Position numbers and translations under genes: made by a program
Assembly: GCF_900070205.1 (NCBI RefSeq)
Contig: NZ_FAOO01000008.1
Location: 21,982 to 85,981 of the forward strand
Length of the DNA: 64,000 bases
Reading direction: 5' to 3'
From: Candidatus Thermokryptus mobilis
GTDB taxonomy: Bacteria > Bacteroidota > Ignavibacteria > Kryptoniales > Kryptoniaceae
Shown here: positions 1-64,000 of the stretch, piece by piece
How the letters are laid out: each line of letters opens with the position of its first letter
How positions within the stretch are numbered: the first letter of the stretch is position 1
Notes under the pieces: generated by a model
Told to the model about the DNA's origin: nothing
What the model saw: only the letters and a program-made list of their open reading frames with translations
The model's database searches: none

Positions 1-1
1 G

Positions 2-103
2 GGAAGTCCGTATGAATTTTTTGACCTAAAATTAGCGCAACAGGCATATGATTCTGCAAGAGAAATCGTTGAATGGTGTCGTGATACTATCGGTAAACTA
101 TGA
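2..103 (+). CDS. HEPN-domain protein, C-terminal end (partial)
   Basis: Only the last 33 codons are in the window, read in the frame starting at base 2 and ending at TGA 101-103. The peptide has the pattern of the C-terminal helix of HEPN proteins: proline then an acidic/aromatic stretch, then an alanine-rich amphipathic helix (LAQQAYDSAREIVEWCRD). HEPN proteins of this size are usually the toxin-like, often RNase, half of a HEPN/MNT pair, and the next gene is an MNT nucleotidyltransferase whose start overlaps this stop. The catalytic RxxxxH region lies outside the window, so activity cannot be judged. Identification rests mainly on the short tail plus the partner gene. Confidence 0.6.
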   Translation, partial: GSPYEFFDLKLAQQAYDSAREIVEWCRDTIGKL

Positions 104-419
104 CGAACTTATTCAAACTTTGAGAGAAATATCGGTGGAGATAAAAAATAAAATTAGCTCTGTTTTGAAAATTTATCTTTTTGGTTCATTTGCAAGGGGC
201 AATTATACACCAGATAGCGACCTTGACATTCTGGTGGTTCTTGAAAAATGTGATTTGCCTTTTGTTGAAAGGAGAGATTTGTTTGTTGACTTTTTTAAAG
301 GGGTTCCTTTTGATTTGAACATTTTTGTTTACACCAAAGATGAAATTAATGAAATGATTGCACAGAAAAACTTATTCATAGAGGAAGTTTTAAAAGAAGC
401 AGTTGAAATTTCAAAATAA
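81..419 (+). CDS. MNT-family nucleotidyltransferase (HEPN partner)
   Basis: Minimal nucleotidyltransferase of about 112 residues. The signature is complete: FGSFARG followed by PDSDLDILV, giving the GSxxxG and DxD metal-binding residues, and a third acidic residue in PFDLNIFV. In HEPN/MNT pairs the MNT protein acts as antitoxin, in studied cases by AMPylating the HEPN protein. The reading frame is open back to an ATG at 48, but that stretch overlaps the HEPN coding tail by 56 bases and looks like its out-of-frame shadow. I prefer the GTG at 81, which leaves a 23-base overlap and the family's usual length; neither start has a clear ribosome site. The pair sits 18 bases before nuoL, an odd place for such a module. 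Confidence 0.8.
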   Translation: MILSVNYDELIQTLREISVEIKNKISSVLKIYLFGSFARGNYTPDSDLDILVVLEKCDLPFVERRDLFVDFFKGVPFDLNIFVYTKDEINEMIAQKNLFIEEVLKEAVEISK

Positions 420-437
420 AAATAAATTTGAGAAGGT

Positions 438-2531
438 ATGTCTCAAGATACACTTGTTTTTCTTTCACTTCTTGCTCTGATTTTACCTCTCGTTGGTTTT
501 ATCCTTTTAATTTTCTTCGGACGGAAACGACTCCCAAGACAAGGTGATATCATTGAAACTGGGCTTGTCCTTGGTTCTCTTGTCTTGTCATTTATCGTCT
601 TCTTCAATAAAATTTTAAATTTTCCTGATCCAATTGAATGGAAATTTGAGTGGGTGAACTTTGGATTTGTGAATAATTGGGGGGAGATGAAGATAACTCT
701 TGGAATTTTGATTGATAATTTGTCTGCAACCATGCTTGTAGTTGTGACTGTTATAAGCTCTTTGGTGCATATCTTCTCAATCGGCTATATGAAAGATGAC
801 ATCAGATATTCAAGATATTTTGCTTATCTTGGCTTTTTCACATTTTCAATGCTTGGGATTGTTTTGACGAATAATTTCTTCACGATGTATGTTTTTTGGG
901 AGCTCGTTGGGGTTTCATCCTATCTTTTGATCGGGCATTGGTATGAGAAGAAATCGGCTTCGGATGCAGCAAAGAAAGCCTTTATCGTGAATAGGGTTGG
1001 GGACTTCGGGTTTTTCGTTGGTATAATGATAATTTGGTTGAGCTTAAAGACATTTAACTTTGGTGAGGTGTTTGCTGGGATTGAACAAGGGAAATTGTCT
1101 GGTGGATTGCTTACCGCAGCTGGGATTCTTGTTTTTTGTGGTGCTATTGGTAAATCGGCTCAATTTCCACTCCACGTTTGGCTTCCAGACGCTATGGAGG
1201 GACCAACACCCGTTAGCGCTTTAATTCACGCTGCGACGATGGTTGCTGCGGGTGTTTATCTTACGGCAAGAACTTACGCTATGATGACAGCTGATGCCTT
1301 AACATTTATAGCATATATTGGAGCTATAACCGCTTTCATTTCAGCAACGATAGCGATAACTCAAACCGATATCAAGAAAGTCCTCGCTTATTCAACTATT
1401 TCACAACTTGGTTATATGACTATGTCGCTTGGTTCTGGAGCTTATGTAGCGGGGTTTTTCCATCTTGTGACTCACGCTGCTTTTAAAGCTGGATTGTTCC
1501 TTGGCTCTGGCTCGGTCATCCACGCGATGCATCACGCCTTGCACAAAGTTCACGACCATCACACCGACCCACAGGACATCAGAAATATGGGTGGATTGAA
1601 AAAGAAAATGCCGATAACCTATTATACTTTTCTAATTTACACACTTGCGATTTCGGGTATCCCATTGACATCGGGATTTCTAAGTAAGGATTCAATACTT
1701 GCTGGAGCTCTTGCATTCGGTAAATTGTCAGGGCATGTGCTTATACCTTTAATTGGATTTTTCGTTGCTGGATTGACAGCGTTTTATATGTTTAGATTGT
1801 TGATTTTGACATTCCACGGGGAGCCGAAAAGGAAAGATGCGTTTGAGCATATACATGAATCACCAAAAGTTATGACAATTCCGCTTTTGATACTTGCTTT
1901 TCTATCTTTGTGGTTTGTTTTCGGTTTAAATCCCTTTGATGCAAGCTCAACTTGGGTTGAAAAGTTTATACATAAACCCAAAAGTGTTGTTCCAGCGCAA
2001 CAGCAATTTACTTTCAATTTGCCGGAAAAACTTGAAAAGGGCGCTGTGCTCACAGAATATGAGCATGCTCTTCACGAGGCGCACATCCCCGCGATGTTGC
2101 TTTCTCTTTCAATGGCTGGGCTTGGTATATTGTTTGCGTTTTTAACCTATCAATGGGGTAAGATAAGCGCTGAAAAAGTCGCCAATACGATAAAACCAGT
2201 TTATACCTTCCTTAAAAATAAGTGGTATTTTGACGAGCTCTATGCAAATACATTTGTCCTTGCTACACTTGGGATTTCAAAATTTGCAAGATGGTTTGAT
2301 TTAAAAGTTATAGATGGAATTGTTGATGGTTCGGCATATTTGACTAAACTTTGGTCATTTGCTATCGGGAAATTTGACTGGAACATAATTGATGGGCTTG
2401 TGAATCTTATGGCTTATGTGACTGGATTTTTTGGTTATGTTGTCAGGTTCTTGCAGAACGGAAAAGTTCAAACATACATAGTTTATGTTGTTTTCGCCGT
2501 CATAATTCTGTTTTATATCTTTATCGGGTAA
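438..2531 (+). CDS. nuoL: NADH-quinone oxidoreductase subunit L
   Basis: Large antiporter-like membrane subunit of respiratory complex I, part of its distal proton-pumping arm. The 697-residue protein is almost entirely hydrophobic helices. The proton-antiporter core includes a glutamate in the helix MYVFWELVGVSSYLLIG, the LPDAMEGPTPVSALIHAATM signature, and a lysine and histidines in later helices. A histidine-rich loop follows (HAMHHALHKVHDHH). The C-terminal extension beyond about residue 550 matches the lateral helix that NuoL has and NuoM and NuoN lack. Length is slightly above the usual 610-650. It is followed by nuoM after 33 bases, and the L-M-N order identifies complex I rather than an Mrp antiporter. 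The nuoA-K genes are not in the window. Confidence 0.95.
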   Translation: MSQDTLVFLSLLALILPLVGFILLIFFGRKRLPRQGDIIETGLVLGSLVLSFIVFFNKILNFPDPIEWKFEWVNFGFVNNWGEMKITLGILIDNLSATMLVVVTVISSLVHIFSIGYMKDDIRYSRYFAYLGFFTFSMLGIVLTNNFFTMYVFWELVGVSSYLLIGHWYEKKSASDAAKKAFIVNRVGDFGFFVGIMIIWLSLKTFNFGEVFAGIEQGKLSGGLLTAAGILVFCGAIGKSAQFPLHVWLPDAMEGPTPVSALIHAATMVAAGVYLTARTYAMMTADALTFIAYIGAITAFISATIAITQTDIKKVLAYSTISQLGYMTMSLGSGAYVAGFFHLVTHAAFKAGLFLGSGSVIHAMHHALHKVHDHHTDPQDIRNMGGLKKKMPITYYTFLIYTLAISGIPLTSGFLSKDSILAGALAFGKLSGHVLIPLIGFFVAGLTAFYMFRLLILTFHGEPKRKDAFEHIHESPKVMTIPLLILAFLSLWFVFGLNPFDASSTWVEKFIHKPKSVVPAQQQFTFNLPEKLEKGAVLTEYEHALHEAHIPAMLLSLSMAGLGILFAFLTYQWGKISAEKVANTIKPVYTFLKNKWYFDELYANTFVLATLGISKFARWFDLKVIDGIVDGSAYLTKLWSFAIGKFDWNIIDGLVNLMAYVTGFFGYVVRFLQNGKVQTYIVYVVFAVIILFYIFIG

Positions 2532-2564
2532 AAAGTTTTAAAAACAAAAAATTCAGTAAGATAA

Positions 2565-4169
2565 ATGCAGATACTTGGCATTGGAATTTTAACTTGGATT
2601 GTCTTTCTACCCGTTGTTGCAATGGTAATTGTCCTTGCGATTCCGAAGGGAAGGGAAAATTTGATAAAATGGATAGCTGTCATAGCCACAGGAATTCAGC
2701 TTGTCCTTGCTGTTATTATGTTGCTTAATTACCGTTATGACCTTGCTGGGATAAATACGCTTGAGGGATTTCAATTCGTTGAGAAATATCGTTGGATTGA
2801 TGTCAGTGGTGTTGCTTGGTTTGGTAGGATAGTGATAGAGTATTTTCTTGGAGTTGATGGTTTGAGTATGCCGATGGTTTTTTTAACCGCTTTGATTTCA
2901 TTTATCGGAGCAATCGCCTCTTGGGAATTGCCGAAGACGAAGGGATATTATGCACTTTACCTTTTGCTTGACACTGGGATGATGGGTGTCTTTGTAGCGC
3001 TTGATTTCTTCCTGTTTTATATCTTTTGGGAGGTTATGTTACTTCCGATGTATTTTCTCATAGGGATATGGGGCGGTCCAAGAAGGGAATACGCGGCAAT
3101 AAAGTTTTTCATTTATACTTTGCTTGGTTCTGTTTTGATGCTTCTTGTTATGATAGGTTTATATTTCAGCACAAGCATCATTGACACAGTCACTGGGGAG
3201 AGAATCCATACTTTCAATATGCTTGCTATGATGGACCCGAAAAATTATGAGCCAGGTTCAATCTTTTCTGGCATGCACACAACTTGGAGATACATAGCTT
3301 ATATTGCTTTGTTTATCGGGTTTGCGATAAAGGTTCCGATTTTCCCGTTCCATACTTGGCTTCCTGATGCACATGTTGAAGCACCAACGCCAATCAGCGT
3401 CATCCTTGCTGGGATTCTCTTGAAGATGGGAACCTATGGGATGTTGAGGATAAGTTTTCCAATTTTCCCAGATGGGATGTTGAAATATGCTTTGCCTATG
3501 GCTTTGCTTGGTTTTATAAATATCGTTTACGGAGCTTTGGCTGCAATGGCACAGGAGGACTTTAAAAAGTTGATCGCTTATTCAAGTATAAGCCATATGG
3601 GTTATGTTGTGCTTGGAATGTCAGCGCTTAACACTCAGGCAGTCACAGGGGCGATAATGCAGATGTTTAACCACGGGACGATAACAGCTATGTTGTTTTT
3701 GATCGTTGGGGTTCTCTATGATAGGGCTCATACGAGAGGACTTAATGAATTTGGTGGATTAGCAAATCAGATGCCAAAGTATTTTGGAATCGTAATAATT
3801 GCTTTCTTCGCTGCACTTGGTCTTCCAGGTTTAAGTGGTTTTATAAGTGAGGCGTTTGTTTTCCTTGGAGCTTTTCAAACATATAAATGGATTACAATCT
3901 TTTCCGCAACTGGTGTTATTTTGACAGCTGGATATATACTCTGGACTACACAGCGTCTCTTCTTTGGTCAAATTCCGGAGAGATGGAAAAATCTTCCAGA
4001 CATCAACGCAAGAGAGCTTGTGACTCTTGTCCCGCTTGCGGTGATAGTTATATTTCTTGGTGTTTATCCGATGCCTTTGATCTCAGTTATGAATGCCTCT
4101 GTGAATCATCTTGTTGGGTTTGTATCCGAAATGGGACAGATGGGATCACAGCTTGGAATTTTACCTTGA
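2565..4169 (+). CDS. nuoM: NADH-quinone oxidoreductase subunit M
   Basis: Second antiporter-like subunit of complex I, 534 residues and about 14 membrane helices. Recognisable motifs are the N-terminal FLGVDGLSMPMVFLTAL, the glutamate-bearing helix FYIFWEVMLLPMYFLIGIWG (the conserved membrane Glu of NuoM), the WLPDAHVEAPTPISVILAG signature, and KKLIAYSSISHMGYV. It couples quinone reduction to proton transfer in the inner membrane. It sits between nuoL (33-base gap) and nuoN (24-base gap), so the three genes form the end of a nuo operon. Length is normal for the family. Confidence 0.96.
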   Translation: MQILGIGILTWIVFLPVVAMVIVLAIPKGRENLIKWIAVIATGIQLVLAVIMLLNYRYDLAGINTLEGFQFVEKYRWIDVSGVAWFGRIVIEYFLGVDGLSMPMVFLTALISFIGAIASWELPKTKGYYALYLLLDTGMMGVFVALDFFLFYIFWEVMLLPMYFLIGIWGGPRREYAAIKFFIYTLLGSVLMLLVMIGLYFSTSIIDTVTGERIHTFNMLAMMDPKNYEPGSIFSGMHTTWRYIAYIALFIGFAIKVPIFPFHTWLPDAHVEAPTPISVILAGILLKMGTYGMLRISFPIFPDGMLKYALPMALLGFINIVYGALAAMAQEDFKKLIAYSSISHMGYVVLGMSALNTQAVTGAIMQMFNHGTITAMLFLIVGVLYDRAHTRGLNEFGGLANQMPKYFGIVIIAFFAALGLPGLSGFISEAFVFLGAFQTYKWITIFSATGVILTAGYILWTTQRLFFGQIPERWKNLPDINARELVTLVPLAVIVIFLGVYPMPLISVMNASVNHLVGFVSEMGQMGSQLGILP

Positions 4170-4193
4170 AAATAAAAATTTTGGTGGCTGAAA

Positions 4194-5711
4194 ATGGTTG
4201 AACAGTTCAACATAGAATTGGCACAATCATTAAAAAATTTTTTACCTGAGCTGACCTTAACAATTACACTTGCTATCGTAATTATCACTGATTTGATTTT
4301 TGGGAGAAAGTTCAGAAACATTGGAGCTTATGTTTCAATTCTCGGTTTGGTTGCGACAGCTTACTTTACAATTAAGCAGTATGGCGGAAGCTATCAAATT
4401 TTCCGCGGGATGTTTGTCGTTGATCCATATTCAACCTTTTTTAAGTTTATCTTCATACTTTCGGCTTTTGTAGTGATAATTTTTTCAATGCAATCACTTG
4501 AATTAAAAGAAACATCGGCAAGGAGACGCCTTGGGGAATATTACTTCTTTATTTTGACCCTAACACTTGGAGCTTTTTTAATGGCTGGTTCTGTTAATCT
4601 TCTCATGATGTATCTTTCGCTTGAACTTGTCAGCATAAGCTCATACATACTTGCAGGTTATATCAAGGAATCTGAGCGGTCAAGTGAGGCGTCAATGAAA
4701 TATGTCATATACGGTGCTTTGTCATCTGGTTTGATGATCTATGGTATTTCGCTGATTTATGGATTAAGTGGTGAGTTAAATGTTTATTCTATAAATGCAT
4801 CGCTTCTTTCTGGGGGATATAGTCCTGTTGTTTTGTTGATTGCTTTTCTTTTGATACTTGCTGGTTTTGGATATAAAATTTCCGCAGTTCCATTTCATTA
4901 TTGGACGCCAGATGTTTATGAAGGTGCTCCAATAACTGTGACCGCTTTTCTGTCCGTGTCTTCAAAGGCAGCTGGCTTTGCAATGTTTGTGAGATTTTTG
5001 AAAGCAAGTTTCATTGATAGAACCGTTCTTGCGGGAGTTGAAGGAACGTGGGTTTTACTTCAGGGGTTGCCATGGTCTCAGATAATTGCTGTTCTTTCGG
5101 CTTTAACTATGACGGTTGGAAACATAATTGCGATATGGCAGAACAATTTGAAAAGAATGCTAGCATATTCAAGCATAGCTCACGCTGGATATATACTTAT
5201 GGGAGTTGTCGTCTTCCAGAACCTTGGTATTTCTGCAATGTTGATTTATTTCCTTGCATATCTTCTTATGAACCTTGGTGCTTTTTATTGCGTTATGCTT
5301 GTAGCTGACAAAACAGGAAGTGAAGATATAGAAGTTTATAAAGGACTTGGATATCGCTCACCACTTATCGGAGTTGTTTTTACAATTTTTCTTGTTTCAC
5401 TCACTGGAATACCCCCAACATTTGGTTTTATCGGGAAACTTTATCTTTTCTCTGCCTTAATAAATGCTAAAGTTATTTGGCTTGCTGTCGTTGGTGTTTT
5501 AAATAGTGTCGTGTCGCTTTATTACTATGTTCGGGTTGTGAGAAATATGTTCCTTCGTGATCTGGAGGTTGATAAAGGTGAAATTAAACTTTCGCCAGCG
5601 CAAGTTGTTGTTTTACTTGTCCTTGTTGTCCCGACGCTTTTATTTGGGGTTTATTTTGGACCGATAGTTGACCTTGCGCAAGCATCAGTTGCAATGTTCG
5701 GTTTGAGGTGA
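4194..5711 (+). CDS. nuoN: NADH-quinone oxidoreductase subunit N
   Basis: Third antiporter-like subunit of complex I, 505 residues, all membrane helices. The family helix LLMMYLSLELVSISSYILAG carries the conserved glutamate, and PFHYWTPDVYEGAPITVTAF plus LKRMLAYSSIAHAGYILMG are the NuoN versions of the proton-channel motifs. It is the last gene of the L-M-N run. The next gene encodes an unrelated outer-membrane receptor after 112 bases, so the operon most likely ends here, although no T-tailed terminator follows directly. Confidence 0.96.
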   Translation: MVEQFNIELAQSLKNFLPELTLTITLAIVIITDLIFGRKFRNIGAYVSILGLVATAYFTIKQYGGSYQIFRGMFVVDPYSTFFKFIFILSAFVVIIFSMQSLELKETSARRRLGEYYFFILTLTLGAFLMAGSVNLLMMYLSLELVSISSYILAGYIKESERSSEASMKYVIYGALSSGLMIYGISLIYGLSGELNVYSINASLLSGGYSPVVLLIAFLLILAGFGYKISAVPFHYWTPDVYEGAPITVTAFLSVSSKAAGFAMFVRFLKASFIDRTVLAGVEGTWVLLQGLPWSQIIAVLSALTMTVGNIIAIWQNNLKRMLAYSSIAHAGYILMGVVVFQNLGISAMLIYFLAYLLMNLGAFYCVMLVADKTGSEDIEVYKGLGYRSPLIGVVFTIFLVSLTGIPPTFGFIGKLYLFSALINAKVIWLAVVGVLNSVVSLYYYVRVVRNMFLRDLEVDKGEIKLSPAQVVVLLVLVVPTLLFGVYFGPIVDLAQASVAMFGLR

Positions 5712-5774
5712 GAACTTTAATGAATTTTTAACTTTTTCTTCATTGAAATTTTAAAGTTACTTTTTTAAATTTTA

Positions 5775-5796
5775 TTAGCGAACGAAGGTTCGCTAA
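5775..5796. other. Perfect 9-bp hairpin between nuoN and the Oar-like gene
   Basis: TTAGCGAAC and GTTCGCTAA form a perfect 9-base-pair stem around a GAAG tetraloop. The following bases are A-rich, with no T-tract on either strand, so it does not look like a standard intrinsic terminator. It lies 27 bases before the receptor start codon. It could be a 5'-leader structure, a processing site or an operator palindrome; the sequence alone does not decide. Confidence 0.5.
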
Positions 5797-5823
5797 ATCA
5801 AAACAAAATAACGAGGTGCAGAG

Positions 5824-8800
5824 ATGAGGCAAGTATTTCTACTTTTAATTTCAGTTCTTTTCATTCCTTCCCTTCTTTTTTCTCAAGGTGTTACAACTGC
5901 GAGCATAAGTGGAATTGTCACAACTCAAGACGGGGAGCCACTTCCTGGAGCAAATATCGTCGCTGTTCATGAACCGAGCGGAACCGTCTATGGAACAATC
6001 GCGAGGGTTGACGGCAGGTATAACCTCGTTAATTTAAGGGTTGGTGGTCCTTATACTGTCACCGTGTCGTATGTTGGTTATGCTCAGCAAAAGGTTTCGG
6101 ATATTTATTTGACACTCGGTCAAGATATGGTTTTGAATTTTAAACTCGCTGAGCAACCAGTTCAACTCGGTGAGGTAACAGTTATTGGTGAAAGAACTGG
6201 GGTCATAGGTGCAGCAAGAACAGGTCCATCAACAAATGTCTTGAGGCAACAAATTGATGTTTTGCCGACGATTTCAAGAAGTTTCCAAGATTATTACAAA
6301 ATTTCACCGTATTTTATCGGTTATAGTGCAGCTGGGAGAAACAACCGTTATAACAACATCCAGATTGACGGAACTAACTTTAACGATTTGTTTGGGCTTG
6401 GTGGAACCGGGGCTCCAGCTGGGCAATCAAATGTCACGCCTATAAGCTTGGAAGCGGTTGAGGAATTTCAAATCGTCATTGCTCCATATGATGTTCGTCA
6501 AAGTGGGTTTACTGGGGCTGGCGTTAATGTCATTACGAGAAGCGGGACGAACAGATTTTCAGGAGCATTGTTCTACTATGGCAGAAACCAAAACTTCATC
6601 GGAAGAAGCCCTGATACACTTAGAAGAAAATATCCGGACTTTACCGACTATCAAACCGGTTTCCGCATCGGCGGTCCGATTTTAAAGAACCGTCTCTTCT
6701 TCTTCATCAATGGTGAGTTGACAAGATACAAGTCACCTTTAATAAGAACGCTTGGAGCATCAACGATTGGAACGAATATATTTACTGTTTCGCCTGATAG
6801 CGTTCGTTTATTTAGAGAAGCTTTGAAGACAAGATATGGGTATGAAACGGGGTCATTTGAAAGCTTTAACTTTTTAAGACATAGCAATAAGATTTTCATT
6901 AGATTTGACTTCAATATAACTCAGTCACACAGGTTAACATTAAGGCACAGCTATCTTGATGCTTTTGATGATAACGCTCCAGCAACATCGGGTATCCCAT
7001 CACCACAAATAGCAACGATTTATGCTGAAAACACGAGATATAAAACTCAAAACACGACTAATTCAACCGTTCTTCAATTGACGAGTGTTTTGGGTAGCAG
7101 AGCAGCTAATGAACTTATCGTTGGTTATACTGATATTCATGATAATCCGCTTTATTACGGTCAGCCGTTTCCGTATGTTTCCGTTAGAACATATGACTCG
7201 CAAGGAAGAACATATAATCTTGCAGCTGGTTCTGAAAAGTTTAGGATGGCTAATGATTTAAGGCAAAGGGTAATTGAAATTACCGATAACTTGACTTTCT
7301 TTATGGGTGCTCATACTATAACAGTTGGAACGCATAACGAGATATTCTCCTTCAGCAACCTCTTCATTCGTGATTTCTTCGGTGCGTATCACTGGAACTC
7401 ACTTGCTGATTTTCTTGCTGGGAGAAAAGCAGCGCAGTATGAGCTCAGTTATTCCAAAATTGAGGGGAATCCGCAACCAAAAGCTGAATGGAAAGCAATT
7501 CAGTATGGTGTTTATGTTCAGGATGAATGGTCTATTAGGCCAGGATTAAAGTTAACATTTGGTTTGAGATTAGATGTGCCGACTTTCCCTGATAAGCCAG
7601 CATATAATCCAAAAGTTGATTCAACATTTAAACCCCTTGGTTATGACATCTCAACCGATAAGGTTCCAAAAGCCCAATTTATGTGGGGTCCAAGATTCGG
7701 AATAAACTGGGACCTGTTCGGCGATAAGACAACGCAGTTACGTGGTGGGATTGGCGTATTTACGGGAAGAGTTCCATATGTTTGGATTTCAAATCAGTAT
7801 TCAAATACTGGAGTTGAATTTGGAAGACTGCTCTTAAGGGGTGCAGATGTTCCAGATTTTGTTCCTGACCCGTATAATCCTCCAAGGGGTGGAACACCGA
7901 TTCAGACAACTGAAATTAATGTGACCGCTCCTGATTATAAGCTTCCGCAGATTTTGAGGGCAAGCTTTGGGGTTGATAGAATACTACCGCTTGGCTGGGT
8001 CGCAACCGTTGAAGGTCAATATTCAAAGACAATAAATGATATTCTCTACAAAGATATAAACTTGATCCCGCAGGGTTATCTCTCGGACGGAAGACCGATT
8101 TACGGGACTTGGGACTACTCAACACGTCGTTGGACTGTGCAAAAGTATAATCCAACTTTCACAAATGTTATACTTCTTACGAACACAAATCAAGGTTACA
8201 GCTATAATTTAACCTTCCAACTTGAAAGACCTGTTTCTCCGGATGGGATTTATGCGAAGTTTGCTTACACCTACGGCGTTTCAAAGGATATGAACAGTGG
8301 AACATCCTCGCAGGCGTTTTCACAATGGAGATTCAATCACGCTGTTGACCCCAACAACCCAACGCTTTCATATTCATCATTTGATTATAGACATAGAATC
8401 CTTGCGATTCTCTCGTATAAGCGGGAAATTTTCCGTGGAATTTCAGCTTCAGTTGGAATCTTCTATAATGGGCTTTCAGGTCAACCATATTCTTGGGTCT
8501 ATAGCGGCGATGTGAATGGAGATGGTCAGTCTGAAAATGACCTCGTTTATATTCCAAAAGATAAAAATGACATCATACTTGTTAACTCAGCAGGCAATCC
8601 ACTACCGAAAGAAGATGTCGCTTATGATCAGTTGTTTGCATTTATAGATAACGATCCTTACTTGAGCAAGAACAAGGGCAAGATAGCCGAAAGAATGGCT
8701 GCTCGTGGTCCATGGTCACATCAAGTTGATGCAAGATTTGCGCTTGAGATACCCTCAATAAGAGGGCAAAAGCTTGAAATTACATTTGATGTTTTGAACC

Positions 8801-8997
8801 TTCTCAATCTTCTCAACAAGGACTGGGGAATTGTTAAAGGTGTTACATTCCAAAGAGCTTTCTTGCTCGTTTTCCATAGCCTTGATCCAGCAACTGGACA
8901 ACCGAGGTTCAGGTGGACGAATCCGCCAAGACCTGAGCTTCCACTTGACCTTGCTTCAAGATGGCAAGCACAGATCGGGATTAGATATACCTTTTAA
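5824..8997 (+). CDS. Oar-like TonB-dependent outer-membrane receptor
   Basis: Outer-membrane beta-barrel protein of 1057 residues. A signal peptide covers about residues 1-20 (cleavage near FSQG). A carboxypeptidase-regulatory-like beta-sandwich follows at about 22-112 (GEPLPGANIVAV, then DGRYNLVNL and VSYVGYA). A TonB plug comes next at about 115-240 (NNIQIDGTNFND, GAGVNVITRSGTNRFSG). The remainder is alternating aromatic beta strands ending in IGIRYTF, the terminal aromatic residue needed for barrel insertion. Domain order and length match Oar/OmpA-related TonB receptors of myxobacteria and the FCB group rather than SusC. No SusD-like partner is nearby, so no substrate can be assigned. It appears to be a single-gene unit: a hairpin precedes it and a strong terminator follows within 60 bases. 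Confidence 0.88.
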   Translation: MRQVFLLLISVLFIPSLLFSQGVTTASISGIVTTQDGEPLPGANIVAVHEPSGTVYGTIARVDGRYNLVNLRVGGPYTVTVSYVGYAQQKVSDIYLTLGQDMVLNFKLAEQPVQLGEVTVIGERTGVIGAARTGPSTNVLRQQIDVLPTISRSFQDYYKISPYFIGYSAAGRNNRYNNIQIDGTNFNDLFGLGGTGAPAGQSNVTPISLEAVEEFQIVIAPYDVRQSGFTGAGVNVITRSGTNRFSGALFYYGRNQNFIGRSPDTLRRKYPDFTDYQTGFRIGGPILKNRLFFFINGELTRYKSPLIRTLGASTIGTNIFTVSPDSVRLFREALKTRYGYETGSFESFNFLRHSNKIFIRFDFNITQSHRLTLRHSYLDAFDDNAPATSGIPSPQIATIYAENTRYKTQNTTNSTVLQLTSVLGSRAANELIVGYTDIHDNPLYYGQPFPYVSVRTYDSQGRTYNLAAGSEKFRMANDLRQRVIEITDNLTFFMGAHTITVGTHNEIFSFSNLFIRDFFGAYHWNSLADFLAGRKAAQYELSYSKIEGNPQPKAEWKAIQYGVYVQDEWSIRPGLKLTFGLRLDVPTFPDKPAYNPKVDSTFKPLGYDISTDKVPKAQFMWGPRFGINWDLFGDKTTQLRGGIGVFTGRVPYVWISNQYSNTGVEFGRLLLRGADVPDFVPDPYNPPRGGTPIQTTEINVTAPDYKLPQILRASFGVDRILPLGWVATVEGQYSKTINDILYKDINLIPQGYLSDGRPIYGTWDYSTRRWTVQKYNPTFTNVILLTNTNQGYSYNLTFQLERPVSPDGIYAKFAYTYGVSKDMNSGTSSQAFSQWRFNHAVDPNNPTLSYSSFDYRHRILAILSYKREIFRGISASVGIFYNGLSGQPYSWVYSGDVNGDGQSENDLVYIPKDKNDIILVNSAGNPLPKEDVAYDQLFAFIDNDPYLSKNKGKIAERMAARGPWSHQVDARFALEIPSIRGQKLEITFDVLNLLNLLNKDWGIVKGVTFQRAFLLVFHSLDPATGQPRFRWTNPPRPELPLDLASRWQAQIGIRYTF

Positions 8998-9022
8998 AGC
9001 TTAATTTTTGTCGCATATTTAG

Positions 9023-9058
9023 GGGGAGTGGAAATTTTGGTTTCCGCTCCCCTTTTTT
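9023..9058 (+). terminator. Intrinsic terminator after the Oar-like gene
   Basis: GGGGAGTGGAAA (9023-9034) pairs over 12 positions, one of them G-U, with TTTCCGCTCCCC (9041-9052). The loop is TTTTGG and a run of six T follows. It lies 25 bases after the receptor stop codon. Confidence 0.93.
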
Positions 9059-9082
9059 GTATAAAATAAACGGGTGAAGATT

Positions 9083-9853
9083 ATGTTGATCGCTTTACTT
9101 ACAGATTTCGGTAATAGGGATTGGTTTGTCGGTGTGATGAAAGGAGTTATTTTGAAGATTAATCCAAATGTCAATGTTGTTGATTTATCGCATGAGGTTG
9201 CGCCCCAAAATGTTAAGGAAGCAGGATTTATATTATGGAACGCTTATAGATTCTTCCCAAAGGGAACAATTTTTGTCTGCGTCGTTGATCCAACTGTTGG
9301 AAGCGATAGGAAAATCATCGCTGTTCAGACAAAGGAACATATTTTCATAGCTCCAGACAATGGGATTTTGGATTTCGTTTTGAGTGAGGTTGAAGTTTTG
9401 AAATCCGTTTATGTTGAGAATAAAAGTTATTTCCTTGAAAATATCAGCACCACATTTCACGGTAGGGATATCTTTGCGCCTGTTGCGGCGTATATTTCGC
9501 GAGGTGTTGATTTAGGTGAACTTGGAGAGGAGGCAAGTTTTAGAAAACCTGAAGGTATATTCGTTGAGGCATCAACCCCTGGCGATTACATTGGTGAGGT
9601 CATTTATATAGACAGATTTGGGAATTTGATAACTAACATAAAACCAACCGCTGATATTGATGGGGAAGTGAAAATAAAAGAGTATATCATTGAAAAAATT
9701 TCAAAAACTTATGCTGATGTCAAATCAGGGCAACTTCTTGCCTTGATTGACAGTAGCGGTCTTCTTGAAATAGGAGTTAGAAATGGTAACGCAAAGGAAC
9801 TGACAAAAGCAGATTATGGTGAGAAAGTTTTTTTGAAAGTTAAGAAGATATGA
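9083..9853 (+). CDS. SAM hydroxide adenosyltransferase (DUF62 family)
   Basis: The protein belongs to the DUF62/SAM hydroxide adenosyltransferase family, which hydrolyses S-adenosylmethionine to adenosine and methionine using water and is related to fluorinase. Visible family motifs are ALLTDFGNRDWFVGVMKG at the N-terminus, the SHEVAPQNVKEAGF segment, VDPTVGS, APDNG and HGRDIFAPVAAYIS. Length (256 residues) is typical. The frame is open to a GTG at 9074, but the ATG at 9083 has a GGTGA ribosome site at good spacing, and the shorter N-terminus matches the family, so I place the start there. It begins a new transcription unit after the receptor terminator and is followed 30 bases later by a TPR lipoprotein. 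The physiological role in bacteria is poorly known. Confidence 0.88.
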   Translation: MLIALLTDFGNRDWFVGVMKGVILKINPNVNVVDLSHEVAPQNVKEAGFILWNAYRFFPKGTIFVCVVDPTVGSDRKIIAVQTKEHIFIAPDNGILDFVLSEVEVLKSVYVENKSYFLENISTTFHGRDIFAPVAAYISRGVDLGELGEEASFRKPEGIFVEASTPGDYIGEVIYIDRFGNLITNIKPTADIDGEVKIKEYIIEKISKTYADVKSGQLLALIDSSGLLEIGVRNGNAKELTKADYGEKVFLKVKKI

Positions 9854-9883
9854 GTTATATTTTTAAAAAAGTTAATTTGCGTA

Positions 9884-11608
9884 ATGTCACGCTTCAGTTT
9901 AATTATTGTTTCCCTGTTTTTATCGTTGTCCTTTTTCGCTTGTGTTTCCTCAAAAAAGTCCACCACGGATGGGATTAAAACAGCAGAAGTTAAAGAGTTA
10001 AAATACAGACAAGTTGAAAATATAGATAAAGCGATAGAGCATTTCATTGCGGGGCAAGTTTATGAACTTAAGGGGGATTATGCCAGTGCTATACTTGAAT
10101 ACCAAGATGCCTTAAGGTATCAGCAAAGCCCAGGTATATATAATGCCATTGCGAGGGCATATCAAAAGATAGGCAAGCATTCGCTTGCGGTTCAGATGGC
10201 GCTTGAAGCGATTCGGCTTGATTCACTTAACATAACATACCGTGAGACGCTTGCGGACATTTATGTTGAAACATTTGAGGTTAAAAAAGCAATAGGGGAA
10301 TTTGAAAAAATTCTCAAAATTGACTCTTTAAATTATAACGCTCTCTTTAATTTAGCTCACCTTTATGAGAATGACAAACCACTTCGTTCACTTGAACTTT
10401 ACAATAAAATCATTAAAAATTATGGTCCAGAATGGAATACCCTTCAAAGGATAGCTGAGATTTCATTCCGCCTTGGAAAATTTTCCGAATCAGCTCAAGC
10501 TCTTGAAATGATGATTGAAATTGACCCATCAAATTATGATCTCAGAAAGTTAACTGCCGAAACATATATAAATGCTGGAGAAATTGGGAAAGCGAAATCA
10601 ATTTTATCTGAACTTGTTGAAATGAGACCCTCTGACCTTTTCGCAAAATTGAGATATGCTGAGGTGTTGCTTGATTTAAAGGAGAAGGGGAGGGCAATTG
10701 AGATTTTAAATGAAATTATCGCTGATGATTCAGCTGGGATAGATATAAAGTTGCAAGTCGGTGAGAGCTTGCTCAGAAACGCAAGCAAAGATTCATCTTA
10801 TATTGAAATCGCTGAAGGGATTTTCAAAAAGATTTCACAGGCACACCCAAATGATTGGAGAGCGCATTGGTTTCTTGGTATAATCGCATCGGATAAAAAA
10901 GATGCTGAAACTTCATTTGAAGAATTTAAAAAAGTTGTTCTTTTGAACTCTCAAACGGTTGAAGCATGGCGTGGCATTGGAATCGCGCTTTATGATATGG
11001 GAAGGTTTGAGGAATTAATAGAGTGGATGAATAAGGGGATTGATAAATTCCCCGACGATTTCATACTTAATTTTCTTCTTGGTTTGGGTTATCATCGGCT
11101 TGACAGGAATAACGAGGCTGTAACACCACTTGAGAAGGCGCTTTCACTTGATCCAAAAAACATTGATGTCATAAGCACGCTTGCCCTTGTATACGATGCG
11201 ATAGGATTAACCGTAAAATCAGATTCGCTCCACGAACTTGGCTTGAAGATAAGCCCAAATAATCATCTCATTTTGAATAATTACAGTTACACACTCGCTG
11301 AACGTGGTGAAAAACTTGAACTTGCGCTTGAAATGGCGAAAAAGGCAATTGAACAAGAACCGGAAAATCCCGCTTACCTTGATACAATTGGTTGGATTTA
11401 TTTTAAACTTGGCGACTACGAAAAAGCCAAATACTATATCCAAATGGCGGTTGAAAAAGGTGGAAGTCCGGTTGTGATTGAGCATCTTGGCGATGTTTAT
11501 TTCAAACTTGGAAACATTGACAAAGCAATTGAATACTGGAAAAAAGCGCTTGAAAAGAACCCATCAAACGAAAAATTAAAGGAAAAAATTAAAGGTGGCA
11601 AAATTTAA
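9884..11608 (+). CDS. TPR-repeat lipoprotein
   Basis: Predicted periplasm-facing lipoprotein of 574 residues. The signal peptide ends in the lipobox SFFAC with Cys20. The rest is a superhelix of tetratricopeptide repeats from about residue 50 to the end, for example GQVYELKGDYASAILEYQDA, LGLGYHRLDRNNEAVTPLEK and DVYFKLGNIDKAIEYWKKAL. TPR arrays are protein-protein scaffolds and no enzymatic motif is present. Its stop overlaps the start of the DUF4292 lipoprotein by 14 bases, so the two are translationally coupled. This TPR-DUF4292 pairing recurs in the Bacteroidetes/Chlorobi group. The exact role is unknown; envelope assembly or lipoprotein handling is plausible. Confidence 0.85.
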   Translation: MSRFSLIIVSLFLSLSFFACVSSKKSTTDGIKTAEVKELKYRQVENIDKAIEHFIAGQVYELKGDYASAILEYQDALRYQQSPGIYNAIARAYQKIGKHSLAVQMALEAIRLDSLNITYRETLADIYVETFEVKKAIGEFEKILKIDSLNYNALFNLAHLYENDKPLRSLELYNKIIKNYGPEWNTLQRIAEISFRLGKFSESAQALEMMIEIDPSNYDLRKLTAETYINAGEIGKAKSILSELVEMRPSDLFAKLRYAEVLLDLKEKGRAIEILNEIIADDSAGIDIKLQVGESLLRNASKDSSYIEIAEGIFKKISQAHPNDWRAHWFLGIIASDKKDAETSFEEFKKVVLLNSQTVEAWRGIGIALYDMGRFEELIEWMNKGIDKFPDDFILNFLLGLGYHRLDRNNEAVTPLEKALSLDPKNIDVISTLALVYDAIGLTVKSDSLHELGLKISPNNHLILNNYSYTLAERGEKLELALEMAKKAIEQEPENPAYLDTIGWIYFKLGDYEKAKYYIQMAVEKGGSPVVIEHLGDVYFKLGNIDKAIEYWKKALEKNPSNEKLKEKIKGGKI

Positions 11609-12287
11609 AAAAGTCACTCTAATTTTACTTGCCGTTTTACTTTCATCTTGTGCCCCTACGAAAAAGGTCATGATTGAGCCAAGCGTTGAAATCGCCTTGA
11701 CAAAGATTCGTTCAAGAAATGAGGGTATAAAAAATTTGACCGCTGCTGGGAAAATCACAATTGAATTACAAGAGCATTCAAATTCTGCAAACTTTGAACT
11801 TGAGATAAAAAGACCTGATACGCTCTTTATGAAAGTTAAAACAATCTTTGGGATAAATATCGGAGAGATAAAAGTTTATGGCGATGGATTTGAGTTAAAC
11901 GACAGGTTTAACGATAGGATGCTTTATGGCAATGTTGGGGATTACATGAAAAGATTTGTGGGTTTAAATCTTTCAACAGGAGAACTTGTAAATCTATTTC
12001 TTGCATGCCCAAATGTTGGCGAAATTGAGAACAGCGAGGATTTTATAATTTACACAAGAGAGGACGAATATGAGAAAATTTTTAAGTTCAATGATGAACT
12101 TGAGCTTGAAAGTTATATTCTATCAAAGGATGGGTTTGTGCTTTTTGAGGTTAGATATTCAAAATTCATTGATCTTGGTGGTGTGACTTTGCCAAGGGTT
12201 GTGAAGATTTATGACGATTCTGGGCGAGCACTTCATCTGACTTTTTCGGAAATAAAATTGATACGGGTGAATGAGAGAAAAAGTTAA
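11595..12287 (+). CDS. DUF4292 lipoprotein (LolB/LolA-like)
   Basis: Lipoprotein of 230 residues beginning at a GTG inside the end of the TPR gene. The lipobox LLSSC has Cys19. The body resembles DUF4292: IKNLTAAGKITIELQ, then FELEIKRPDTLFMKVK, FGINIGEIKVYGDGF and MLYGN. This is the strand pattern of a LolA/LolB-type half-barrel that binds lipoprotein acyl chains. Family assignment is from the motif pattern; the lipid-carrying function is inferred from the fold. The coupled TPR gene upstream suggests both act together at the envelope. The M23 peptidase often found next in Bacteroidetes is replaced here by endonuclease III. Confidence 0.78.
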   Translation: MAKFKKVTLILLAVLLSSCAPTKKVMIEPSVEIALTKIRSRNEGIKNLTAAGKITIELQEHSNSANFELEIKRPDTLFMKVKTIFGINIGEIKVYGDGFELNDRFNDRMLYGNVGDYMKRFVGLNLSTGELVNLFLACPNVGEIENSEDFIIYTREDEYEKIFKFNDELELESYILSKDGFVLFEVRYSKFIDLGGVTLPRVVKIYDDSGRALHLTFSEIKLIRVNERKS

Positions 12288-12999
12288 GATGAGAAAGATT
12301 GCTCAAGCTATTGAGAAATTTTTCAGTTCAAGGAAGGATAAAAAGATCGATCCGCTTGATATTTTAATCGCTACGATACTTTCTCAAAACACAAACGATT
12401 TGAACAGTGCAAAGGCTTTTGAAAATTTGAAGACGAGGTTTCCACGATTTGAGGATATCATTAATGCTGATGTTAAGCAAATAGAGGAAGCTATTAAAAT
12501 TGGGGGACTTGCGCATCAAAAAGCGGTCAGGATAAAAAAGTTGCTTACTGAGTTGAAGGAGAAAGTTGGGCGTCTTGACCTATCTTTTCTTTCTAAAATT
12601 TCGGTTGAAGAGGGAATTAAGTTTTTGACGACATTTAAAGGTGTAGGTTTGAAGACAGCAAGTTGTGTTTTACTTTTTGGTTTCAATAAGGATGTTTTTC
12701 CTGTTGACACCCACATACATAGAATTCTTAATAGGGTTGGTGTCGTTAAAACTAAAACGCCAGATGAAACATTTCACAAGGTTAAAAATTTAATTCCTTC
12801 TGGTTCAGCATATGTGCTTCACACAGGACTTATAAAGTTCGGGCGTTTGATATGTCGCGCGAGAAACCCTTTGTGTGGAGTTTGTCCAATTTACAGCATT
12901 TGTAAATTTAGGGATAAGAAATTTTTTAAAGACAAAAGCAAGGGTTTGGGACTTAAACTGACTAAGAAAGGGGAGTTTATTTTGCTTGATGAAATTTAA
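12271..12999 (+). CDS. nth: Endonuclease III, DNA glycosylase/AP lyase
   Basis: Base-excision repair enzyme that removes oxidised pyrimidines and cleaves the abasic site. The helix-hairpin-helix is FKGVGLKTASCV with catalytic Lys128, and catalytic Asp146 is in FPVDTHIHR. The [4Fe-4S] cluster is ligated by Cys195, Cys202, Cys205 and Cys211 with the canonical C-x6-C-x2-C-x5-C spacing. Two starts are possible: ATG 12271, which overlaps the DUF4292 gene by 17 bases, and ATG 12289 just past its stop. I list the longer one. Length is a little above the usual 210-220 residues because of the N-terminus and a basic C-terminal tail. HhH-GPD relatives exist, but the full residue set supports Nth. Confidence 0.92.
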   Translation: MREKVKMRKIAQAIEKFFSSRKDKKIDPLDILIATILSQNTNDLNSAKAFENLKTRFPRFEDIINADVKQIEEAIKIGGLAHQKAVRIKKLLTELKEKVGRLDLSFLSKISVEEGIKFLTTFKGVGLKTASCVLLFGFNKDVFPVDTHIHRILNRVGVVKTKTPDETFHKVKNLIPSGSAYVLHTGLIKFGRLICRARNPLCGVCPIYSICKFRDKKFFKDKSKGLGLKLTKKGEFILLDEI

Positions 13000-13025
13000 G
13001 CATAAAAACAAAAAAGGAGAAAAAA

Positions 13026-14024
13026 ATGGTTGGGCGGAGAGAATTTCTAAAAAATTCAATTCTTTTCGGATTAGGAACTTTAGTTTTCAAAAGGATGAAA
13101 TTTTTTCCGTTTGTTGAAACATCAAAGGCAGAATCTCAAAGTCGTCCAGTTTTAATTTCAACTTGGAGGCAGGGTATAGCAGCAAATGAGATGGGGATTA
13201 AGGTTTTATCTGAAGGTGGAACGGCGCTTGATGCAGTTGAACTCGGTGTGAGAACAGCTGAGGATGACCCGAGGGTGATGAGCGTAGGATATGGAGGGCT
13301 TCCGGATGAATGTGGGCATGTTACGCTTGATGCTTGCATAATGGATTGGCAATTTAACGCTGGAGCAGTTGCCTTTGTTCAGAAATGTAAAAATCCCGTT
13401 TCGGTCGCAAGGAAAGTTATGGAATTAACAAAGCATGTTTTCATAGTGGGTGATGGCGCTGATAGGTTCGCTAAAATGATAGGCTTCCCCGAGGTTGACC
13501 TTTTAACTGATGAAGCAAGGAAAAGATGGCTTGAATGGAAAAGAAATATAAGCCAAAACGATAACTGGCTCTCACCTGAGGAAAATCACGACACAATCGC
13601 AATGCTTGCACTTGACGGACAGGGAAGAGTAGCTGGAGCTGTCACAACAAGTGGTCTAGCTTGGAAAATCCACGGCAGAGTTGGTGATTCTCCAATAATT
13701 GGCGCTGGACTTTATGTTGATGGTGAGGTTGGCGCAGCAGGTTCAACTGGGGTAGGCGAAGCGGTTATAAGAACATGCGGAAGTTTTCTCGTAGTTGAAT
13801 ATATGAGAAACGGGATGCACCCGCAAAAGGCAGTTGAAGAGACATTGAAAAGGGTTCTAAAAGTTAACAAAAAGTGGATTGACAAAGACCCGAATTTCCA
13901 AGTTGCGTTTATAGCTGTAAATTTGAAGGGAGAAATTGGAGCAATGGGGCTTAGAAAAGGATTCCAGTATGCTCTCTATAAAGATGGCAAGAATCAATTC
14001 CTTGATGCGCCAAATCTTATATAA
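13026..14024 (+). CDS. N4-(beta-N-acetylglucosaminyl)-L-asparaginase
   Basis: Ntn-hydrolase of the glycosylasparaginase branch, which cleaves the N-glycosidic link between GlcNAc and asparagine during breakdown of N-glycoproteins. The precursor self-cleaves before the nucleophile Thr190 in ENHDTIAMLALD. The beta-subunit then shows TTSGLAWKIHGRVGDSPIIG and GLYVDGEVGAAGSTGVGE, characteristic of bacterial and lysosomal aspartylglucosaminidase rather than plain isoaspartyl peptidase. The N-terminus has GRREFLKN followed by a hydrophobic stretch, a twin-arginine-like signal, so export folded to the periplasm is likely. Length is 332 residues. A ribosome site (AAGGAG) lies before the ATG. Its 3' end overlaps the convergent mgtC gene by 8 bases. 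Confidence 0.9.
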   Translation: MVGRREFLKNSILFGLGTLVFKRMKFFPFVETSKAESQSRPVLISTWRQGIAANEMGIKVLSEGGTALDAVELGVRTAEDDPRVMSVGYGGLPDECGHVTLDACIMDWQFNAGAVAFVQKCKNPVSVARKVMELTKHVFIVGDGADRFAKMIGFPEVDLLTDEARKRWLEWKRNISQNDNWLSPEENHDTIAMLALDGQGRVAGAVTTSGLAWKIHGRVGDSPIIGAGLYVDGEVGAAGSTGVGEAVIRTCGSFLVVEYMRNGMHPQKAVEETLKRVLKVNKKWIDKDPNFQVAFIAVNLKGEIGAMGLRKGFQYALYKDGKNQFLDAPNLI

Positions 14025-14673
14025 TCCCTGTTTTTATCTCTTTTATATATGGGATTCTTAAAAGTTCTGTTAAAAAGCGATGATGAGCTGGATGCTTGTC
14101 GCAATATGAAAGGCTTATCTTCAAAATCCCATTTTCCTCGTTCAGTTGATACTGGCTTGGTCTGATCTCGTGCTCGGATAAAATTTCAATCAGTTCGGCT
14201 CTTCCTTTCCCTTTATCGTCGTAGATTTCAAGTTGTATCCGCGTGAAATGACATTTGCCAAGAAGTGATTTCTCAATGTTTGCCAATATAGTTAAAACTA
14301 AAAGCACAATGAATGTAAAGATAGTAGCAAGTAACAATTGGTTTGCACCAATAGCAATACCGATAGCAGCGACCACGAATATGGTCGCTGCCGTTGTTAA
14401 TCCAGCTATTGTCCCTTTTGATTGTATGATTGTCCCAGCGCCTATAAATCCTATCCCAGTTACAACTTGAGCAGCAATTCTTCCCGGATCAGATGAAATT
14501 TTCATAGATAGTATCGTATAAAGAGCTGAACCAAGACAAATCAAAATGTTCGTTCTAAAGCCAGCTGGTTTTCCTTTAAGTTCTCTTTCAAGCCCAATTA
14601 GTCCGCCAAATAAAACTGCGAGGAAAAATTTTAAAAGATCAAGATGAAATGCCTCACCCATAAAATTCCACAA
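14017..14673 (-). CDS. MgtC/SapB family membrane protein
   Basis: Inner-membrane protein of 218 residues with four or five hydrophobic helices in the first 130 residues. The MgtC motifs are FGGLIGLERELKGKPAGFRTN and GIGFIGAGTIIQSKGTIAGL. A soluble C-terminal domain of about 80 residues (IQLEIYDDKGKGRAELIEIL) has an ACT-like pattern. Proteins of this family are tied to magnesium limitation and to regulation of membrane ATPases. This copy lies downstream of a copper chaperone and copper P-type ATPase on the same strand (9-base gap to the chaperone), so it may be co-transcribed with copper export; a direct copper role is only suggested by position. Confidence 0.88.
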   Translation of the reverse strand: MWNFMGEAFHLDLLKFFLAVLFGGLIGLERELKGKPAGFRTNILICLGSALYTILSMKISSDPGRIAAQVVTGIGFIGAGTIIQSKGTIAGLTTAATIFVVAAIGIAIGANQLLLATIFTFIVLLVLTILANIEKSLLGKCHFTRIQLEIYDDKGKGRAELIEILSEHEIRPSQYQLNEENGILKISLSYCDKHPAHHRFLTELLRIPYIKEIKTGII

Positions 14674-14682
14674 GTATGGTTT

Positions 14683-14889
14683 TTACCCTAAAACTCTATA
14701 TCCAGCCTCTTCAACTTTCTGTTTGACATCTTCAATTTTAAGCTCGCCCGTGTATACAATTTCAAGGGTTTTATTTTGATGATCTGCCTTCGCTGATAGA
14801 ACATTTTTCAACTGCTTCACCGCATTTTCTACCGTCATCTCACAATGATGACAGGTCATGCCTTCAACCGTGAGTGTTAACCGATTCAT
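14683..14889 (-). CDS. Heavy-metal-associated domain protein (CopZ-like chaperone)
   Basis: A single HMA domain of 68 residues. The metal-binding loop is GMTCHHCEMTVENAV, with CxxC at residues 12-15, and the second half (ADHQNKTLEIVYTGELKIEDVKQKVEEAGY) completes the beta-alpha-beta-beta-alpha-beta fold. Such proteins carry Cu(I) in the cytosol to a CopA ATPase, and the gene starts 8 bases after the copA stop codon. The CHHC variant with histidines between the cysteines differs from the common CxAC of copper chaperones, so mercury or zinc cannot be excluded. Confidence 0.88.
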   Translation of the reverse strand: MNRLTLTVEGMTCHHCEMTVENAVKQLKNVLSAKADHQNKTLEIVYTGELKIEDVKQKVEEAGYRVLG

Positions 14890-14896
14890 TTTTACC

Positions 14897-17362
14897 TCAA
14901 ATTTTTATTTTTTTAATTCTAAGCGAGTTTGTAACCACAAGAACTGAACTAAAGGACATTGAAAGAGATGCTAACACCGGTTTGAGAAGAAGACCAGTAA
15001 AGGGATAAAGTATGCCAGCGGCTATCGGTATAAGTATTATGTTGTAGAAGAAAGCCCAGAAAAGGTTTTGTTTTATGATTTTATATGTTTTTGAAGAAAT
15101 TTTTATCACTTGTAGGACGCCCTTTATATCATCTTTCAAAAGAATAATGTCTGCAGTTGCTGATGCAACTTCCGTCCCAGAACCAATTGCTATCGCAACA
15201 TCCGATTTTGCAAGTGCGGGGGCATCGTTAATCCCATCCCCAACCATGGCAACAATGTAACCGGATTTTTTAAGCTCATCTATCTTTTCAGATTTCTGTT
15301 CTGGCAAAACCTCGGCGAAAACCTTATCAACACCAATTTTATTTGCTATCGCCCTTGCCGTCTTGTAATTATCACCAGTTAGAAGTGCAACATCTATCCC
15401 AAGTTTTTTCAGCTTTGATATCGTTTCTTTAGCATCATATTTGATCGTGTCAGCAATTGCTATTAGACCGACAACCTTTCTATCAACCGCAACAAAAACA
15501 GGAGTTTTACCTTCGTTACTTAAAATGTCAATTGTGTTTTCAAATTTTTTCATATCTATCCCAAGGTTTAACATAAATGTTAAGTTCCCGACAGCAACCT
15601 CAAATGAATCAACATTTGCGAAAACACCTTGACCAGGGATTGAGAAAAAGTTTTTAGGTTCAGACAATTTTAGGTTTCTGAGCCTGGCATATCTGACAAT
15701 TGCTTCACCAAGTGGATGTTCGGAGTTCCTTTCAACGGATGCCGAAAGGCGAAGTATTTCATCCTCAGTTAAATTTCCAAGTTTTATTATATCAGTGACC
15801 TCTGGTTTTCCGTATGTTATCGTCCCGGTTTTATCAAAAACCACAAGATTAACTTTGTTTGCGACCTCAAGAGATGTGCCGTTTTTAATTAAAATCCCCA
15901 TCTCAGCTGATTTACCAGCTGCTACAACGATCGCAGTTGGTGTGGCAAGCCCAAGGGCACAGGGACAAGCAACAATTAAAGTCGCAATAAAATTCATCAA
16001 CGCAAAAGTAAATCCATAACCAAGAAGATACCAAACGATGAAAGATAAAGTCGCAATTGAGATTACTATCGGAACGAAGACAGATGCCACCTTGTCAGCA
16101 AGTTTCTGAATCGGTGGTTTACTTGCAAGTGAATCCTTAACAAGCTGAATTATTTTTGAAAAAACTGTATCCTTTCCGACATTTGTCACCCTGAACTTGA
16201 AACTTCCCGCCTTATTTAGCGTTGACCCTATCACAATATCCCCGGGTTTTTTCTCAACGGGCATGCTTTCACCTGTTATGACAGATTCATCAACCGAGGC
16301 ATATCCCTCTATTATAACTCCATCAACAGGGATTCTTTCACCTGGTTTAACTAAAACGATGTCGCCTGGTTTTATATCTTTAACCTGAACAGTTATTTCT
16401 TCGCCATCTTTTACAAGTGTTGCTGTTTTCGGTTGCAGAGATGAGAGCTTCTTGATCGCGGTTGCGGTTTGAGCCCTTGCCCTCGTTTCAAGAAGACGCC
16501 CAAGCAAAATCAAAGTTATTATGACAGCGGAGGTCTCATAGTAAACATCCGGTGTTCTACCTATTGAAGTGAAAACGCTTGGGATGAAAGTCGCAACGAC
16601 GCTATATAAATACGCAGAACCGGTTCCAATCGCAATTAAAGTGTTCATATCAACAGACAAGTGGCGAATTCCCGCAAGAAAACTCCTGAAAAATTTTCCC
16701 CCACCGTAAAACATCACAGGCGTGGTCAATAGGAAAAGAATGTAATTTACAACAGTTCTATCACCAAAATGATGGAAAAAATGTGATAACATGTCAAGTA
16801 GAATTAAAGAAGTCAAGATAGAGCTAAAGATGAATCGCTTTTTCAGGTCTTCATATTCACGCTTTTTGATTATTTCCTCGTAAAGTTCAACATCTTCCTC
16901 GGCAAGATGCGGAACTTTAAAGCCGAACTTTTCAATCTCGCTTTTTATATTATCAACCGAAATTAAAGTTGAGACAAATTCAACGGTTAAATTCTCAGTG
17001 GCTGGATTGATATTTACACTTACAACACCGTCTAACTTTGATATTGAATTTTCAACTATTGAAGCAGATGCCGATGCCAATCCTTCAATAGGTATGGTTA
17101 TTTTTTGAATCGCAACATCATATCCGATTGACCTTACGGACTTTATCACATCTTTAAGATTTAGCGTTTTATCCGATTCAAATTCAATCGTTGCTTTTTC
17201 TGTGACCAGATTTACAACTGCATTTTTTACCCCGGGAAGCTTTTGGAGATTGTTTTGAACCTTCAGCACACAACTTGCGCAGGTCATACCAACAATCGGA
17301 ATCTCAATCTTTAATACCTTTGTGATGTTTAATTTCTCTATTTCCCTCTCCCTTTCGCTCAT
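14897..17362 (-). CDS. copA: Copper-exporting P1B-type ATPase
   Basis: P-type ATPase of 821 residues that pumps Cu(I) out of the cytosol. In order: HMA1 with MTCASC (Cys28, Cys31); a second HMA-like domain at about 90-155 in which CxxC is replaced by GLASASAS; membrane helices; the actuator motif ITGESMPVEK; the CPC transport site IVACPCALGLATP; the phosphorylation site FDKTGTITYGKP; the SEHPLGE motif; and the hinge GDGINDAPAL. The last helices carry FYN and the MSFSSVLVVTNSLR signature of Cu(I)-type pumps. The ATG is preceded by no strong ribosome site. It forms a unit with the HMA chaperone and MgtC genes downstream. The loss of both cysteines in HMA2 implies a structural or relic domain. 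Confidence 0.95.
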   Translation of the reverse strand: MSEREREIEKLNITKVLKIEIPIVGMTCASCVLKVQNNLQKLPGVKNAVVNLVTEKATIEFESDKTLNLKDVIKSVRSIGYDVAIQKITIPIEGLASASASIVENSISKLDGVVSVNINPATENLTVEFVSTLISVDNIKSEIEKFGFKVPHLAEEDVELYEEIIKKREYEDLKKRFIFSSILTSLILLDMLSHFFHHFGDRTVVNYILFLLTTPVMFYGGGKFFRSFLAGIRHLSVDMNTLIAIGTGSAYLYSVVATFIPSVFTSIGRTPDVYYETSAVIITLILLGRLLETRARAQTATAIKKLSSLQPKTATLVKDGEEITVQVKDIKPGDIVLVKPGERIPVDGVIIEGYASVDESVITGESMPVEKKPGDIVIGSTLNKAGSFKFRVTNVGKDTVFSKIIQLVKDSLASKPPIQKLADKVASVFVPIVISIATLSFIVWYLLGYGFTFALMNFIATLIVACPCALGLATPTAIVVAAGKSAEMGILIKNGTSLEVANKVNLVVFDKTGTITYGKPEVTDIIKLGNLTEDEILRLSASVERNSEHPLGEAIVRYARLRNLKLSEPKNFFSIPGQGVFANVDSFEVAVGNLTFMLNLGIDMKKFENTIDILSNEGKTPVFVAVDRKVVGLIAIADTIKYDAKETISKLKKLGIDVALLTGDNYKTARAIANKIGVDKVFAEVLPEQKSEKIDELKKSGYIVAMVGDGINDAPALAKSDVAIAIGSGTEVASATADIILLKDDIKGVLQVIKISSKTYKIIKQNLFWAFFYNIILIPIAAGILYPFTGLLLKPVLASLSMSFSSVLVVTNSLRIKKIKI

Positions 17363-17430
17363 GCCTTTTGGCTTAAATTAATTTTCACACTTCAAATATA
17401 ACCTTTGCGTTGTAAAAATTCAAGAACGCC

Positions 17431-17459
17431 TTGAAAAAGTCAGTTTTATTCTTTATATT
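17431..17459 (+). promoter_or_regulatory. Promoter of tRNA-Arg
   Basis: TTGAAA (17431-17436), a 17-base spacer, then TATATT (17454-17459), 13 bases before the mature 5' end of the tRNA. Sequence and spacing fit a classical vegetative -35/-10 promoter. Confidence 0.75.
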
Positions 17460-17472
17460 ATATACCGAAAAA

Positions 17473-17546
17473 GCGCCCGTAGCTCAACTGGATAGAGCGT
17501 CTGGCTACGGACCAGAAGGTTGGGGGTTCGAGTCCCTCCGGGCGTG
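17473..17546 (+). tRNA. tRNA-Arg (ACG)
   Basis: A full cloverleaf can be drawn: acceptor GCGCCCG with CGGGCGT (the first pair is G-U), a D-arm with GCTC and GAGC, anticodon stem TCTGG/CCAGA around the loop CTACGGA, and a T-arm with GGGGG, TTCGAGT and CCCTC. The anticodon is ACG, whose A34 is normally deaminated to inosine to read CGU, CGC and CGA. The 3' CCA is not encoded. Confidence 0.95.
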
Positions 17547-17552
17547 CTAATT

Positions 17553-17882
17553 TTATTGCTCTTCCTCCCCAGATGATAACCCAAGGTCACCGAAAAGTTG
17601 CATCCTTGCCTTCTCAGACATCATGCTTGGATTCCAACGCGGTTCCCAGACGATTACAACATCGGCATCCTTAACTCCAGGGATTTGAAGAAGTCGCTCA
17701 CGAACTTGCTGACTTATAAATGTATGAGCAGGACACCCCGGAGCAGTCAATGTCATCTTAACACCTACCCAATCATCAATTATTTTGACCTCATAAACAA
17801 GCCCTAAATCAACGATGTTTATCGGAATCTCGGGGTCATAGCATTCCCTAAGAGCTTCATATACCTGTTCTTCTGTCACCAT
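17553..17882 (-). CDS. SufT/PaaD-like DUF59 iron-sulfur assembly protein
   Basis: MIP18-family protein of 109 residues. Signatures are CYDPEIPINIVDLGLVYEV near the N-terminus and MTLTAPGCPAHTF with the family's conserved cysteine, then VVIVWEPRWNPSMMSEKAR. SufT-type proteins assist maturation of Fe-S proteins, and the genome segment encodes many such clients (PFOR, aconitase, IspG, Nth). A ribosome site AGGTAAG lies before the ATG. The gene ends 6 bases from the convergent tRNA-Arg and there is no suf operon beside it. PaaD-type phenylacetate function is unlikely without the other paa genes. Confidence 0.85.
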   Translation of the reverse strand: MVTEEQVYEALRECYDPEIPINIVDLGLVYEVKIIDDWVGVKMTLTAPGCPAHTFISQQVRERLLQIPGVKDADVVIVWEPRWNPSMMSEKARMQLFGDLGLSSGEEEQ

Positions 17883-17936
17883 GGCTTTGCTTACCTTTTT
17901 TCTTTTAATATAACACTTTGTTCAAACTTTTAGAAA

Positions 17937-18452
17937 TCACCTCTTTTTCCTTTTTCCCGAATGGGATTCGTAAATTTCAAGCTTCTCAAGCATTTGGATG
18001 GTTTTATTTATCTGCTCCCTCAACTCCGCAAATGATGAAATCAACTTGTTTATCTCATCAGATGGGAAATCGGAGTCAGCGCTGATCTTTGAAAGCAATC
18101 TATCTATGCCGGCTCTCATACGTTCATAACTTCTTAAAAAAGAACGACGCATTAATTTTGGTGTTAATTTAACTGACCGAAGTTTTATCCTCGGACCCGT
18201 TCCATAAATTTCAACTTCCATAAGGAGTTTCTCTATGCTTTCAGGCAAATCATAAAGGGTTGTTTCGCCAGTATCAATAAGTTCAAATTTTCGGCTTCGC
18301 TTAATTAAGTTAACAAACTCTGGAAATGATGGTAGTGGGACATTCGGATGTTTGTATTTTATGATAAGATAAACTTTTCGCGCTGGGACGAGAACTTCAT
18401 CATCATTTGAGATGATATCATCAATTATTTTAACTAACTTTCTGCTTAACAT
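17937..18452 (-). CDS. Conserved hypothetical protein, helical, 171 residues
   Basis: I do not recognise a named family. The protein is soluble and charged. Residues about 1-80 look like a winged-helix-type fold (repeated short helices, then FELIDTGETTLYDLPESIE). The C-terminal half is rich in long helices with many Arg and Lys (RRSFLRSYERMRAGIDRLL, then SSFAELREQINKTIQMLEKL) and ends in a basic tail, HSGKRKKR. The frame is open to 18491, but the ATG at 18452 lies one base after the stop of the ABC ATPase gene, so coupling strongly favours that start. A nucleic-acid-binding or regulatory role is possible but not shown. Confidence 0.7.
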   Translation of the reverse strand: MLSRKLVKIIDDIISNDDEVLVPARKVYLIIKYKHPNVPLPSFPEFVNLIKRSRKFELIDTGETTLYDLPESIEKLLMEVEIYGTGPRIKLRSVKLTPKLMRRSFLRSYERMRAGIDRLLSKISADSDFPSDEINKLISSFAELREQINKTIQMLEKLEIYESHSGKRKKR

Positions 18453-18453
18453 T

Positions 18454-19563
18454 TCAATCGTACAAAATTGATTCTTCGGTTTCCTTATCAAAAAAGTGCG
18501 CCTTCCTCATATCAATTACAAGTTCCTTTAAAGCTCCAACTTCAGGCTCCTCATGAGCTGGGACTCTCGCAACACATTGTGCTGTTGTAGTGGCAAAGTA
18601 AATGTAAATCTCATTCCCCATCGGCTCAACGACATCAACTAAAATTTTTATCCTCTCACCATTTTGTATCTGTGTATAAATCGGATCATAAATATGTTCT
18701 GGTCTTATACCAAATATCACACGCTTTCCAATATAATTTTTCAATTTGTCTTGATATTCCTCTGGGATTGAAAGTTTAATTCCACCGTCACTCTCAATAA
18801 ATTTTAAACCATCTTCTAAAACAATTTCACCTTCAATGAAGTTCATTGACGGGCTTCCTATGAAACCGGCGACAAATTTATTTTTAGGAAAGTTGTAAAG
18901 ATTTAATGGTGTGTCTATTTGCTGTATGATTCCATCTTTCATCACAACGATTCTGTCCCCCATAGTCATCGCCTCTATCTGATCGTGCGTGACATAAATC
19001 ATCGTAGCGCCAAGTTTCCGATGGAGTTTTGAAATTTCGGTTCTCATTTGAACTCTAAACTTTGCGTCAAGATTACTCAACGGCTCATCAAATAAAAAAA
19101 CCTTTGGATTCCTGACTATGGCTCTTCCAACAGCAACCCGCTGTCTTTGACCGCCTGAGAGCTCCTTTGGCTTTCTATCAAGCAGATGCTCAATCCCAAG
19201 TATTTTTGCTGCTTCTTTAACCCTTTTGTCAATCTCGCTTTTCGGATACTTTCTGAGTTTTAAGCCAAACGCCATGTTCTCGTAGACAGTCATATGCGGA
19301 TAGAGTGCGTAATTTTGGAAAACCATTGCGATATCTCTATCCTTTGGAGGAACATCATTAACAATTTTATTATCAATATAGATAAATCCACTTGTAACTT
19401 CTTCAAGACCAGCTATCATTCTCAAAGTTGTCGTTTTCCCGCAACCTGAGGGACCAAGCAAGACCATAAATTCACCATCTTTTACTTCAAAAGTTGCATT
19501 CTTTACGGCGACAACATTATTCGGGTAGATTTTGCTCACATTTTCAAGCCGAACCTCCGCCAT
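18454..19563 (-). CDS. Sugar ABC transporter ATP-binding protein (UgpC/MsmX type)
   Basis: ATPase subunit of a CUT1-type carbohydrate importer, 369 residues. Motifs: Walker A GPSGCGKTT at about residue 37, Q-loop MVFQNYALYPH, signature LSGGQRQRVAVGRA, Walker B VFLFDEPLSNLD and the H-loop YVTHDQ. The C-terminal 130 residues form the TOBE/MOP regulatory domain (FIGSPSMNFIEGEI, FGIRPEHIYDP) typical of UgpC, MalK and MsmX. No permease or solute-binding gene is adjacent, so it may serve several transporters encoded elsewhere. A small unknown gene is coupled downstream. Substrate cannot be assigned. Confidence 0.92.
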   Translation of the reverse strand: MAEVRLENVSKIYPNNVVAVKNATFEVKDGEFMVLLGPSGCGKTTTLRMIAGLEEVTSGFIYIDNKIVNDVPPKDRDIAMVFQNYALYPHMTVYENMAFGLKLRKYPKSEIDKRVKEAAKILGIEHLLDRKPKELSGGQRQRVAVGRAIVRNPKVFLFDEPLSNLDAKFRVQMRTEISKLHRKLGATMIYVTHDQIEAMTMGDRIVVMKDGIIQQIDTPLNLYNFPKNKFVAGFIGSPSMNFIEGEIVLEDGLKFIESDGGIKLSIPEEYQDKLKNYIGKRVIFGIRPEHIYDPIYTQIQNGERIKILVDVVEPMGNEIYIYFATTTAQCVARVPAHEEPEVGALKELVIDMRKAHFFDKETEESILYD

Positions 19564-19606
19564 TTAAATCCACCTCCACTCTATTTTTAAGTTTTGAACT
19601 CCTCAA

Positions 19607-20890
19607 TTAAAAATTTACCACGCTTGACAAAATTTTAAAAAAGTTCGGGAATGAAATTTTAACGCAGTCCGGATTGTCAATCACTGTCTCGCCTTCAGCT
19701 ATTAACCCGGCGATTGAAAAAGCCATAGCTATCCTATGGTCGTTAAATGTTTTTATAAGCGCACCTTTTAATTTGTTCTTGCCTTCAAACGCAAAGCCAT
19801 CTTCATATTCTTCAACATCAAGACCCATCGCTCTGAGGTTTTCAACAATTGCTTTAATCCTATCGCTTTCCTTTTTTCTGAGCTCTGAAGCATCTCTGAC
19901 TTCAAATTTACCTTCGCCGATAGCACCTGCAATTGAAAGTATCGGAATCTCATCTATTACACCGGGTATTACATCGCCTGAGAGTGTTAAGTTTTTCAAA
20001 TTGACTTCTTTCTTTGATTTAACGATTACATCACCTATCGGTTCGCCCATGACTTCTTTTACATTTTCTGTTTCAATGTCTGCGCCCATTTGTCTAAGAA
20101 TTTCAATGAAAGCTGTCCTCGTTGGGTTCAAGGTCACATTTTTTATCCTGATGTTTGAATTTGGGATTATCACTCCAGCAACTATGAAAAACGCTGCTGA
20201 AGAGATATCGTTTGGAATGATATAATTAGCTGGTTCAATTCTTTTGCCACCTTCAACTTCAATGATTTTTTTACCGTTTTCAAAATGAGCCTTTAAGCCG
20301 AGCAAACGCTCAGTGTGATCTCGTGTTGGAATCCTTTCAATTATTTTAGTCTTTCCATCCGCATGTAAACCTGCGAAAATTAGACATGACTTAACTTGAG
20401 CGCTTGGGATTTCGGGTTCATATTCAATTGGATTTAAACTGTCAACGCCATAAATTTTCAAAGGAGCGGTTCCTTCTTCCGTGGGCTCAATTTTTGCTTC
20501 CATCATTTGAAGTGGTTTAACGATCCTCCGCATAGGTCTTTTTCTTAAAGAATCATCCCCTGTTATTTCAGAGTCAAATTTTTGACCGGCGAGTATCCCG
20601 GCGAGAAGACGAATCGTCGTCCCAGAATTCCCAGCGTCAAGAATTGAATGTGGCGGGGAAAGCTTTTTAATTCCTTTACCCTTTATTTTCAATTTTTCCC
20701 CGATTTCAATTTCAACGCCAAGTTTTTGGAGGCACTCAAGCGTTTTATTTGTGTCACCTGCGAAGAGGAAATTTTCAATCGTATTTTCCCCATCTGACAA
20801 GGCAGAAATTAAAGCAACCCTATGTGAAATTGATTTGTCACCAGGAGGATATACTATCCCTTTGATTTTATTTACTTTCGTGATTTTCAT
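19607..20890 (-). CDS. aroA: 3-phosphoshikimate 1-carboxyvinyltransferase (EPSP synthase)
   Basis: Sixth step of the shikimate pathway: transfers enolpyruvyl from PEP to shikimate-3-phosphate. The 427-residue protein shows PPGDKSISHR with the catalytic Lys19, LDAGNSGTTIRLLAG for PEP binding, FAGLHADGKTKI, the conserved Asp region DEIPILSIAGA, and TFNDHRIAMAFSIAGL near the end. No other aromatic-pathway gene is nearby. It lies 43 bases upstream of the ABC ATPase on the same strand, and a terminator for the preceding small gene lies just before its start, so it probably has its own promoter. Confidence 0.96.
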   Translation of the reverse strand: MKITKVNKIKGIVYPPGDKSISHRVALISALSDGENTIENFLFAGDTNKTLECLQKLGVEIEIGEKLKIKGKGIKKLSPPHSILDAGNSGTTIRLLAGILAGQKFDSEITGDDSLRKRPMRRIVKPLQMMEAKIEPTEEGTAPLKIYGVDSLNPIEYEPEIPSAQVKSCLIFAGLHADGKTKIIERIPTRDHTERLLGLKAHFENGKKIIEVEGGKRIEPANYIIPNDISSAAFFIVAGVIIPNSNIRIKNVTLNPTRTAFIEILRQMGADIETENVKEVMGEPIGDVIVKSKKEVNLKNLTLSGDVIPGVIDEIPILSIAGAIGEGKFEVRDASELRKKESDRIKAIVENLRAMGLDVEEYEDGFAFEGKNKLKGALIKTFNDHRIAMAFSIAGLIAEGETVIDNPDCVKISFPNFFKILSSVVNF

Positions 20891-20918
20891 CGTCTATAAA
20901 AGGGTTCTTTTCTAAAAT

Positions 20919-20948
20919 AAAAAAGGGGTTGCACTTTGAGGCAACCCC
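20919..20948 (-). terminator. Intrinsic terminator after the small basic protein gene
   Basis: On the minus strand, GGGGTTGC and GCAACCCC form an 8-bp stem around an 8-base loop, followed by a run of six T. It lies 18 bases after the stop of the small gene. Confidence 0.9.
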
Positions 20949-20966
20949 GCTGATAAACTTTGCCCG

Positions 20967-21188
20967 TTAAGCTTCGGGCGAACCCTCTGAAGCCGTTGTC
21001 TCTTCAACAGATTCCCTTTTCTCGGCGCCAACCTTCGCTTCAAGCTCCTCAACCCTTTTTACAAGTTCGTCAATTTTCTCCTGTAGGGATTTAAATTTCG
21101 TATCAACATAATTTTTTGAAACACCGCCTGCCTTCGCTGCTGGCGCCTTCTTTGCTGGCTTCTTGGCTGACTTCTTCGCTTTTGCCAT
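20967..21188 (-). CDS. Small basic coiled-coil protein
   Basis: Seventy-three residues in three parts: a Lys/Ala/Pro-rich N-terminal tail (AKAKKSAKKPAKKAPAAKA) like histone H1 or HU-tail sequences, a coiled coil at about 30-56 (LQEKIDELVKRVEELEAKV), and an acidic Ser/Thr-rich C-terminal tail. The basic tail suggests nucleic-acid or polyphosphate binding and the heptads suggest oligomerisation; both are inferences. Reality of the gene is supported by a GGAGGG ribosome site before the ATG, an own terminator right after the stop, and codon use like its neighbours. No family name is claimed. Confidence 0.75.
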   Translation of the reverse strand: MAKAKKSAKKPAKKAPAAKAGGVSKNYVDTKFKSLQEKIDELVKRVEELEAKVGAEKRESVEETTASEGSPEA

Positions 21189-21224
21189 ATTTGCTCCCTC
21201 CGGTTTTAATTTTGATTAAATTTT

Positions 21225-22784
21225 TCATTTAACTGCGTAAGGCACTTTCTCAAGTAATAAAATCTCACCGTCCATCTCCGGTGGAATAGAAATTCCCATA
21301 ATTGTCAATATCGTCGGTGCTATATCGCCAAGTTTCCCGTCTTTCTTCAATTCACCACGATAATCGTCCATGACAAGTATAAATGGGACTTGACTTGTTG
21401 TATGAGCTGTATGCGGTTCACCTGTTTCAGGGTCAATCATTTTTTCGGCGTTCCCGTGGTCAGCGGTAATTATCATAACATAGCCATTTTCCTTTACAGC
21501 TTTGTAAATTCGCCCAATGCATGTGTCAACCGCTTCTATCGCCTTAACAGCAGCTGGAATTATACCCGTATGTCCAACCATATCGGGATTTGCAAAATTG
21601 AGCACAATTAAATCATATTTGCGCTTATTTATTTCTTCAACAACTCTGTCAGTTACTTCAAATGCGCTCATCTCCGGCTTCAAATCGTATGTAGCTACTT
21701 TTGGCGAGGGTATCAAAACTCTATCTTCACCTTCAAATGGGTCTTCACGCCCACCACTGAAAAAATAAGTCACATGAGCGTATTTTTCCGTCTCGGCGAT
21801 TCGTAATTGTTTCAAACCTTGTTTTGAAATAACTTCACCAAGCGTGTTAGTTAAATAAACTGGCTTGAACGCAATTGGAACATCAAAATCGTCATCATAT
21901 TCAGTCATCGTGACGAAATAAACATCAAGTTTTCTTCGCTGAAACTTGTCAAAGTCATTGCTGATGAAAGCCCTTGTCAATTGTCTTGCTCTGTCAGCTC
22001 TAAAGTTGAAAAATATAATAGAATCGCCATCTTTAACTTGTCCGATCGGGTTGCCGTTTTCATCAACAACTATGAACGGAACGACAAATTCATCTGTTAC
22101 GCCTTTTTCATAAGATTTTAAAATTCCTTCCTCAGCGCTTTTAAATTTTTCACCCTGGGCTTCCGTCATCGCCCTGTAATATTTTTCAGTTCTTTCCCAA
22201 CGATTGTCCCTATCCATTCCATAATATCTACCGCCGACGACGGCGATTTTTCCAACCCCAATTTCTTTAGCTTTTGCTTCAAATTGCCTCACATATTCAA
22301 TAGCACTTGATGGTGGTGTGTCCCTCCCATCAAGAAGCGCATGTACATATACCCTTTCAACATCGTTCATCTTTGCAAGCTCAAGCAGAGCATAAAGGTG
22401 TTCAATATGGCTATGAACTCCACCATCGGATAAAAGTCCAACAAGATGAAGAGATCCGTTGTTCCGTTTTACATTTTCAATAGCTCCAAGCAATACATCG
22501 TTTTTGAAAAAATCACCATTTTTTATTGACTTGCTTATTCTAACTATGTCTTGATAAACAATTCTTCCAGCTCCGATATTTAAGTGTCCGACCTCGGAGT
22601 TCCCCATCTGTCCATCTGGCAATCCAACATATTCTCCAGAGGCATGAATTGGAACCCAAGGGTAATTTGCATAAAGGAAGTCAAAATTTGGTTTTTTTGC
22701 AAGTGCTATGGCATCCGCTTGTATAGGGACATTTTCATCACGAATTCCAAATCCATCAAGAACGATGAGAATAACTTTGCGCAT
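21225..22784 (-). CDS. gpmI: 2,3-bisphosphoglycerate-independent phosphoglycerate mutase
   Basis: Glycolytic enzyme that interconverts 3- and 2-phosphoglycerate without a BPG cofactor, using two Mn ions. The metal and phosphate sites are visible: VLDGFGIRDE at the N-terminus, catalytic Ser63 in GQMGNSEVGHLNIGAGR, HALLDGRDTPPSSA, RADRARQL, and the C-terminal metal cluster NPDMVGHTG plus ITADHGNAEKM. The frame is open 27 codons further upstream, but homology starts at MRKVILIVLDG, so the ATG at 22784 is chosen; its ribosome site is weak. Resulting length is 519 residues, normal for GpmI. Confidence 0.95.
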   Translation of the reverse strand: MRKVILIVLDGFGIRDENVPIQADAIALAKKPNFDFLYANYPWVPIHASGEYVGLPDGQMGNSEVGHLNIGAGRIVYQDIVRISKSIKNGDFFKNDVLLGAIENVKRNNGSLHLVGLLSDGGVHSHIEHLYALLELAKMNDVERVYVHALLDGRDTPPSSAIEYVRQFEAKAKEIGVGKIAVVGGRYYGMDRDNRWERTEKYYRAMTEAQGEKFKSAEEGILKSYEKGVTDEFVVPFIVVDENGNPIGQVKDGDSIIFFNFRADRARQLTRAFISNDFDKFQRRKLDVYFVTMTEYDDDFDVPIAFKPVYLTNTLGEVISKQGLKQLRIAETEKYAHVTYFFSGGREDPFEGEDRVLIPSPKVATYDLKPEMSAFEVTDRVVEEINKRKYDLIVLNFANPDMVGHTGIIPAAVKAIEAVDTCIGRIYKAVKENGYVMIITADHGNAEKMIDPETGEPHTAHTTSQVPFILVMDDYRGELKKDGKLGDIAPTILTIMGISIPPEMDGEILLLEKVPYAVK

Positions 22785-22866
22785 TTTAACAATTTTTTGT
22801 TTTAAAACTCCTTCAAATTGAAATATAAAAAGTTTTACACATAATTTCAACTGATTTTGCCCCAAT

Positions 22867-23451
22867 TCAGTGGATGGTTATCTTTGGGGCAATTTTCATA
22901 GGCACTGGCGGAGTTCCACCCCTTGCAAGAAAGACATAAAATGATTGGAATGAACCGTTAATTTGAATGGTTTTCGTTCCTGGTTCCCAAGTTTGAGGAT
23001 TTATAATTTTGGGTCTCAGATCAAAATTTCCAGCTATGGTATGAAGTTGAAGGTTATGCGAGGTTAAGTTTAAAATTCCAAGCCCAATTGGTGTATCAGG
23101 ATTATTGAGCGAGTCAAGTTTGGCGGTAGAATAAATTCCAGAGGAATCTCTGTAAATTGCCATCATTTCAATTGGTATTTTTGAGGCGTCATATGTCTTT
23201 GGGGCTTGAACCCCGGTTGAAAATTTAAAGCCAATAGCTATCAAGTTTGAAAGCTCCACACCGCTATATTTTGCACCTATTAAGCTCATAACCCCAGCAG
23301 AATCATCATAAACAGCGATAACGGAGTCCATCTTAATTGCTTTACCTTCAACAGTTAAGTTTATGTAAGGTAGAATTTCACTTTGTTGTTCTTTTTGACA
23401 GGAGGTCAACAGGATTGTAATTACAAACAGGAGAAACGATTTAAATTTCAT
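22867..23451 (-). CDS. Hypothetical lipoprotein, 194 residues
   Basis: The signal peptide ends in a lipobox LLTSC with Cys18. The mature part is beta-rich with no motif I recognise (YINLTVEGKAIKMDSVIAVYDD, then FQSFYVFLARGGTPPVP). It resembles small envelope lipoproteins seen in FCB genomes, but I assign no family. Its ATG overlaps the stop of the CpoB-like gene by 4 bases (ATGA), so the two are translationally coupled and may work at the same envelope site. Confidence 0.7.
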   Translation of the reverse strand: MKFKSFLLFVITILLTSCQKEQQSEILPYINLTVEGKAIKMDSVIAVYDDSAGVMSLIGAKYSGVELSNLIAIGFKFSTGVQAPKTYDASKIPIEMMAIYRDSSGIYSTAKLDSLNNPDTPIGLGILNLTSHNLQLHTIAGNFDLRPKIINPQTWEPGTKTIQINGSFQSFYVFLARGGTPPVPMKIAPKITIH

Positions 23452-24398
23452 AGCCTTTCCAATCTATCTTTCGCTTTTTTTGCAACTGGGCTTCTTGGGT
23501 ATTCTTTGAGTACGCGATTCATGTACTCCTTTGCTTCTTTTATCTTTCCAAGAGCAGCATAACAACGCCCAAGCATATACAGAGCATCGGGTGTTTTTGT
23601 TGACTTCGTTTGAGCCACATAATTAAAATATTCAATTGCTTTGTCATATTGTTTCAATGCGAAGTAACTTTCACCAAGCCAATAGATCACATTTATTTTT
23701 AAGTTTGCCTGAAGGTCGCTTTTCAAAAGTGTGTCAAAGTATGCGATTGCGTTTTTATAGTTTCTATTTCTGAAACTGCTCAAACCCTTGTTGTAATAAC
23801 TTCTAAATTCTTTCTCTGTCATCTTGATCGTTGGCTCTGGGATTATTTCGGGAAGTTTTACCTCGCCTTTTACTTCCCCGGCAACCGTTGTTGGTGGTTT
23901 GGTTGATAACTTTACTTCAAGTTCCGCGATTTTCGCCTCCAGATCGCGGATTCGTTTTTTGTATTCAACTATCTCGCTATCTCTTTTTGCCAGTTCAACC
24001 GCAAATTGTGGCTCGGCTTGTGGCGTTGATTCATATTGTGCAATTTTTGCTGAAAGTTCACGACTTCTTTGTTTCTCGTATTCAAGCTGCAAACCAAGGT
24101 CAGATATCTTTGCTGTCAGCTGATCGTTTGTCTCTTGAAGTGAAGCAACCTTTTTCTCAAGCTCACTTTTTTCGCTTTGAAGCTTTGCAACTTGACTTTG
24201 TAGATTTGAAACCTGCTTTTTCAAAGATTCATTTTCCTCAGATAATGTTGATAATTCAGTTGTATCAATTTCTCCCGTTGTTTCCTTAACAACTTCCCCG
24301 TAGATGTCTTCTTGTTCAGCTGTTGATGCACACCCTTGGATTGATAAAATTAACCAAATCCCCGCGATAAGAATTAATAAATAATTCAGCACCTTCAT
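23448..24398 (-). CDS. CpoB/YbgF-like coiled-coil TPR lipoprotein
   Basis: Envelope protein of 316 residues. A signal peptide ends in SIQGC (Cys23). A long coiled coil follows at about 45-175 with leucine heptads (LSEENESLKKQVSNLQSQV). The C-terminal third holds three TPR/Sel1-type repeats (YYNKGLSSFRNRNYKNAIAY, WLGESYFALKQYDKAIEYF, MLGRCYAALGKIKEAKEYM). Coiled coil plus C-terminal TPRs matches CpoB/YbgF, which links the Tol-Pal system to cell-wall synthesis. Unlike E. coli CpoB it carries a lipobox, and no tol or pal gene is nearby, so orthology is uncertain. Confidence 0.78.
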   Translation of the reverse strand: MKVLNYLLILIAGIWLILSIQGCASTAEQEDIYGEVVKETTGEIDTTELSTLSEENESLKKQVSNLQSQVAKLQSEKSELEKKVASLQETNDQLTAKISDLGLQLEYEKQRSRELSAKIAQYESTPQAEPQFAVELAKRDSEIVEYKKRIRDLEAKIAELEVKLSTKPPTTVAGEVKGEVKLPEIIPEPTIKMTEKEFRSYYNKGLSSFRNRNYKNAIAYFDTLLKSDLQANLKINVIYWLGESYFALKQYDKAIEYFNYVAQTKSTKTPDALYMLGRCYAALGKIKEAKEYMNRVLKEYPRSPVAKKAKDRLERL

Positions 24399-24418
24399 GG
24401 CTGGGAAATCCTTTTTGT

Positions 24419-24448
24419 TTGACTTGCTTTAAGATAAAAAAGTATATG
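24419..24448 (+). promoter_or_regulatory. Promoter of the DoxX-family gene
   Basis: TTGACT (24419-24424), an 18-base spacer and TATATG (24443-24448), about 70 bases before the DoxX start. It overlaps a promoter on the other strand. Confidence 0.55.
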
Positions 24449-24459
24449 GTAAAAGTCAA
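24431..24459 (-). promoter_or_regulatory. Promoter of the CpoB-like lipoprotein operon
   Basis: Read on the minus strand: TTGACT (24459-24454), a 17-base spacer, then TATCTT (24436-24431), about 33 bases before the CpoB-like start codon. It overlaps the plus-strand DoxX promoter, so polymerases on the two strands would compete. Confidence 0.6.
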
Positions 24460-24519
24460 GAAGCGCTCTGTTGAAAATTAGGCGTGAAAGTTTTATTTTT
24501 ATTTAAAAAGGAGTTAAAA

Positions 24520-24933
24520 ATGGCGAGGATTTCTTCAATAGCTCTATCGTTGCTTCGGTTTGCTACTGGTTTAATGCTTGCGCTTTTTCACGGTCTTGGG
24601 AAAGTTAACGGTGCGCTTGGTTTCTTCTTTGGAGATAAGGAATGGCGCTTCATTCAAACTGTTGCAAATCTTGGTTTCCCAGCCCCGGTTGTTTTCGCTT
24701 CTCTTTCAGCTTTAGCTGAATTTGTCGGTGGTTTGCTTCTCGCTGTGGGACTTTTCACAAGATATGTATCCGCATTTATCGCTATAAATATGGCTGTTGC
24801 AGTTTATAGTAATCTCGTTAATAACACTAAATATGAGCTTGCACTTTTGTATTTCTTGATATCGCTTGTCTATCTATTTAAAAGTGGTGAGGGAATTTCC
24901 CTTGATAATTTCATAAGGAGGGGAAAAATCTGA
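24520..24933 (+). CDS. DoxX family membrane protein
   Basis: Four-helix membrane protein of 137 residues. The DoxX pattern is clear: ALSLLRFATGLMLALFHGLGK, then FASLSALAEFVGGLLLAVGL and a third and fourth helix ending before a short basic tail. DoxX proteins are small quinone- or redox-associated membrane proteins of uncertain function. The frame opens at a GTG at 24484, but ATG 24520 is preceded by AAGGAG at ideal spacing and is chosen. It stands alone between a divergent lipoprotein operon and tRNA-Pro on the opposite strand. Confidence 0.88.
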   Translation: MARISSIALSLLRFATGLMLALFHGLGKVNGALGFFFGDKEWRFIQTVANLGFPAPVVFASLSALAEFVGGLLLAVGLFTRYVSAFIAINMAVAVYSNLVNNTKYELALLYFLISLVYLFKSGEGISLDNFIRRGKI

Positions 24934-24940
24934 AGTTTTG

Positions 24941-25014
24941 TCGGGGCGCCCGGACTCGAACCGGGGACCTCTTGCTCCCAAGGCAAGCGCGCTAACCATC
25001 TGCGCTACGCCCCG
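24941..25014 (-). tRNA. tRNA-Pro (TGG)
   Basis: The minus strand folds into a complete cloverleaf: acceptor CGGGGCG/CGCCCCG with discriminator A, D-arm GCGC/GCGC, anticodon stem CTTGC/GCAAG with loop CTTGGGA, and T-arm CCCGG-TTCGAGT-CCGGG. Anticodon TGG with G at position 37 is typical of proline. CCA is not encoded. Confidence 0.96.
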
Positions 25015-25027
25015 CTTTTCAAACACA

Positions 25028-25056
25028 AATATATCAAACTAACCTCAAAAAATCAA
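25028..25056 (-). promoter_or_regulatory. Promoter of tRNA-Pro
   Basis: On the minus strand, TTGATT (25056-25051), a 17-base spacer and TATATT (25033-25028), 13 bases before the tRNA 5' end. This is the same architecture and distance as at tRNA-Arg. Confidence 0.75.
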
Positions 25057-25060
25057 CTTT

Positions 25061-26236
25061 ATGGAAATTCTGCTAAAAAAAGGAAAAGAAAAGAAAATAA
25101 AAAATTTCTACCTCTGGGTCTTCAAAGACGAAATTGAAAACCTTGAACAATTAAAAAACAAACCAGCACAAATAGTTGATGTGAAAAGCTCCTCCGGAGA
25201 GTTCCTCGGCAGAGCTTTTCTCAACCCAAAATCGCACATAGTTGCACGAATGCTGACGCTTGAAGATGAGAAAATAAATTCCGATTTTTTCAAGCGAAGG
25301 ATTAAGGATGCAATTGAAAGGAGAAAAAAACTTAAAATAAAGTCAAACGCCGTTCGCCTCATCCACGCTGAAGCTGATTTCTTACCCGGATTGATAGTTG
25401 ATAAGTTTGGGGGTTATCTCGTACTTCAAACACGCATAGCTGGAATTGAGAATTTCAAACACGAAATAGTTTCAATTCTCACCGATATTGTGAAAACCTC
25501 AGGAATTTACGAAAGAAGCGATATGGAGTCAAGAAAAGAGGAGGGGCTTGAAATTACTTCTGGAGAACTTTATGGACATGTTCCAAGATATGTTGAAATT
25601 GAGGAAAATGGTTTGAAGTTTTTAGTTGATCTGCACTACGGTCAGAAGACAGGGTTTTATCTTGATCAGCGAGATAATAGGAAAAAAGTTCAAGGGTTGA
25701 TAAATAAAGGTGATAAAGTTCTTGACCTTTTTTGTTATTCAGGGGCTTTCAGCATTTATTGCGCAAGCGCTGGAGCCATGGTTATAGGGATTGACTCCGA
25801 TAGAAGTGCCACTGACCTTGCGAGGGAAAATGCAAAATTAAACAATGTCTCAAATAGAGTTAAATTCCTAACCGCTGATGCATTTGAAACAATTGAAGAG
25901 ATGGCTAATTCAGGTGAAAAGTTTGACCTTGTGATAATTGACCCACCAGCGATGACGAAGACGAAAAAAGGAGCTGAAAGCGTTAAATGGGCTTTTTATA
26001 AACTCGCCCTCAATGCTTTGAAAATGCTTGACCCCGGGGCTAAACTTGTTATATCATCGTGTGCATATCATATCTCGCTTGACCTTCTTCAGGAAGCGAT
26101 AAGATTTTCCGCAAATGACCTCGGAAAGAGATTAAGGGTTATTGATATAACTTTTCAACCCGAAGACCATCCCTGGATTTTGCAAATGCCAGAGACATTG
26201 TACTTGAAAACAATTTATCTTGAGGTTCTAAAATGA
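25061..26236 (+). CDS. RlmI-like class I rRNA (cytosine-C5) methyltransferase
   Basis: SAM-dependent methyltransferase of the RlmI/YccW family, which methylates C1962 of 23S rRNA. A PUA-like RNA-binding domain covers about residues 1-75. The central region has FLPGLIVDKFGGYLVLQ and YERSDMESRKEEGL. The Rossmann domain has motif I VLDLFCYSGAFSIYCASAGA, acidic loop GIDSDRSATDLARENA, and motif IV LVIIDPPAMTKTKKG. A C-terminal SSCAYHI provides the catalytic-cysteine region. Length of 391 residues matches RlmI. The stop overlaps the next gene by 4 bases (ATGA). Confidence 0.9.
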   Translation: MEILLKKGKEKKIKNFYLWVFKDEIENLEQLKNKPAQIVDVKSSSGEFLGRAFLNPKSHIVARMLTLEDEKINSDFFKRRIKDAIERRKKLKIKSNAVRLIHAEADFLPGLIVDKFGGYLVLQTRIAGIENFKHEIVSILTDIVKTSGIYERSDMESRKEEGLEITSGELYGHVPRYVEIEENGLKFLVDLHYGQKTGFYLDQRDNRKKVQGLINKGDKVLDLFCYSGAFSIYCASAGAMVIGIDSDRSATDLARENAKLNNVSNRVKFLTADAFETIEEMANSGEKFDLVIIDPPAMTKTKKGAESVKWAFYKLALNALKMLDPGAKLVISSCAYHISLDLLQEAIRFSANDLGKRLRVIDITFQPEDHPWILQMPETLYLKTIYLEVLK

Positions 26237-27006
26237 AATCCGAAGAGGTTTTCAGAAGTTTCTTCAAAACGAAATCATCTCTCGTTATCGCTCATCGTGG
26301 TTATTCAAAAATCGCTCCCGAAAATACAATTTCAGCTTTTAAACTCGCGGTTCGTTTTAAAGCAGATATGATTGAACTTGATGTCAGAATCACAAAAGAC
26401 GGTACGCCTGTTATAATCCATGACTCAAAAGTTGATAGAACGACAAATGGGACTGGAAGGGTCAAAAACTTTTACCTTTGGGTTCTCCGCGAACTTGACG
26501 CAGGGAGTTGGTTTGACCATAAGTATATCGGTGAAAAAATCCCCACCCTTAAGGAGGTTTTTGACGCTGTCGGTGGGAAAATCCCAATCAACATTGAAAT
26601 TAAAAGCGCAAGCATCAAAGATAAGCTTACCGAGAAAGTACTAGCTGTGATTTATGAGAATGAAATCGCTGATAATGTCTTGATCAGCTCTTTTGATCCA
26701 AGGGTTTTGAAAAATGTCAGAAAACTCACAGACGAAATCCCAACGGGATTTCTTTATCATTATCCAATTTATTTTAACCCCGTCAGAACCCTTTTAAATC
26801 TCGGTGCGAATGTTCTGATACATAATTACAAATTCACAACACCCAAACTCGTTGAAAAGCTTCACAACGCTGGGTTTAAGATATTTGTCTACACTGTTAA
26901 CAGCCCCAATCACATCTTGAAAATGCTTGAAATCGGCGTTGACGGCATAATAACTGACGATGTCAAATTAACGAGGCGAATTTTAAACTCATTTAATCAA
27001 ACTTAA
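26233..27006 (+). CDS. Glycerophosphodiester phosphodiesterase
   Basis: GDPD-family TIM barrel of 257 residues that hydrolyses glycerophosphodiesters to glycerol-3-phosphate and an alcohol. Catalytic and metal residues are in IAHRGYSKIAPENTISAF (His-Arg pair and Glu), MIELDVRITKDGTPVIIHD (Glu-x-Asp and the second catalytic His) and VDRTTNGTG, with NIEIK further on. No signal peptide is visible, so it is probably cytosolic. It is translationally coupled to the methyltransferase gene (4-base overlap), which has no evident functional link. Its 3' end overlaps a convergent gene by 18 bases. Confidence 0.94.
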   Translation: MKSEEVFRSFFKTKSSLVIAHRGYSKIAPENTISAFKLAVRFKADMIELDVRITKDGTPVIIHDSKVDRTTNGTGRVKNFYLWVLRELDAGSWFDHKYIGEKIPTLKEVFDAVGGKIPINIEIKSASIKDKLTEKVLAVIYENEIADNVLISSFDPRVLKNVRKLTDEIPTGFLYHYPIYFNPVRTLLNLGANVLIHNYKFTTPKLVEKLHNAGFKIFVYTVNSPNHILKMLEIGVDGIITDDVKLTRRILNSFNQT

Positions 27007-27828
27007 AGTTGACTTAACTTTTTGAGTCATCGGCATCGTCATCTCAACCTGACCTGATATTCCCATCGCTATATCCATTTCGGTGTCCATTTCCGAATAA
27101 ACTATTACCCCGCTTTTAACTTCAACCCATACAGTGCCCTTGTTTTTCCCTTCGCCTTCAAGCCCATAATTCATCCCTTGAATAGTCCCACTCCCACTTA
27201 GTGAAAGGTTTGCGTCAAGTTTTAACCTTGCACATTCTAAACCGAGTTTCTCTTCAATGCCTTCAAAAGTATATTCCCCATTTGTCTTGACAATCGTTTT
27301 GCCCTCTTCGGCAGTTGATGTATCAGAATATGAGAACGACCAGGATTTGCCTGGCGTTAATTTGTCTTGCGGAAATACGAGCGAGAATGTATAATTTCGC
27401 TTATCAATTCTCCTTGTTCCACCGCCCATCGGGATTTGAACTTCACCTCCCTCAATGATTTCGTAATTCAAGGGTTTCCCGTATTTATCATGAACTTGTT
27501 TAAATTTGAAAGCGATTGGGAAGGAAAACGTTGTATCCATCGGTGGCATCTGTGTTTTAATGCTTGTCTTTATCGTGTCAATGGAGATTATCATTTCAAC
27601 ATTTCCATTTGGAGAGACATTTTGGATGAGATACTTGAATTTTGATTCTGTCTTTGAGAAAACAACCTGTTCCATTCCCATTGCTGATTGTATCACCGTT
27701 GTCTCAGATAGAAGCAAATAATTGAATGTTTGCCCCGGCTCCGGCTGAAAACGCAAAGAAACACCTTGTGAAAATCCAAATTCAACAAGGATAAATAGGA
27801 CAAGCGAAAATATTGATGGTTTCCTCAT
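26989..27828 (-). CDS. Secreted protein, DUF6263-like
   Basis: The 279-residue product starts with a Sec signal peptide (cleavage near residue 20, FGFSQG). The mature part is beta-rich: LRFQPEPGQTFNYLLLSETTV, a stretch rich in MGM/QMPPMDT methionines, then FSLVFPQDKLTPGKSWSFSY and a C-terminal segment with EMDTEMDIAMGISGQVEMTM. The layout resembles DUF6263-type secreted proteins of the FCB group, whose function is unknown. The methionine- and acid-rich end could bind a soft metal, but this is speculation. It follows the M28 peptidase gene on the same strand after 20 bases and may be co-transcribed. Confidence 0.65.
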   Translation of the reverse strand: MRKPSIFSLVLFILVEFGFSQGVSLRFQPEPGQTFNYLLLSETTVIQSAMGMEQVVFSKTESKFKYLIQNVSPNGNVEMIISIDTIKTSIKTQMPPMDTTFSFPIAFKFKQVHDKYGKPLNYEIIEGGEVQIPMGGGTRRIDKRNYTFSLVFPQDKLTPGKSWSFSYSDTSTAEEGKTIVKTNGEYTFEGIEEKLGLECARLKLDANLSLSGSGTIQGMNYGLEGEGKNKGTVWVEVKSGVIVYSEMDTEMDIAMGISGQVEMTMPMTQKVKSTLSLIK

Positions 27829-27848
27829 CTTTAAATTTCCATTTTGTT

Positions 27849-29408
27849 TTAATTTGCGAGTTTGTCTTCGTTTAATTTCGGCTTGAAATCTGAATTTGCA
27901 ATTCTATATGCGACCAAATAACAAAGTTTCGCAACCTTTTCAATTTTTGCGAAGTTAATTTTGCTGACTTCGTCTGATACCTTGTGATAATCTTCATGTT
28001 CACCTGAGTGGAAAAAGATGACAGGGATGCCTTTTCTTGCGAAGTTTGCTTGGTCACTTCTTGGAAAGTCCCTTTCTCCATCATATGAAAACTTAAATCC
28101 GATTTTTTGATTTTCTTCTTCTGCGATCCTTTTCATATCTTCGCTGTAACTCCAACCGATCAAGATTAAGCTATCAATTGAATTCCTCCCAATCATATCA
28201 AGATTTATCATCGCAACCGTTTTTTCAATTGGGAAAAGCGGGTTGTCAACATAATATCTTGAGCCAAGCAATCCCTTTTCTTCACCGCAGAAAGCGATGA
28301 AAAGAAGGCTTCTTTTCGGTTTCTTCTTATTCAAAGCAAATGCCTTAGCAACCTCAATCATTCCAACTGTTCCAGAAGCGTTGTCATCAGCGCCGTTGTA
28401 AATGCTATCTTTTCCCATTGTCCCCGTAGTATAACCAACATGGTCATAGTGTGCCCCTATGATGATAACCTCATCTTTTAACTTCTCATCTTCGCCTTCA
28501 ATTAAGCCAACGACATTATTTGCATAGACCTTTTCCTTTGCGAAACTTATCTTCATTTTAATTTTTACATTTTCAAATTTAAACGATTTTGGTTTCAGCG
28601 TTTCATCAATTGATCTCTGTATATCTTTCAAGACCTGTATATCACCGAATAGTGCTTTTATGAAGTTTTCCCCAGCTTCAATTGAAGGTGGCATTTTGCT
28701 GAGTTGATATGACAGTTGAATCGGCAAAGAAGCGCGGGGCAAATTTTTGTAAAGTTTGGGCCAAACATAACCCCTCGGCTTTAAAATTGAATGATTAAGC
28801 GGATCCGGGATGATTATAACTCCAACTGCACCGTGTTCAAAAGCGTTTTGAGCTTTATATCTCGGGAATGAATATCTTGTGGGATTTTTCCCATTAAATA
28901 CACTTGTTGTGTCGCTTTCCTGTGGTTCATCCCTTAACACAACAACTATTTTATCTTTTACATCTATTCCCTCGTAATCGTCATAGCCGTATTCCTTCGC
29001 TGTAATCCCGTAACCTGCGAATATGACTTCTGCCTCAATTTCACCATCTGCGAAGTTAAACGGGATGAAATCCTCACCAAGTTTAAAAACTATCTGTTCC
29101 CCATTTTTTGACAAAATTAAAGCGTTCTGCTCAGCAAGGTCAATTCTTACGAACTCAACCCTTTGGAAATAACTTCCGTTTACCGGTTTTAATCCATATT
29201 GCTTAAACCTCTCGGCTATGAAATTTCCAGCGATATCAAGTTCAGGGCTTGGTGTGTTTCTCCCTTTTAAAGAGTCGGATGCAAGAAAAGATATATTTTG
29301 TGCGATGTTTTCGGCAGTGATTAATTCAAGCCCGCTTTTGAACCCATCTTTTGTGACTGCACAGGACAGAAACAAAACAGGAAGAATTAAAATTAAAAAC
29401 CTTCTCAT
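27849..29408 (-). CDS. M28-family zinc aminopeptidase, lipoprotein
   Basis: Exopeptidase of 519 residues anchored by a lipobox LFLSC (Cys16). A protease-associated domain is inserted at about 120-235 (EAEVIFAGYGI, GAVGVIIIPDP). The catalytic domain begins near 300 with all M28 elements: GAHYDHVG (His320), NGADDNASG (bridging Asp), CGEEKGLLGS (Glu376-Glu377), INLDMIGRN (Asp404) and a final His in HSGEHEDYHKVSDE. It binds two zinc ions and trims peptides at the cell surface or periplasm. A secreted unknown protein lies 20 bases downstream. Peptide degradation fits the nearby glycosylasparaginase and a protein-consuming lifestyle. Confidence 0.93.
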   Translation of the reverse strand: MRRFLILILPVLFLSCAVTKDGFKSGLELITAENIAQNISFLASDSLKGRNTPSPELDIAGNFIAERFKQYGLKPVNGSYFQRVEFVRIDLAEQNALILSKNGEQIVFKLGEDFIPFNFADGEIEAEVIFAGYGITAKEYGYDDYEGIDVKDKIVVVLRDEPQESDTTSVFNGKNPTRYSFPRYKAQNAFEHGAVGVIIIPDPLNHSILKPRGYVWPKLYKNLPRASLPIQLSYQLSKMPPSIEAGENFIKALFGDIQVLKDIQRSIDETLKPKSFKFENVKIKMKISFAKEKVYANNVVGLIEGEDEKLKDEVIIIGAHYDHVGYTTGTMGKDSIYNGADDNASGTVGMIEVAKAFALNKKKPKRSLLFIAFCGEEKGLLGSRYYVDNPLFPIEKTVAMINLDMIGRNSIDSLILIGWSYSEDMKRIAEEENQKIGFKFSYDGERDFPRSDQANFARKGIPVIFFHSGEHEDYHKVSDEVSKINFAKIEKVAKLCYLVAYRIANSDFKPKLNEDKLAN

Positions 29409-29476
29409 ATCACTTGACTTTTTTGTTTAAAGGTAAAAAAATTGATGTCGCAAAGCAAGTCCCTTTGCCCGAAACT

Positions 29477-29505
29477 TTGAATTTTTTTGAGGTTTTGATT
29501 AACTT
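29477..29505 (+). promoter_or_regulatory. Possible promoter of acnA
   Basis: TTGAAT (29477-29482), a 17-base spacer and TAACTT (29500-29505), about 39 bases before the acnA ATG. The -10 element is a weak match, so this is tentative. Confidence 0.35.
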
Positions 29506-29543
29506 ATCAACGAAAACAAAAACAAACGTAAACCTATACCGCT

Positions 29544-32213
29544 ATGACACACCCATTTAAAGAATCAATAAGCACGATAAACATCGGTAGAAGGAAATTG
29601 AAAATTTTCAATCTTACCTGGCTTGAACAGCAAGGGCTTGTCAATCTTTCAAAACTCCCTTATACGATAAGAATACTGCTTGAAAACATGGTCAGAAATT
29701 GCGATAATTATCTCGTCACAGAGGAGGATGTTAAAACTGTAGCTGGGTGGAAGCCGAAACCGGAGTTAAAAGAAATTCCTTATATGCCTGCAAGGGTTTT
29801 GCTTCAGGATTTTACAGGTGTTCCTTGCGTCGTTGACCTTGCTTCAATGAGAGATGCTGTTAAGAAACTTGGGAAAGACCCTAAAATTATAAACCCGCTT
29901 AAACCAGTTGACCTTGTCATTGATCACTCAGTTCAAGTTGAATATTTTGGCACATCTTATGCTTTTGATTGGAATGTAAAAAGGGAGTTTGAACTTAACA
30001 GAGAAAGGTATGTGCTTTTGAAGTGGGCTCAGAAATCGTTCAAGAATTTCAGGGTTGTTCCCCCTGGCACAGGGATAATCCATCAAGTAAATCTTGAATA
30101 TCTTTCAAGTGTCGTAAGGGTTGAAGATGGTTTTGCTTTTCCAGATACGCTTGTCGGCACCGACTCCCATACGACTATGATAAACGGCATCGGTGTTCTC
30201 GGATGGGGTGTTGGTGGAATTGAAGCTGAGGCAGTAATGCTCGGACAACCATATTATATCACAGTCCCTGAAGTCATAGGTGTGAAGTTAACTGGGGAAT
30301 TACCCGAGGGAGCAACCGCAACTGATCTTGTTTTGACCGTTACGAATGTTTTGCGAAAGAAAGGCGTCGTTGAAAAATTCGTTGAGTTCTTTGGACCTGG
30401 GGTGTCAAAATTGTCAGCCGCTGATAGAGCAACGATTGCGAATATGGCTCCTGAATATGGAGCAACTTGTGGGTTTTTCCCAATTGATGATGAAACACTG
30501 AAATATCTTAAGCTAACCGGCAGGGAAAATTTAGCAAAAATTGTTGAGGTTTATGCCAAGGAGCAATTCCTCTTCAGGTATGAGGATTCACCAATACCTG
30601 AATATACCGATGTGGTTGAAATTGATATGAGCCAGATAGAGCCGACGCTTGCAGGACCAAGCCGTCCGCAGGATAAAGTTTTGCTGAAGGATATAAAAGT
30701 TCATTTTGAAAAAGTATTGAAGGAGAATTACAAGGTTGATAGTGAGCCGAGAAAATCTGTTGAGATTTTTTATCGTGGTAATAAGGTTGAACTTACCCAT
30801 GGATCAATTGCTATAGCAGCTATAACTTCCTGCACAAACACTTCTAATCCGACTATTTTGATAGGTGCCGGTTTACTTGCGAAAAAAGCGATTGAAAAGG
30901 GATTAACAGTTAAGCCCTATGTTAAAACAAGCTTAGCCCCCGGGTCACGGGTCGTTACTGAATACTTGCAAAAAGCTGGTCTTATGCCATACCTTGAATC
31001 GCTTGGTTTTCATCTTGTCGGTTATGGCTGCACAACTTGCATTGGCAACAGCGGACCACTACCAGAGCCAATTTCAAAGGCGATCTCTGAAAATAATCTT
31101 ATCGTCTGCGCTGTTTTAAGTGGCAACAGAAATTTTGAAGCACGAATCCATCCACTTGTTAAGGCGAATTACCTTGCATCTCCAATCCTTGTGGTTGCTT
31201 ACGCTATAGCTGGTAGAATTGACATTGATTTTAACACCGAGCCAATCGGATATGACCCGAATGGAAATCCTGTTTATTTGAAAGATATCTGGCCAAGTCA
31301 AGAAGAGATAAAGGAAACAATTGAAAAGGTCCTTGAGCCGAAATTATTCAAGAAGAAATATGCCGATATTTTTGATGGAACAGAATATTGGAAGGAAATA
31401 AATGTAAAAGATAGCGAGCTTTTTGAATGGGACATAAATTCAACTTATATACAAAACCCACCATTTTTTGAGAATCTGACGCTTGAACCTCAACCACCAA
31501 GCGATATAGTCAACGCTTACTGCCTCGCTGTATTTGGGGACTCAATCACGACCGACCATATTTCACCCGCTGGTTCAATTTCAGAGAATAGTCCCGCTGG
31601 CAAGTATCTGATTGAGCGTGGTGTCCCGAAATCTGAATTTAACACATTCGGCGCAAGAAGAGGAGCTCACGAGGTTATGATGCGCGGTACATTTGGAAAT
31701 GTAAGAATTAAGAACCTTATGACCCCCGAAGTTGAAGGTGGGTGGACGATATACATCCCAACCGGCGAGAAAATGTTTATCTATGATGCAGCAATGAAAT
31801 ATAAGAAAGAAAACCGTCCTCTCATTGTGATTGCGGGGAAAGAATATGGAACAGGTAGCTCGCGCGATTGGGCAGCGAAAGGAACATATTTACTTGGCGT
31901 TAAAGCTGTCCTTGCTGAAAGCTTTGAAAGGATACACCGAAGCAATCTTGTAGGAATGGGTGTCCTACCACTTCAATTTAAAGAAGGGGAAAATAGAGAA
32001 ACGCTTGGATTAACAGGCTTTGAAGAATACACGATAGAGGGCATAGCTGAAGGTTTATATCCACGTAAAATTTTGAAGGTTACAGCTAGATCCAAAGATG
32101 GACAATCAAAAACTTTTGAAGTCATTGCCCGTCTTGATACACCGGTTGAGGTTGAATACTATATCAATGGTGGAATAATGCAAACTGTCTTGAGAAAGTT
32201 GATCAAGGATTAG
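29544..32213 (+). CDS. acnA: Aconitate hydratase (AcnA/IRP type)
   Basis: TCA-cycle enzyme interconverting citrate and isocitrate through a [4Fe-4S] cluster, 889 residues. Cluster cysteines appear in AAITSCTNTSNP and in GYGCTTCIGNSG. The active-site regions DHSVQVEYFG, GTDSHTTMINGIGVLGWGVGG and the swivel domain GDSITTDHISPAGSI and KEYGTGSSRDWAAKG are intact. Length and motif spelling match AcnA/IRP1-type rather than AcnB. It stands as a single gene, divergent from the M28 peptidase, and ends 21 bases before the rubrerythrin promoter. Confidence 0.97.
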   Translation: MTHPFKESISTINIGRRKLKIFNLTWLEQQGLVNLSKLPYTIRILLENMVRNCDNYLVTEEDVKTVAGWKPKPELKEIPYMPARVLLQDFTGVPCVVDLASMRDAVKKLGKDPKIINPLKPVDLVIDHSVQVEYFGTSYAFDWNVKREFELNRERYVLLKWAQKSFKNFRVVPPGTGIIHQVNLEYLSSVVRVEDGFAFPDTLVGTDSHTTMINGIGVLGWGVGGIEAEAVMLGQPYYITVPEVIGVKLTGELPEGATATDLVLTVTNVLRKKGVVEKFVEFFGPGVSKLSAADRATIANMAPEYGATCGFFPIDDETLKYLKLTGRENLAKIVEVYAKEQFLFRYEDSPIPEYTDVVEIDMSQIEPTLAGPSRPQDKVLLKDIKVHFEKVLKENYKVDSEPRKSVEIFYRGNKVELTHGSIAIAAITSCTNTSNPTILIGAGLLAKKAIEKGLTVKPYVKTSLAPGSRVVTEYLQKAGLMPYLESLGFHLVGYGCTTCIGNSGPLPEPISKAISENNLIVCAVLSGNRNFEARIHPLVKANYLASPILVVAYAIAGRIDIDFNTEPIGYDPNGNPVYLKDIWPSQEEIKETIEKVLEPKLFKKKYADIFDGTEYWKEINVKDSELFEWDINSTYIQNPPFFENLTLEPQPPSDIVNAYCLAVFGDSITTDHISPAGSISENSPAGKYLIERGVPKSEFNTFGARRGAHEVMMRGTFGNVRIKNLMTPEVEGGWTIYIPTGEKMFIYDAAMKYKKENRPLIVIAGKEYGTGSSRDWAAKGTYLLGVKAVLAESFERIHRSNLVGMGVLPLQFKEGENRETLGLTGFEEYTIEGIAEGLYPRKILKVTARSKDGQSKTFEVIARLDTPVEVEYYINGGIMQTVLRKLIKD

Positions 32214-32234
32214 AAAATTCTAATCTTTTTAAAC

Positions 32235-32263
32235 TTGACAAATTGATTTTAAAAGTGTATATT
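32235..32263 (+). promoter_or_regulatory. Consensus promoter of the rubrerythrin gene
   Basis: TTGACA (32235-32240), a 17-base spacer and TATATT (32258-32263). This is a nearly perfect vegetative promoter, implying strong expression unless repressed. A predicted start point near 32270 puts the PerR/Fur-like operator within the first transcribed bases. Confidence 0.8.
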
Positions 32264-32274
32264 ACAATTGCAAA

Positions 32275-32289
32275 TAGTAATAATTATCA
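32275..32289 (+). promoter_or_regulatory. PerR/Fur-like operator before rubrerythrin
   Basis: TAGTAATAATTATCA matches the 7-1-7 PerR box TTATAATnATTATAA at 12 of 15 positions, including the whole central AAT-A-ATTAT. It lies 12 bases after the -10 element, so a bound repressor would block initiation. A PerR-type regulator is encoded 3 kb downstream at 35281. The match was made by eye and the binding is inferred. Confidence 0.7.
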
Positions 32290-32316
32290 TTTAAAAACAA
32301 AATTTGGAGTAAAGCC

Positions 32317-32757
32317 ATGGCAAAATCACTTGCTGGAACAAAGACGCTTGAGAATTTGAAGGCTGGATTTGCCGGTGAATCCCAAGCGAACAGGCGTTAT
32401 CTTTATTTTGCAAGACAAGCAGACATTGAGGGGTATCCCGATATTGCAGGTGTCTTTAGAGACACGGCAGAGGGTGAGACCGGACACGCTTTTGGGCATT
32501 TTGACTTTTTAAGGCAGTATGGTGCTGGGGATCCGGTGACAGGCGAGCCAGTCGGTGATACAATTTCAAATCTTAAATCTGCCATAGCAGGCGAAACATA
32601 TGAATATACGGAGATGTATCCTGGGTTTGCGAAGACAGCACGGGAGGAAGGATTTGATGATATCGCTGAGTGGTTTGAAACACTCGCCAGAGCTGAGAAA
32701 TCCCATGCTGGTAGATTCCAAAAGGCGCTTGAAAGCTTGACTGGTGGTAGCAAGTAA
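32317..32757 (+). CDS. Rubrerythrin (lacking the rubredoxin domain)
   Basis: Di-iron ferritin-like peroxidase that reduces hydrogen peroxide to water. The diiron ligands are visible: Glu21, the Glu54-x2-His57 pair, Glu93/Glu96 and Glu127-x2-His130. The usual C-terminal rubredoxin [Fe(SCys)4] domain is absent: the 146-residue protein ends right after the four-helix bundle, like sulerythrin-type short forms. Electrons must therefore come from another protein, and the Fe-S oxidoreductase encoded next is a candidate. A consensus promoter and PerR-like box precede it and a terminator follows. Confidence 0.94.
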
Positions 32758-32768
32758 TTTTTAAAAGT

Positions 32769-32796
32769 GCGGGGCATTGCCTCGCCCCGCTTTTTT
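32769..32796 (+). terminator. Intrinsic terminator after rubrerythrin
   Basis: GCGGGGC (32769-32775) and GCCCCGC (32784-32790) with an 8-base loop, then six T. It separates rubrerythrin from the Fe-S oxidoreductase, so partial read-through or a second promoter is needed for the downstream genes. Confidence 0.92.
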
Positions 32797-32825
32797 ATTT
32801 TTAAAAATTAAATCTGGGAAAGCTC

Positions 32826-34100
32826 ATGGTCTTTGATTTAAAAGACCCCAAGTTTTGGGATGAAGAAGCACTTTTAAAGGAGATGCATAGAATTTTTGAT
32901 ATCTGTAATGGTTGTCGTCTTTGTTACAATCTTTGTCCGTCATTTGAGTTTTTATTTAAAAAGATTGATGAAACCGACAATCTTGATGATTTAACAAAAG
33001 AGGATTATTTCAAAGTCGTTGAACTTTGTTATGATTGTAAACTTTGTTTCCCTAAGTGTCCGTATACACCACCGCATCACTACGAGCTTGATTTCCCGAG
33101 GTTGATGTTAAGGGCAAAAGCTGTGAAAGCGAAGAAAGAAGGGATTCCATTGCGTGATAAAATTCTTGGGCAAGCAGATTTGATAGGGAAACTTGGGAGT
33201 AAATTTGCGGGTTTGATCAATCTTGCGAACAGATTAAAAGTTAGCAGAATTTTAATGGAAAAGATACTTGGTATCCACAGGGAGAGGAATTTACCTGAAT
33301 ATCATAGCGAAACATTTGAAAGGTGGTTTAAGAGATATTCAAAGCAAAATGGAAAGGAAGAGAAAGGAACAAAGAAAGTTGTTCTCTTTTACACTTGCAC
33401 CGTTAATTACAATGAACCCGAACTTGGAAAAGCGATTGTTAAAGTTTTAGAACATAATAATATTGATGTTGTAGTTCCAGAGCAAAAATGTTGCGGTATG
33501 CCTTTTCTTGATGGCGGTGATATTAATTCAGCGATAAAGAGTGCAACTTTTAATGTTAAGTCGCTTGTGAATTTCGTAAAACAAGGTTTTGATGTCGTTG
33601 TTCCAGCGCCAACTTGCAGTTATATGTTGAAGCAGGAATATCCGATGTTGCTGCCGGATGATGAAAATGCAAAATTGGTTTCTCAACATACCTATGATAT
33701 TTCTGAGTATTTGATGAAAATTCACCGAGAAGGAAAGTTAAAGACCGACTTTAAGAACCCACAAGGGAAGATTATTTATCATTTACCCTGTCATCTGAAA
33801 GCACAGAATATAGGTTACAAGTCAAGGGATTTACTTGAGTTGATACCTGGAACAGAGGTTGAAATGATTCAGAGATGCTCTGGTCACGACGGAACTTGGA
33901 GTATGAAGAAGGAATTTTTTGAGATGTCAATGCGTGTTGGGAAGCCAATTTTTGATAAGGTTAATCAAGATGATTCCGGTTCATCGGTTTGTTCTGATTG
34001 CTTGTTAGCACAATTGCAGATTGAAAAAGGAACTGGAAAGAAGGGTTTACATCCAATACAAATTCTTTACAACGCATATGGTTTAAATGAGGAAAAATAA
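32826..34100 (+). CDS. Two-CCG-domain Fe-S oxidoreductase (GlpC/HdrD-like)
   Basis: Cytosolic iron-sulfur protein of 424 residues. Two [4Fe-4S] ferredoxin sites lie at the N-terminus: Cys27-30-33-37 and Cys68-71-74-78. Two CCG-type cysteine domains follow: PEQKCCGMPFLDGG, and a variant ending CSGHDGTWSMKKEFF, then a terminal SSVCSDCLLAQLQ. This architecture is shared by GlpC, GlcF and HdrD, which pass electrons to or from quinones or thiols. The CSGHDGTW form is, to my knowledge, typical of proteins encoded with rubrerythrin and DUF3501. With rubrerythrin lacking its own rubredoxin, a role as its electron donor is a reasonable inference. It is followed by dps after 23 bases. Confidence 0.86.
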   Translation: MVFDLKDPKFWDEEALLKEMHRIFDICNGCRLCYNLCPSFEFLFKKIDETDNLDDLTKEDYFKVVELCYDCKLCFPKCPYTPPHHYELDFPRLMLRAKAVKAKKEGIPLRDKILGQADLIGKLGSKFAGLINLANRLKVSRILMEKILGIHRERNLPEYHSETFERWFKRYSKQNGKEEKGTKKVVLFYTCTVNYNEPELGKAIVKVLEHNNIDVVVPEQKCCGMPFLDGGDINSAIKSATFNVKSLVNFVKQGFDVVVPAPTCSYMLKQEYPMLLPDDENAKLVSQHTYDISEYLMKIHREGKLKTDFKNPQGKIIYHLPCHLKAQNIGYKSRDLLELIPGTEVEMIQRCSGHDGTWSMKKEFFEMSMRVGKPIFDKVNQDDSGSSVCSDCLLAQLQIEKGTGKKGLHPIQILYNAYGLNEEK

Positions 34101-34123
34101 CAAAAAAATCTATGGAGGTAGTT

Positions 34124-34597
34124 ATGAAGCCGAATATCGGAATAAGTGAAAAAAATCTTGAAGGAGTAATTAAAATTTTAAGCACCTTGCTCGCTGATGA
34201 ATATGTCCTCTATACAAAAGCGAGAAATTATCACTGGAATGTCGTAGGTCCACAATTTAATGAACTTCACAAATTCTTTCAGTCAATTTATGAAGAGCTG
34301 AATGAACACATTGATGACATAGCTGAGAGAATACGGTCACTTGGTGGGTGGTCAGTTGCAACTTTGAGTGAATTTTTGCAATTGACGAGATTGAAAGAGC
34401 ATCCTGGGGAATATCCCGACGCAAGGAAGATGATTGAGAACCTTTTGAATGATTATGAAGCAGTTATAAGAACTTTGAGAGAGGATATTGTTAAGGTGGG
34501 TGATGAATACAAAGACCTTGGTACTGCTGATTTTCTTACCGAGCTTATGGAAAAACATGAGAAGACGGCTTGGATGTTAAGGTCTTTTCTTTCGTGA
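34124..34597 (+). CDS. dps: Dps-family DNA-protecting ferritin
   Basis: Miniferritin of 157 residues that stores iron and removes peroxide in a 12-subunit shell. The inter-subunit ferroxidase ligands keep exact family spacing: His37 and His49 (NYHWNVVGPQFNELH), Asp64 and Glu68 (EHIDDIAERIRSLGG). The frame opens at ATG 34112, but ATG 34124 has a GGAGGT ribosome site just upstream and fits the family start. There is no basic N-terminal tail, so DNA binding is uncertain. It lies directly after the Fe-S oxidoreductase and ends at a terminator, consistent with a peroxide/iron operon. Confidence 0.94.
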   Translation: MKPNIGISEKNLEGVIKILSTLLADEYVLYTKARNYHWNVVGPQFNELHKFFQSIYEELNEHIDDIAERIRSLGGWSVATLSEFLQLTRLKEHPGEYPDARKMIENLLNDYEAVIRTLREDIVKVGDEYKDLGTADFLTELMEKHEKTAWMLRSFLS

Positions 34598-34603
34598 TAT
34601 TTT

Positions 34604-34635
34604 AGGGGAGGGGATCAAATCCCTTCCCTTCTTTT
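34604..34635 (+). terminator. Intrinsic terminator after dps
   Basis: AGGGGAGGGGAT (34604-34615) and ATCCCTTCCCTT (34619-34630) pair with two G-U wobbles around a 3-base loop, then a T-rich tail (cttttg). It sits 7 bases after the dps stop. Confidence 0.78.
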
Positions 34636-34667
34636 GTTAAATTTTAAAATTAAACTTCGGAGTTAAG

Positions 34668-35258
34668 ATGAGAAAAGTTGAACTTACGGAAGTGAAAAAC
34701 ATATATGAGTATGAGAAGATCAGAGATGATTTCAGGAAGTATATAATTGAGTTGAAAAAAAGACGCAGAATCTCCGTCGGTGATAGAGTTACGCTTGTGT
34801 TTGAAAATCACGACACGGTTCTTTTTCAGATCCAAGAGATGATGAGGGCAGAGAGAATGGTGGATGACGACGAGATAAAATTTGAGGTTGAGACATATAA
34901 TCAGCTTATACCTGAAAAAGATGAGTTAAGCGCTACATTGTTTATAGAGGTTGACGATCCGAAGCTACTCCGTCCAGTCCTTGATAGTTTTATAGGGCTT
35001 GACCGAGGTAATCATGTGTATTTGCAGATTGGGGATAAACATAAAATTTATGCTCAGTTTGAGGAGGGGCATAGCAAAGAAGATAGGATAAGCGCTGTTC
35101 ATTTTATTAAGTTCAAATTTACGCCCGAACAGATAAATGACTTTAAGGACTTTAGAAATGATGTCAAAGTGGTCATAGATCATCAAAATTACAAGGCGGA
35201 AGCGGTTATGAGCAATGAAATGAGGCAGGAATTGATAAAGGATTTTGACTCAGATTAA
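34668..35258 (+). CDS. DUF3501 family protein
   Basis: Soluble, highly charged protein of 196 residues with the DUF3501 pattern: YEYEKIRDDFRKYIIELKKRR, VTLVFENHDTVLFQIQEMMRAER and YNQLIPEKDELSATLFIEV. The second half has VYLQIGDKHKIYAQFEEGH and FIKFKFTPEQINDF. Biochemical function is unknown; the family is known mainly for co-occurring with rubrerythrin and Fe-S oxidoreductase genes, exactly the setting here. Conserved acidic residues and histidines could bind a metal, but no motif proves it. A GGAG ribosome site precedes the ATG, and the PerR-like regulator follows after 22 bases, so the two are probably co-transcribed. Confidence 0.83.
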   Translation: MRKVELTEVKNIYEYEKIRDDFRKYIIELKKRRRISVGDRVTLVFENHDTVLFQIQEMMRAERMVDDDEIKFEVETYNQLIPEKDELSATLFIEVDDPKLLRPVLDSFIGLDRGNHVYLQIGDKHKIYAQFEEGHSKEDRISAVHFIKFKFTPEQINDFKDFRNDVKVVIDHQNYKAEAVMSNEMRQELIKDFDSD

Positions 35259-35280
35259 AATTTTAGTGGAGTAATTTAAA

Positions 35281-35679
35281 ATGGCTAATCGTAGAGGGAG
35301 TAAACAAAGGGAAGCGATACTTCGTATCCTTCGGGATACGAATATTCATCCCACAGCTGATTGGATATATATGGAGGTGAAGAAGGTGATTCCGAATATA
35401 AGTCTTGGGACTGTGTATAGAAATTTGAATTTGTTAAGGGATGAGGGATTGATTCGTGAAGTTGTAATTCAAGGTTCTGCAAGCGCCAGATACGATGCTA
35501 ATCTTGAACCGCATCATCACTTTGTTTGTGTCGGTTGTAATTCGGTTTATGACTTGCCTTCACGAGGTGGGAATTTGAACATTGATGAGCTTTTGGTTGG
35601 ACGAAACTTTAAAGTGAAATTTGTCAAGGTTGACATCTTCGGGCTTTGTGATAAATGTCAGGCTAAGGACCTGCAATAG
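35281..35679 (+). CDS. Fur-family regulator, PerR-like
   Basis: Metal-dependent repressor of 132 residues. The winged helix covers about 1-75 (TADWIYMEVKKV, LGTVYRNLNLLRDEGLI). The PerR-type regulatory residues are present: His23 in NIHPTADWIY, Asp72 in ARYDAN, the cluster His78-80, and Asp91. Structural zinc is held by Cys83-x2-Cys86 and Cys123-x2-Cys126. Asp at position 72 and the location within a peroxide-defence cluster favour PerR (peroxide sensing by iron-catalysed His oxidation) over an iron-sensing Fur. Its likely target is the box before rubrerythrin. A strong terminator follows. Confidence 0.88.
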   Translation: MANRRGSKQREAILRILRDTNIHPTADWIYMEVKKVIPNISLGTVYRNLNLLRDEGLIREVVIQGSASARYDANLEPHHHFVCVGCNSVYDLPSRGGNLNIDELLVGRNFKVKFVKVDIFGLCDKCQAKDLQ

Positions 35680-35681
35680 TT

Positions 35682-35709
35682 AAGCGACCCGATTTCGGGT
35701 CGCTTTTTT
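35682..35709 (+). terminator. Intrinsic terminator after the PerR-like gene
   Basis: AAGCGACCCG and CGGGTCGCTT form a 10-bp stem with an ATTT loop, running into six T. It begins 2 bases after the stop codon and closes the peroxide-defence module. Confidence 0.94.
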
Positions 35710-35809
35710 ATTTTGATTTAAAGCACAATTTTTGATTCCTGGGTTGATATTTTGGGGAAAATTTTTAAAATTTCCTTGGATTTCAAATTAAAAATTTTGG
35801 AGGTACGCC

Positions 35810-38365
35810 ATGAAGGGATTTTTAGGTTTCATTTTAAGCGCTATTCTTTCAGCATCTGTTTTTTCACAAGATGCTGAAAAGGCGATCAAAAGGATGACGC
35901 AACCAGATGTCATGGTCGTAGTGGATGAGTATGTTGATGGAAGTTTCGTTGGGACACGGGCTATAGCTGTTAGCATTGAAAACGAACTTTTGAAAGAGGG
36001 GTTTAAGGTTATTGATTATCATATGTTTGAAAATCTGAGGGCAAAAGAGCTTGAAGCGTCCGAGGGAAATCCTGAAAAAGCAAGGGAATATTCAAACCGT
36101 TTTGGCGCTGAGATTATAATTCTTGGATATGCACAAGCTGAATACGGTGGGGAAACGGAGTTTTACGATGTAAAACAGCATAAATACACAGGACAGGTTG
36201 ACATTAAAATTATTTATGCTGAAACAGGTGAATTGATAGGTTCAGTTACAGCGAGTGATAGGAGATTTGGTCAAGATAAAAAGGGAGCGGTGAATGCATT
36301 GTTTAAAAGTTTAGCTTCAAAAGTTACTAAAAATGTTATAAGTAAGTTAAAGGAGAGAATGAAAGAGGAGGAGCAAGCGAGGAAAATTGAAATAGCAGTT
36401 TATGGAATTTCCCCGAGTAAGGCGCTTGCGCTTGAATCAAAGTTAAAAGATGCGATTTCATCTGTTAAGGCGTTAAAATATAAGTTTTTTGACACAAATG
36501 TCCTTGTCTTTGATGCTATTATTTCCAGTGAAGAGCAGCTCAGGCGTGAGCTGGCAAATTATGGAGAGCTTAAAATTGTGAAATTGACGCCGAGGCGGGT
36601 GACCTTAAGCCCGCCGGAGATGGAAAGGGAAGCAAAGTCAACGGCAACCGAGGGGATACTTGATATAGTTGATTTTTCAATTCCGCCGATTTTCCCATCC
36701 CAATATAGTTTTTATGCTTATAATCCGATCGGTCAATTGACGGTTGAAAATCCAACGAATAGGGAGATTCGCAATGTTAAAATTTCAATTTTGATCCCAG
36801 ATTATATGAAAGTGCCAAGTGAGAAAGTTGTTTCGGTGATTAAGCCGAATTCAAAAGAGCAAATAACTGTTCCAGTCACTTTTGACATTAAATCGTTGTT
36901 GAAGTTGAATGAAAATGTAATCGCACAAGCACAGGCAAAAGTTACCTACACATCTGGTGGCAAAGTTGAAGAGAGAAGTTTGTCAAAGCCAGTGACGATT
37001 TATAATAGAAATTCTATTTCATGGAGGATTCCTGAATCGGTTTGTTCTTTTGTCACACCAAATGATGGGGTCGTCAAGGAATTTGCAAGAGTTGTTCTTG
37101 GCTCGGTGAAACTTCCCGAGACAAACCTTCCAAGGAATGTAATCAATGCAATTGTCATTTATAATGCTGTTCGCACATACGGGATAAAATATGTTTCCGA
37201 CCCTTGGAAAGTCGCAGGTGGAGAAATTCTTGACAATGTTTATTTCCCAAGGGAGTTGCTTTATTATAAAACTGGTGACTGCGATGACCACGCTATTTTG
37301 CTTGCCTCTCTTCTTGAAAGCGTTGGAATTAGAACAGCTTTTATACTTACATCTGATCACATATTTTTGATTTTTGATACAGGTGTTCCAAAGAAGAACG
37401 CTTATCTTGTGAGTTTTAATCCTGGTGATTACATAATTTATGATGGCAGTGTTTGGTTGCCAATAGAGACGACTTTGATAAATGAATCCTTCACAACGGC
37501 TTGGAAGACAGGGGCAGAGGAGTATTATAAGCTTGGTGGTTTAGATAAGATTGGAGCATTGGAAGTTAAGGAAGGCATAATTTTTAAATCGGGAAATATC
37601 TATATAATTGATGTTCATCGGGGCTGGAAAGTTTTTCCACCTGTTGATGTTGAAGGACTCCCAGGACCACAGACAAAACCGGATATTTCGCTTGTCTCGT
37701 CAAGTGTATTAAAGGATTTAGATATGTTCAAGGAAAGTTACAGGCAGACATTAACAGAAATGATCAATACGCTTGGAAGCAAAGGGGATGAGGTTTCAAT
37801 TAATAAAATTGCAAAGATACTTGTTTTGTTTGATAGGTATGATGATGCTGAAAAGTATGTCTCAAAATTTTCTGGCGCTGTTACATATAATTCCCTTGGT
37901 AATATTTACTTTTTGAAAAATGAACCCTCAAAGGCGTTTGAATTTTACAAGAAAAGCATTGAACTTGACCCCAACGATGGGGGCGTTTATCTTAACGCTG
38001 GTCTTCTCTTTTATTTGAACGATGAACCCGAAACGGCACAGGAATTTTTTGAGCTGGCGATATCTAAATTTAAAACACCAGAAGAAGCATACGAGGTGCT
38101 TGGAATTGAAGATATATTGCGGGAGTTTGAGGGTGTAGCAGCTGAAAAGAAAGATGTTTCAAAGAAGCAAGTTTCAAAGGAGGAGTTGAAGAAATTAATT
38201 GAAGAAGCTTCAAAGGTATCAACTCAACAGTCAAAGAAAGGGAAGGAATACAAAAAAGAGGAAATTTTTGAAAAGGGACAGAATGTCTTTGTGTTTGGAG
38301 GTAGGAGAGGGGCTGACCCAACACAATTGCAGACGGTTAAATCGCTGCTTTACTGGAAGTTCTAA
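35810..38365 (+). CDS. Secreted transglutaminase-like and TPR protein
   Basis: Exported protein of 851 residues with a signal peptide (cleavage near FSQDAE). Residues about 30-185 resemble envelope proteins that bind or sense (VMVVVDEYVDGSFVGTRAIA). A CARDB-like beta-sandwich follows at about 285-395. A transglutaminase-like fold at about 430-580 carries the cysteine in TGDCDDHAILLASLLESVG and a downstream DHIFLIF. TPR repeats lie at about 685-755 (LGNIYFLKNEPSKAFEFYKKS). The C-terminus is Lys/Glu-rich. The Cys-His-Asp set is only partly clear, so it may be a protease-like or inactive scaffold domain. A GGAGG ribosome site precedes the start. The adenylate cyclase gene starts 11 bases after its stop. 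Confidence 0.75.
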   Translation: MKGFLGFILSAILSASVFSQDAEKAIKRMTQPDVMVVVDEYVDGSFVGTRAIAVSIENELLKEGFKVIDYHMFENLRAKELEASEGNPEKAREYSNRFGAEIIILGYAQAEYGGETEFYDVKQHKYTGQVDIKIIYAETGELIGSVTASDRRFGQDKKGAVNALFKSLASKVTKNVISKLKERMKEEEQARKIEIAVYGISPSKALALESKLKDAISSVKALKYKFFDTNVLVFDAIISSEEQLRRELANYGELKIVKLTPRRVTLSPPEMEREAKSTATEGILDIVDFSIPPIFPSQYSFYAYNPIGQLTVENPTNREIRNVKISILIPDYMKVPSEKVVSVIKPNSKEQITVPVTFDIKSLLKLNENVIAQAQAKVTYTSGGKVEERSLSKPVTIYNRNSISWRIPESVCSFVTPNDGVVKEFARVVLGSVKLPETNLPRNVINAIVIYNAVRTYGIKYVSDPWKVAGGEILDNVYFPRELLYYKTGDCDDHAILLASLLESVGIRTAFILTSDHIFLIFDTGVPKKNAYLVSFNPGDYIIYDGSVWLPIETTLINESFTTAWKTGAEEYYKLGGLDKIGALEVKEGIIFKSGNIYIIDVHRGWKVFPPVDVEGLPGPQTKPDISLVSSSVLKDLDMFKESYRQTLTEMINTLGSKGDEVSINKIAKILVLFDRYDDAEKYVSKFSGAVTYNSLGNIYFLKNEPSKAFEFYKKSIELDPNDGGVYLNAGLLFYLNDEPETAQEFFELAISKFKTPEEAYEVLGIEDILREFEGVAAEKKDVSKKQVSKEELKKLIEEASKVSTQQSKKGKEYKKEEIFEKGQNVFVFGGRRGADPTQLQTVKSLLYWKF

Positions 38366-38376
38366 ATTTTGAGTTT

Positions 38377-40599
38377 TTGATCGGTAAGATTAAATTATCT
38401 CTGCTTGATAAATTAAATTTTCCGCTCGTGATGAAATTTTTTCAGCGAAAGAGGATTAGGTATGTACCATTCGGTATGTTGTTTGCTACAGTTTCAATTT
38501 TGCTTGCTTTCCTCTTGTTTAAGACGGATATATTTGGAGGCTTCTTCAAAGCGCTTGAATATAAATCACTTGATGTTATGTTTAAATGGCGTGGCGCTGT
38601 GCTTCCAAATCCAAATTTAATAATCGTCAAGATTGACGAAAGGGAACTTATAGATTTCGGCTACCCAATTCCCCACAACATTACAGCCCAAGCGATATAC
38701 TACATGACTGAAGCCGGTGCAAAGGCAATAGGTATAGACCTTTTTCTCAACAAGCAAAGCGAAGAAGCGTTAAATAAATTGCTTGTGTATTCAACTGAAT
38801 ATTCAAATGTTTACCTTGCTGTTGGACCTTATCGTCCAAGTGGGATTTCCGATGAAGAGCTTGACTTTTATATAGATAGCCTCGTTCATTATAAAGTGAG
38901 TAAATGGGGCGTTCCAATCCAGCCACAAATGAAGAGATATTTCCATCGTTCTGTCACATTTGCTGGTAAGTCATTTGATGAGCTTGTTGATGCTTGCTTG
39001 GGAATTGGGCATGTTGCAATTTTGCCCGACCCTTTTGATGGGGTACAGCGTCGTGTCCCGTTGTTTGTTGAATATGCCGGCAGGATTTATCCCTCTCTTG
39101 GAGCTGTGCTCGCATTTGAATATCTCGGAATTGATTATAAAAATGTGAAGATAATAAAAAAGAGAAACGAGATTGTTTTTTCTTTTGATGGGCTTCAAAT
39201 ACCGACAAGCTTAAAGTCGGAACTTTTTGTCAACTATGCTGGACCCGACACAATTTTTAGGCAAGTTTCACTTTATAAGGTTATTGAGGCGGGGATAAAT
39301 GGAGACAAGGAATTTTTATCGCAATTTAAAAATGCGGTCGTCATCATAGGACCAACTGCTCGCTCGCTTGGGGACCTTGGACCAAATCCCTTCTCTGAAA
39401 AATCCCCGAATGTTTATATACATGCGAATGTTTTTAACACCATTGTATCTCAAAATTTTATCCGTCCGGTTAGTTGGCGGGTTCAGCTTCTCATTATGAT
39501 TGTATTAACGATGATAGTTGGCATTTCTGGCTTCATAACGAGGTTTCACAATAGTTTGATTTTAACGGTGGCGATACTCGTTGGATATTTTGCTTTTTCG
39601 TTTTTATCTTTCACGCAACTTTTAAGATGGTTTTACAATGCTGAGCCAACGCTTAGCATTTTAATTTGCTATATTTCTTCGGTGAGCTATTTGACGATAA
39701 GGGAGAACAAGCAAAAGCAGCAGATAAGAAGTATGTTTGAAAAGTATGTTGATGCTTCGGTTGTTGATAAATTGATTGAAAATCCAGAGCTTATGGCTTT
39801 GGGTGGGGAGGAGAGAGAATTGACGATTTTGTTCAGCGATATTCAGGGTTTTACAACTATGAGCGAGAAATTGACACCACATGAACTTGTAACTTTATTG
39901 AACGAACTTCTTGATGAACTTTCGCTTATAATTTTTAAGAACAAGGGAACTATTGATAAGTACATAGGTGATGCGATTATGGCCTTTTGGGGCGCCCCGA
40001 TCCCGGACGAAAACCATGCATACAACGCTTGTGTCACGGCAATTGAAATGCAGGAGAAATTAAAAGAACTTCGTGAAAGGTGGAGAAAGCTCGGTAGACC
40101 TGAAATAAAAATGCGAATCGGTATAAACACTGGAAGAGTCATAGTCGGAAACATGGGTTCAAAGGTTAAATTCAATTACACTGTGATAGGGGATGATGTG
40201 AATCTTGCATCTCGGCTTGAGGGTGCAAATAAAGAATATGGGACAAGTATAATGATAGGCGAATCAACCTATGAGAAAGTTAAAGATAAAGTCGTCGTGA
40301 GGGAACTTGACCTTCTTGTTGTCAAGGGTAAAACTGAACCTGTTAAGGTTTATGAACTTATAGGTCTTGTTAACAATACATTACCAAGTTGGATAAATGA
40401 GTTTATTGAAGTTTATCGCGAGGCGTTGAAGCTTTACCGTGAGAGGGAGTGGGATAGGGCGATTGAACTATTTTCAAGGGCGCTTGAGATTTATCCGGAC
40501 GATTATACTTGTAAGTTATATATTCAGCGATGTTTATATTTCAAAGAGGTCCCACCACCTGAAGATTGGAGCGGTGTTTTCGTAATGCAAACCAAGTGA
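38377..40599 (+). CDS. CHASE2-domain class III adenylate cyclase
   Basis: Membrane sensor of 740 residues. One N-terminal helix (about 32-49) is followed by a periplasmic CHASE2 domain to about 360, then three membrane helices at about 365-440 and a cytosolic cyclase domain at about 480-665. Catalytic metal ligands are Asp488 (LFSDIQGF) and Asp532 (YIGDAIMAFWG). The adenine-selecting Lys528 and an Asp in VIGDDVNLASR mark it as adenylate rather than guanylate cyclase; GNMGSK is also present. A short TPR-like tail follows (REWDRAIELFSRALEIYPDD). The start is a TTG just after the transglutaminase gene; ATG 38431 is an alternative that still includes helix 1. The CHASE2 ligand is unknown. Confidence 0.92.
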   Translation: MIGKIKLSLLDKLNFPLVMKFFQRKRIRYVPFGMLFATVSILLAFLLFKTDIFGGFFKALEYKSLDVMFKWRGAVLPNPNLIIVKIDERELIDFGYPIPHNITAQAIYYMTEAGAKAIGIDLFLNKQSEEALNKLLVYSTEYSNVYLAVGPYRPSGISDEELDFYIDSLVHYKVSKWGVPIQPQMKRYFHRSVTFAGKSFDELVDACLGIGHVAILPDPFDGVQRRVPLFVEYAGRIYPSLGAVLAFEYLGIDYKNVKIIKKRNEIVFSFDGLQIPTSLKSELFVNYAGPDTIFRQVSLYKVIEAGINGDKEFLSQFKNAVVIIGPTARSLGDLGPNPFSEKSPNVYIHANVFNTIVSQNFIRPVSWRVQLLIMIVLTMIVGISGFITRFHNSLILTVAILVGYFAFSFLSFTQLLRWFYNAEPTLSILICYISSVSYLTIRENKQKQQIRSMFEKYVDASVVDKLIENPELMALGGEERELTILFSDIQGFTTMSEKLTPHELVTLLNELLDELSLIIFKNKGTIDKYIGDAIMAFWGAPIPDENHAYNACVTAIEMQEKLKELRERWRKLGRPEIKMRIGINTGRVIVGNMGSKVKFNYTVIGDDVNLASRLEGANKEYGTSIMIGESTYEKVKDKVVVRELDLLVVKGKTEPVKVYELIGLVNNTLPSWINEFIEVYREALKLYREREWDRAIELFSRALEIYPDDYTCKLYIQRCLYFKEVPPPEDWSGVFVMQTK

Positions 40600-40610
40600 A
40601 ATTTGATCAA

Positions 40611-41393
40611 ATGGAACTAACGGAAGAGCACATAACATCAAATCTTGGGACGACGATTTTCGGAAGGAGAATAATTTCTTTTAAAAGTATAAAATCCACA
40701 ATGGACTATGCCAAATCACTTGCTGAAAGAGATGAACCCGAGGGAACAATTGTTATAGCTGATTATCAGTCAAAAGGGAGAGGTAGATTTGGGCGGGTTT
40801 GGACTTCAGAGCCGGGGAAAAATATCTTGATGTCAATTATAATCCGACCTTCAATACCGCTTGAAAAGTTTGGTTTGATTTCATTTTTAAGTGCTGTTTC
40901 CGTGGCTGAAGCAATTGAGAAAATCGCAAATGTTAAAGTTAACACGAAATGGCCAAACGACCTTTTGATAAACGGAAAAAAAGTTTCTGGAATACTTATG
41001 GAAGCATCAATAACCGCTGATAAAGGCGATTTTGTTATACTTGGAATCGGTGTCAATGTAAATCAAGAGGGGTTCCCAAAGGAAATTAAAAATTATGCGA
41101 CTTCACTTTTAATTGAGACAGGAAAGTATTATGACAGAGTTGCTCTCCTTCAAGAAATTTTGCGCTCGCTTGAGTCAAATTATCTAAAAGTCAATCAAAC
41201 CCATGATTTCACTGAAATTATGAAAAAGTGGAAAGAGAAATGTTCAATGCTCGGCAAGGAAATTACACTTATACACGCAGGTAAGACGATAAATGGAACT
41301 GCTGTTGATGTTGATTCCAAAGGATTCCTTCAGCTCAAAGTCGGGGAATCCACGATCAGTTTATCTTCGGGGGAAGTGACCATTGTCAAGTGA
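40611..41393 (+). CDS. birA: Biotin-[acetyl-CoA-carboxylase] ligase
   Basis: Attaches biotin to carrier proteins such as AccB via biotinyl-AMP, 260 residues. The biotin-ligase motif is GRGRFGRVWTSEPGKNILMS, followed by TKWPNDLLINGKKVSGIL and GIGVNVNQ; a small C-terminal SH3-like domain follows (INGTAVDVDSKGFLQLKVG). There is no N-terminal helix-turn-helix, so this is a group I enzyme without repressor function. The frame opens 15 codons earlier inside the cyclase gene; ATG 40611 is the natural start. It ends 2 bases from a convergent ABC ATPase gene. Confidence 0.93.
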   Translation: MELTEEHITSNLGTTIFGRRIISFKSIKSTMDYAKSLAERDEPEGTIVIADYQSKGRGRFGRVWTSEPGKNILMSIIIRPSIPLEKFGLISFLSAVSVAEAIEKIANVKVNTKWPNDLLINGKKVSGILMEASITADKGDFVILGIGVNVNQEGFPKEIKNYATSLLIETGKYYDRVALLQEILRSLESNYLKVNQTHDFTEIMKKWKEKCSMLGKEITLIHAGKTINGTAVDVDSKGFLQLKVGESTISLSSGEVTIVK

Positions 41394-41395
41394 GG

Positions 41396-42199
41396 TCAAA
41401 GCGATAAAAATTTGGCTGATTCAATTAGTTTTATTGTATATGGATGCGATGGTTTTGATAGGACAGCTGAGGTATCACCACTTTCAACGATTTTGCCTTT
41501 GTGCATGACATAAACTCTTTTTGATATTTTTGTTACGATGCCAAAGTTATGCGTTATGAGTAAAATAGATGTTTTATATTCCTTTTGGAGTGAATTGAAA
41601 AGTTCAAGGATTTGATATTGGGTTAGAGCGTCAACCGATGATGTTGGCTCGTCGGCGATGACAAGCTTCGGTTTAAGTGCAAAAGCAATCGCTATTAAAA
41701 TCCTTTGTTTTAATCCACCCGAAAGTTGATGTGGGTAAAGATCAAAAATTTTTCCCGGCTCCTTTATTCCGATTTTTTCAAATAATTCAAAAACCCTTTC
41801 GCGCGCTTCTTTTTTGTTCATCATAAAGTGAGATGTGAAGACCTCAGCTACTTGTTGTCCAACCGAGAGGACGGGGTTTAACGAGTTTGAAACATCTTGG
41901 AAAATTATGCTTATTTCACGCCCTCTGATTTTTCTCATTGTGTCTTCATCAACTTTCAAAAGGTCAATCTCGTCTTTCCATAGGATTTCGCCATTTACGA
42001 TTTTACCAGGCGGATCAATGAGCCGAACGATGGATAAAGCTGTTACGCTTTTGCCACTTCCAGATTCCCCCACAAAAGCGACGGTTTCACCTTCATCTAT
42101 TTCAAATGAGATCCCGTCAACTGCTTTTATAATTTTGCCATCGGTTGTGAAATGTACAGCGAGATTTTTAACCCTTAAAAGCAATTTACTTTGATTCAA
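41396..42199 (-). CDS. Peptide/nickel-type ABC transporter ATP-binding protein
   Basis: OppD/DppD-like ATPase of 267 residues. Walker A GESGSGKSV, Q-loop IIFQDVSNSLNPVLSVGQQ, signature HQLSGGLKQRILIA, Walker B LVIADEPTSSVDA and LITHNFG are intact. It stops at HPYTIKLIESAK, so the C-terminal Fe-S-linked oligopeptide tail found in full-length OppD (about 320 residues) is missing. No permease or binding protein is nearby. It overlaps the NlpC/P60 gene by 14 bases, suggesting coupled expression with wall turnover; uptake of wall peptides is a possible theme but only inferred. Confidence 0.88.
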   Translation of the reverse strand: MNQSKLLLRVKNLAVHFTTDGKIIKAVDGISFEIDEGETVAFVGESGSGKSVTALSIVRLIDPPGKIVNGEILWKDEIDLLKVDEDTMRKIRGREISIIFQDVSNSLNPVLSVGQQVAEVFTSHFMMNKKEARERVFELFEKIGIKEPGKIFDLYPHQLSGGLKQRILIAIAFALKPKLVIADEPTSSVDALTQYQILELFNSLQKEYKTSILLITHNFGIVTKISKRVYVMHKGKIVESGDTSAVLSKPSHPYTIKLIESAKFLSL

Positions 42200-42671
42200 T
42201 TATTCTTTTAGCGCCGTTGAATCTCTTGCGGTAATATGGATTGTTGATTGAAGAAATTGTAACGCCTTCACTTACGCTTGCGTGTGCGAAAAGTCCGTCG
42301 CCTATGTAAATTCCAACATGTGAAGCTATTTCCCCGGTCGTGTTGAAAAATAAAAGGTCACCAACCTCAAGCGAGTCGTAATCGGTTATTAAACTTCCAA
42401 GTTTAAACTGTTCAGATGTCGTCCTCGGTAAGTTCAAACCAATTGCGTTTTTGAAGACAATCATCGTGAAGTATGAACAATCCATTCCTTTTATTCCGTC
42501 GCTGCCTTTTTTATATAGTGTGCCGATGTGGTTTTTGACCTCGTTGATAATAGCTTTTTTGAGATCGGATGGTTTTGCTTCCTTTGGAATTCTTTTTTCG
42601 GTGATGTTTGAATATCTTACTGCGGGTAAACATGAGATGAGAAACAAACATAGAAAAATTATCGCTCTCAC
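42186..42671 (-). CDS. NlpC/P60 family cell-wall hydrolase, lipoprotein
   Basis: Endopeptidase that cuts peptidoglycan stem peptides. I choose a GTG start at 42671, which gives a lipoprotein signal (lipobox FLISC, Cys14) and 161 residues. The frame is open far upstream into the sigma-factor gene, but an intrinsic terminator at 42690-42718 separates them, so the longer reading is not credible. Catalytic elements: Cys in GMDCSYFTMIVF, His in ASHVGIYIGDG, and the third polar residue in FAHAS. The usual DCSGF is DCSYF here. The start lacks a clear ribosome site. It is coupled to the ABC ATPase downstream. Confidence 0.83.
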   Translation of the reverse strand: MRAIIFLCLFLISCLPAVRYSNITEKRIPKEAKPSDLKKAIINEVKNHIGTLYKKGSDGIKGMDCSYFTMIVFKNAIGLNLPRTTSEQFKLGSLITDYDSLEVGDLLFFNTTGEIASHVGIYIGDGLFAHASVSEGVTISSINNPYYRKRFNGAKRIIESK

Positions 42672-42689
42672 TTTAGGGCAAATTTTTTT

Positions 42690-42718
42690 AAAAAGACCCG
42701 ACCAAATGGGCGGTCGGG
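42690..42718 (-). terminator. Intrinsic terminator after the primary sigma gene
   Basis: On the minus strand, CCCGACC/GGTCGGG form a 7-bp stem with an 8-base loop, followed by TCTTTTT. It begins 6 bases after the sigma-factor stop codon. Confidence 0.82.
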
Positions 42719-42723
42719 GCAAA

Positions 42724-43581
42724 TTAACCAAGATATGCTCTAAGGGCTTTGCTTCTGGAGTGATGTCTAAGCTTTCGGATGGCTTTTTCCTTAATCTGTC
42801 TAACCCTTTCTCTTGTAAGTTTGAATTTTTCACCGATCTCTTCAAGTGTGAGTGGATGTTCATATCCGATCCCGAAGTAAAGCTTAACAACTTCCCTTTC
42901 CCTTTGATCAAGCGTGCTGAGCGCTTCTTCAATTTCTTTTCTAAGGGATTCTCTCATCAATTCATGGTCGGGCATTGGGTCATTTTCATTAGGCATTATG
43001 TCAAGGAGTTTGTTATCCTCTCCTTGTACGAAGGGAGCGTCCATGGAGATATGTTTTCCTGAAATTTTCAAAGTATCGGCAACCTCATACACGCTCATGT
43101 CAAGTTCTTCAGCGAGTTCATTAGTGCTGGGTTCCCTTTCAAATTCCTGTTCAAGTTGGCTGAGTTTTTTCCCTATCTTATTCAAAGCGCCAACTCTATT
43201 GAGAGGCAAACGAACGATCCTTGATTGTTCAGCCAGTGCTTGAAGTATTGATTGTCTTATCCACCAGACAGCATAAGAGATAAATTTAAATCCCCTCGTT
43301 TCATCAAATCTTTTCGCAGCTTTTATCAGTCCAAGATTACCCTCGTTTATAAGGTCTCCAAGTGGGAGACCTTGGTTTTGATATTGTTTTGCTACGCTGA
43401 CGACAAAACGAAGATTTGCTTGAATCAACCTTTCAAGTGCTTTCTCGTCCCCTTGTTTAGCTCTTCTTGCAAGTTCAATTTCCTCCTCTGGCGTAAGAAG
43501 TTCATACTTACCTATTTCCTGAAGATACTTATCAATTGAAATACTTTCGCGATTTGTTATGGTTTTCGTGATTCTCACCAT
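42724..43581 (-). CDS. rpoD: Primary RNA polymerase sigma factor, short FCB type
   Basis: Sigma-70 family factor of 285 residues that lacks the long region 1.1 and the non-conserved insert, as in Bacteroidetes/Chlorobi. Region 1.2 is [20 protein letters not shown]. Region 2 has [36 protein letters not shown] and [14 protein letters not shown]. Region 4 has [17 protein letters not shown] and the helix-turn-helix [20 protein letters not shown]. An upstream GTG at 43596 is also possible, but ATG 43581 has AGAGGTGAG in front and is chosen. Full region 2.4/4.2 agrees with the TTGAxx/TATATT promoters in this window. It lies 38 bases after two EutN genes and ends at a terminator. Confidence 0.95.
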
Positions 43582-43618
43582 AGCTTTGCGACTCACCTCT
43601 TTTCTTTTTTGTTTCTAT

Positions 43619-43885
43619 TTATACAAGGTCAATTTTTTCGATTATTCCTACAATTGAAGCATCAACGGGAGCTTCTTTAACACCCATTGGTATAACTGCC
43701 TCACGAGCGGTTATATACATGACTAATTCTCCTGGACCAGCCCCAATAGTATCAACAGCTATAATTGGATTTCCAATCTTTTCTTGCTTTGAATTTAGCG
43801 GTTGAATTATTTGAATTTTAAACCCGTTCAAATTTTTATCTTTTATCGTAGCCCAAACAGTTCCGATCACCTTTGCGATGAACAC
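43619..43885 (-). CDS. EutN/CcmL-family microcompartment vertex protein (copy 2)
   Basis: A single BMC vertex domain of 88 residues: FIAKVIGTVWATIKDKNLNG at the N-terminus, IIAVDTIGAGPGELVMYITA in the middle and APVDASIVGIIEKIDLV at the end. These proteins form pentamers that cap the corners of protein shells such as carboxysomes and ethanolamine or propanediol compartments. No hexameric BMC shell gene or signature enzyme is in the window. It follows a paralogue by 20 bases and precedes rpoD. Either the shell genes are elsewhere, or the pair has another use; the sequence does not say. Confidence 0.92.
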   Translation of the reverse strand: MFIAKVIGTVWATIKDKNLNGFKIQIIQPLNSKQEKIGNPIIAVDTIGAGPGELVMYITAREAVIPMGVKEAPVDASIVGIIEKIDLV

Positions 43886-43905
43886 TTCTTTGCTATTTTA
43901 ATTTT

Positions 43906-44178
43906 TTAATCCGATACAACATCAATCTTATCAACTATTGCCATTATAACAGCGTCAACGGGTTTATTCTTGGTCACAGTGGTAAGTCGTGCGGAACTGC
44001 CCGTGGCGACAAGGACGATCTCCCCAACGCCAGCTCCAACACTATCAACCGCTATTAAAAAGCTGTCCTTAACTTTATAATCAAGGTCAACATGCTTTAC
44101 AATTTGAAATTTTAAACCTGTCAAGTTCTCGTCCTTTTTAGTCGCCCAGACAGTCCCAACAACTTTGCCTAATATCAT
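43906..44178 (-). CDS. EutN/CcmL-family microcompartment vertex protein (copy 1)
   Basis: Paralogue of the downstream gene, 90 residues, with the same framework: ILGKVVGTVWATKKDENLTG, then LIAVDSVGAGVGEIVLVATG and PVDAVIMAIVDKIDVV. The two share the N-terminal beta strand and the GAG-GE loop almost exactly but differ in the middle (VKHVDLDYKVKDS against IQPLNSKQEKIGN) and in the helix after it. This fits an old tandem duplication with divergence rather than a recent copy. Two vertex types could form hetero-pentamers or different corners. Confidence 0.92.
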   Translation of the reverse strand: MILGKVVGTVWATKKDENLTGLKFQIVKHVDLDYKVKDSFLIAVDSVGAGVGEIVLVATGSSARLTTVTKNKPVDAVIMAIVDKIDVVSD

Positions 44179-44239
44179 CCCGTACCTTTAACTTTATTGC
44201 TCACTGATAAATTAACTTTAAAATTTTTTAAAATGTTCC

Positions 44240-44443
44240 TTACATTGCATAAACTTCCTTCTCGTTGCATTTGCATACTTTCACCGATTTCGTATTAAAT
44301 CTCCATGAATTTTTGGTGTCATCTTTTCTTGAAACGACAAGTTTAGCTGTAAGAAGCGGTGCCCCGCACTTTGGACATGCCTCAATGACTTTTTTGGCAT
44401 CCTTTGCTACTTTGTCAGCAAATGAAGCTACTTTCTTTGCCAT
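44240..44443 (-). CDS. Small zinc-ribbon-like protein
   Basis: Sixty-seven residues. The N-terminal third is a lysine/alanine helix (ASFADKVAKDAKKVIEA). It is followed by CPKCGAPLL, a beta-hairpin segment with VVSRKDDTKNSWRFNTKS, and a second metal pair in VCKCNEKEV. Cys-x2-Cys plus Cys-x-Cys suggests one zinc-ribbon site. No named family is recognised. It sits between a GAF/GGDEF-like protein and the EutN pair, all on one strand with short gaps, so it is probably part of the same operon. Its job is unknown. Confidence 0.75.
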   Translation of the reverse strand: MAKKVASFADKVAKDAKKVIEACPKCGAPLLTAKLVVSRKDDTKNSWRFNTKSVKVCKCNEKEVYAM

Positions 44444-44466
44444 CTCTCTACCTTTTTAAGTTTATT

Positions 44467-46188
44467 TTAGAAAACTTTAACTATGTTTTCGGCTGATTGC
44501 TTTACTTTTAAAAAGCCGTTCATTACTCTTAAAAAGAATTCCTCTGCATTTCTATCGCCGTCCCAGGGGGAAACGCCAACTGTAATGGTTACGCTAAAAC
44601 TTTTATCTTCAAATCTTATCTCATGGTTTGATATACTCCTTCTCAACTTTTCCGCCCAAAGTTGTGCATCAGTTGCATCCATTTCTACAAGAGCTACACC
44701 TATTAAATTTTCATCAAGTTTCCCGGCTAAATCAAACTTGTTTATCCTCTCCCTAACTATGTTACTTATCTCAGGAAGAATTAAGTAGGTTGCCTCGCCA
44801 CCATAGGTCTTTCTTATGTAGTCAAGGTTATCAACGCTAAAAAGTACGAGTGAGAGGAAACCACCGTGTTTTAGTTTTCTTTCTACTTCGGCATCAAGTC
44901 GCAACAGAAAATAGTTTTTACGCATAAGAAGTGTCGCTTCATCATAGATGAAATAATTTTCAATAAGTTCGTTTAAATTTTCGTTTTCAAGTATTACACC
45001 TGTTATTTTTGTAAGTGCCTCAAGTTTTTGTAAATCGGAGTGAGAGGCGAAAAAGTTCGGCTTTGAGTGTTCAAAAATCATGGCGCCATAACACTTGAAG
45101 CCGTGGTTTATCGGAATTACAGCGATTGACGATTCTAAATTTATTTTTTCATTTTCAGTAAATCTTACTACTTTACCCACAGTTCTTGTGGACGGAATTA
45201 TTTTTGCTCGTCCAGTTGTGATAACTTCACCAACGATAGACCCAGTTAGGTCAATGGGTGTCCCAACATCAATATATTTCCCAATTTTTGATTGCCCAAT
45301 TTTTACAACCCATTTTTCATCCTCTTGAAGCACAGCCCCAAACGCTACACAGTCAAGTATTTTAATGGCGAAATTTTGAACTTTGTTTAAAATTTGTTCT
45401 ACATTCGTCAAATTAGAATCGCTTATAACTTCAAGAACCTTGTCACTGTAGAAAAGGTCAAATTTCGTAGTGTAATTTTCTATCAGGTTTGAAATCAAAT
45501 CCGCAAATAGTGCGATATTTTTTAAATCGTCTTCGCTAAAGGTTTGGGTTTGTTTTGAATCAACTAAAATGACGCCGATGACTTTGTTTCTGTATGTTAC
45601 TGGATAAACAAGCAGTGATTTTACACCGACGCTTGGACTTTGATATTTTATCACATCTTTTTCGGCAAGTATATCCCCGAGAATTTTGGGGTTGCCAGTT
45701 ATTGCTACATCCGTTAAAACATCATCGTCCCAGTTATATCTTTTCACAAAATTATAGCCAAGTTCAGTTATGCCCTCCTCAAGGACCATTTGTCGTTTGT
45801 CCTCATTTGCCCAATAGAAAGCAACTGAATCGGAGAAAATTTGATTTTTAATTATCGTGAGAACTTGTCTTAATAGCGTTTTAAATTCATCTCTTGGATT
45901 TAGTTTTTCCGTTGGTGTTGCTGTAGTTTGTTCCTGTTTTTTTATTATGAAACCTTCTTCGCGTTGTGTGCTTGTTTTGAATGTTTTCACGTTCAAATTT
46001 GAAAGTTCGGTTGCTTTTTTTCTCTTGTTTAAAAAAATTAACAGCAAGACGAATAATGAACCAAGTAAAGTAGCCGCGAGAACAAAGCGCAAGGTTTTAT
46101 TGTCAATCACGACGATCAAAAATAAAAGCATAAGAAAGAAAGCAACCGCAGCAATGAAACTTGCAGGATTTTTCTCCTCTTTGGGCAT
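44467..46188 (-). CDS. Membrane GAF protein with degenerate GGDEF domain
   Basis: Signalling-type protein of 573 residues. Two membrane helices lie at about 12-55, a linker with low-complexity Thr/Gln follows, then two GAF-like domains at about 90-235 and 250-400 (SLLVYPVTYRNKVIGVILVD, SSIAVIPINHGFKCYGAMIF). The C-terminal 160 residues have the fold pattern of a diguanylate cyclase (LVLFSVDNLDYIRKTYGG, FSVTITVGVSPW). The GGDEF active site is absent: the loop reads AGKLDENLIGVAL. Therefore c-di-GMP synthesis is unlikely; it may bind a nucleotide or relay a GAF signal. It is the first gene of the run that contains the zinc-ribbon, EutN and sigma genes. Confidence 0.82.
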   Translation of the reverse strand: MPKEEKNPASFIAAVAFFLMLLFLIVVIDNKTLRFVLAATLLGSLFVLLLIFLNKRKKATELSNLNVKTFKTSTQREEGFIIKKQEQTTATPTEKLNPRDEFKTLLRQVLTIIKNQIFSDSVAFYWANEDKRQMVLEEGITELGYNFVKRYNWDDDVLTDVAITGNPKILGDILAEKDVIKYQSPSVGVKSLLVYPVTYRNKVIGVILVDSKQTQTFSEDDLKNIALFADLISNLIENYTTKFDLFYSDKVLEVISDSNLTNVEQILNKVQNFAIKILDCVAFGAVLQEDEKWVVKIGQSKIGKYIDVGTPIDLTGSIVGEVITTGRAKIIPSTRTVGKVVRFTENEKINLESSIAVIPINHGFKCYGAMIFEHSKPNFFASHSDLQKLEALTKITGVILENENLNELIENYFIYDEATLLMRKNYFLLRLDAEVERKLKHGGFLSLVLFSVDNLDYIRKTYGGEATYLILPEISNIVRERINKFDLAGKLDENLIGVALVEMDATDAQLWAEKLRRSISNHEIRFEDKSFSVTITVGVSPWDGDRNAEEFFLRVMNGFLKVKQSAENIVKVF

Positions 46189-46260
46189 TCTCGTTCAATG
46201 TGAATGAAAGAAAATTTGTTTGAAAATTAATAACATTGTTTCAAAAAATCAAGTTAGTTT

Positions 46261-47856
46261 CTATCTCAATCCTGCAAGTTCCTGTAGAAGTCGCCAATTT
46301 TTAAGACGATCTTCTTGAGCTTTGAGCAAGACCTCATCGGGGTTACCATCTTTATCAAAGTGTTTGGCAAATCTTCCCTCGGTCCTCGCAAAGTAGATAA
46401 AATCAATAACCTCGCCGGTTTTCGGGTGAACATACCAATCCTCTTTTACGGCTGGATTACCCTGCAGACTGAGACGTTCTTTTATTGTTTCACCTTTTCT
46501 TGGGTCATAAATCAAAAGAGGAAATGCTCTTGACTCAACCGCAAGGCGTGCTTGATGCATTGCCATATCATCGCCAACGCCGTGTTCAGGTTGACAAGTG
46601 GTATAAACTATAACGACAGCTGGTCCCGGGTATTCATTGGCTGAAATAATTGACCTATAAAAGTGGTTTATGTGTGCAGCTGTTGTTTGGGCTACAAAAA
46701 CATCAGGATGCATCATTATAATTTGAGCGAGTTCCTTTCTACGCTCTGATTTGCCTTTTATTTCCTTACCGTAAGCTGAAAGTTTTGTGTCTTGTCCTAA
46801 ATAACTTGATGTTGATGATTGACCGCCTGTGTTTGAGTAAACTTGGGTATCAAGGACTAAAACTTTTATGTCCATTCCTGAGGCGAGCATTCTTGAAAGC
46901 GATTGAAAGCCGATGTCATACATTGCTCCGTCACCGCCGATGACCCACAATCTCTTGTGTTGCCAACCCATTTGGTCCCATCTTGCCCTTATTCCAATTG
47001 CAACTGCTGGGGCATTTTCAAAAAGTGAATTTATCCACGGAACTCTAAAGGGGTTATATGGATAAGTTGAAGAATAAACCGTGTTACAACCGGTTGCTGC
47101 AACAATGCCTATATTTTCTGGGCCATATACAAAACCAGTTGCAGCAAGCATCATTCTTATTGCGGTTGCTTCGCCACAGCCCATACAAGAGCCAGCCCCT
47201 CCGACATAGAGCAGTGATTTACCAGCAAGCATCATATCTGCGAGGACTTTGTCCTGGATATATTCTTTGGGCGTTTCCGGAAGTTTCGTGTAAAATTCAA
47301 ATGTTTCTTTATATGTCTTTAAATTTTCCCTTGTCTTTTTAACCATTTGCAAAGCGTTGTGATCACCGCAAGCAAAGACACATTCAGCGCAACCTTTGCA
47401 TTTAGTGGGGTCAATTGCTATCATGAAAAGCCCCGGCTCAATTCCTTTTCGCTTCGGAACATCATAATATTTCGTCGTCTTAGCAAATTGTCTTCTTAAA
47501 TGTTCGCGTTTTACGGGGTCTTGGATTTTATTTAGTTCCTCCTCAAGCTTTGACTCTGGAATGACCTTTCCAAGTATTGCCGTGTCTGGACATTCGGTCA
47601 CACATTCCATACAGCCAACGCAATTATCAGAGTTAAAGAGCGGAATTTCTGGGGCGATATAGCTAAAATCACGTAAAGCACCTGTTCCAGCTGGGATGAT
47701 GCTCCGTGCGGTGTAAATATCAGCGGGTAATTCTTCTTCAGCAGTTCCATTGTTATATGCACCAACGACTTGCTCGTTGAAGTATCCAATATCTATGATG
47801 TCCTTGTAAATTTCCTCAAGATTTTCTGTATCAAAATAATTTTTTTTCTCTTCCAT
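46261..47856 (-). CDS. Pyruvate:ferredoxin oxidoreductase, beta subunit with two [4Fe-4S] domains
   Basis: Thiamine-diphosphate half of a 2-oxoacid:ferredoxin oxidoreductase, 531 residues. Two ferredoxin clusters come first: Cys79-82-85-89 and Cys153-156-159-163. The proximal cluster cysteines are in GSCMGCGEATAI. The ThDP site is VIGGDGAMYDIGFQSLSRM and SNTGGQSSTSS. Sequence and domain order match the C-terminal half of NifJ-type PFOR. The frame is open to 47886, but ATG 47856 has a GGAGAG ribosome site and avoids overlap with the alpha gene. Pyruvate specificity is inferred from similarity to NifJ; other 2-oxoacids are possible. Confidence 0.92.
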   Translation of the reverse strand: MEEKKNYFDTENLEEIYKDIIDIGYFNEQVVGAYNNGTAEEELPADIYTARSIIPAGTGALRDFSYIAPEIPLFNSDNCVGCMECVTECPDTAILGKVIPESKLEEELNKIQDPVKREHLRRQFAKTTKYYDVPKRKGIEPGLFMIAIDPTKCKGCAECVFACGDHNALQMVKKTRENLKTYKETFEFYTKLPETPKEYIQDKVLADMMLAGKSLLYVGGAGSCMGCGEATAIRMMLAATGFVYGPENIGIVAATGCNTVYSSTYPYNPFRVPWINSLFENAPAVAIGIRARWDQMGWQHKRLWVIGGDGAMYDIGFQSLSRMLASGMDIKVLVLDTQVYSNTGGQSSTSSYLGQDTKLSAYGKEIKGKSERRKELAQIIMMHPDVFVAQTTAAHINHFYRSIISANEYPGPAVVIVYTTCQPEHGVGDDMAMHQARLAVESRAFPLLIYDPRKGETIKERLSLQGNPAVKEDWYVHPKTGEVIDFIYFARTEGRFAKHFDKDGNPDEVLLKAQEDRLKNWRLLQELAGLR

Positions 47857-47875
47857 TTTTCTCTCCAAGTTTTGT

Positions 47876-49879
47876 TTAAAATTCAAATTCAGCTTTTACT
47901 TCAGTTGCTTCAATTAATTCGCTTGGGATTTGCATGACTTCATAGTAACCGCGCTTTACAGCTTCAAGATTTGCTTTGACGACATTTTCACCGCGTCTTC
48001 CGAAATATTTTCTTATTGATTTTTCAACTCCCTTGAAAAGTTCTTCTTCACTTAAATTATAGTTTTCTCTGAAAGGTGTGACCCTTAGGAAAATACCAAG
48101 CAGAACTATTCCTTGCATCCTTTGTTCAAGGTCTGGTGTTGGAGCAACCTCGCGGGCAATTTTCACCGTGTCAAGGTAATAAACTTTTATCTTTCTATCT
48201 TTTATTATCTTCTTTGCGTATGAAGGTATATCAGTCCAGACATCTTCTGGGTTTGTTTTATCGCTTTGGATGAAAAGTGTTCCACCCTCACTTAACCCGG
48301 CAAGTGGATTTCCATTATTGAATGCGTTTACATCATTTACAGGGACGAATTCAACATGCGTGAGTTCACAATGTGTCCTTATTTTTTCTTTCGCAACCGT
48401 TAGATAATATGTCGTTGGTAGCCCTTTCTTTTCAGAGCCATATTTTGGATAAGCTTGAACTTGAAGCTTGAAGATATCCTCAAGCATTGTAGCTATGACT
48501 TTGTTAGTCGTCACAGAGCCATATCCGCCAACTGAATGACCACGCATTGAGAAAGCACCTCTTGGTCTAACATCTGGATCATATTCTCTTTCAAGGGCAA
48601 GTTCATGTTTGATTCCTACGACAAAAAATTCTTTCTCTTTCCCGTCGTTTCTCATCATATTTTTGAAAATTGCGATGAAGTCCCCTGGTCTTACATCTCT
48701 GCTTCCAAGTCCACCGGCTCCGGAGAAAATTCTCGGTATCCTGTCAATCTTAGGATAACCTTTTGAACCGATGAAAGCATCCGCAAAAGAAGCTTTAATT
48801 GACATCGTAAGAGGATTTGATTGGGCTAGTGGGTTATCCATTCTTTCAAGGACTGCAAATGCTTTGACATGTTTAAGGGCTTCAACGATTTCTTTCCCAG
48901 GGAAGGGGGCAAAAACTGTAACAGTTAAAGCTCCAACTTTCAATCCTTCAACTTCCCTCAAATAATCAACCGTTGCCATAGCTGTTTCCATAAATGAGCC
49001 CATTCCAACGATGACATATTCCGCATCTTCAACTTTATACGGATCTATGAAATTATATCTTCTTCCAGTTAATTTATAGAATGTCTCCATTGCTTCTTTC
49101 AGTGCTTCTGGAACCTTGTCGTAGTAGTATCTTTGGGCTATTTTACCTTTCATGTAGCTGTCTTGATTTTGGACGACCCCGGACATAAGCGGAAAGTATG
49201 GGTTCATCAGGTTTTTGAGTTTCTTGTTGGGATCGTCAATAAATTGTTTCATAAGTTCTGGTTCTGGGAGAAGGACATTTTCAATTGTGTGTGTTGTAAG
49301 GAAACCATCTTGAACCATTAAAAATGGAGTATCGGAATTTTCAGCTGCTCGGTGAGCTATAAGTGTTAAATCTGCGACTTCTTGGACATTTCTTGCAAAA
49401 ATTATCCCCCAACCGCAATCGGCAACTCCCATGACATCGTCATGCCCAGCGTGAACATTTAGAGAATGCGAGGTTAAAGCCCTCGCTCCAATGTGAAAAA
49501 CGATAGGTAACCTTTTGCCTGCAATTGTGTAAAGAACTTCTTTCATTAAGATGAGTCCCTGTCCAGAGGTGAAATTTGTAATTCTACCGCCTGCTGCAGC
49601 AAATCCTTCGCAGACGGAGGCGGAGCTATGTTCCGACTCCGGTTCAAAGAAAAATAGTTTATCGCCCCAGAGATTTCTCTTTCCATTTGCGACCTCAGCT
49701 TGAAATCCCTGTCCCATAGTTGTAGATGAGGTTATCGGATAAGCACAAGCACCTTGGCTTATATGTGTCTCAACCCAGACGACAGCTCCGGCTCCATCTG
49801 ATGTCGTTGGTATCCCCGGGAACGGGAAATTATTCTCTTTCATTTTCTTCATCAGTTTTAGTTTTTGATTATCTTCCAT
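47876..49879 (-). CDS. Pyruvate:ferredoxin oxidoreductase, fused alpha-gamma subunit
   Basis: First half of PFOR, 667 residues. The pyrimidine-binding domain has GACAYPITSSTTMGQGF, ESEHSSASVCEGFAAAG and ITNFTSGQGLILMKE. Domain II follows with EYVIVGMGSFMETAM and FAPFPGKEIVEALK. A gamma-type domain occupies about 430-640 (RGHSVGGYGSVTTNK, GLPTTYYLTVAKE). Together with the beta gene 20 bases downstream the total is about 1198 residues, the length of single-chain NifJ, so this looks like NifJ split between domains III and V. ATG 49879 overlaps the ispG stop by 11 bases and is preferred over 49906. The enzyme feeds reduced ferredoxin, for which a flavodoxin/ferredoxin-type IspG next door is a user. 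Confidence 0.92.
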   Translation of the reverse strand: MEDNQKLKLMKKMKENNFPFPGIPTTSDGAGAVVWVETHISQGACAYPITSSTTMGQGFQAEVANGKRNLWGDKLFFFEPESEHSSASVCEGFAAAGGRITNFTSGQGLILMKEVLYTIAGKRLPIVFHIGARALTSHSLNVHAGHDDVMGVADCGWGIIFARNVQEVADLTLIAHRAAENSDTPFLMVQDGFLTTHTIENVLLPEPELMKQFIDDPNKKLKNLMNPYFPLMSGVVQNQDSYMKGKIAQRYYYDKVPEALKEAMETFYKLTGRRYNFIDPYKVEDAEYVIVGMGSFMETAMATVDYLREVEGLKVGALTVTVFAPFPGKEIVEALKHVKAFAVLERMDNPLAQSNPLTMSIKASFADAFIGSKGYPKIDRIPRIFSGAGGLGSRDVRPGDFIAIFKNMMRNDGKEKEFFVVGIKHELALEREYDPDVRPRGAFSMRGHSVGGYGSVTTNKVIATMLEDIFKLQVQAYPKYGSEKKGLPTTYYLTVAKEKIRTHCELTHVEFVPVNDVNAFNNGNPLAGLSEGGTLFIQSDKTNPEDVWTDIPSYAKKIIKDRKIKVYYLDTVKIAREVAPTPDLEQRMQGIVLLGIFLRVTPFRENYNLSEEELFKGVEKSIRKYFGRRGENVVKANLEAVKRGYYEVMQIPSELIEATEVKAEFEF

Positions 49880-50936
49880 TTGGATTGAACTTCTCAACTT
49901 CTTCAACCACCGCTTGAACTATTTCTTCCTCTTTAACTCTTCTTATCACTTCGCCATTTCTGTATAGAATTCCAACTCCCTTTCCACAAGCAACGCCTAT
50001 ATCTGCCTCACTTGCCTCTCCTGGACCATTGACGACACAACCTAGGATTGCAACTTTTACTGGCTTTTTCACCTTGTTAAGTTTTTCTTGAAGTTCATTT
50101 ACGATTTTGAACAGGTTAACCTCAAGTCGTCCACATGTTGGACAAGCTATTATTTCAACATTTCTTGATGCAAGCCCAAGCGAACGGAGGATTTCCCTTC
50201 CAACTTCAACTTCCTTCACAGGGTCATCCGTTAGAGAAACTCTTATCGTGTCTCCAATTCCTTCAGCAAGTAATGTCCCGATGCCGACAGCTGATTTTAT
50301 CGTCCCTGTGAAAAATGGTCCTGCCTCCGTCACACCGAGATGAAGAGGGTAGTCGGTTTTGCTTGCAATTAATCTATATGCTTCTATCATCAACCTCACA
50401 TCCGTAGATTTAACAGATATTACGATGTCGGAAAAGCCGAATTCTTCACATATCTCAACATGTCGCATTGCGCTTTCAAACAGAGCTTCTGCTGTTGGAT
50501 AACCATATTTTTCAAGCAGGTCCTTTTCAAGTGAGCCGGAATTAACTCCAATTCTTATCGGTATGCCTCGTTCTTTCGCAGCTTTTAATACTTGTTTTAT
50601 CCTTTCTTTTGAACCGATGTTTCCAGGGTTAATTCTTACCTTTGCAACGCCAGCCTCAATTGCCTTTAGCGCAAAGATATGATTGAAATGTATATCTGCA
50701 ACGACTGGTATTGGCGAACCCTTTACAATTTCGGGGAGTGCATCGGCCGATTCTTTGTTTGGGACAGCAACACGAACTATATCACATCCGGCTTCAGCAA
50801 GTTGATAGATTTGTTTCAGCGTTGCTTTGACATCTTCCGTTTTCGTTTTAGTCATTGATTGAACCGAAATCGGAGCATCGCCGCCGATGGGAATACTTCC
50901 AACGTAAATTTTTCTTGATTTTCGTCTATTTATCAT
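49869..50936 (-). CDS. ispG: 4-hydroxy-3-methylbut-2-enyl diphosphate synthase
   Basis: Second-last enzyme of the MEP isoprenoid pathway, reducing MEcPP to HMBPP with a [4Fe-4S] cluster and electrons from ferredoxin or flavodoxin. The 355-residue protein begins RRKSRKIYVGSIPIGGDAP and VQSMTKTKTEDV. Cluster ligands are in EIIACPTCGRLEVNLF and ILGCVVNGPGEASEADIG. The TIM-barrel segment VRINPGNIG is present. It overlaps the PFOR alpha gene, so electron supply and use are encoded together. Length matches the short bacterial form without the plant-type insert. Confidence 0.96.
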   Translation of the reverse strand: MINRRKSRKIYVGSIPIGGDAPISVQSMTKTKTEDVKATLKQIYQLAEAGCDIVRVAVPNKESADALPEIVKGSPIPVVADIHFNHIFALKAIEAGVAKVRINPGNIGSKERIKQVLKAAKERGIPIRIGVNSGSLEKDLLEKYGYPTAEALFESAMRHVEICEEFGFSDIVISVKSTDVRLMIEAYRLIASKTDYPLHLGVTEAGPFFTGTIKSAVGIGTLLAEGIGDTIRVSLTDDPVKEVEVGREILRSLGLASRNVEIIACPTCGRLEVNLFKIVNELQEKLNKVKKPVKVAILGCVVNGPGEASEADIGVACGKGVGILYRNGEVIRRVKEEEIVQAVVEEVEKFNPNGR

Positions 50937-50956
50937 AAAAAGGTATCTTCTTTGTT

Positions 50957-51793
50957 TTAACGCAACTTTTTGCTTGCTTCATAGAGAATTTTTTTCTCTC
51001 GCTCAGTTAAACTTTCATACCCGTATTGGTTTATTTTGTCAAGTATTTCGTCAATTTGTTCTTGTGTTATTATCTCATCGTCAACGAGAAGATATTTCTT
51101 CTTTTGCTTTTTAGGAAGTTTAAACTTAGCCAAAAGTTCAGAAAGATCAAAGCCCGAATACATAAGTTTGATGTAAATAAATCCAACAACAGCCCCACCA
51201 AGATGTGCAAAGTGAGCTATTCCATCGCTTCCAAAAATTCCCATTATGAGGTCAAAGAAAACAAGTATCGCAACGAAAATCCTTGCAGGTATCGGGATTA
51301 AGAAGTATAAAAAGATCATCCTATCAGGGAACATAATAGCAAATGCTGTCATTATGCCATAAATTGCGCCAGAGGCCCCAACAACAGGTCCAATTTGGTC
51401 AAATAAAGGAGCGATGATAAGGTGAGTTATTCCAGCGCCAATTCCAGCTGTTGAGTAATAGACCAAGAATCTTCTTGTTCCCCAAAGGTTTTCCACTTCG
51501 GTTCCGAACATCCAAAGCATGAGCATATTGAAAAGAATGTGAAATATTCCTTTCGGATCGTGGATGAACATATATGTTATCAATTGCCAAATTTTAAATC
51601 CATCTCCAATTGGATTTAGAGCGAAGTATTTATAAATGTAAATGTAAAGTGGGACGCCGGAGATTTTAAAGTTCAAACCAAAAAAAATAAGGAACAGGTA
51701 GACAATGACATTTATAATTATGAAGTATTTGATAGCGGATGGGAAAAATCTAAATCCATGAAAAAAGCTTGGTCTATAATACCTATAGCTCAT
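50957..51793 (-). CDS. Rhomboid-family intramembrane serine protease
   Basis: Six-helix membrane protease of about 278 residues. The catalytic Ser141 is in VVGASGAIYGIMTAF, the catalytic His197 in GIAHFAHLGGAVVGFIY, and the oxyanion HxxxN is FHILFNMLMLWMFG. A charged cytosolic tail with a helix (ELLAKFKLPKKQKKK, EILDKINQYGYESLTERE) follows; the tail resembles the DUF6576-like ends seen in FCB rhomboids. Two starts are possible (GTG 51817, ATG 51793), both in an A-rich stretch without a ribosome site; the ATG is listed. It lies 20 bases upstream of ispG. Substrates are unknown. Confidence 0.9.
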   Translation of the reverse strand: MSYRYYRPSFFHGFRFFPSAIKYFIIINVIVYLFLIFFGLNFKISGVPLYIYIYKYFALNPIGDGFKIWQLITYMFIHDPKGIFHILFNMLMLWMFGTEVENLWGTRRFLVYYSTAGIGAGITHLIIAPLFDQIGPVVGASGAIYGIMTAFAIMFPDRMIFLYFLIPIPARIFVAILVFFDLIMGIFGSDGIAHFAHLGGAVVGFIYIKLMYSGFDLSELLAKFKLPKKQKKKYLLVDDEIITQEQIDEILDKINQYGYESLTEREKKILYEASKKLR

Positions 51794-51850
51794 TTTCTGT
51801 TTTTTTCTTTTTTGCACTTGTTAAAATATACAACAGCATTTGCTAAATTA

Positions 51851-51880
51851 AAAATAAAAGGGCGGTTTAGAAACCGCCCT
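51851..51880 (-). terminator. Intrinsic terminator after pgk
   Basis: On the minus strand, AGGGCGGTT and AACCGCCCT form a 9-bp stem with a 4-base loop, followed by TTTTATTTTT. It starts 27 bases after the pgk stop codon and separates it from the rhomboid gene. Confidence 0.92.
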
Positions 51881-51907
51881 GAGGGATTTCTAATATGTAA
51901 AGGATTT

Positions 51908-53098
51908 TCACTTGTCTTTTATCGCTGAAATTCCGGGCAACTCTTTTCCTTCAAGGAATTCAAGTGAAGCGCCTCCACCCGTTGAGACATGAGAAACTTT
52001 ATCCGACAGTCCCGCTTTTGAAATTGCTGAGGCGGAATCACCACCGCCTACAATCGTCACTGCTCCTTTGCTTGTTATCTCGGCAAGGACTTTAGCTATT
52101 TCAAATGTTCCTTTAGCGAAATTATCAAATTCAAAGACGCCCATCGGTCCGTTCCAAACAACTGTTTTTGCATCCTTTAAAACATCTTTAAATGTCTCAA
52201 TCGTTTTGGGTCCTATATCAAGTATCATCCAATCGGGTTTAACTTTGTCAACCGATGTTATTTCAAAGTTTGCGTTATTTGAGAATTCGCTTGCTATCAC
52301 ACAATCCACAGGCAAGATGAATTTTATATTTCTTTTCTCTGCTTCACTTAGAATTTCTTTTGCGAGTTCAATTTTATCATTTTCAACAAGAGATTTGCCG
52401 ACTTCATAACCTTTCGCTTTCAAAAATGTATTTGCCATTCCTCCACCGATCAAAAAGGCATCAACTTTATCCATTAAATTTTTTATCACTTGAATTTTAT
52501 CTGATACCTTTGCACCACCAAGTATTGCTACATAAGGTTTTTCTGGGTTTGTGAGTGCTTTTGATAGATATTCAATTTCTTTTTTCATCAGGTAACCGAT
52601 GGCTGTTTCCTTGACAAATCTCGCAACCCCCTCTGTTGATGCATGGGCACGATGAGCGCTTCCAAAAGCATCGTTTATATAAACATCGGCTATTGAAGCG
52701 AGCTCTTTGGCGAAGTTTTCATCGTTTTTTTCTTCCTCAGGATGGAATCTCACATTTTCAAGCAATAGAACTTCACCTTCTTTCAGTTCAGAAACCATTT
52801 TCCTTACTTCTTCACCAATGCAATCCGGGGTGAACTTAACGCTTATCCCAAGTAGTTTTGATAAATGTTCTGCGATTGGTTTTAAGCTGTATTTTTCGTC
52901 AAATCCCTTCGGTCGACCAAGGTGGCTTATTAAAATCGCCTTTCCGCCACTTTCAATTATTTTTCTTATCGTTGGGAGTGATTCCCTTATTCTCGTGTCA
53001 TCGGCGACCTTCCCATTCTCAATCGGGACATTAAAATCAACTCTAACGAGAACCCTTTTGCCTTTTAGGTTTAGGTCGTCAATTGTGATTTTTTTCAT
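51908..53098 (-). CDS. pgk: Phosphoglycerate kinase
   Basis: Glycolytic kinase transferring phosphate between 1,3-bisphosphoglycerate and ADP, 396 residues. Motifs: [63 protein letters not shown] and the nucleotide loop [17 protein letters not shown], with GGGDSASAI near the end. It follows the small LolA-like gene by 4 bases and is upstream of a terminator. gap is encoded about 800 bases upstream, so the usual gap-pgk order is kept but interrupted by that extra gene. Confidence 0.97.
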
Positions 53099-53102
53099 GG
53101 GC

Positions 53103-53837
53103 TTATTCCCCCGATTTATTTTTAAGTTTGAAGTCAGTCACCTCGTAAACGATTTTTATAGTCCCGAACTTTATGAAAAGCACTTTGGGGAAGACCTGTG
53201 TTTCATTTCTTGACAGTATAAGGGTGTCATCAAACGAATTTATGTCAAGGAATTGTTTATTTTGTATCTTGCCGAAACGTTTTGATTTATAGTTAATTTC
53301 GTATTCGCATTTCAAAGGCACAAAGCTTGAATTATCAATCCAAATTTTCCCTATTCCTTCTGCGTTTAATGTGTCGCTGTTGATTTTGTATTCAACCTTT
53401 ACGACTTCACAATCGTGACCATAAAGTTTTTCAACACCGCTTGTTTTATAACTTATCTTGGTATTGCTGGAGTTGTTGGAGGCTGATCTTAAGAATGGGA
53501 AGATAAGGTTTTTTATCTTTAAATTTTCATCTGCTCTGACTTTTTCAATTTGTTTTGCAATTCGCAGGCTTGAAGAGTCAGCGTTTGGTGGGATTGATGT
53601 GAGTTTTCTCTCTTTTATCGTTCCATTTTCAAATTTGACATCGTAAAGGAATTCATAGGTTGCCTTTTTAACTGTTAGGTTATAGTTAAATGTAACTTTG
53701 AGTTTGAATTCGCCCGTTGCGTTTTCAATTTTTTTATCGTTCTCTTCAACTTTTGCGATAGCTTTTTTAATTATTTCATTCGCATTTTGTACCAATAAGA
53801 TATTGGCGCTTAAAAGCAAGATTAAAAAAATCATCAC
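53103..53837 (-). CDS. Secreted hypothetical protein, possibly LolA-fold
   Basis: Exported protein of 244 residues with a short signal peptide (residues 1-18, cleavage near NANE). The mature part is beta-rich with charged strands: [37 protein letters not shown] and [20 protein letters not shown]. The pattern of strands ending in a short statement on how the value is measured (IWID..FVPLK) is seen in outer-membrane lipoprotein-sorting (LolA-like) proteins, so that fold is suggested. No family name is certain. It sits between gap and pgk on the same strand, 19 bases after the gap terminator and 4 bases before pgk. Confidence 0.68.
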
Positions 53838-53855
53838 ATTTGCCCCTTTACTTTA

Positions 53856-53884
53856 TAAAAAATTGCGGTGGCTTTCGCCACCGC
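53856..53884 (-). terminator. Intrinsic terminator after gap
   Basis: On the minus strand, GCGGTGGC/GCCACCGC form an 8-bp stem with a GAAA tetraloop, followed by AATTTTTTAT. It starts 9 bases after the gap stop codon. Confidence 0.93.
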
Positions 53885-53892
53885 TTCTTTTC

Positions 53893-54915
<1,023 letters not shown>

Positions 54916-54946
54916 TCAAATTTTATTTTTGAAAAATCACAAGTTA

Positions 54947-54975
54947 AATTTATGCAGGGATGACTTAAAAAGCAA
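54947..54975 (-). promoter_or_regulatory. Possible promoter of gap
   Basis: On the minus strand, TTGCTT (54975-54970), a 17-base spacer and TAAATT (54952-54947), about 41 bases before the gap start codon. The elements match the consensus moderately. Confidence 0.45.
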
Positions 54976-55045
54976 CTAAAATTTTTGCAATTTGAAGCCA
55001 ATTGTTTTAAATTTATTCAAGCAAAATCAATTTTAATGCGAGACA

Positions 55046-56866
55046 TTGAACCGCAACTTTAAAAAAATTTCCCTGTTCATCGTATTAATCCCAATTTTCG
55101 GATGTTCCGTTTGGAAGAGCGTGTTTAACGAGTTTAATGCTTATTTTAACACCTATTATAACGCTAAGGAGATATTCGCGCAAGTTGAAGAGGTCGTGCA
55201 GGGGAGGCAAAAGGCGGAGAAATTTTTAACGATTGAAAAAAATGATGATGAAATAAAAATACCGCCAAATGAAAAAAACAAACTTGACGATGTTATAAAA
55301 AAGTGCTCAAAAATTTTGCAGTATTATATTAACACATCAATAGCAGATGATGCTCTCTTGATAATTGGAAAGTCATATCTTTATCAGGATAATTACCTTG
55401 CTGCTGAGAGAAAGTTTGCAGAGTTGATTTCCAATTTCCCAAGAAGTGATCTTTACAATGAGGCGCTTTATTATCTTATGTTGACGCTTGTAAAGGAGAA
55501 AAAGTATGCTGATGCTGTGGTGTCATTTCAAACCAAGGCGAATCCAGAAAAGAGAAAGAATTTGGGGAAGCTTTATAAAATTTATGCGGTTGCAAAATTT
55601 AAGCTTGGCGAGGTTGACAGCGCAATTAATTACTTAAAACTCGCGCTAAACAATGCGAAAGGTGAAGACAAAGCTGAAATTTTATTTTACCTTGGGGAAA
55701 TAAGCGAGTTAAAAGACAGAGAAGAAAGTGCTAAATTTTATTATGAATCCGCAAAGGTCACGAAAAGACAAAACCTTAAAGTATGGGCGCTTATAAAATA
55801 TTCAATTCAAAAGCGAGAACTTGGTGAATATGATATTGCCTTAAGGGCTTTAAACGATCTTTTGGAGCAAAATTTTGATGCTGACTACGCAAGGAGAATT
55901 TACCTTGAACTTGCTCGGACATACAATCACGCTGGAAAAATTGACAAGGCAATTCAGACATATCTTTACCTTGACACAACTTATAAGAGAACGGAAGAAT
56001 CGGCGTATGGATATTTTGAGCTTGGGCGTTTGTATGAGGAAAGGATTGGGAATTACGATTCAGCGAAGTTTTTCTTTGACAAAGCGCGACTTGAAAATCC
56101 ACAAAGTGATGTTTCAAAAATTGCACAGAGGAAGGTTGAACAATACAATAACTATTTCAAATACATCTCAACGATATCGCGAGCTGATAGTTTATCCGAG
56201 GAACAGGTTTCTGATGCGAAGTATTCACTTGCGTGGCTTTTCTATATGTCATTTGGGCGCTTGGATTCAGCGATCCATTATTTAAATGATGTAATTAAAA
56301 ATCACCCGAATTCATCGGCTTCCGCTCGTGCATATTATCTTTTTGGGATGATTTATGAACCGATAGACAGCCAAAAAGCCAGGGAAATTTACGCTGAACT
56401 TATCAGGAAATTTCCAGAAACGCAGTATGCAAAGCAGGCGATGAAAATACTTGGAGTGAAAGACGATGTGGAGAAGGACACTTTAGAGAAACTTTACAAT
56501 ATCGCTTGTTCTATGATTGACACAAACCCGCAGGGAGCGATTGACCTTTTTTTGAGAGTTTATAATCAAAGCGTTGATGCGAATTTGAAAGCGAGAGCGT
56601 TTTTTGCTATTGGGTGGATCAATGAATACAAATTGAAAAATTATTCAAAAGCGATTGAGTATTATACAAAGATACTTGATAGCTTCCCGAACACCGAATA
56701 TGCCAAGATAGTTAGCGTGAAGGTCAATCCTGATAAACAAGAGGAAAAGCCGAAACAACCTCAGATCACACCCGAGGTCAAGCCAAAGCAGAAGGAATTT
56801 GAAAGCGAACTTGAGGATGAAATGAAAATAAGGGATAGGAGGAGAAAGCGAATAGATGATAATTAA
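55046..56866 (+). CDS. TPR lipoprotein, SprE/PorW-like
   Basis: Surface or periplasmic lipoprotein of 606 residues. The lipobox is IPIFGC with Cys20. Directly after it comes NEFNAYFNTYYNAKEIF, a pattern like the start of SprE/PorW proteins that help the type IX secretion system. TPR repeats fill about 90-560 (LIIGKSYLYQDNYLAAERKF, YLGEISELKDREESAKFYYE, WLFYMSFGRLDSAIHYLND). A Lys/Glu/Pro-rich tail ends the protein. The start is TTG, since no in-frame ATG precedes the signal peptide. It overlaps pyrK by 11 bases. The SprE/PorW assignment is an inference from the N-terminus and layout. Confidence 0.78.
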   Translation: MNRNFKKISLFIVLIPIFGCSVWKSVFNEFNAYFNTYYNAKEIFAQVEEVVQGRQKAEKFLTIEKNDDEIKIPPNEKNKLDDVIKKCSKILQYYINTSIADDALLIIGKSYLYQDNYLAAERKFAELISNFPRSDLYNEALYYLMLTLVKEKKYADAVVSFQTKANPEKRKNLGKLYKIYAVAKFKLGEVDSAINYLKLALNNAKGEDKAEILFYLGEISELKDREESAKFYYESAKVTKRQNLKVWALIKYSIQKRELGEYDIALRALNDLLEQNFDADYARRIYLELARTYNHAGKIDKAIQTYLYLDTTYKRTEESAYGYFELGRLYEERIGNYDSAKFFFDKARLENPQSDVSKIAQRKVEQYNNYFKYISTISRADSLSEEQVSDAKYSLAWLFYMSFGRLDSAIHYLNDVIKNHPNSSASARAYYLFGMIYEPIDSQKAREIYAELIRKFPETQYAKQAMKILGVKDDVEKDTLEKLYNIACSMIDTNPQGAIDLFLRVYNQSVDANLKARAFFAIGWINEYKLKNYSKAIEYYTKILDSFPNTEYAKIVSVKVNPDKQEEKPKQPQITPEVKPKQKEFESELEDEMKIRDRRRKRIDDN

Positions 56867-57617
56867 ACTTGTTTCAACTGTAAAGTTAAAAGAACACCTA
56901 ACAGATGGAATTTTCAGGTTGACGCTTTATGCTCCTGAAATTGCAAGCATTTCAAAACCGGGGCAATTTGTAAATGTGAAAGTTTCAGATTATTTTGATC
57001 CGCTGTTGAGAAGACCTTTCAGCATTTGCGATGCTGATGGTGAATACATTAAGTTAATTTTTAACATTGCTGGCAAGGGAACGAAAATTTTGGCAGAGTT
57101 AGAGCAAGGCGATGAAGTTGATTTGTTTGGACCACTTGGGAGAGGGTTTGAAGTTGATGATGATTTTGATGTGGCTTTAATTGTTGCTGGAGGGCTTGGG
57201 GTTGCACCTTTCCCTTTCCTTGTGAAAATTTTGAAGGAAAAGGGCAAAAGGATAGTTTCTTATGTCGGTGCAAGGACAAAAGAGCAAGTCATCTCTGATG
57301 GACTTGAAAATGTAAATGTTGCGACCGATGACGGCTCTGCTGGCTTTAAAGGAACCGTTGTTGAACTTGTCAAGTTAAACATATTGAATTTGGATTCGTC
57401 AAAAATTAAAATTTTCGGTTGCGGTCCAACCCCGATGTTGAAATCCCTTGTTAAACTTTGTGACGAGTATAATTTGAAATGTGAAGTTTCAGTTGAAACA
57501 GCAATGGCTTGTGGCACGGGCTTATGCCAAGGTTGTGTTGTAACGACGAGGGACTTTAGTTATAAGCTTGCATGTAAAGATGGACCCGTTTTCAATGTAA
57601 GGGAGATTTTGATATGA
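56856..57617 (+). CDS. pyrK: Dihydroorotate dehydrogenase B, electron-transfer subunit
   Basis: FAD and [2Fe-2S] subunit that passes electrons from the PyrD flavin to NAD. The 253-residue protein has the FAD site LLRRPFSICDADGEYIKLIF, the NAD site VALIVAGGLGVAPFPFLVKIL, GCGPTPMLKSLVKLC, and the cluster cysteines in MACGTGLCQGCVV and LACKDGPVF. It overlaps pyrD by 4 bases (ATGA), the classic class 1B pair, and starts within the end of the TPR lipoprotein gene. Confidence 0.95.
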   Translation: MIIKLVSTVKLKEHLTDGIFRLTLYAPEIASISKPGQFVNVKVSDYFDPLLRRPFSICDADGEYIKLIFNIAGKGTKILAELEQGDEVDLFGPLGRGFEVDDDFDVALIVAGGLGVAPFPFLVKILKEKGKRIVSYVGARTKEQVISDGLENVNVATDDGSAGFKGTVVELVKLNILNLDSSKIKIFGCGPTPMLKSLVKLCDEYNLKCEVSVETAMACGTGLCQGCVVTTRDFSYKLACKDGPVFNVREILI

Positions 57618-58549
57618 TCAAGATGCAAGTTGATATAGGAAATTTAAAATTGAAAAATCCAGTTCTCGTTGCATCTGGGACATTTGGTTATGGTGATGAA
57701 CTTATTGAGCTTTTTGATGTCGGTCAGCTCGGTGGTATAGTTACGAAGTCGCTTACGCTTAAACCAAGGGCTGGAAATCCACCGCCGAGGATTGTTGAGA
57801 CACCTTGCGGTATGCTTAACTCAATCGGTCTTGCAAATATCGGCGTTGATAGGTTCATAGCTGAGAAACTTCCCATTTTGAGGAATTTCAAAACCGCTAT
57901 AATTGTCAATGTGGCTGGTAAAAGGATTGAAGATTATTGCGAGGTCATAAAAAGAATTGAAGACGCTGGTGGAGTTGACGCTTATGAGATTAACATATCT
58001 TGTCCAAATGTTAAAGAGGGAGGACTTGAGTTTGGGACAAGCCGTGAGATGACGGCAAAAATTGTAAACTCAGTGAGAAAGGCAACTGATAAAACATTGA
58101 TCATAAAGTTGACGCCAAATGTTACAAAGATTTCCGAAATCGCAAAGGTTTGCAAGGATGAAGGAGCTGATGCTGTATCGCTTATAAATACTGTTGTTGG
58201 AATGGCTATTGATATAAAGACGAGAAAACCGAAGCTTTCAACGATAACCGGTGGGCTTTCAGGTCCGGCGATAAAACCGATAGCAATTGCGAAGGTTTTT
58301 GAGGTCTTTCAAAATGTTGATATACCGATAATTGGGATCGGTGGGATAATGAACTGGATGGATGCGGTTGAATTTTTAATTGCGGGTGCAAAAGCTATTC
58401 AAGTTGGCACGGCAAATTTCGTTGACCCTACGGCTTCAATACAAATTTTAAACGGGATAATTTCATATTGCGAGGAAAATAAAATTTCTGATATAAACGA
58501 TTTGATCGGTTCAATCGTCATTGAACAAGCGCAGGAACACATCAAATAA
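57614..58549 (+). CDS. pyrD: Dihydroorotate dehydrogenase B, catalytic subunit
   Basis: Pyrimidine biosynthesis enzyme, class 1B, 311 residues. The FMN-barrel motifs are NPVLVASGTFGYGDELIEL, GNPPPRIVETPCGMLNSIGL, EINISCPNVKEGG with the active-site cysteine of class 1, LIIKLTPNVTKISEIA, GGLSGPAIKPIAIA and IIGIGGIMNWMDAVEF. Adjacent pyrK confirms the NAD-linked heterotetramer type. No other pyr gene is in the window; folC follows after 23 bases. Confidence 0.97.
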   Translation: MIKMQVDIGNLKLKNPVLVASGTFGYGDELIELFDVGQLGGIVTKSLTLKPRAGNPPPRIVETPCGMLNSIGLANIGVDRFIAEKLPILRNFKTAIIVNVAGKRIEDYCEVIKRIEDAGGVDAYEINISCPNVKEGGLEFGTSREMTAKIVNSVRKATDKTLIIKLTPNVTKISEIAKVCKDEGADAVSLINTVVGMAIDIKTRKPKLSTITGGLSGPAIKPIAIAKVFEVFQNVDIPIIGIGGIMNWMDAVEFLIAGAKAIQVGTANFVDPTASIQILNGIISYCEENKISDINDLIGSIVIEQAQEHIK

Positions 58550-58572
58550 AACCTCATTCGGGAGAAATACAA

Positions 58573-59886
58573 ATGGAGCATCGGAAATATCTTGAGGTGA
58601 TAAATTATCTTTATTCGCTTCAGCGCTTTGGGATAAAACTTGGTTTGCATAATATTGAAAGATTGCTTAAATTACTGCAGAACCCGGAAGAAAAGTTCAC
58701 CTCAATTCACATTGCTGGGACAAACGGTAAAGGTTCAGCATCATCTTTTATAGCGTCAATTTTAAGTTCATCTGGTTACAAAGTTGGTCTTTACACATCA
58801 CCGCATCTTGTTGATTTCACGGAGAGGATACGCATCAATGGCGCACCGATATCAAGGGAAAGAGTTGTTGAATATGTTGAGATTTTGCGCGATGAAATAG
58901 ATCTTTTAAAAGCTACCTTTTTTGAGGTAACGACGGCGATTGCATTTAAGTATTTTGCCGATGAGAAAGTTGATTTCGCCGTTGTAGAGGTTGGGCTTGG
59001 CGGGCGACTTGATTCAACAAATGTAATTAAACCCGCTGTTTCTGTGATTACTACTGTTTCATTTGACCATATGGATGTTCTTGGGGAAACGATTGAGCAG
59101 ATATCTCTTGAGAAAGCGGGGATAATAAAAAAGGGAATCCCCTGTGTTACAGGATGTGAAGATGAAAGGGCTCTTGGTGTGATTAAGAAAGTTGCTGATG
59201 AGAAAAACTCCGAGCTTGTAGTTTTGGATGAAGTTGCTAAATTTAGATTGAAGGGGATTGAGGAAAAAAGTATAAAATTTGATTTGAATACACAGAAAAA
59301 TTTTTATAGTGATCTTGTCACAGGGGTTGGCGGGAGCTTTCAGCTGAGAAATTCGGCGCTTTCAATTTTAGTTTATGAAAAACTCTGTGAGCTTGGATTA
59401 GCTAAGTTCAGAAGCGATTTCGTTTATGATGGGCTTTTAAATGTGGTTAGATTTTCGGGATTAAGGGGTCGTTTTGAAATTTTAAAGGAAAAGCCAAAAG
59501 TTGTAGCTGATGTCGCTCATAACTATCCAGCGATATGTCAACTCGTCTCGGAACTTGGAAATTTCAAACGAAAAAGGACACTTGTTTTGTTCGGTGTAAT
59601 GAAGGACAAAGAATATGAAAAGATGATAAAGAAACTTTCTGAGGTTGCTGATTTTGCCGTTGCGACACAACCGAAAATTGGTCGTGCGCTTAACTGTAAA
59701 ACAATCGCTGAAATTTTTAAGCGAAATAATGTTGAAGCGATTGCGATTCCTGATTCTGACAGGGCGTATGATTTTATCCTTGGTGAAGCAGGGGAGGACG
59801 ATTTAATTTTGGTGACCGGTTCTCATTATCTTGTTGGTGAGGTGATCGCACACATTGAGAGGAGAAAAATTGAAATTTTAATTTAA
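58573..59886 (+). CDS. folC: Folylpolyglutamate synthase/dihydrofolate synthase
   Basis: Adds glutamate to folates, and probably to dihydropteroate, using ATP. The 437-residue Mur-ligase-like protein has the P-loop [19 protein letters not shown], the [17 protein letters not shown] segment, [24 protein letters not shown] and [10 protein letters not shown]. The C-terminal domain has [15 protein letters not shown] and [10 protein letters not shown]. An ATG preceded by GGGAG is used. It lies between pyrD and rho on one strand. Confidence 0.95.
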
Positions 59887-59912
59887 AACAAAATTTTGGA
59901 GGCGCATCAAAA

Positions 59913-61211
59913 ATGGTAATGGACATTGCAGAATTGCAGTCCAAGAAGGTTGCTGAGCTTCAAAAAATTGCAAAGGAGCTCGGCGTCACAGGTTATAGTG
60001 ATTTGAAAAAACAGGAGCTTATAATGAAGATTCTTGAGAAGATGCAAGAGCAGAGGGTGACGACTGGAGAAGCTGAGGAGGGCGAGGAGCAAAACGGAGT
60101 TATCTTTGGCAAGGGGGTTCTTGAAATTTTGCCTGATGGATATGGTTTCTTAAGGTCTGCAAATTATAGCTATCTTCCTTCGCCGGATGATATTTATGTG
60201 TCGCCGTCGCAGATCAAGAAATTCAATTTGAAAACTGGGGACACTGTGGCTGGTCAAGTCCGCCCGCCGAAAGAAGGGGAAAGATTTTATGCTCTTTTGA
60301 GAATTGATACAGTTAACGGTCTTGCTCCAGAAAAAGCCAGGGAGAGAATCCTATTTGAAAATCTCACACCGCTTTATCCGACGAAAAGAATCCGCCTTGA
60401 GACGGTCCCTGGAGAATATTCAATGAGAATACTTGATCTTTTCGCTCCAATTGGCAAAGGTCAGCGTGGTTTGATTGTGTCGCCACCAAAAGCGGGAAAA
60501 ACAGTATTGCTTCAAAAGATGGCAAACAGCATAATGAGGAATCACCCGGAGGTGAAATTGATAGTTCTTCTCATTGATGAGCGCCCGGAAGAGGTCACGG
60601 ATATGGAGCGCTCTGTTGGACCAGATGTTGAGGTAATAAGCTCAACTTTTGATGAACCGCCAGAAAGGCATATGCAGGTTGCTGATATGGTCCTTGAAAA
60701 AGCGAAGCGACTCGTTGAGTCGGGCAAAGATGTAGTTATACTTCTTGACAGTTTGACCCGTCTTGCAAGGGCAAGCAACCTCGTGACGCCACACAGTGGT
60801 AGAATTCTCTCGGGTGGTATTGATGCAAGTGCATTGATAAAACCGAAAAAATTCTTCGGCGCAGCTCGTGATACTGAAGAAGCGGGCAGCTTGACCATCA
60901 TAGCAACCGCTTTGATTGAAACGGGAAGCAGAATGGATGAGGTTATATTTGAAGAGTTCAAGGGAACGGGTAATATGGAAGTTGTTTTGACAAGAGAACT
61001 TGCCGACAGAAGGATATTCCCAGCAATTGACATCAATAAAACAGGAACAAGGAAGGAAGAACTTCTTCTTGAGCCAGAAGAACTCAATCGTGTTTGGATT
61101 TTGAGGAAGATTTTAAGCGAGATGTCCCCAGTTGAAGCGATGGAATTCTTACTTGAACATATGAAAGGGACAAGGAATAATAAGGAATTTTTGAAGTCAA
61201 TGAGCAGTTGA
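59913..61211 (+). CDS. rho: Transcription termination factor Rho
   Basis: Hexameric RNA helicase that ends transcription at C-rich sites, 432 residues. An N-terminal SAP-like helical region ([20 protein letters not shown]) is followed by the cold-shock-like RNA-binding fold ([20 protein letters not shown]). Walker A is [15 protein letters not shown], Walker [15 protein letters not shown]; the Q-loop and R-loop regions [20 protein letters not shown] and [20 protein letters not shown] are intact. A GGAGG ribosome site lies in front. Two close ATG codons exist at 59913 and 59919. The 3' end abuts the convergent PorZ-like gene. Confidence 0.97.
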
Positions 61212-61212
61212 T

Positions 61213-63378
61213 TTAATCTCTCAAAACGGCTAATTTTCCAATCCCAACTTTTGTTCCATCTTCGTTGTAAGCGACTATGAGATAAATTCCAGTGGGGACA
61301 TATTGTCCTTTTTCATCTTTGCCGTCCCAAGATGTTATTCTTCCCCCGGGAGTTGATAATGTTCTGACAAGGTCCCCACTTATCGTAAATATCTTTATCG
61401 TTGAATTTGAAACCAAGCCATCAATGATTACATTTAAATCCTCTTTGGGACGAAATGGATTTGGATAAAAATTTATCGTCTTAAATTCATCAACTGGCTT
61501 AGCGAATGCAGTCCTCAAACTTGTTAAACCTTTATCCGTTCCAAAGTAGATAACGCCGTTGTTTAAGTCAATTGCTATTGATTTGACATCATCGCTTAGA
61601 AGTGGTGAATTTGTCGCATCATATTGTGCGATGACGCTTGTCCCGTCAGGTGTGAGGACGAAGACGCCGTTTTTTGTAGCAATCCATTTATTGTTCACTC
61701 CGTCAACAGCAATGTCATTTATGTAAAAATCACGAAGCGAAAAAATTTTCCTTATACTTCCAGGTTTAAGCGGATCGTCTATATTTGTGATTATGTTAAG
61801 TCCATAAGCGGTTCCAACCCAGAGGTCACCGCGATTGTCAAATCTTATAACCGTCGGGTTCCCGTTTAAGCCATGTGCCGTTGAGATGTTAAACCATTTA
61901 TCATCACTTTTATCCAGCGGAGTTCCATTATCGTCAAAAACCAAGATATATCCGTGTTCAGTTACAATCCACTTTTTACCTTTTTCATCCAATTCAATCT
62001 GTATATTATAAAAATCACTCGGCTTGAAGCCGTTCCTGAAAGAAGTAAGCAAAGAGTCATTTCGCATCAGGTAAAGAATTATCAAATTTCTCGCCTTGTA
62101 ATTTAAAATCCAGGTGTAATTGCCTTGTTCTGCGATGTCGGTTATGACGACGAAATTTGTATCTTCAACGACGCCCATGAAACCATCTTGTTTTGAGAAA
62201 ATTTTCAAGGAGTCATTTTCATCAACTCTTATTAAACCACCACCCCAAGTCCCAATCCAGATGTATTTTTCCCCGATCCTCACCCTGTAACAATCGTCTG
62301 ACATATTCGGGAAAGTTTCCTTTGAGAAGTTCTTCCATTTTTTCCCATCAAATTTATAAAATCCTCTCCCCAAAAATTTTGATGAAGCAGCCCATAAATT
62401 GCCTTTGTTATCAACAGCCATGCTTGAAAATTGACTTCCATTTGGACCTTCGGGATAATGAAAGCTCCATTGCCCATTTTCAAGGATTCCAACGCCACTT
62501 GATCTGACACCAGCGATTATTTTACCGCGCCAGATGGAAACATCGTTGATTATATCTTTCGCTTCCGAAATAAAATTGACATTGCCATTTTTAAATGAGT
62601 GTATTGATTTTCCGCTTATGATTAAAATTGAGTCGCCGACATTTAGAATTTTATCAACGGGTGAGGAAAAAACTTTAACAAAACTTTCTCCTTGAAGGCG
62701 GAACATCCCATCTTGAGCCCCGGTGTAAATTTCGCCTTTTGAAACGCTTATACTTTTAAATCCACCAACTTTTCGCCAGATATTCCATCCAAAAGGTGAG
62801 ACAAGCGCCGGATTAAATCTATATCCTCTCGCTATTCCCTCGGAAGTGGCTATATAGATTGTATCATCTTTAACCTCAATGTCAAGGACCTGAACCCTTT
62901 CAACATCGGGGAAAATTTTCCTGTAAGTGTCAATGAATTCCAATTTTGAAATGCGGTAGGTTAAAAGCCCGAAGTTCGTCCCTATGAACAATGTATCTCC
63001 ATAAACTTTGAGAAAATTTATCCCTTTGTCCGTTTCAGGTGAATTTACTATGTCAAAAACGCGATTGACTTTATAGCTATGACCTGATTGAGTTAATATA
63101 TCAATTACGCCGTTTTGAAATCCGATGAATATGTGGTTTTTATCAGTTGTGAGAACCTTCACATCAACATCAAAAAGACCGTCAACTTTCAAAATTTTTT
63201 CAAATTTGTTTAAGTCAGGATAAAAGATGAAAATCCCACCCTCTGTTCCGGCGAAGATTGCTTTATCGGTCGGACTAATTTTTCTTACATTTTTCATATC
63301 GGTGTAATTTTCCCATTTCCCGATTTGAGCAAATGATTGTGAGATTAGAAGCAAGGTTATAAGGACGGCTTTTTTCAT
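61213..63378 (-). CDS. PorZ-like propeller protein with C-terminal sorting-type domain
   Basis: Exported protein of 721 residues. A signal peptide (about 1-17, cleavage near SFAQIG) is followed by IGKWENYTDMKNVRKI and many repeats of the two-component-regulator-propeller type (AIFAGTEGGIFIF, TLFIGTNFGLLTYR, TIYIATSEGIARG, NLWAASSKFLGRGFY, DLWVGTAYGLNIIT), enough for two beta-propellers. The last 85 residues begin FYPNPFRPKEDLNVIIDG and end in a FlgD/CHU-C-like sandwich (IKIFTISGDLVRTLSTPGG, WDGKDEKGQYVPTGIYLIV). The layout is that of PorZ, which works with the type IX secretion system at the cell surface. It precedes no kinase, so it is not a hybrid two-component sensor. ribH lies upstream on the same strand after 4 bases. 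Confidence 0.8.
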   Translation of the reverse strand: MKKAVLITLLLISQSFAQIGKWENYTDMKNVRKISPTDKAIFAGTEGGIFIFYPDLNKFEKILKVDGLFDVDVKVLTTDKNHIFIGFQNGVIDILTQSGHSYKVNRVFDIVNSPETDKGINFLKVYGDTLFIGTNFGLLTYRISKLEFIDTYRKIFPDVERVQVLDIEVKDDTIYIATSEGIARGYRFNPALVSPFGWNIWRKVGGFKSISVSKGEIYTGAQDGMFRLQGESFVKVFSSPVDKILNVGDSILIISGKSIHSFKNGNVNFISEAKDIINDVSIWRGKIIAGVRSSGVGILENGQWSFHYPEGPNGSQFSSMAVDNKGNLWAASSKFLGRGFYKFDGKKWKNFSKETFPNMSDDCYRVRIGEKYIWIGTWGGGLIRVDENDSLKIFSKQDGFMGVVEDTNFVVITDIAEQGNYTWILNYKARNLIILYLMRNDSLLTSFRNGFKPSDFYNIQIELDEKGKKWIVTEHGYILVFDDNGTPLDKSDDKWFNISTAHGLNGNPTVIRFDNRGDLWVGTAYGLNIITNIDDPLKPGSIRKIFSLRDFYINDIAVDGVNNKWIATKNGVFVLTPDGTSVIAQYDATNSPLLSDDVKSIAIDLNNGVIYFGTDKGLTSLRTAFAKPVDEFKTINFYPNPFRPKEDLNVIIDGLVSNSTIKIFTISGDLVRTLSTPGGRITSWDGKDEKGQYVPTGIYLIVAYNEDGTKVGIGKLAVLRD

Positions 63379-63382
63379 AGGG

Positions 63383-63862
63383 TTATTTTTTGATTTGCTT
63401 TAGGAGGTTTGCCATTTCAATTGCGGTCAATGCAGCGTCCCAACCCTTGTTCCCGCTTTTTATCCCTGCTCTGTTAAGTGCTTGCTCAACATCGTCTGTT
63501 GTCAAAATCCCGAAGGCAATCGGGGTTCCCGTTTCAAGTTGAACTTGTGCTATGCCTTTTGATACCTCGTTTGCGATGTAATCAAAGTGCGGGGTCTCAC
63601 CTCGTATGACAGCACCAAGGCAGATTAAAGCATCGTATTTACCTGTCAAAGCGATTTTTTTCGCAACAAGAGGTATTTCAAATGAACCAGGGCAAAAGAA
63701 AATGTCAATGTCTTTTTCTTCGGCGTCGTGTCTTTTGAGGCAATCAAGCGCTCCATCAAGAAGTTTTGATGTGACAAGTTCATTAAATCTGCTTACAACG
63801 ATCCCAAATTTTAACCCCTTTGCTATGAGCTTGCCTTCAAAGGTTGGCATCGTTTTTGACAT
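63383..63862 (-). CDS. ribH: 6,7-dimethyl-8-ribityllumazine synthase
   Basis: Riboflavin pathway enzyme, condensing 5-amino-6-ribitylaminouracil with dihydroxybutanone phosphate. The 159-residue protein has [19 protein letters not shown], the [17 protein letters not shown] substrate segment, [20 protein letters not shown] with the catalytic His, [17 protein letters not shown] and the terminal [14 protein letters not shown]. It starts one base after the stop of the PHP-domain gene and precedes the PorZ-like gene; no other rib gene is visible. Confidence 0.97.
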
Positions 63863-63863
63863 T

Positions 63864-64000
63864 TTATTTTAAATTCAACCTTTTTTTCATCGTCTCAACA
63901 AATTTATATGGAACTGTGTATTTCCCAAGGCAATTTTCATCATTTCTCAATCCACCATGGAAATCCGATCCACCACTTTCAAGCAGGAAGTATTCATCCG
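63864..64000 (-). CDS. PHP-domain metal-dependent hydrolase, C-terminal end (partial)
   Basis: The last 45 codons of a minus-strand gene are in the window, ending at TAA 63866-63864. The peptide has [15 protein letters not shown], the metal-binding Asp/His motif close to the end of PHP phosphoesterases (TrpH/RNase AM type), then a short tail [15 protein letters not shown]. The rest lies beyond the window, so the exact subfamily cannot be decided. The stop is one base before the ribH start, pointing to co-transcription. Confidence 0.82.

Follow-up and report, generated by a model that had tools for sequence, protein, structure and literature searches.

A predicted PerR-type operator for rubrerythrin in the hot-spring bacterium Candidatus Thermokryptus mobilis

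Rubrerythrin (rbr) heads a gene cluster of Candidatus Thermokryptus mobilis that closes with the gene of a Fur-family regulator, and a palindrome lies between the rbr promoter and the start codon. Is this palindrome the operator of rubrerythrin, bound by the PerR-type repressor that the cluster itself encodes? The features computed here are the promoter, the box, its conservation, the linkage to perR, the sensing residues of the regulator, a box shared with a catalase gene and the near-absence of other non-coding sites. Together they suggest that it is, with a probability that we put at roughly 0.8. The switch is of an ordinary and known kind, newly mapped in hot-spring Kryptoniota, and the members of this uncultured group thereby gain a concrete candidate for a peroxide-response switch as well as a usable box, approximately TAGKAAYNRTTMYTA.

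The rubrerythrin promoter and its gene cluster

The palindrome TAGTAATAATTATCA lies at positions 32275-32289 of the window, i.e. the whole 64,000-nucleotide (64-kb) stretch of DNA that was analysed, and its sequence, coordinates and context were re-read from the window as they had first been given (Table 1). The rbr promoter, TTGACA-N17-TATATT, scores 11/12. The preliminary description had placed the box after this promoter and within the first transcribed bases of rbr, and the coordinates bear this out: transcription is predicted to start at about 32270, some 7 bases past the -10 hexamer, and the box would accordingly extend from about +6 to +20. A GGAG ribosome site near 32306 and the rbr ATG at 32317 follow. 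A search of positions 31900-36000 against Rfam for a leader RNA gave sub-threshold matches only.

A second, near-perfect palindrome, GATTAGAAAATTCTAATC, is found at 32208-32225, separated by 9 bases from the rbr -35 hexamer that follows, and is conserved in the genus as GATTAATAAATTCTAATC or with one or two changes. In 5/5 genomes scanned the GATTAATAAATTCTAATC motif recurs with a response-regulator gene on one side and a DUF2231-like/cytochrome locus on the other. The palindrome at 32208-32225 is possibly an activator site.

Table 1. Coordinates of the rbr promoter, the predicted operator and the genes of the cluster in the window
Feature	Position	Strand	Remarks
-35 hexamer TTGACA, rbr promoter	32235..32240	+	Invariant in 6/6 genus genomes and 11/12 sister-family genomes; TTGACT in the remaining one
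-10 hexamer TATATT	32258..32263	+	Spacer to -35 of 17 bp
PerR-type operator core (predicted), TAGTAAT-A-ATTATCA, 7-1-7	32275..32289	+	
Extended operator (predicted), AAATAGTAATAATTATCATTT, 10-1-10	32272..32292 (21 bp)	+	8/10 pairs complementary; read from sequence
19-bp operator version	32273-32291	+	Top window site under the sister-family matrix
rbr, single-domain 'aerobic-type' rubrerythrin	32317..32757	+	146 aa; without rubredoxin domain
Intrinsic terminator 3' of rbr	32769..32790	+	GC hairpin and T run; kept in 6/6 genus genomes
Fe-S oxidoreductase (RFO)	32826..34100	+	Named after PMC5114695; separated from rbr by the terminator
Dps/ferritin-like protein	34112..34597	+	
DUF3501 protein	34668..35258	+	
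perR, Fur-family PerR-type regulator	35281..35679	+	Candidate binder of the rbr operator; 3.0 kb from the box

Consensus sequences, conservation and a matrix from the sister family

The box had been introduced as a match to 12 of the 15 positions of the PerR box. That count stands if the N of the Bacillus PerR consensus TTATAATNATTATAA is included, but it carries no weight as evidence: 11/14 of the specified positions agree, and with up to three mismatches the consensus finds 11 sites in the window where 10.9 are expected by chance. A Bacillus-type PerR operator defined by its match to TTATAATNATTATAA was therefore dropped, and in AT-rich genomes matching to the Bacillus consensus makes a poor test. 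The evidence for an operator is instead conservation in relatives. By type the box appears to be the Desulfovibrio-like variant TAGKAATNRTTMCTA, already known but new to this lineage. A matrix made from the published Desulfovibrio sites only gives the window site 9.7 bits and rank 5 in 64 kb, which is a chance-level result, and gives 12-19 bits to most of the orthologous sites in sister genomes and to the catalase site described below.

The preliminary description had named a lack of conservation of the palindrome in close relatives as one outcome that would speak against its reading; when this test was run, the palindrome proved to be kept in all six congeneric genomes that hold rbr. Each of them has TTGACA-N17-TATATT followed by TAGTAATNRTTATYA at identical spacing, with the box centred 19 bases past the -10 hexamer. 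The DNA further upstream varies, with an aconitase gene in the window and in genome G006, and terminator-like hairpins in the others. Scanning seven genomes with the pattern TAGTAATNRTTATYATT returned a single exact match per rbr-holding genome, always at rbr; an exact match is absent from one genome, 78% complete, where rbr was not found either. Nearly all of the matches with at most two mismatches that were examined in the source genome are intragenic, and a control with the reversed pattern finds twice as many matches; nothing therefore points to further sites of this kind (the source-genome scans were pattern matching; the matrix scans covered the 64-kb window). Taken alone, the genus sequences show a 7-1-7 palindromy no better than that of column shuffles, since 1395-1403 of 2000 shuffles attain the best value; their 10-1-10 palindromy is modest (129 of 2000).

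In all 12 sister-family genomes with an aligned rbr module, a TTGACA-type promoter is followed by a related palindrome of 7-1-7 form. These boxes are TAGGAAYNATTCCTA-like and centred 7-11 bases past the -10 hexamer, and their palindromy exceeds that of all 2000 column shuffles. A motif built from the rbr upstream regions of relatives, as had been proposed at the outset, thus became available in the form of a symmetrised 19-bp matrix trained on these twelve genomes, the genus itself being left out. It gives the window site 16.5 bits and ranks it first in 64 kb, ahead of a next site of 12.3 bits and against a shuffle expectation of 0.05. Symmetrised widths of 15, 19 and 21 bp all rank the site first (1.5 and 0.08 expected with the two other widths); this evidence is semi-independent, since the promoters are orthologous and the 19-bp width was chosen along with 15 and 21. 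No comparable site was found with this matrix elsewhere in the window, which agrees with the earlier observation that the other module genes have no such box.

These results bear on the suspicion that the box is a chance, palindrome-like look of an AT-rich untranslated leader. The leader is indeed AT-rich, much of the rbr promoter is conserved in the genus and consensus matching alone stays at the chance level; however, a matrix learned in a different family puts the site first in 64 kb (expectation 0.05), the box holds the same position in 6/6 genomes, and the sister family combines the palindrome with a co-occurrence at catalase. Coincidence is thereby reduced to the faintest of prospects.

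The catalase co-occurrence came from a pattern built from the rbr operator alone and scanned against thirteen sister-family genomes. One of them, G013, holds exactly two exact matches, at the promoters of rbr and of a heme catalase gene. At the latter TTGACA-N17-TATATT runs directly into the box, a layout like that at rbr. The pairing of rbr with a catalase gene points to peroxide control as the function of the box. No clear box was found at the KatG and AhpC-like genes of the sister genomes, and catalase is absent from most of the others. In the sister genome G019 peroxiredoxin and catalase genes are adjacent, and the peroxiredoxin gene is closely preceded by a degenerate sequence that resembles the box (L251, about 3669-3690), a weak site of 4.5 bits.

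The candidate regulator and the predicted switch

A PerR-type protein with the sensing Asp and His residues had been noted 3 kb downstream, and the alignment upholds this. The perR product belongs to the Fur family (PF01475, 3.9e-25), has B. subtilis PerR as its best PDB match (1.1e-22) and aligns its regulatory ligands H23, D72, H78, H80 and D91 to H37, D85, H91, H93 and D104 of that protein; D91 is thereby the Asp by which PerR is told from Fur. The cysteines C83, C86, C123 and C126 correspond to the structural four-cysteine Zn site. With 115.8 bits the product falls below the cut-off of 200 bits of the NCBIfam PerR equivalog model NF047406, but equivalog models are clade-bound and the cut-off is a bookkeeping threshold, not a mechanistic feature. 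We call the regulator 'PerR-type', not an NF047406 equivalog, on the basis of its residues, its linkage and its predicted target.

The score below the equivalog cut-off nevertheless counts in favour of a regulator that binds the box but senses a metal (Mn or Fe) alone, and not peroxide. Among Fur-family regulators whose ligands are similar, some sense metals, and the oxidation of histidines cannot be read from sequence. Against this stand the complete set of five regulatory ligands, Asp91 (=Asp104) and His23 (=His37) among them, and the nature of the predicted targets, rubrerythrin and, in one relative, catalase, and we judge pure metal sensing to be unlikely.

The source genome has just one further Fur-family gene, which precedes a FeoA-like gene (fur-feoA), and an iron-sensing Fur from this locus could bind the box and place rubrerythrin under iron regulation. 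By consensus the box is slightly closer to the Bacillus Fur sequence (12/14) than to those of PerR (11/14) and Zur (11/14). Control by Fur is very unlikely all the same. Cross-control of rbr loses ground because fur-feoA has its own conserved upstream palindrome, different from the rbr box (TTTATTTAGATTAAATTTAAA in the genus, TTATTTAGACTAATTCTAAATAA in other families); in addition, its Fur has a Glu where PerR has Asp104, rbr is linked to perR and not to fur in the relatives examined, and the sister-family box would also serve a catalase. The TTATTTAGACTAATTCTAAATAA-like palindrome recurs before fur-feoA in several families of the class (L001, 1918-2039, and its homologues); judging from sequence, it looks like a Fur box peculiar to this class and differs from the classical one.

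Under control by the cluster's own PerR-type protein, a metal-bound PerR dimer would sit at about +6 to +20 of the strong TTGACA-N17-TATATT promoter, where it would prevent RNA polymerase from establishing an open complex or from escaping it. Peroxide would oxidise the histidines of the metal site, PerR would be released and rbr expressed. The terminator 3' of rbr would make rbr the main product, and read-through past it would supply the Fe-S oxidoreductase, Dps, DUF3501 and PerR; we infer binding, the response to metal and peroxide, the transcription start and the read-through from the features computed here. Since the terminator follows rbr and no comparable box is seen at other cluster genes, rbr is probably the main product, and the other genes are probably expressed by read-through or from promoters of their own.

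The preliminary description had cast the box as a roadblock, a term that proves too specific, as a box at about +6 to +20 lies inside the footprint of the initiating polymerase. The sister-family box is approximately one helical turn closer to the promoter than the genus box and reaches the -10 region. The footprint of an initiating RNA polymerase covers both positions, and occlusion or trapping of initiation is therefore likelier than a roadblock to elongation.

Rubrerythrin had also been put forward as possibly the main regulated output, and it still looks like the main direct PerR target in the genus: none of the other non-coding matches is conspicuous, and searches of the genus found neither catalase nor KatG nor, in five genomes, an AhpC-type peroxiredoxin (1-Cys-peroxiredoxin-C family). 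A more far-reaching and doubtful proposal is that PerR of the genus acts within its cluster on a single operator and so switches an aerobic-type rubrerythrin, which takes the place of catalase, KatG and AhpC. The promoter would then be under dual control, by PerR from about +13 and by a second factor at the palindrome upstream of the -35 hexamer that is shared with the DUF2231-like/cytochrome locus.

Related systems

A close precedent in box type is Desulfovibrio, where PerR sites were predicted at rbr2 (AATAGGAATCGTTCCTGTT), at ahpC (CAGGAATGATTCCTG) and at perR-rbr-rdl (Rodionov et al. 2004, PMC545781, Table 7) and were noted as not fitting the Bacillus consensus (PMC545781). Both systems appear to share the box type TAGKAATNRTTMCTA, and they have in common a perR gene that adjoins rubrerythrin and rbr-type targets (PMC545781). 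However, the Desulfovibrio regulon has several targets and rubredoxin-type partner genes, whereas here a single-domain rubrerythrin is accompanied by RFO and DUF3501 with apparently one target, and the box is less symmetrical than the Desulfovibrio sites. Bacillus subtilis PerR (2FE3, 3F8N) resembles the regulator in sequence (1e-22), in its five regulatory ligands and in its four-cysteine site, but the outer box positions differ (TTATAAT versus TAGTAAT/TGATAAT here) and the Bacillus regulon is large. In Clostridioides difficile, PerR has been shown experimentally to bind and repress the rbr1 promoter, and peroxide relieves this repression (PMC8546684). There, too, perR lies in the same locus as rubrerythrin, but the partner genes are a desulfoferrodoxin and a glutamate synthase-like gene, and the control is experimental in that organism and sequence-predicted in ours (PMC8546684).

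The aerobic-type rubrerythrin cluster RBR-RFO-DUF3501 has been described without a regulator (PMC5114695), and a single-domain rubrerythrin (ferriperoxin) acts as a peroxidase in Hydrogenobacter (PMC3317640). The same three genes, with a rubrerythrin devoid of a rubredoxin domain, recur here; the texts of PMC5114695 and PMC3317640 make no mention of PerR, whereas in the present cluster perR closes the row and dps is inserted. The aerobic-type rubrerythrin-RFO-DUF3501 cluster, for which PMC5114695 names no regulator, is probably a further case of PerR-type control of rubrerythrin.

The order rbr-RFO-(dps)-DUF3501-perR is common to both families, with rbr, RFO, DUF3501 and perR arranged alike in the six rbr-holding genomes of the genus and the twelve aligned ones of the sister family. 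Beyond them, 80 named loci of other phyla were compared; 49 have a Fur-family gene near aerobic-type rbr, usually just upstream, and boxes precede perR at the other-phyla loci L051 (TAGTAATTATTACTA) and L050 (TAGTAATTATTCCTA). In loci of the Acidimicrobiia type, perR is preceded by palindromes that resemble AACAAYNRTTGTT.
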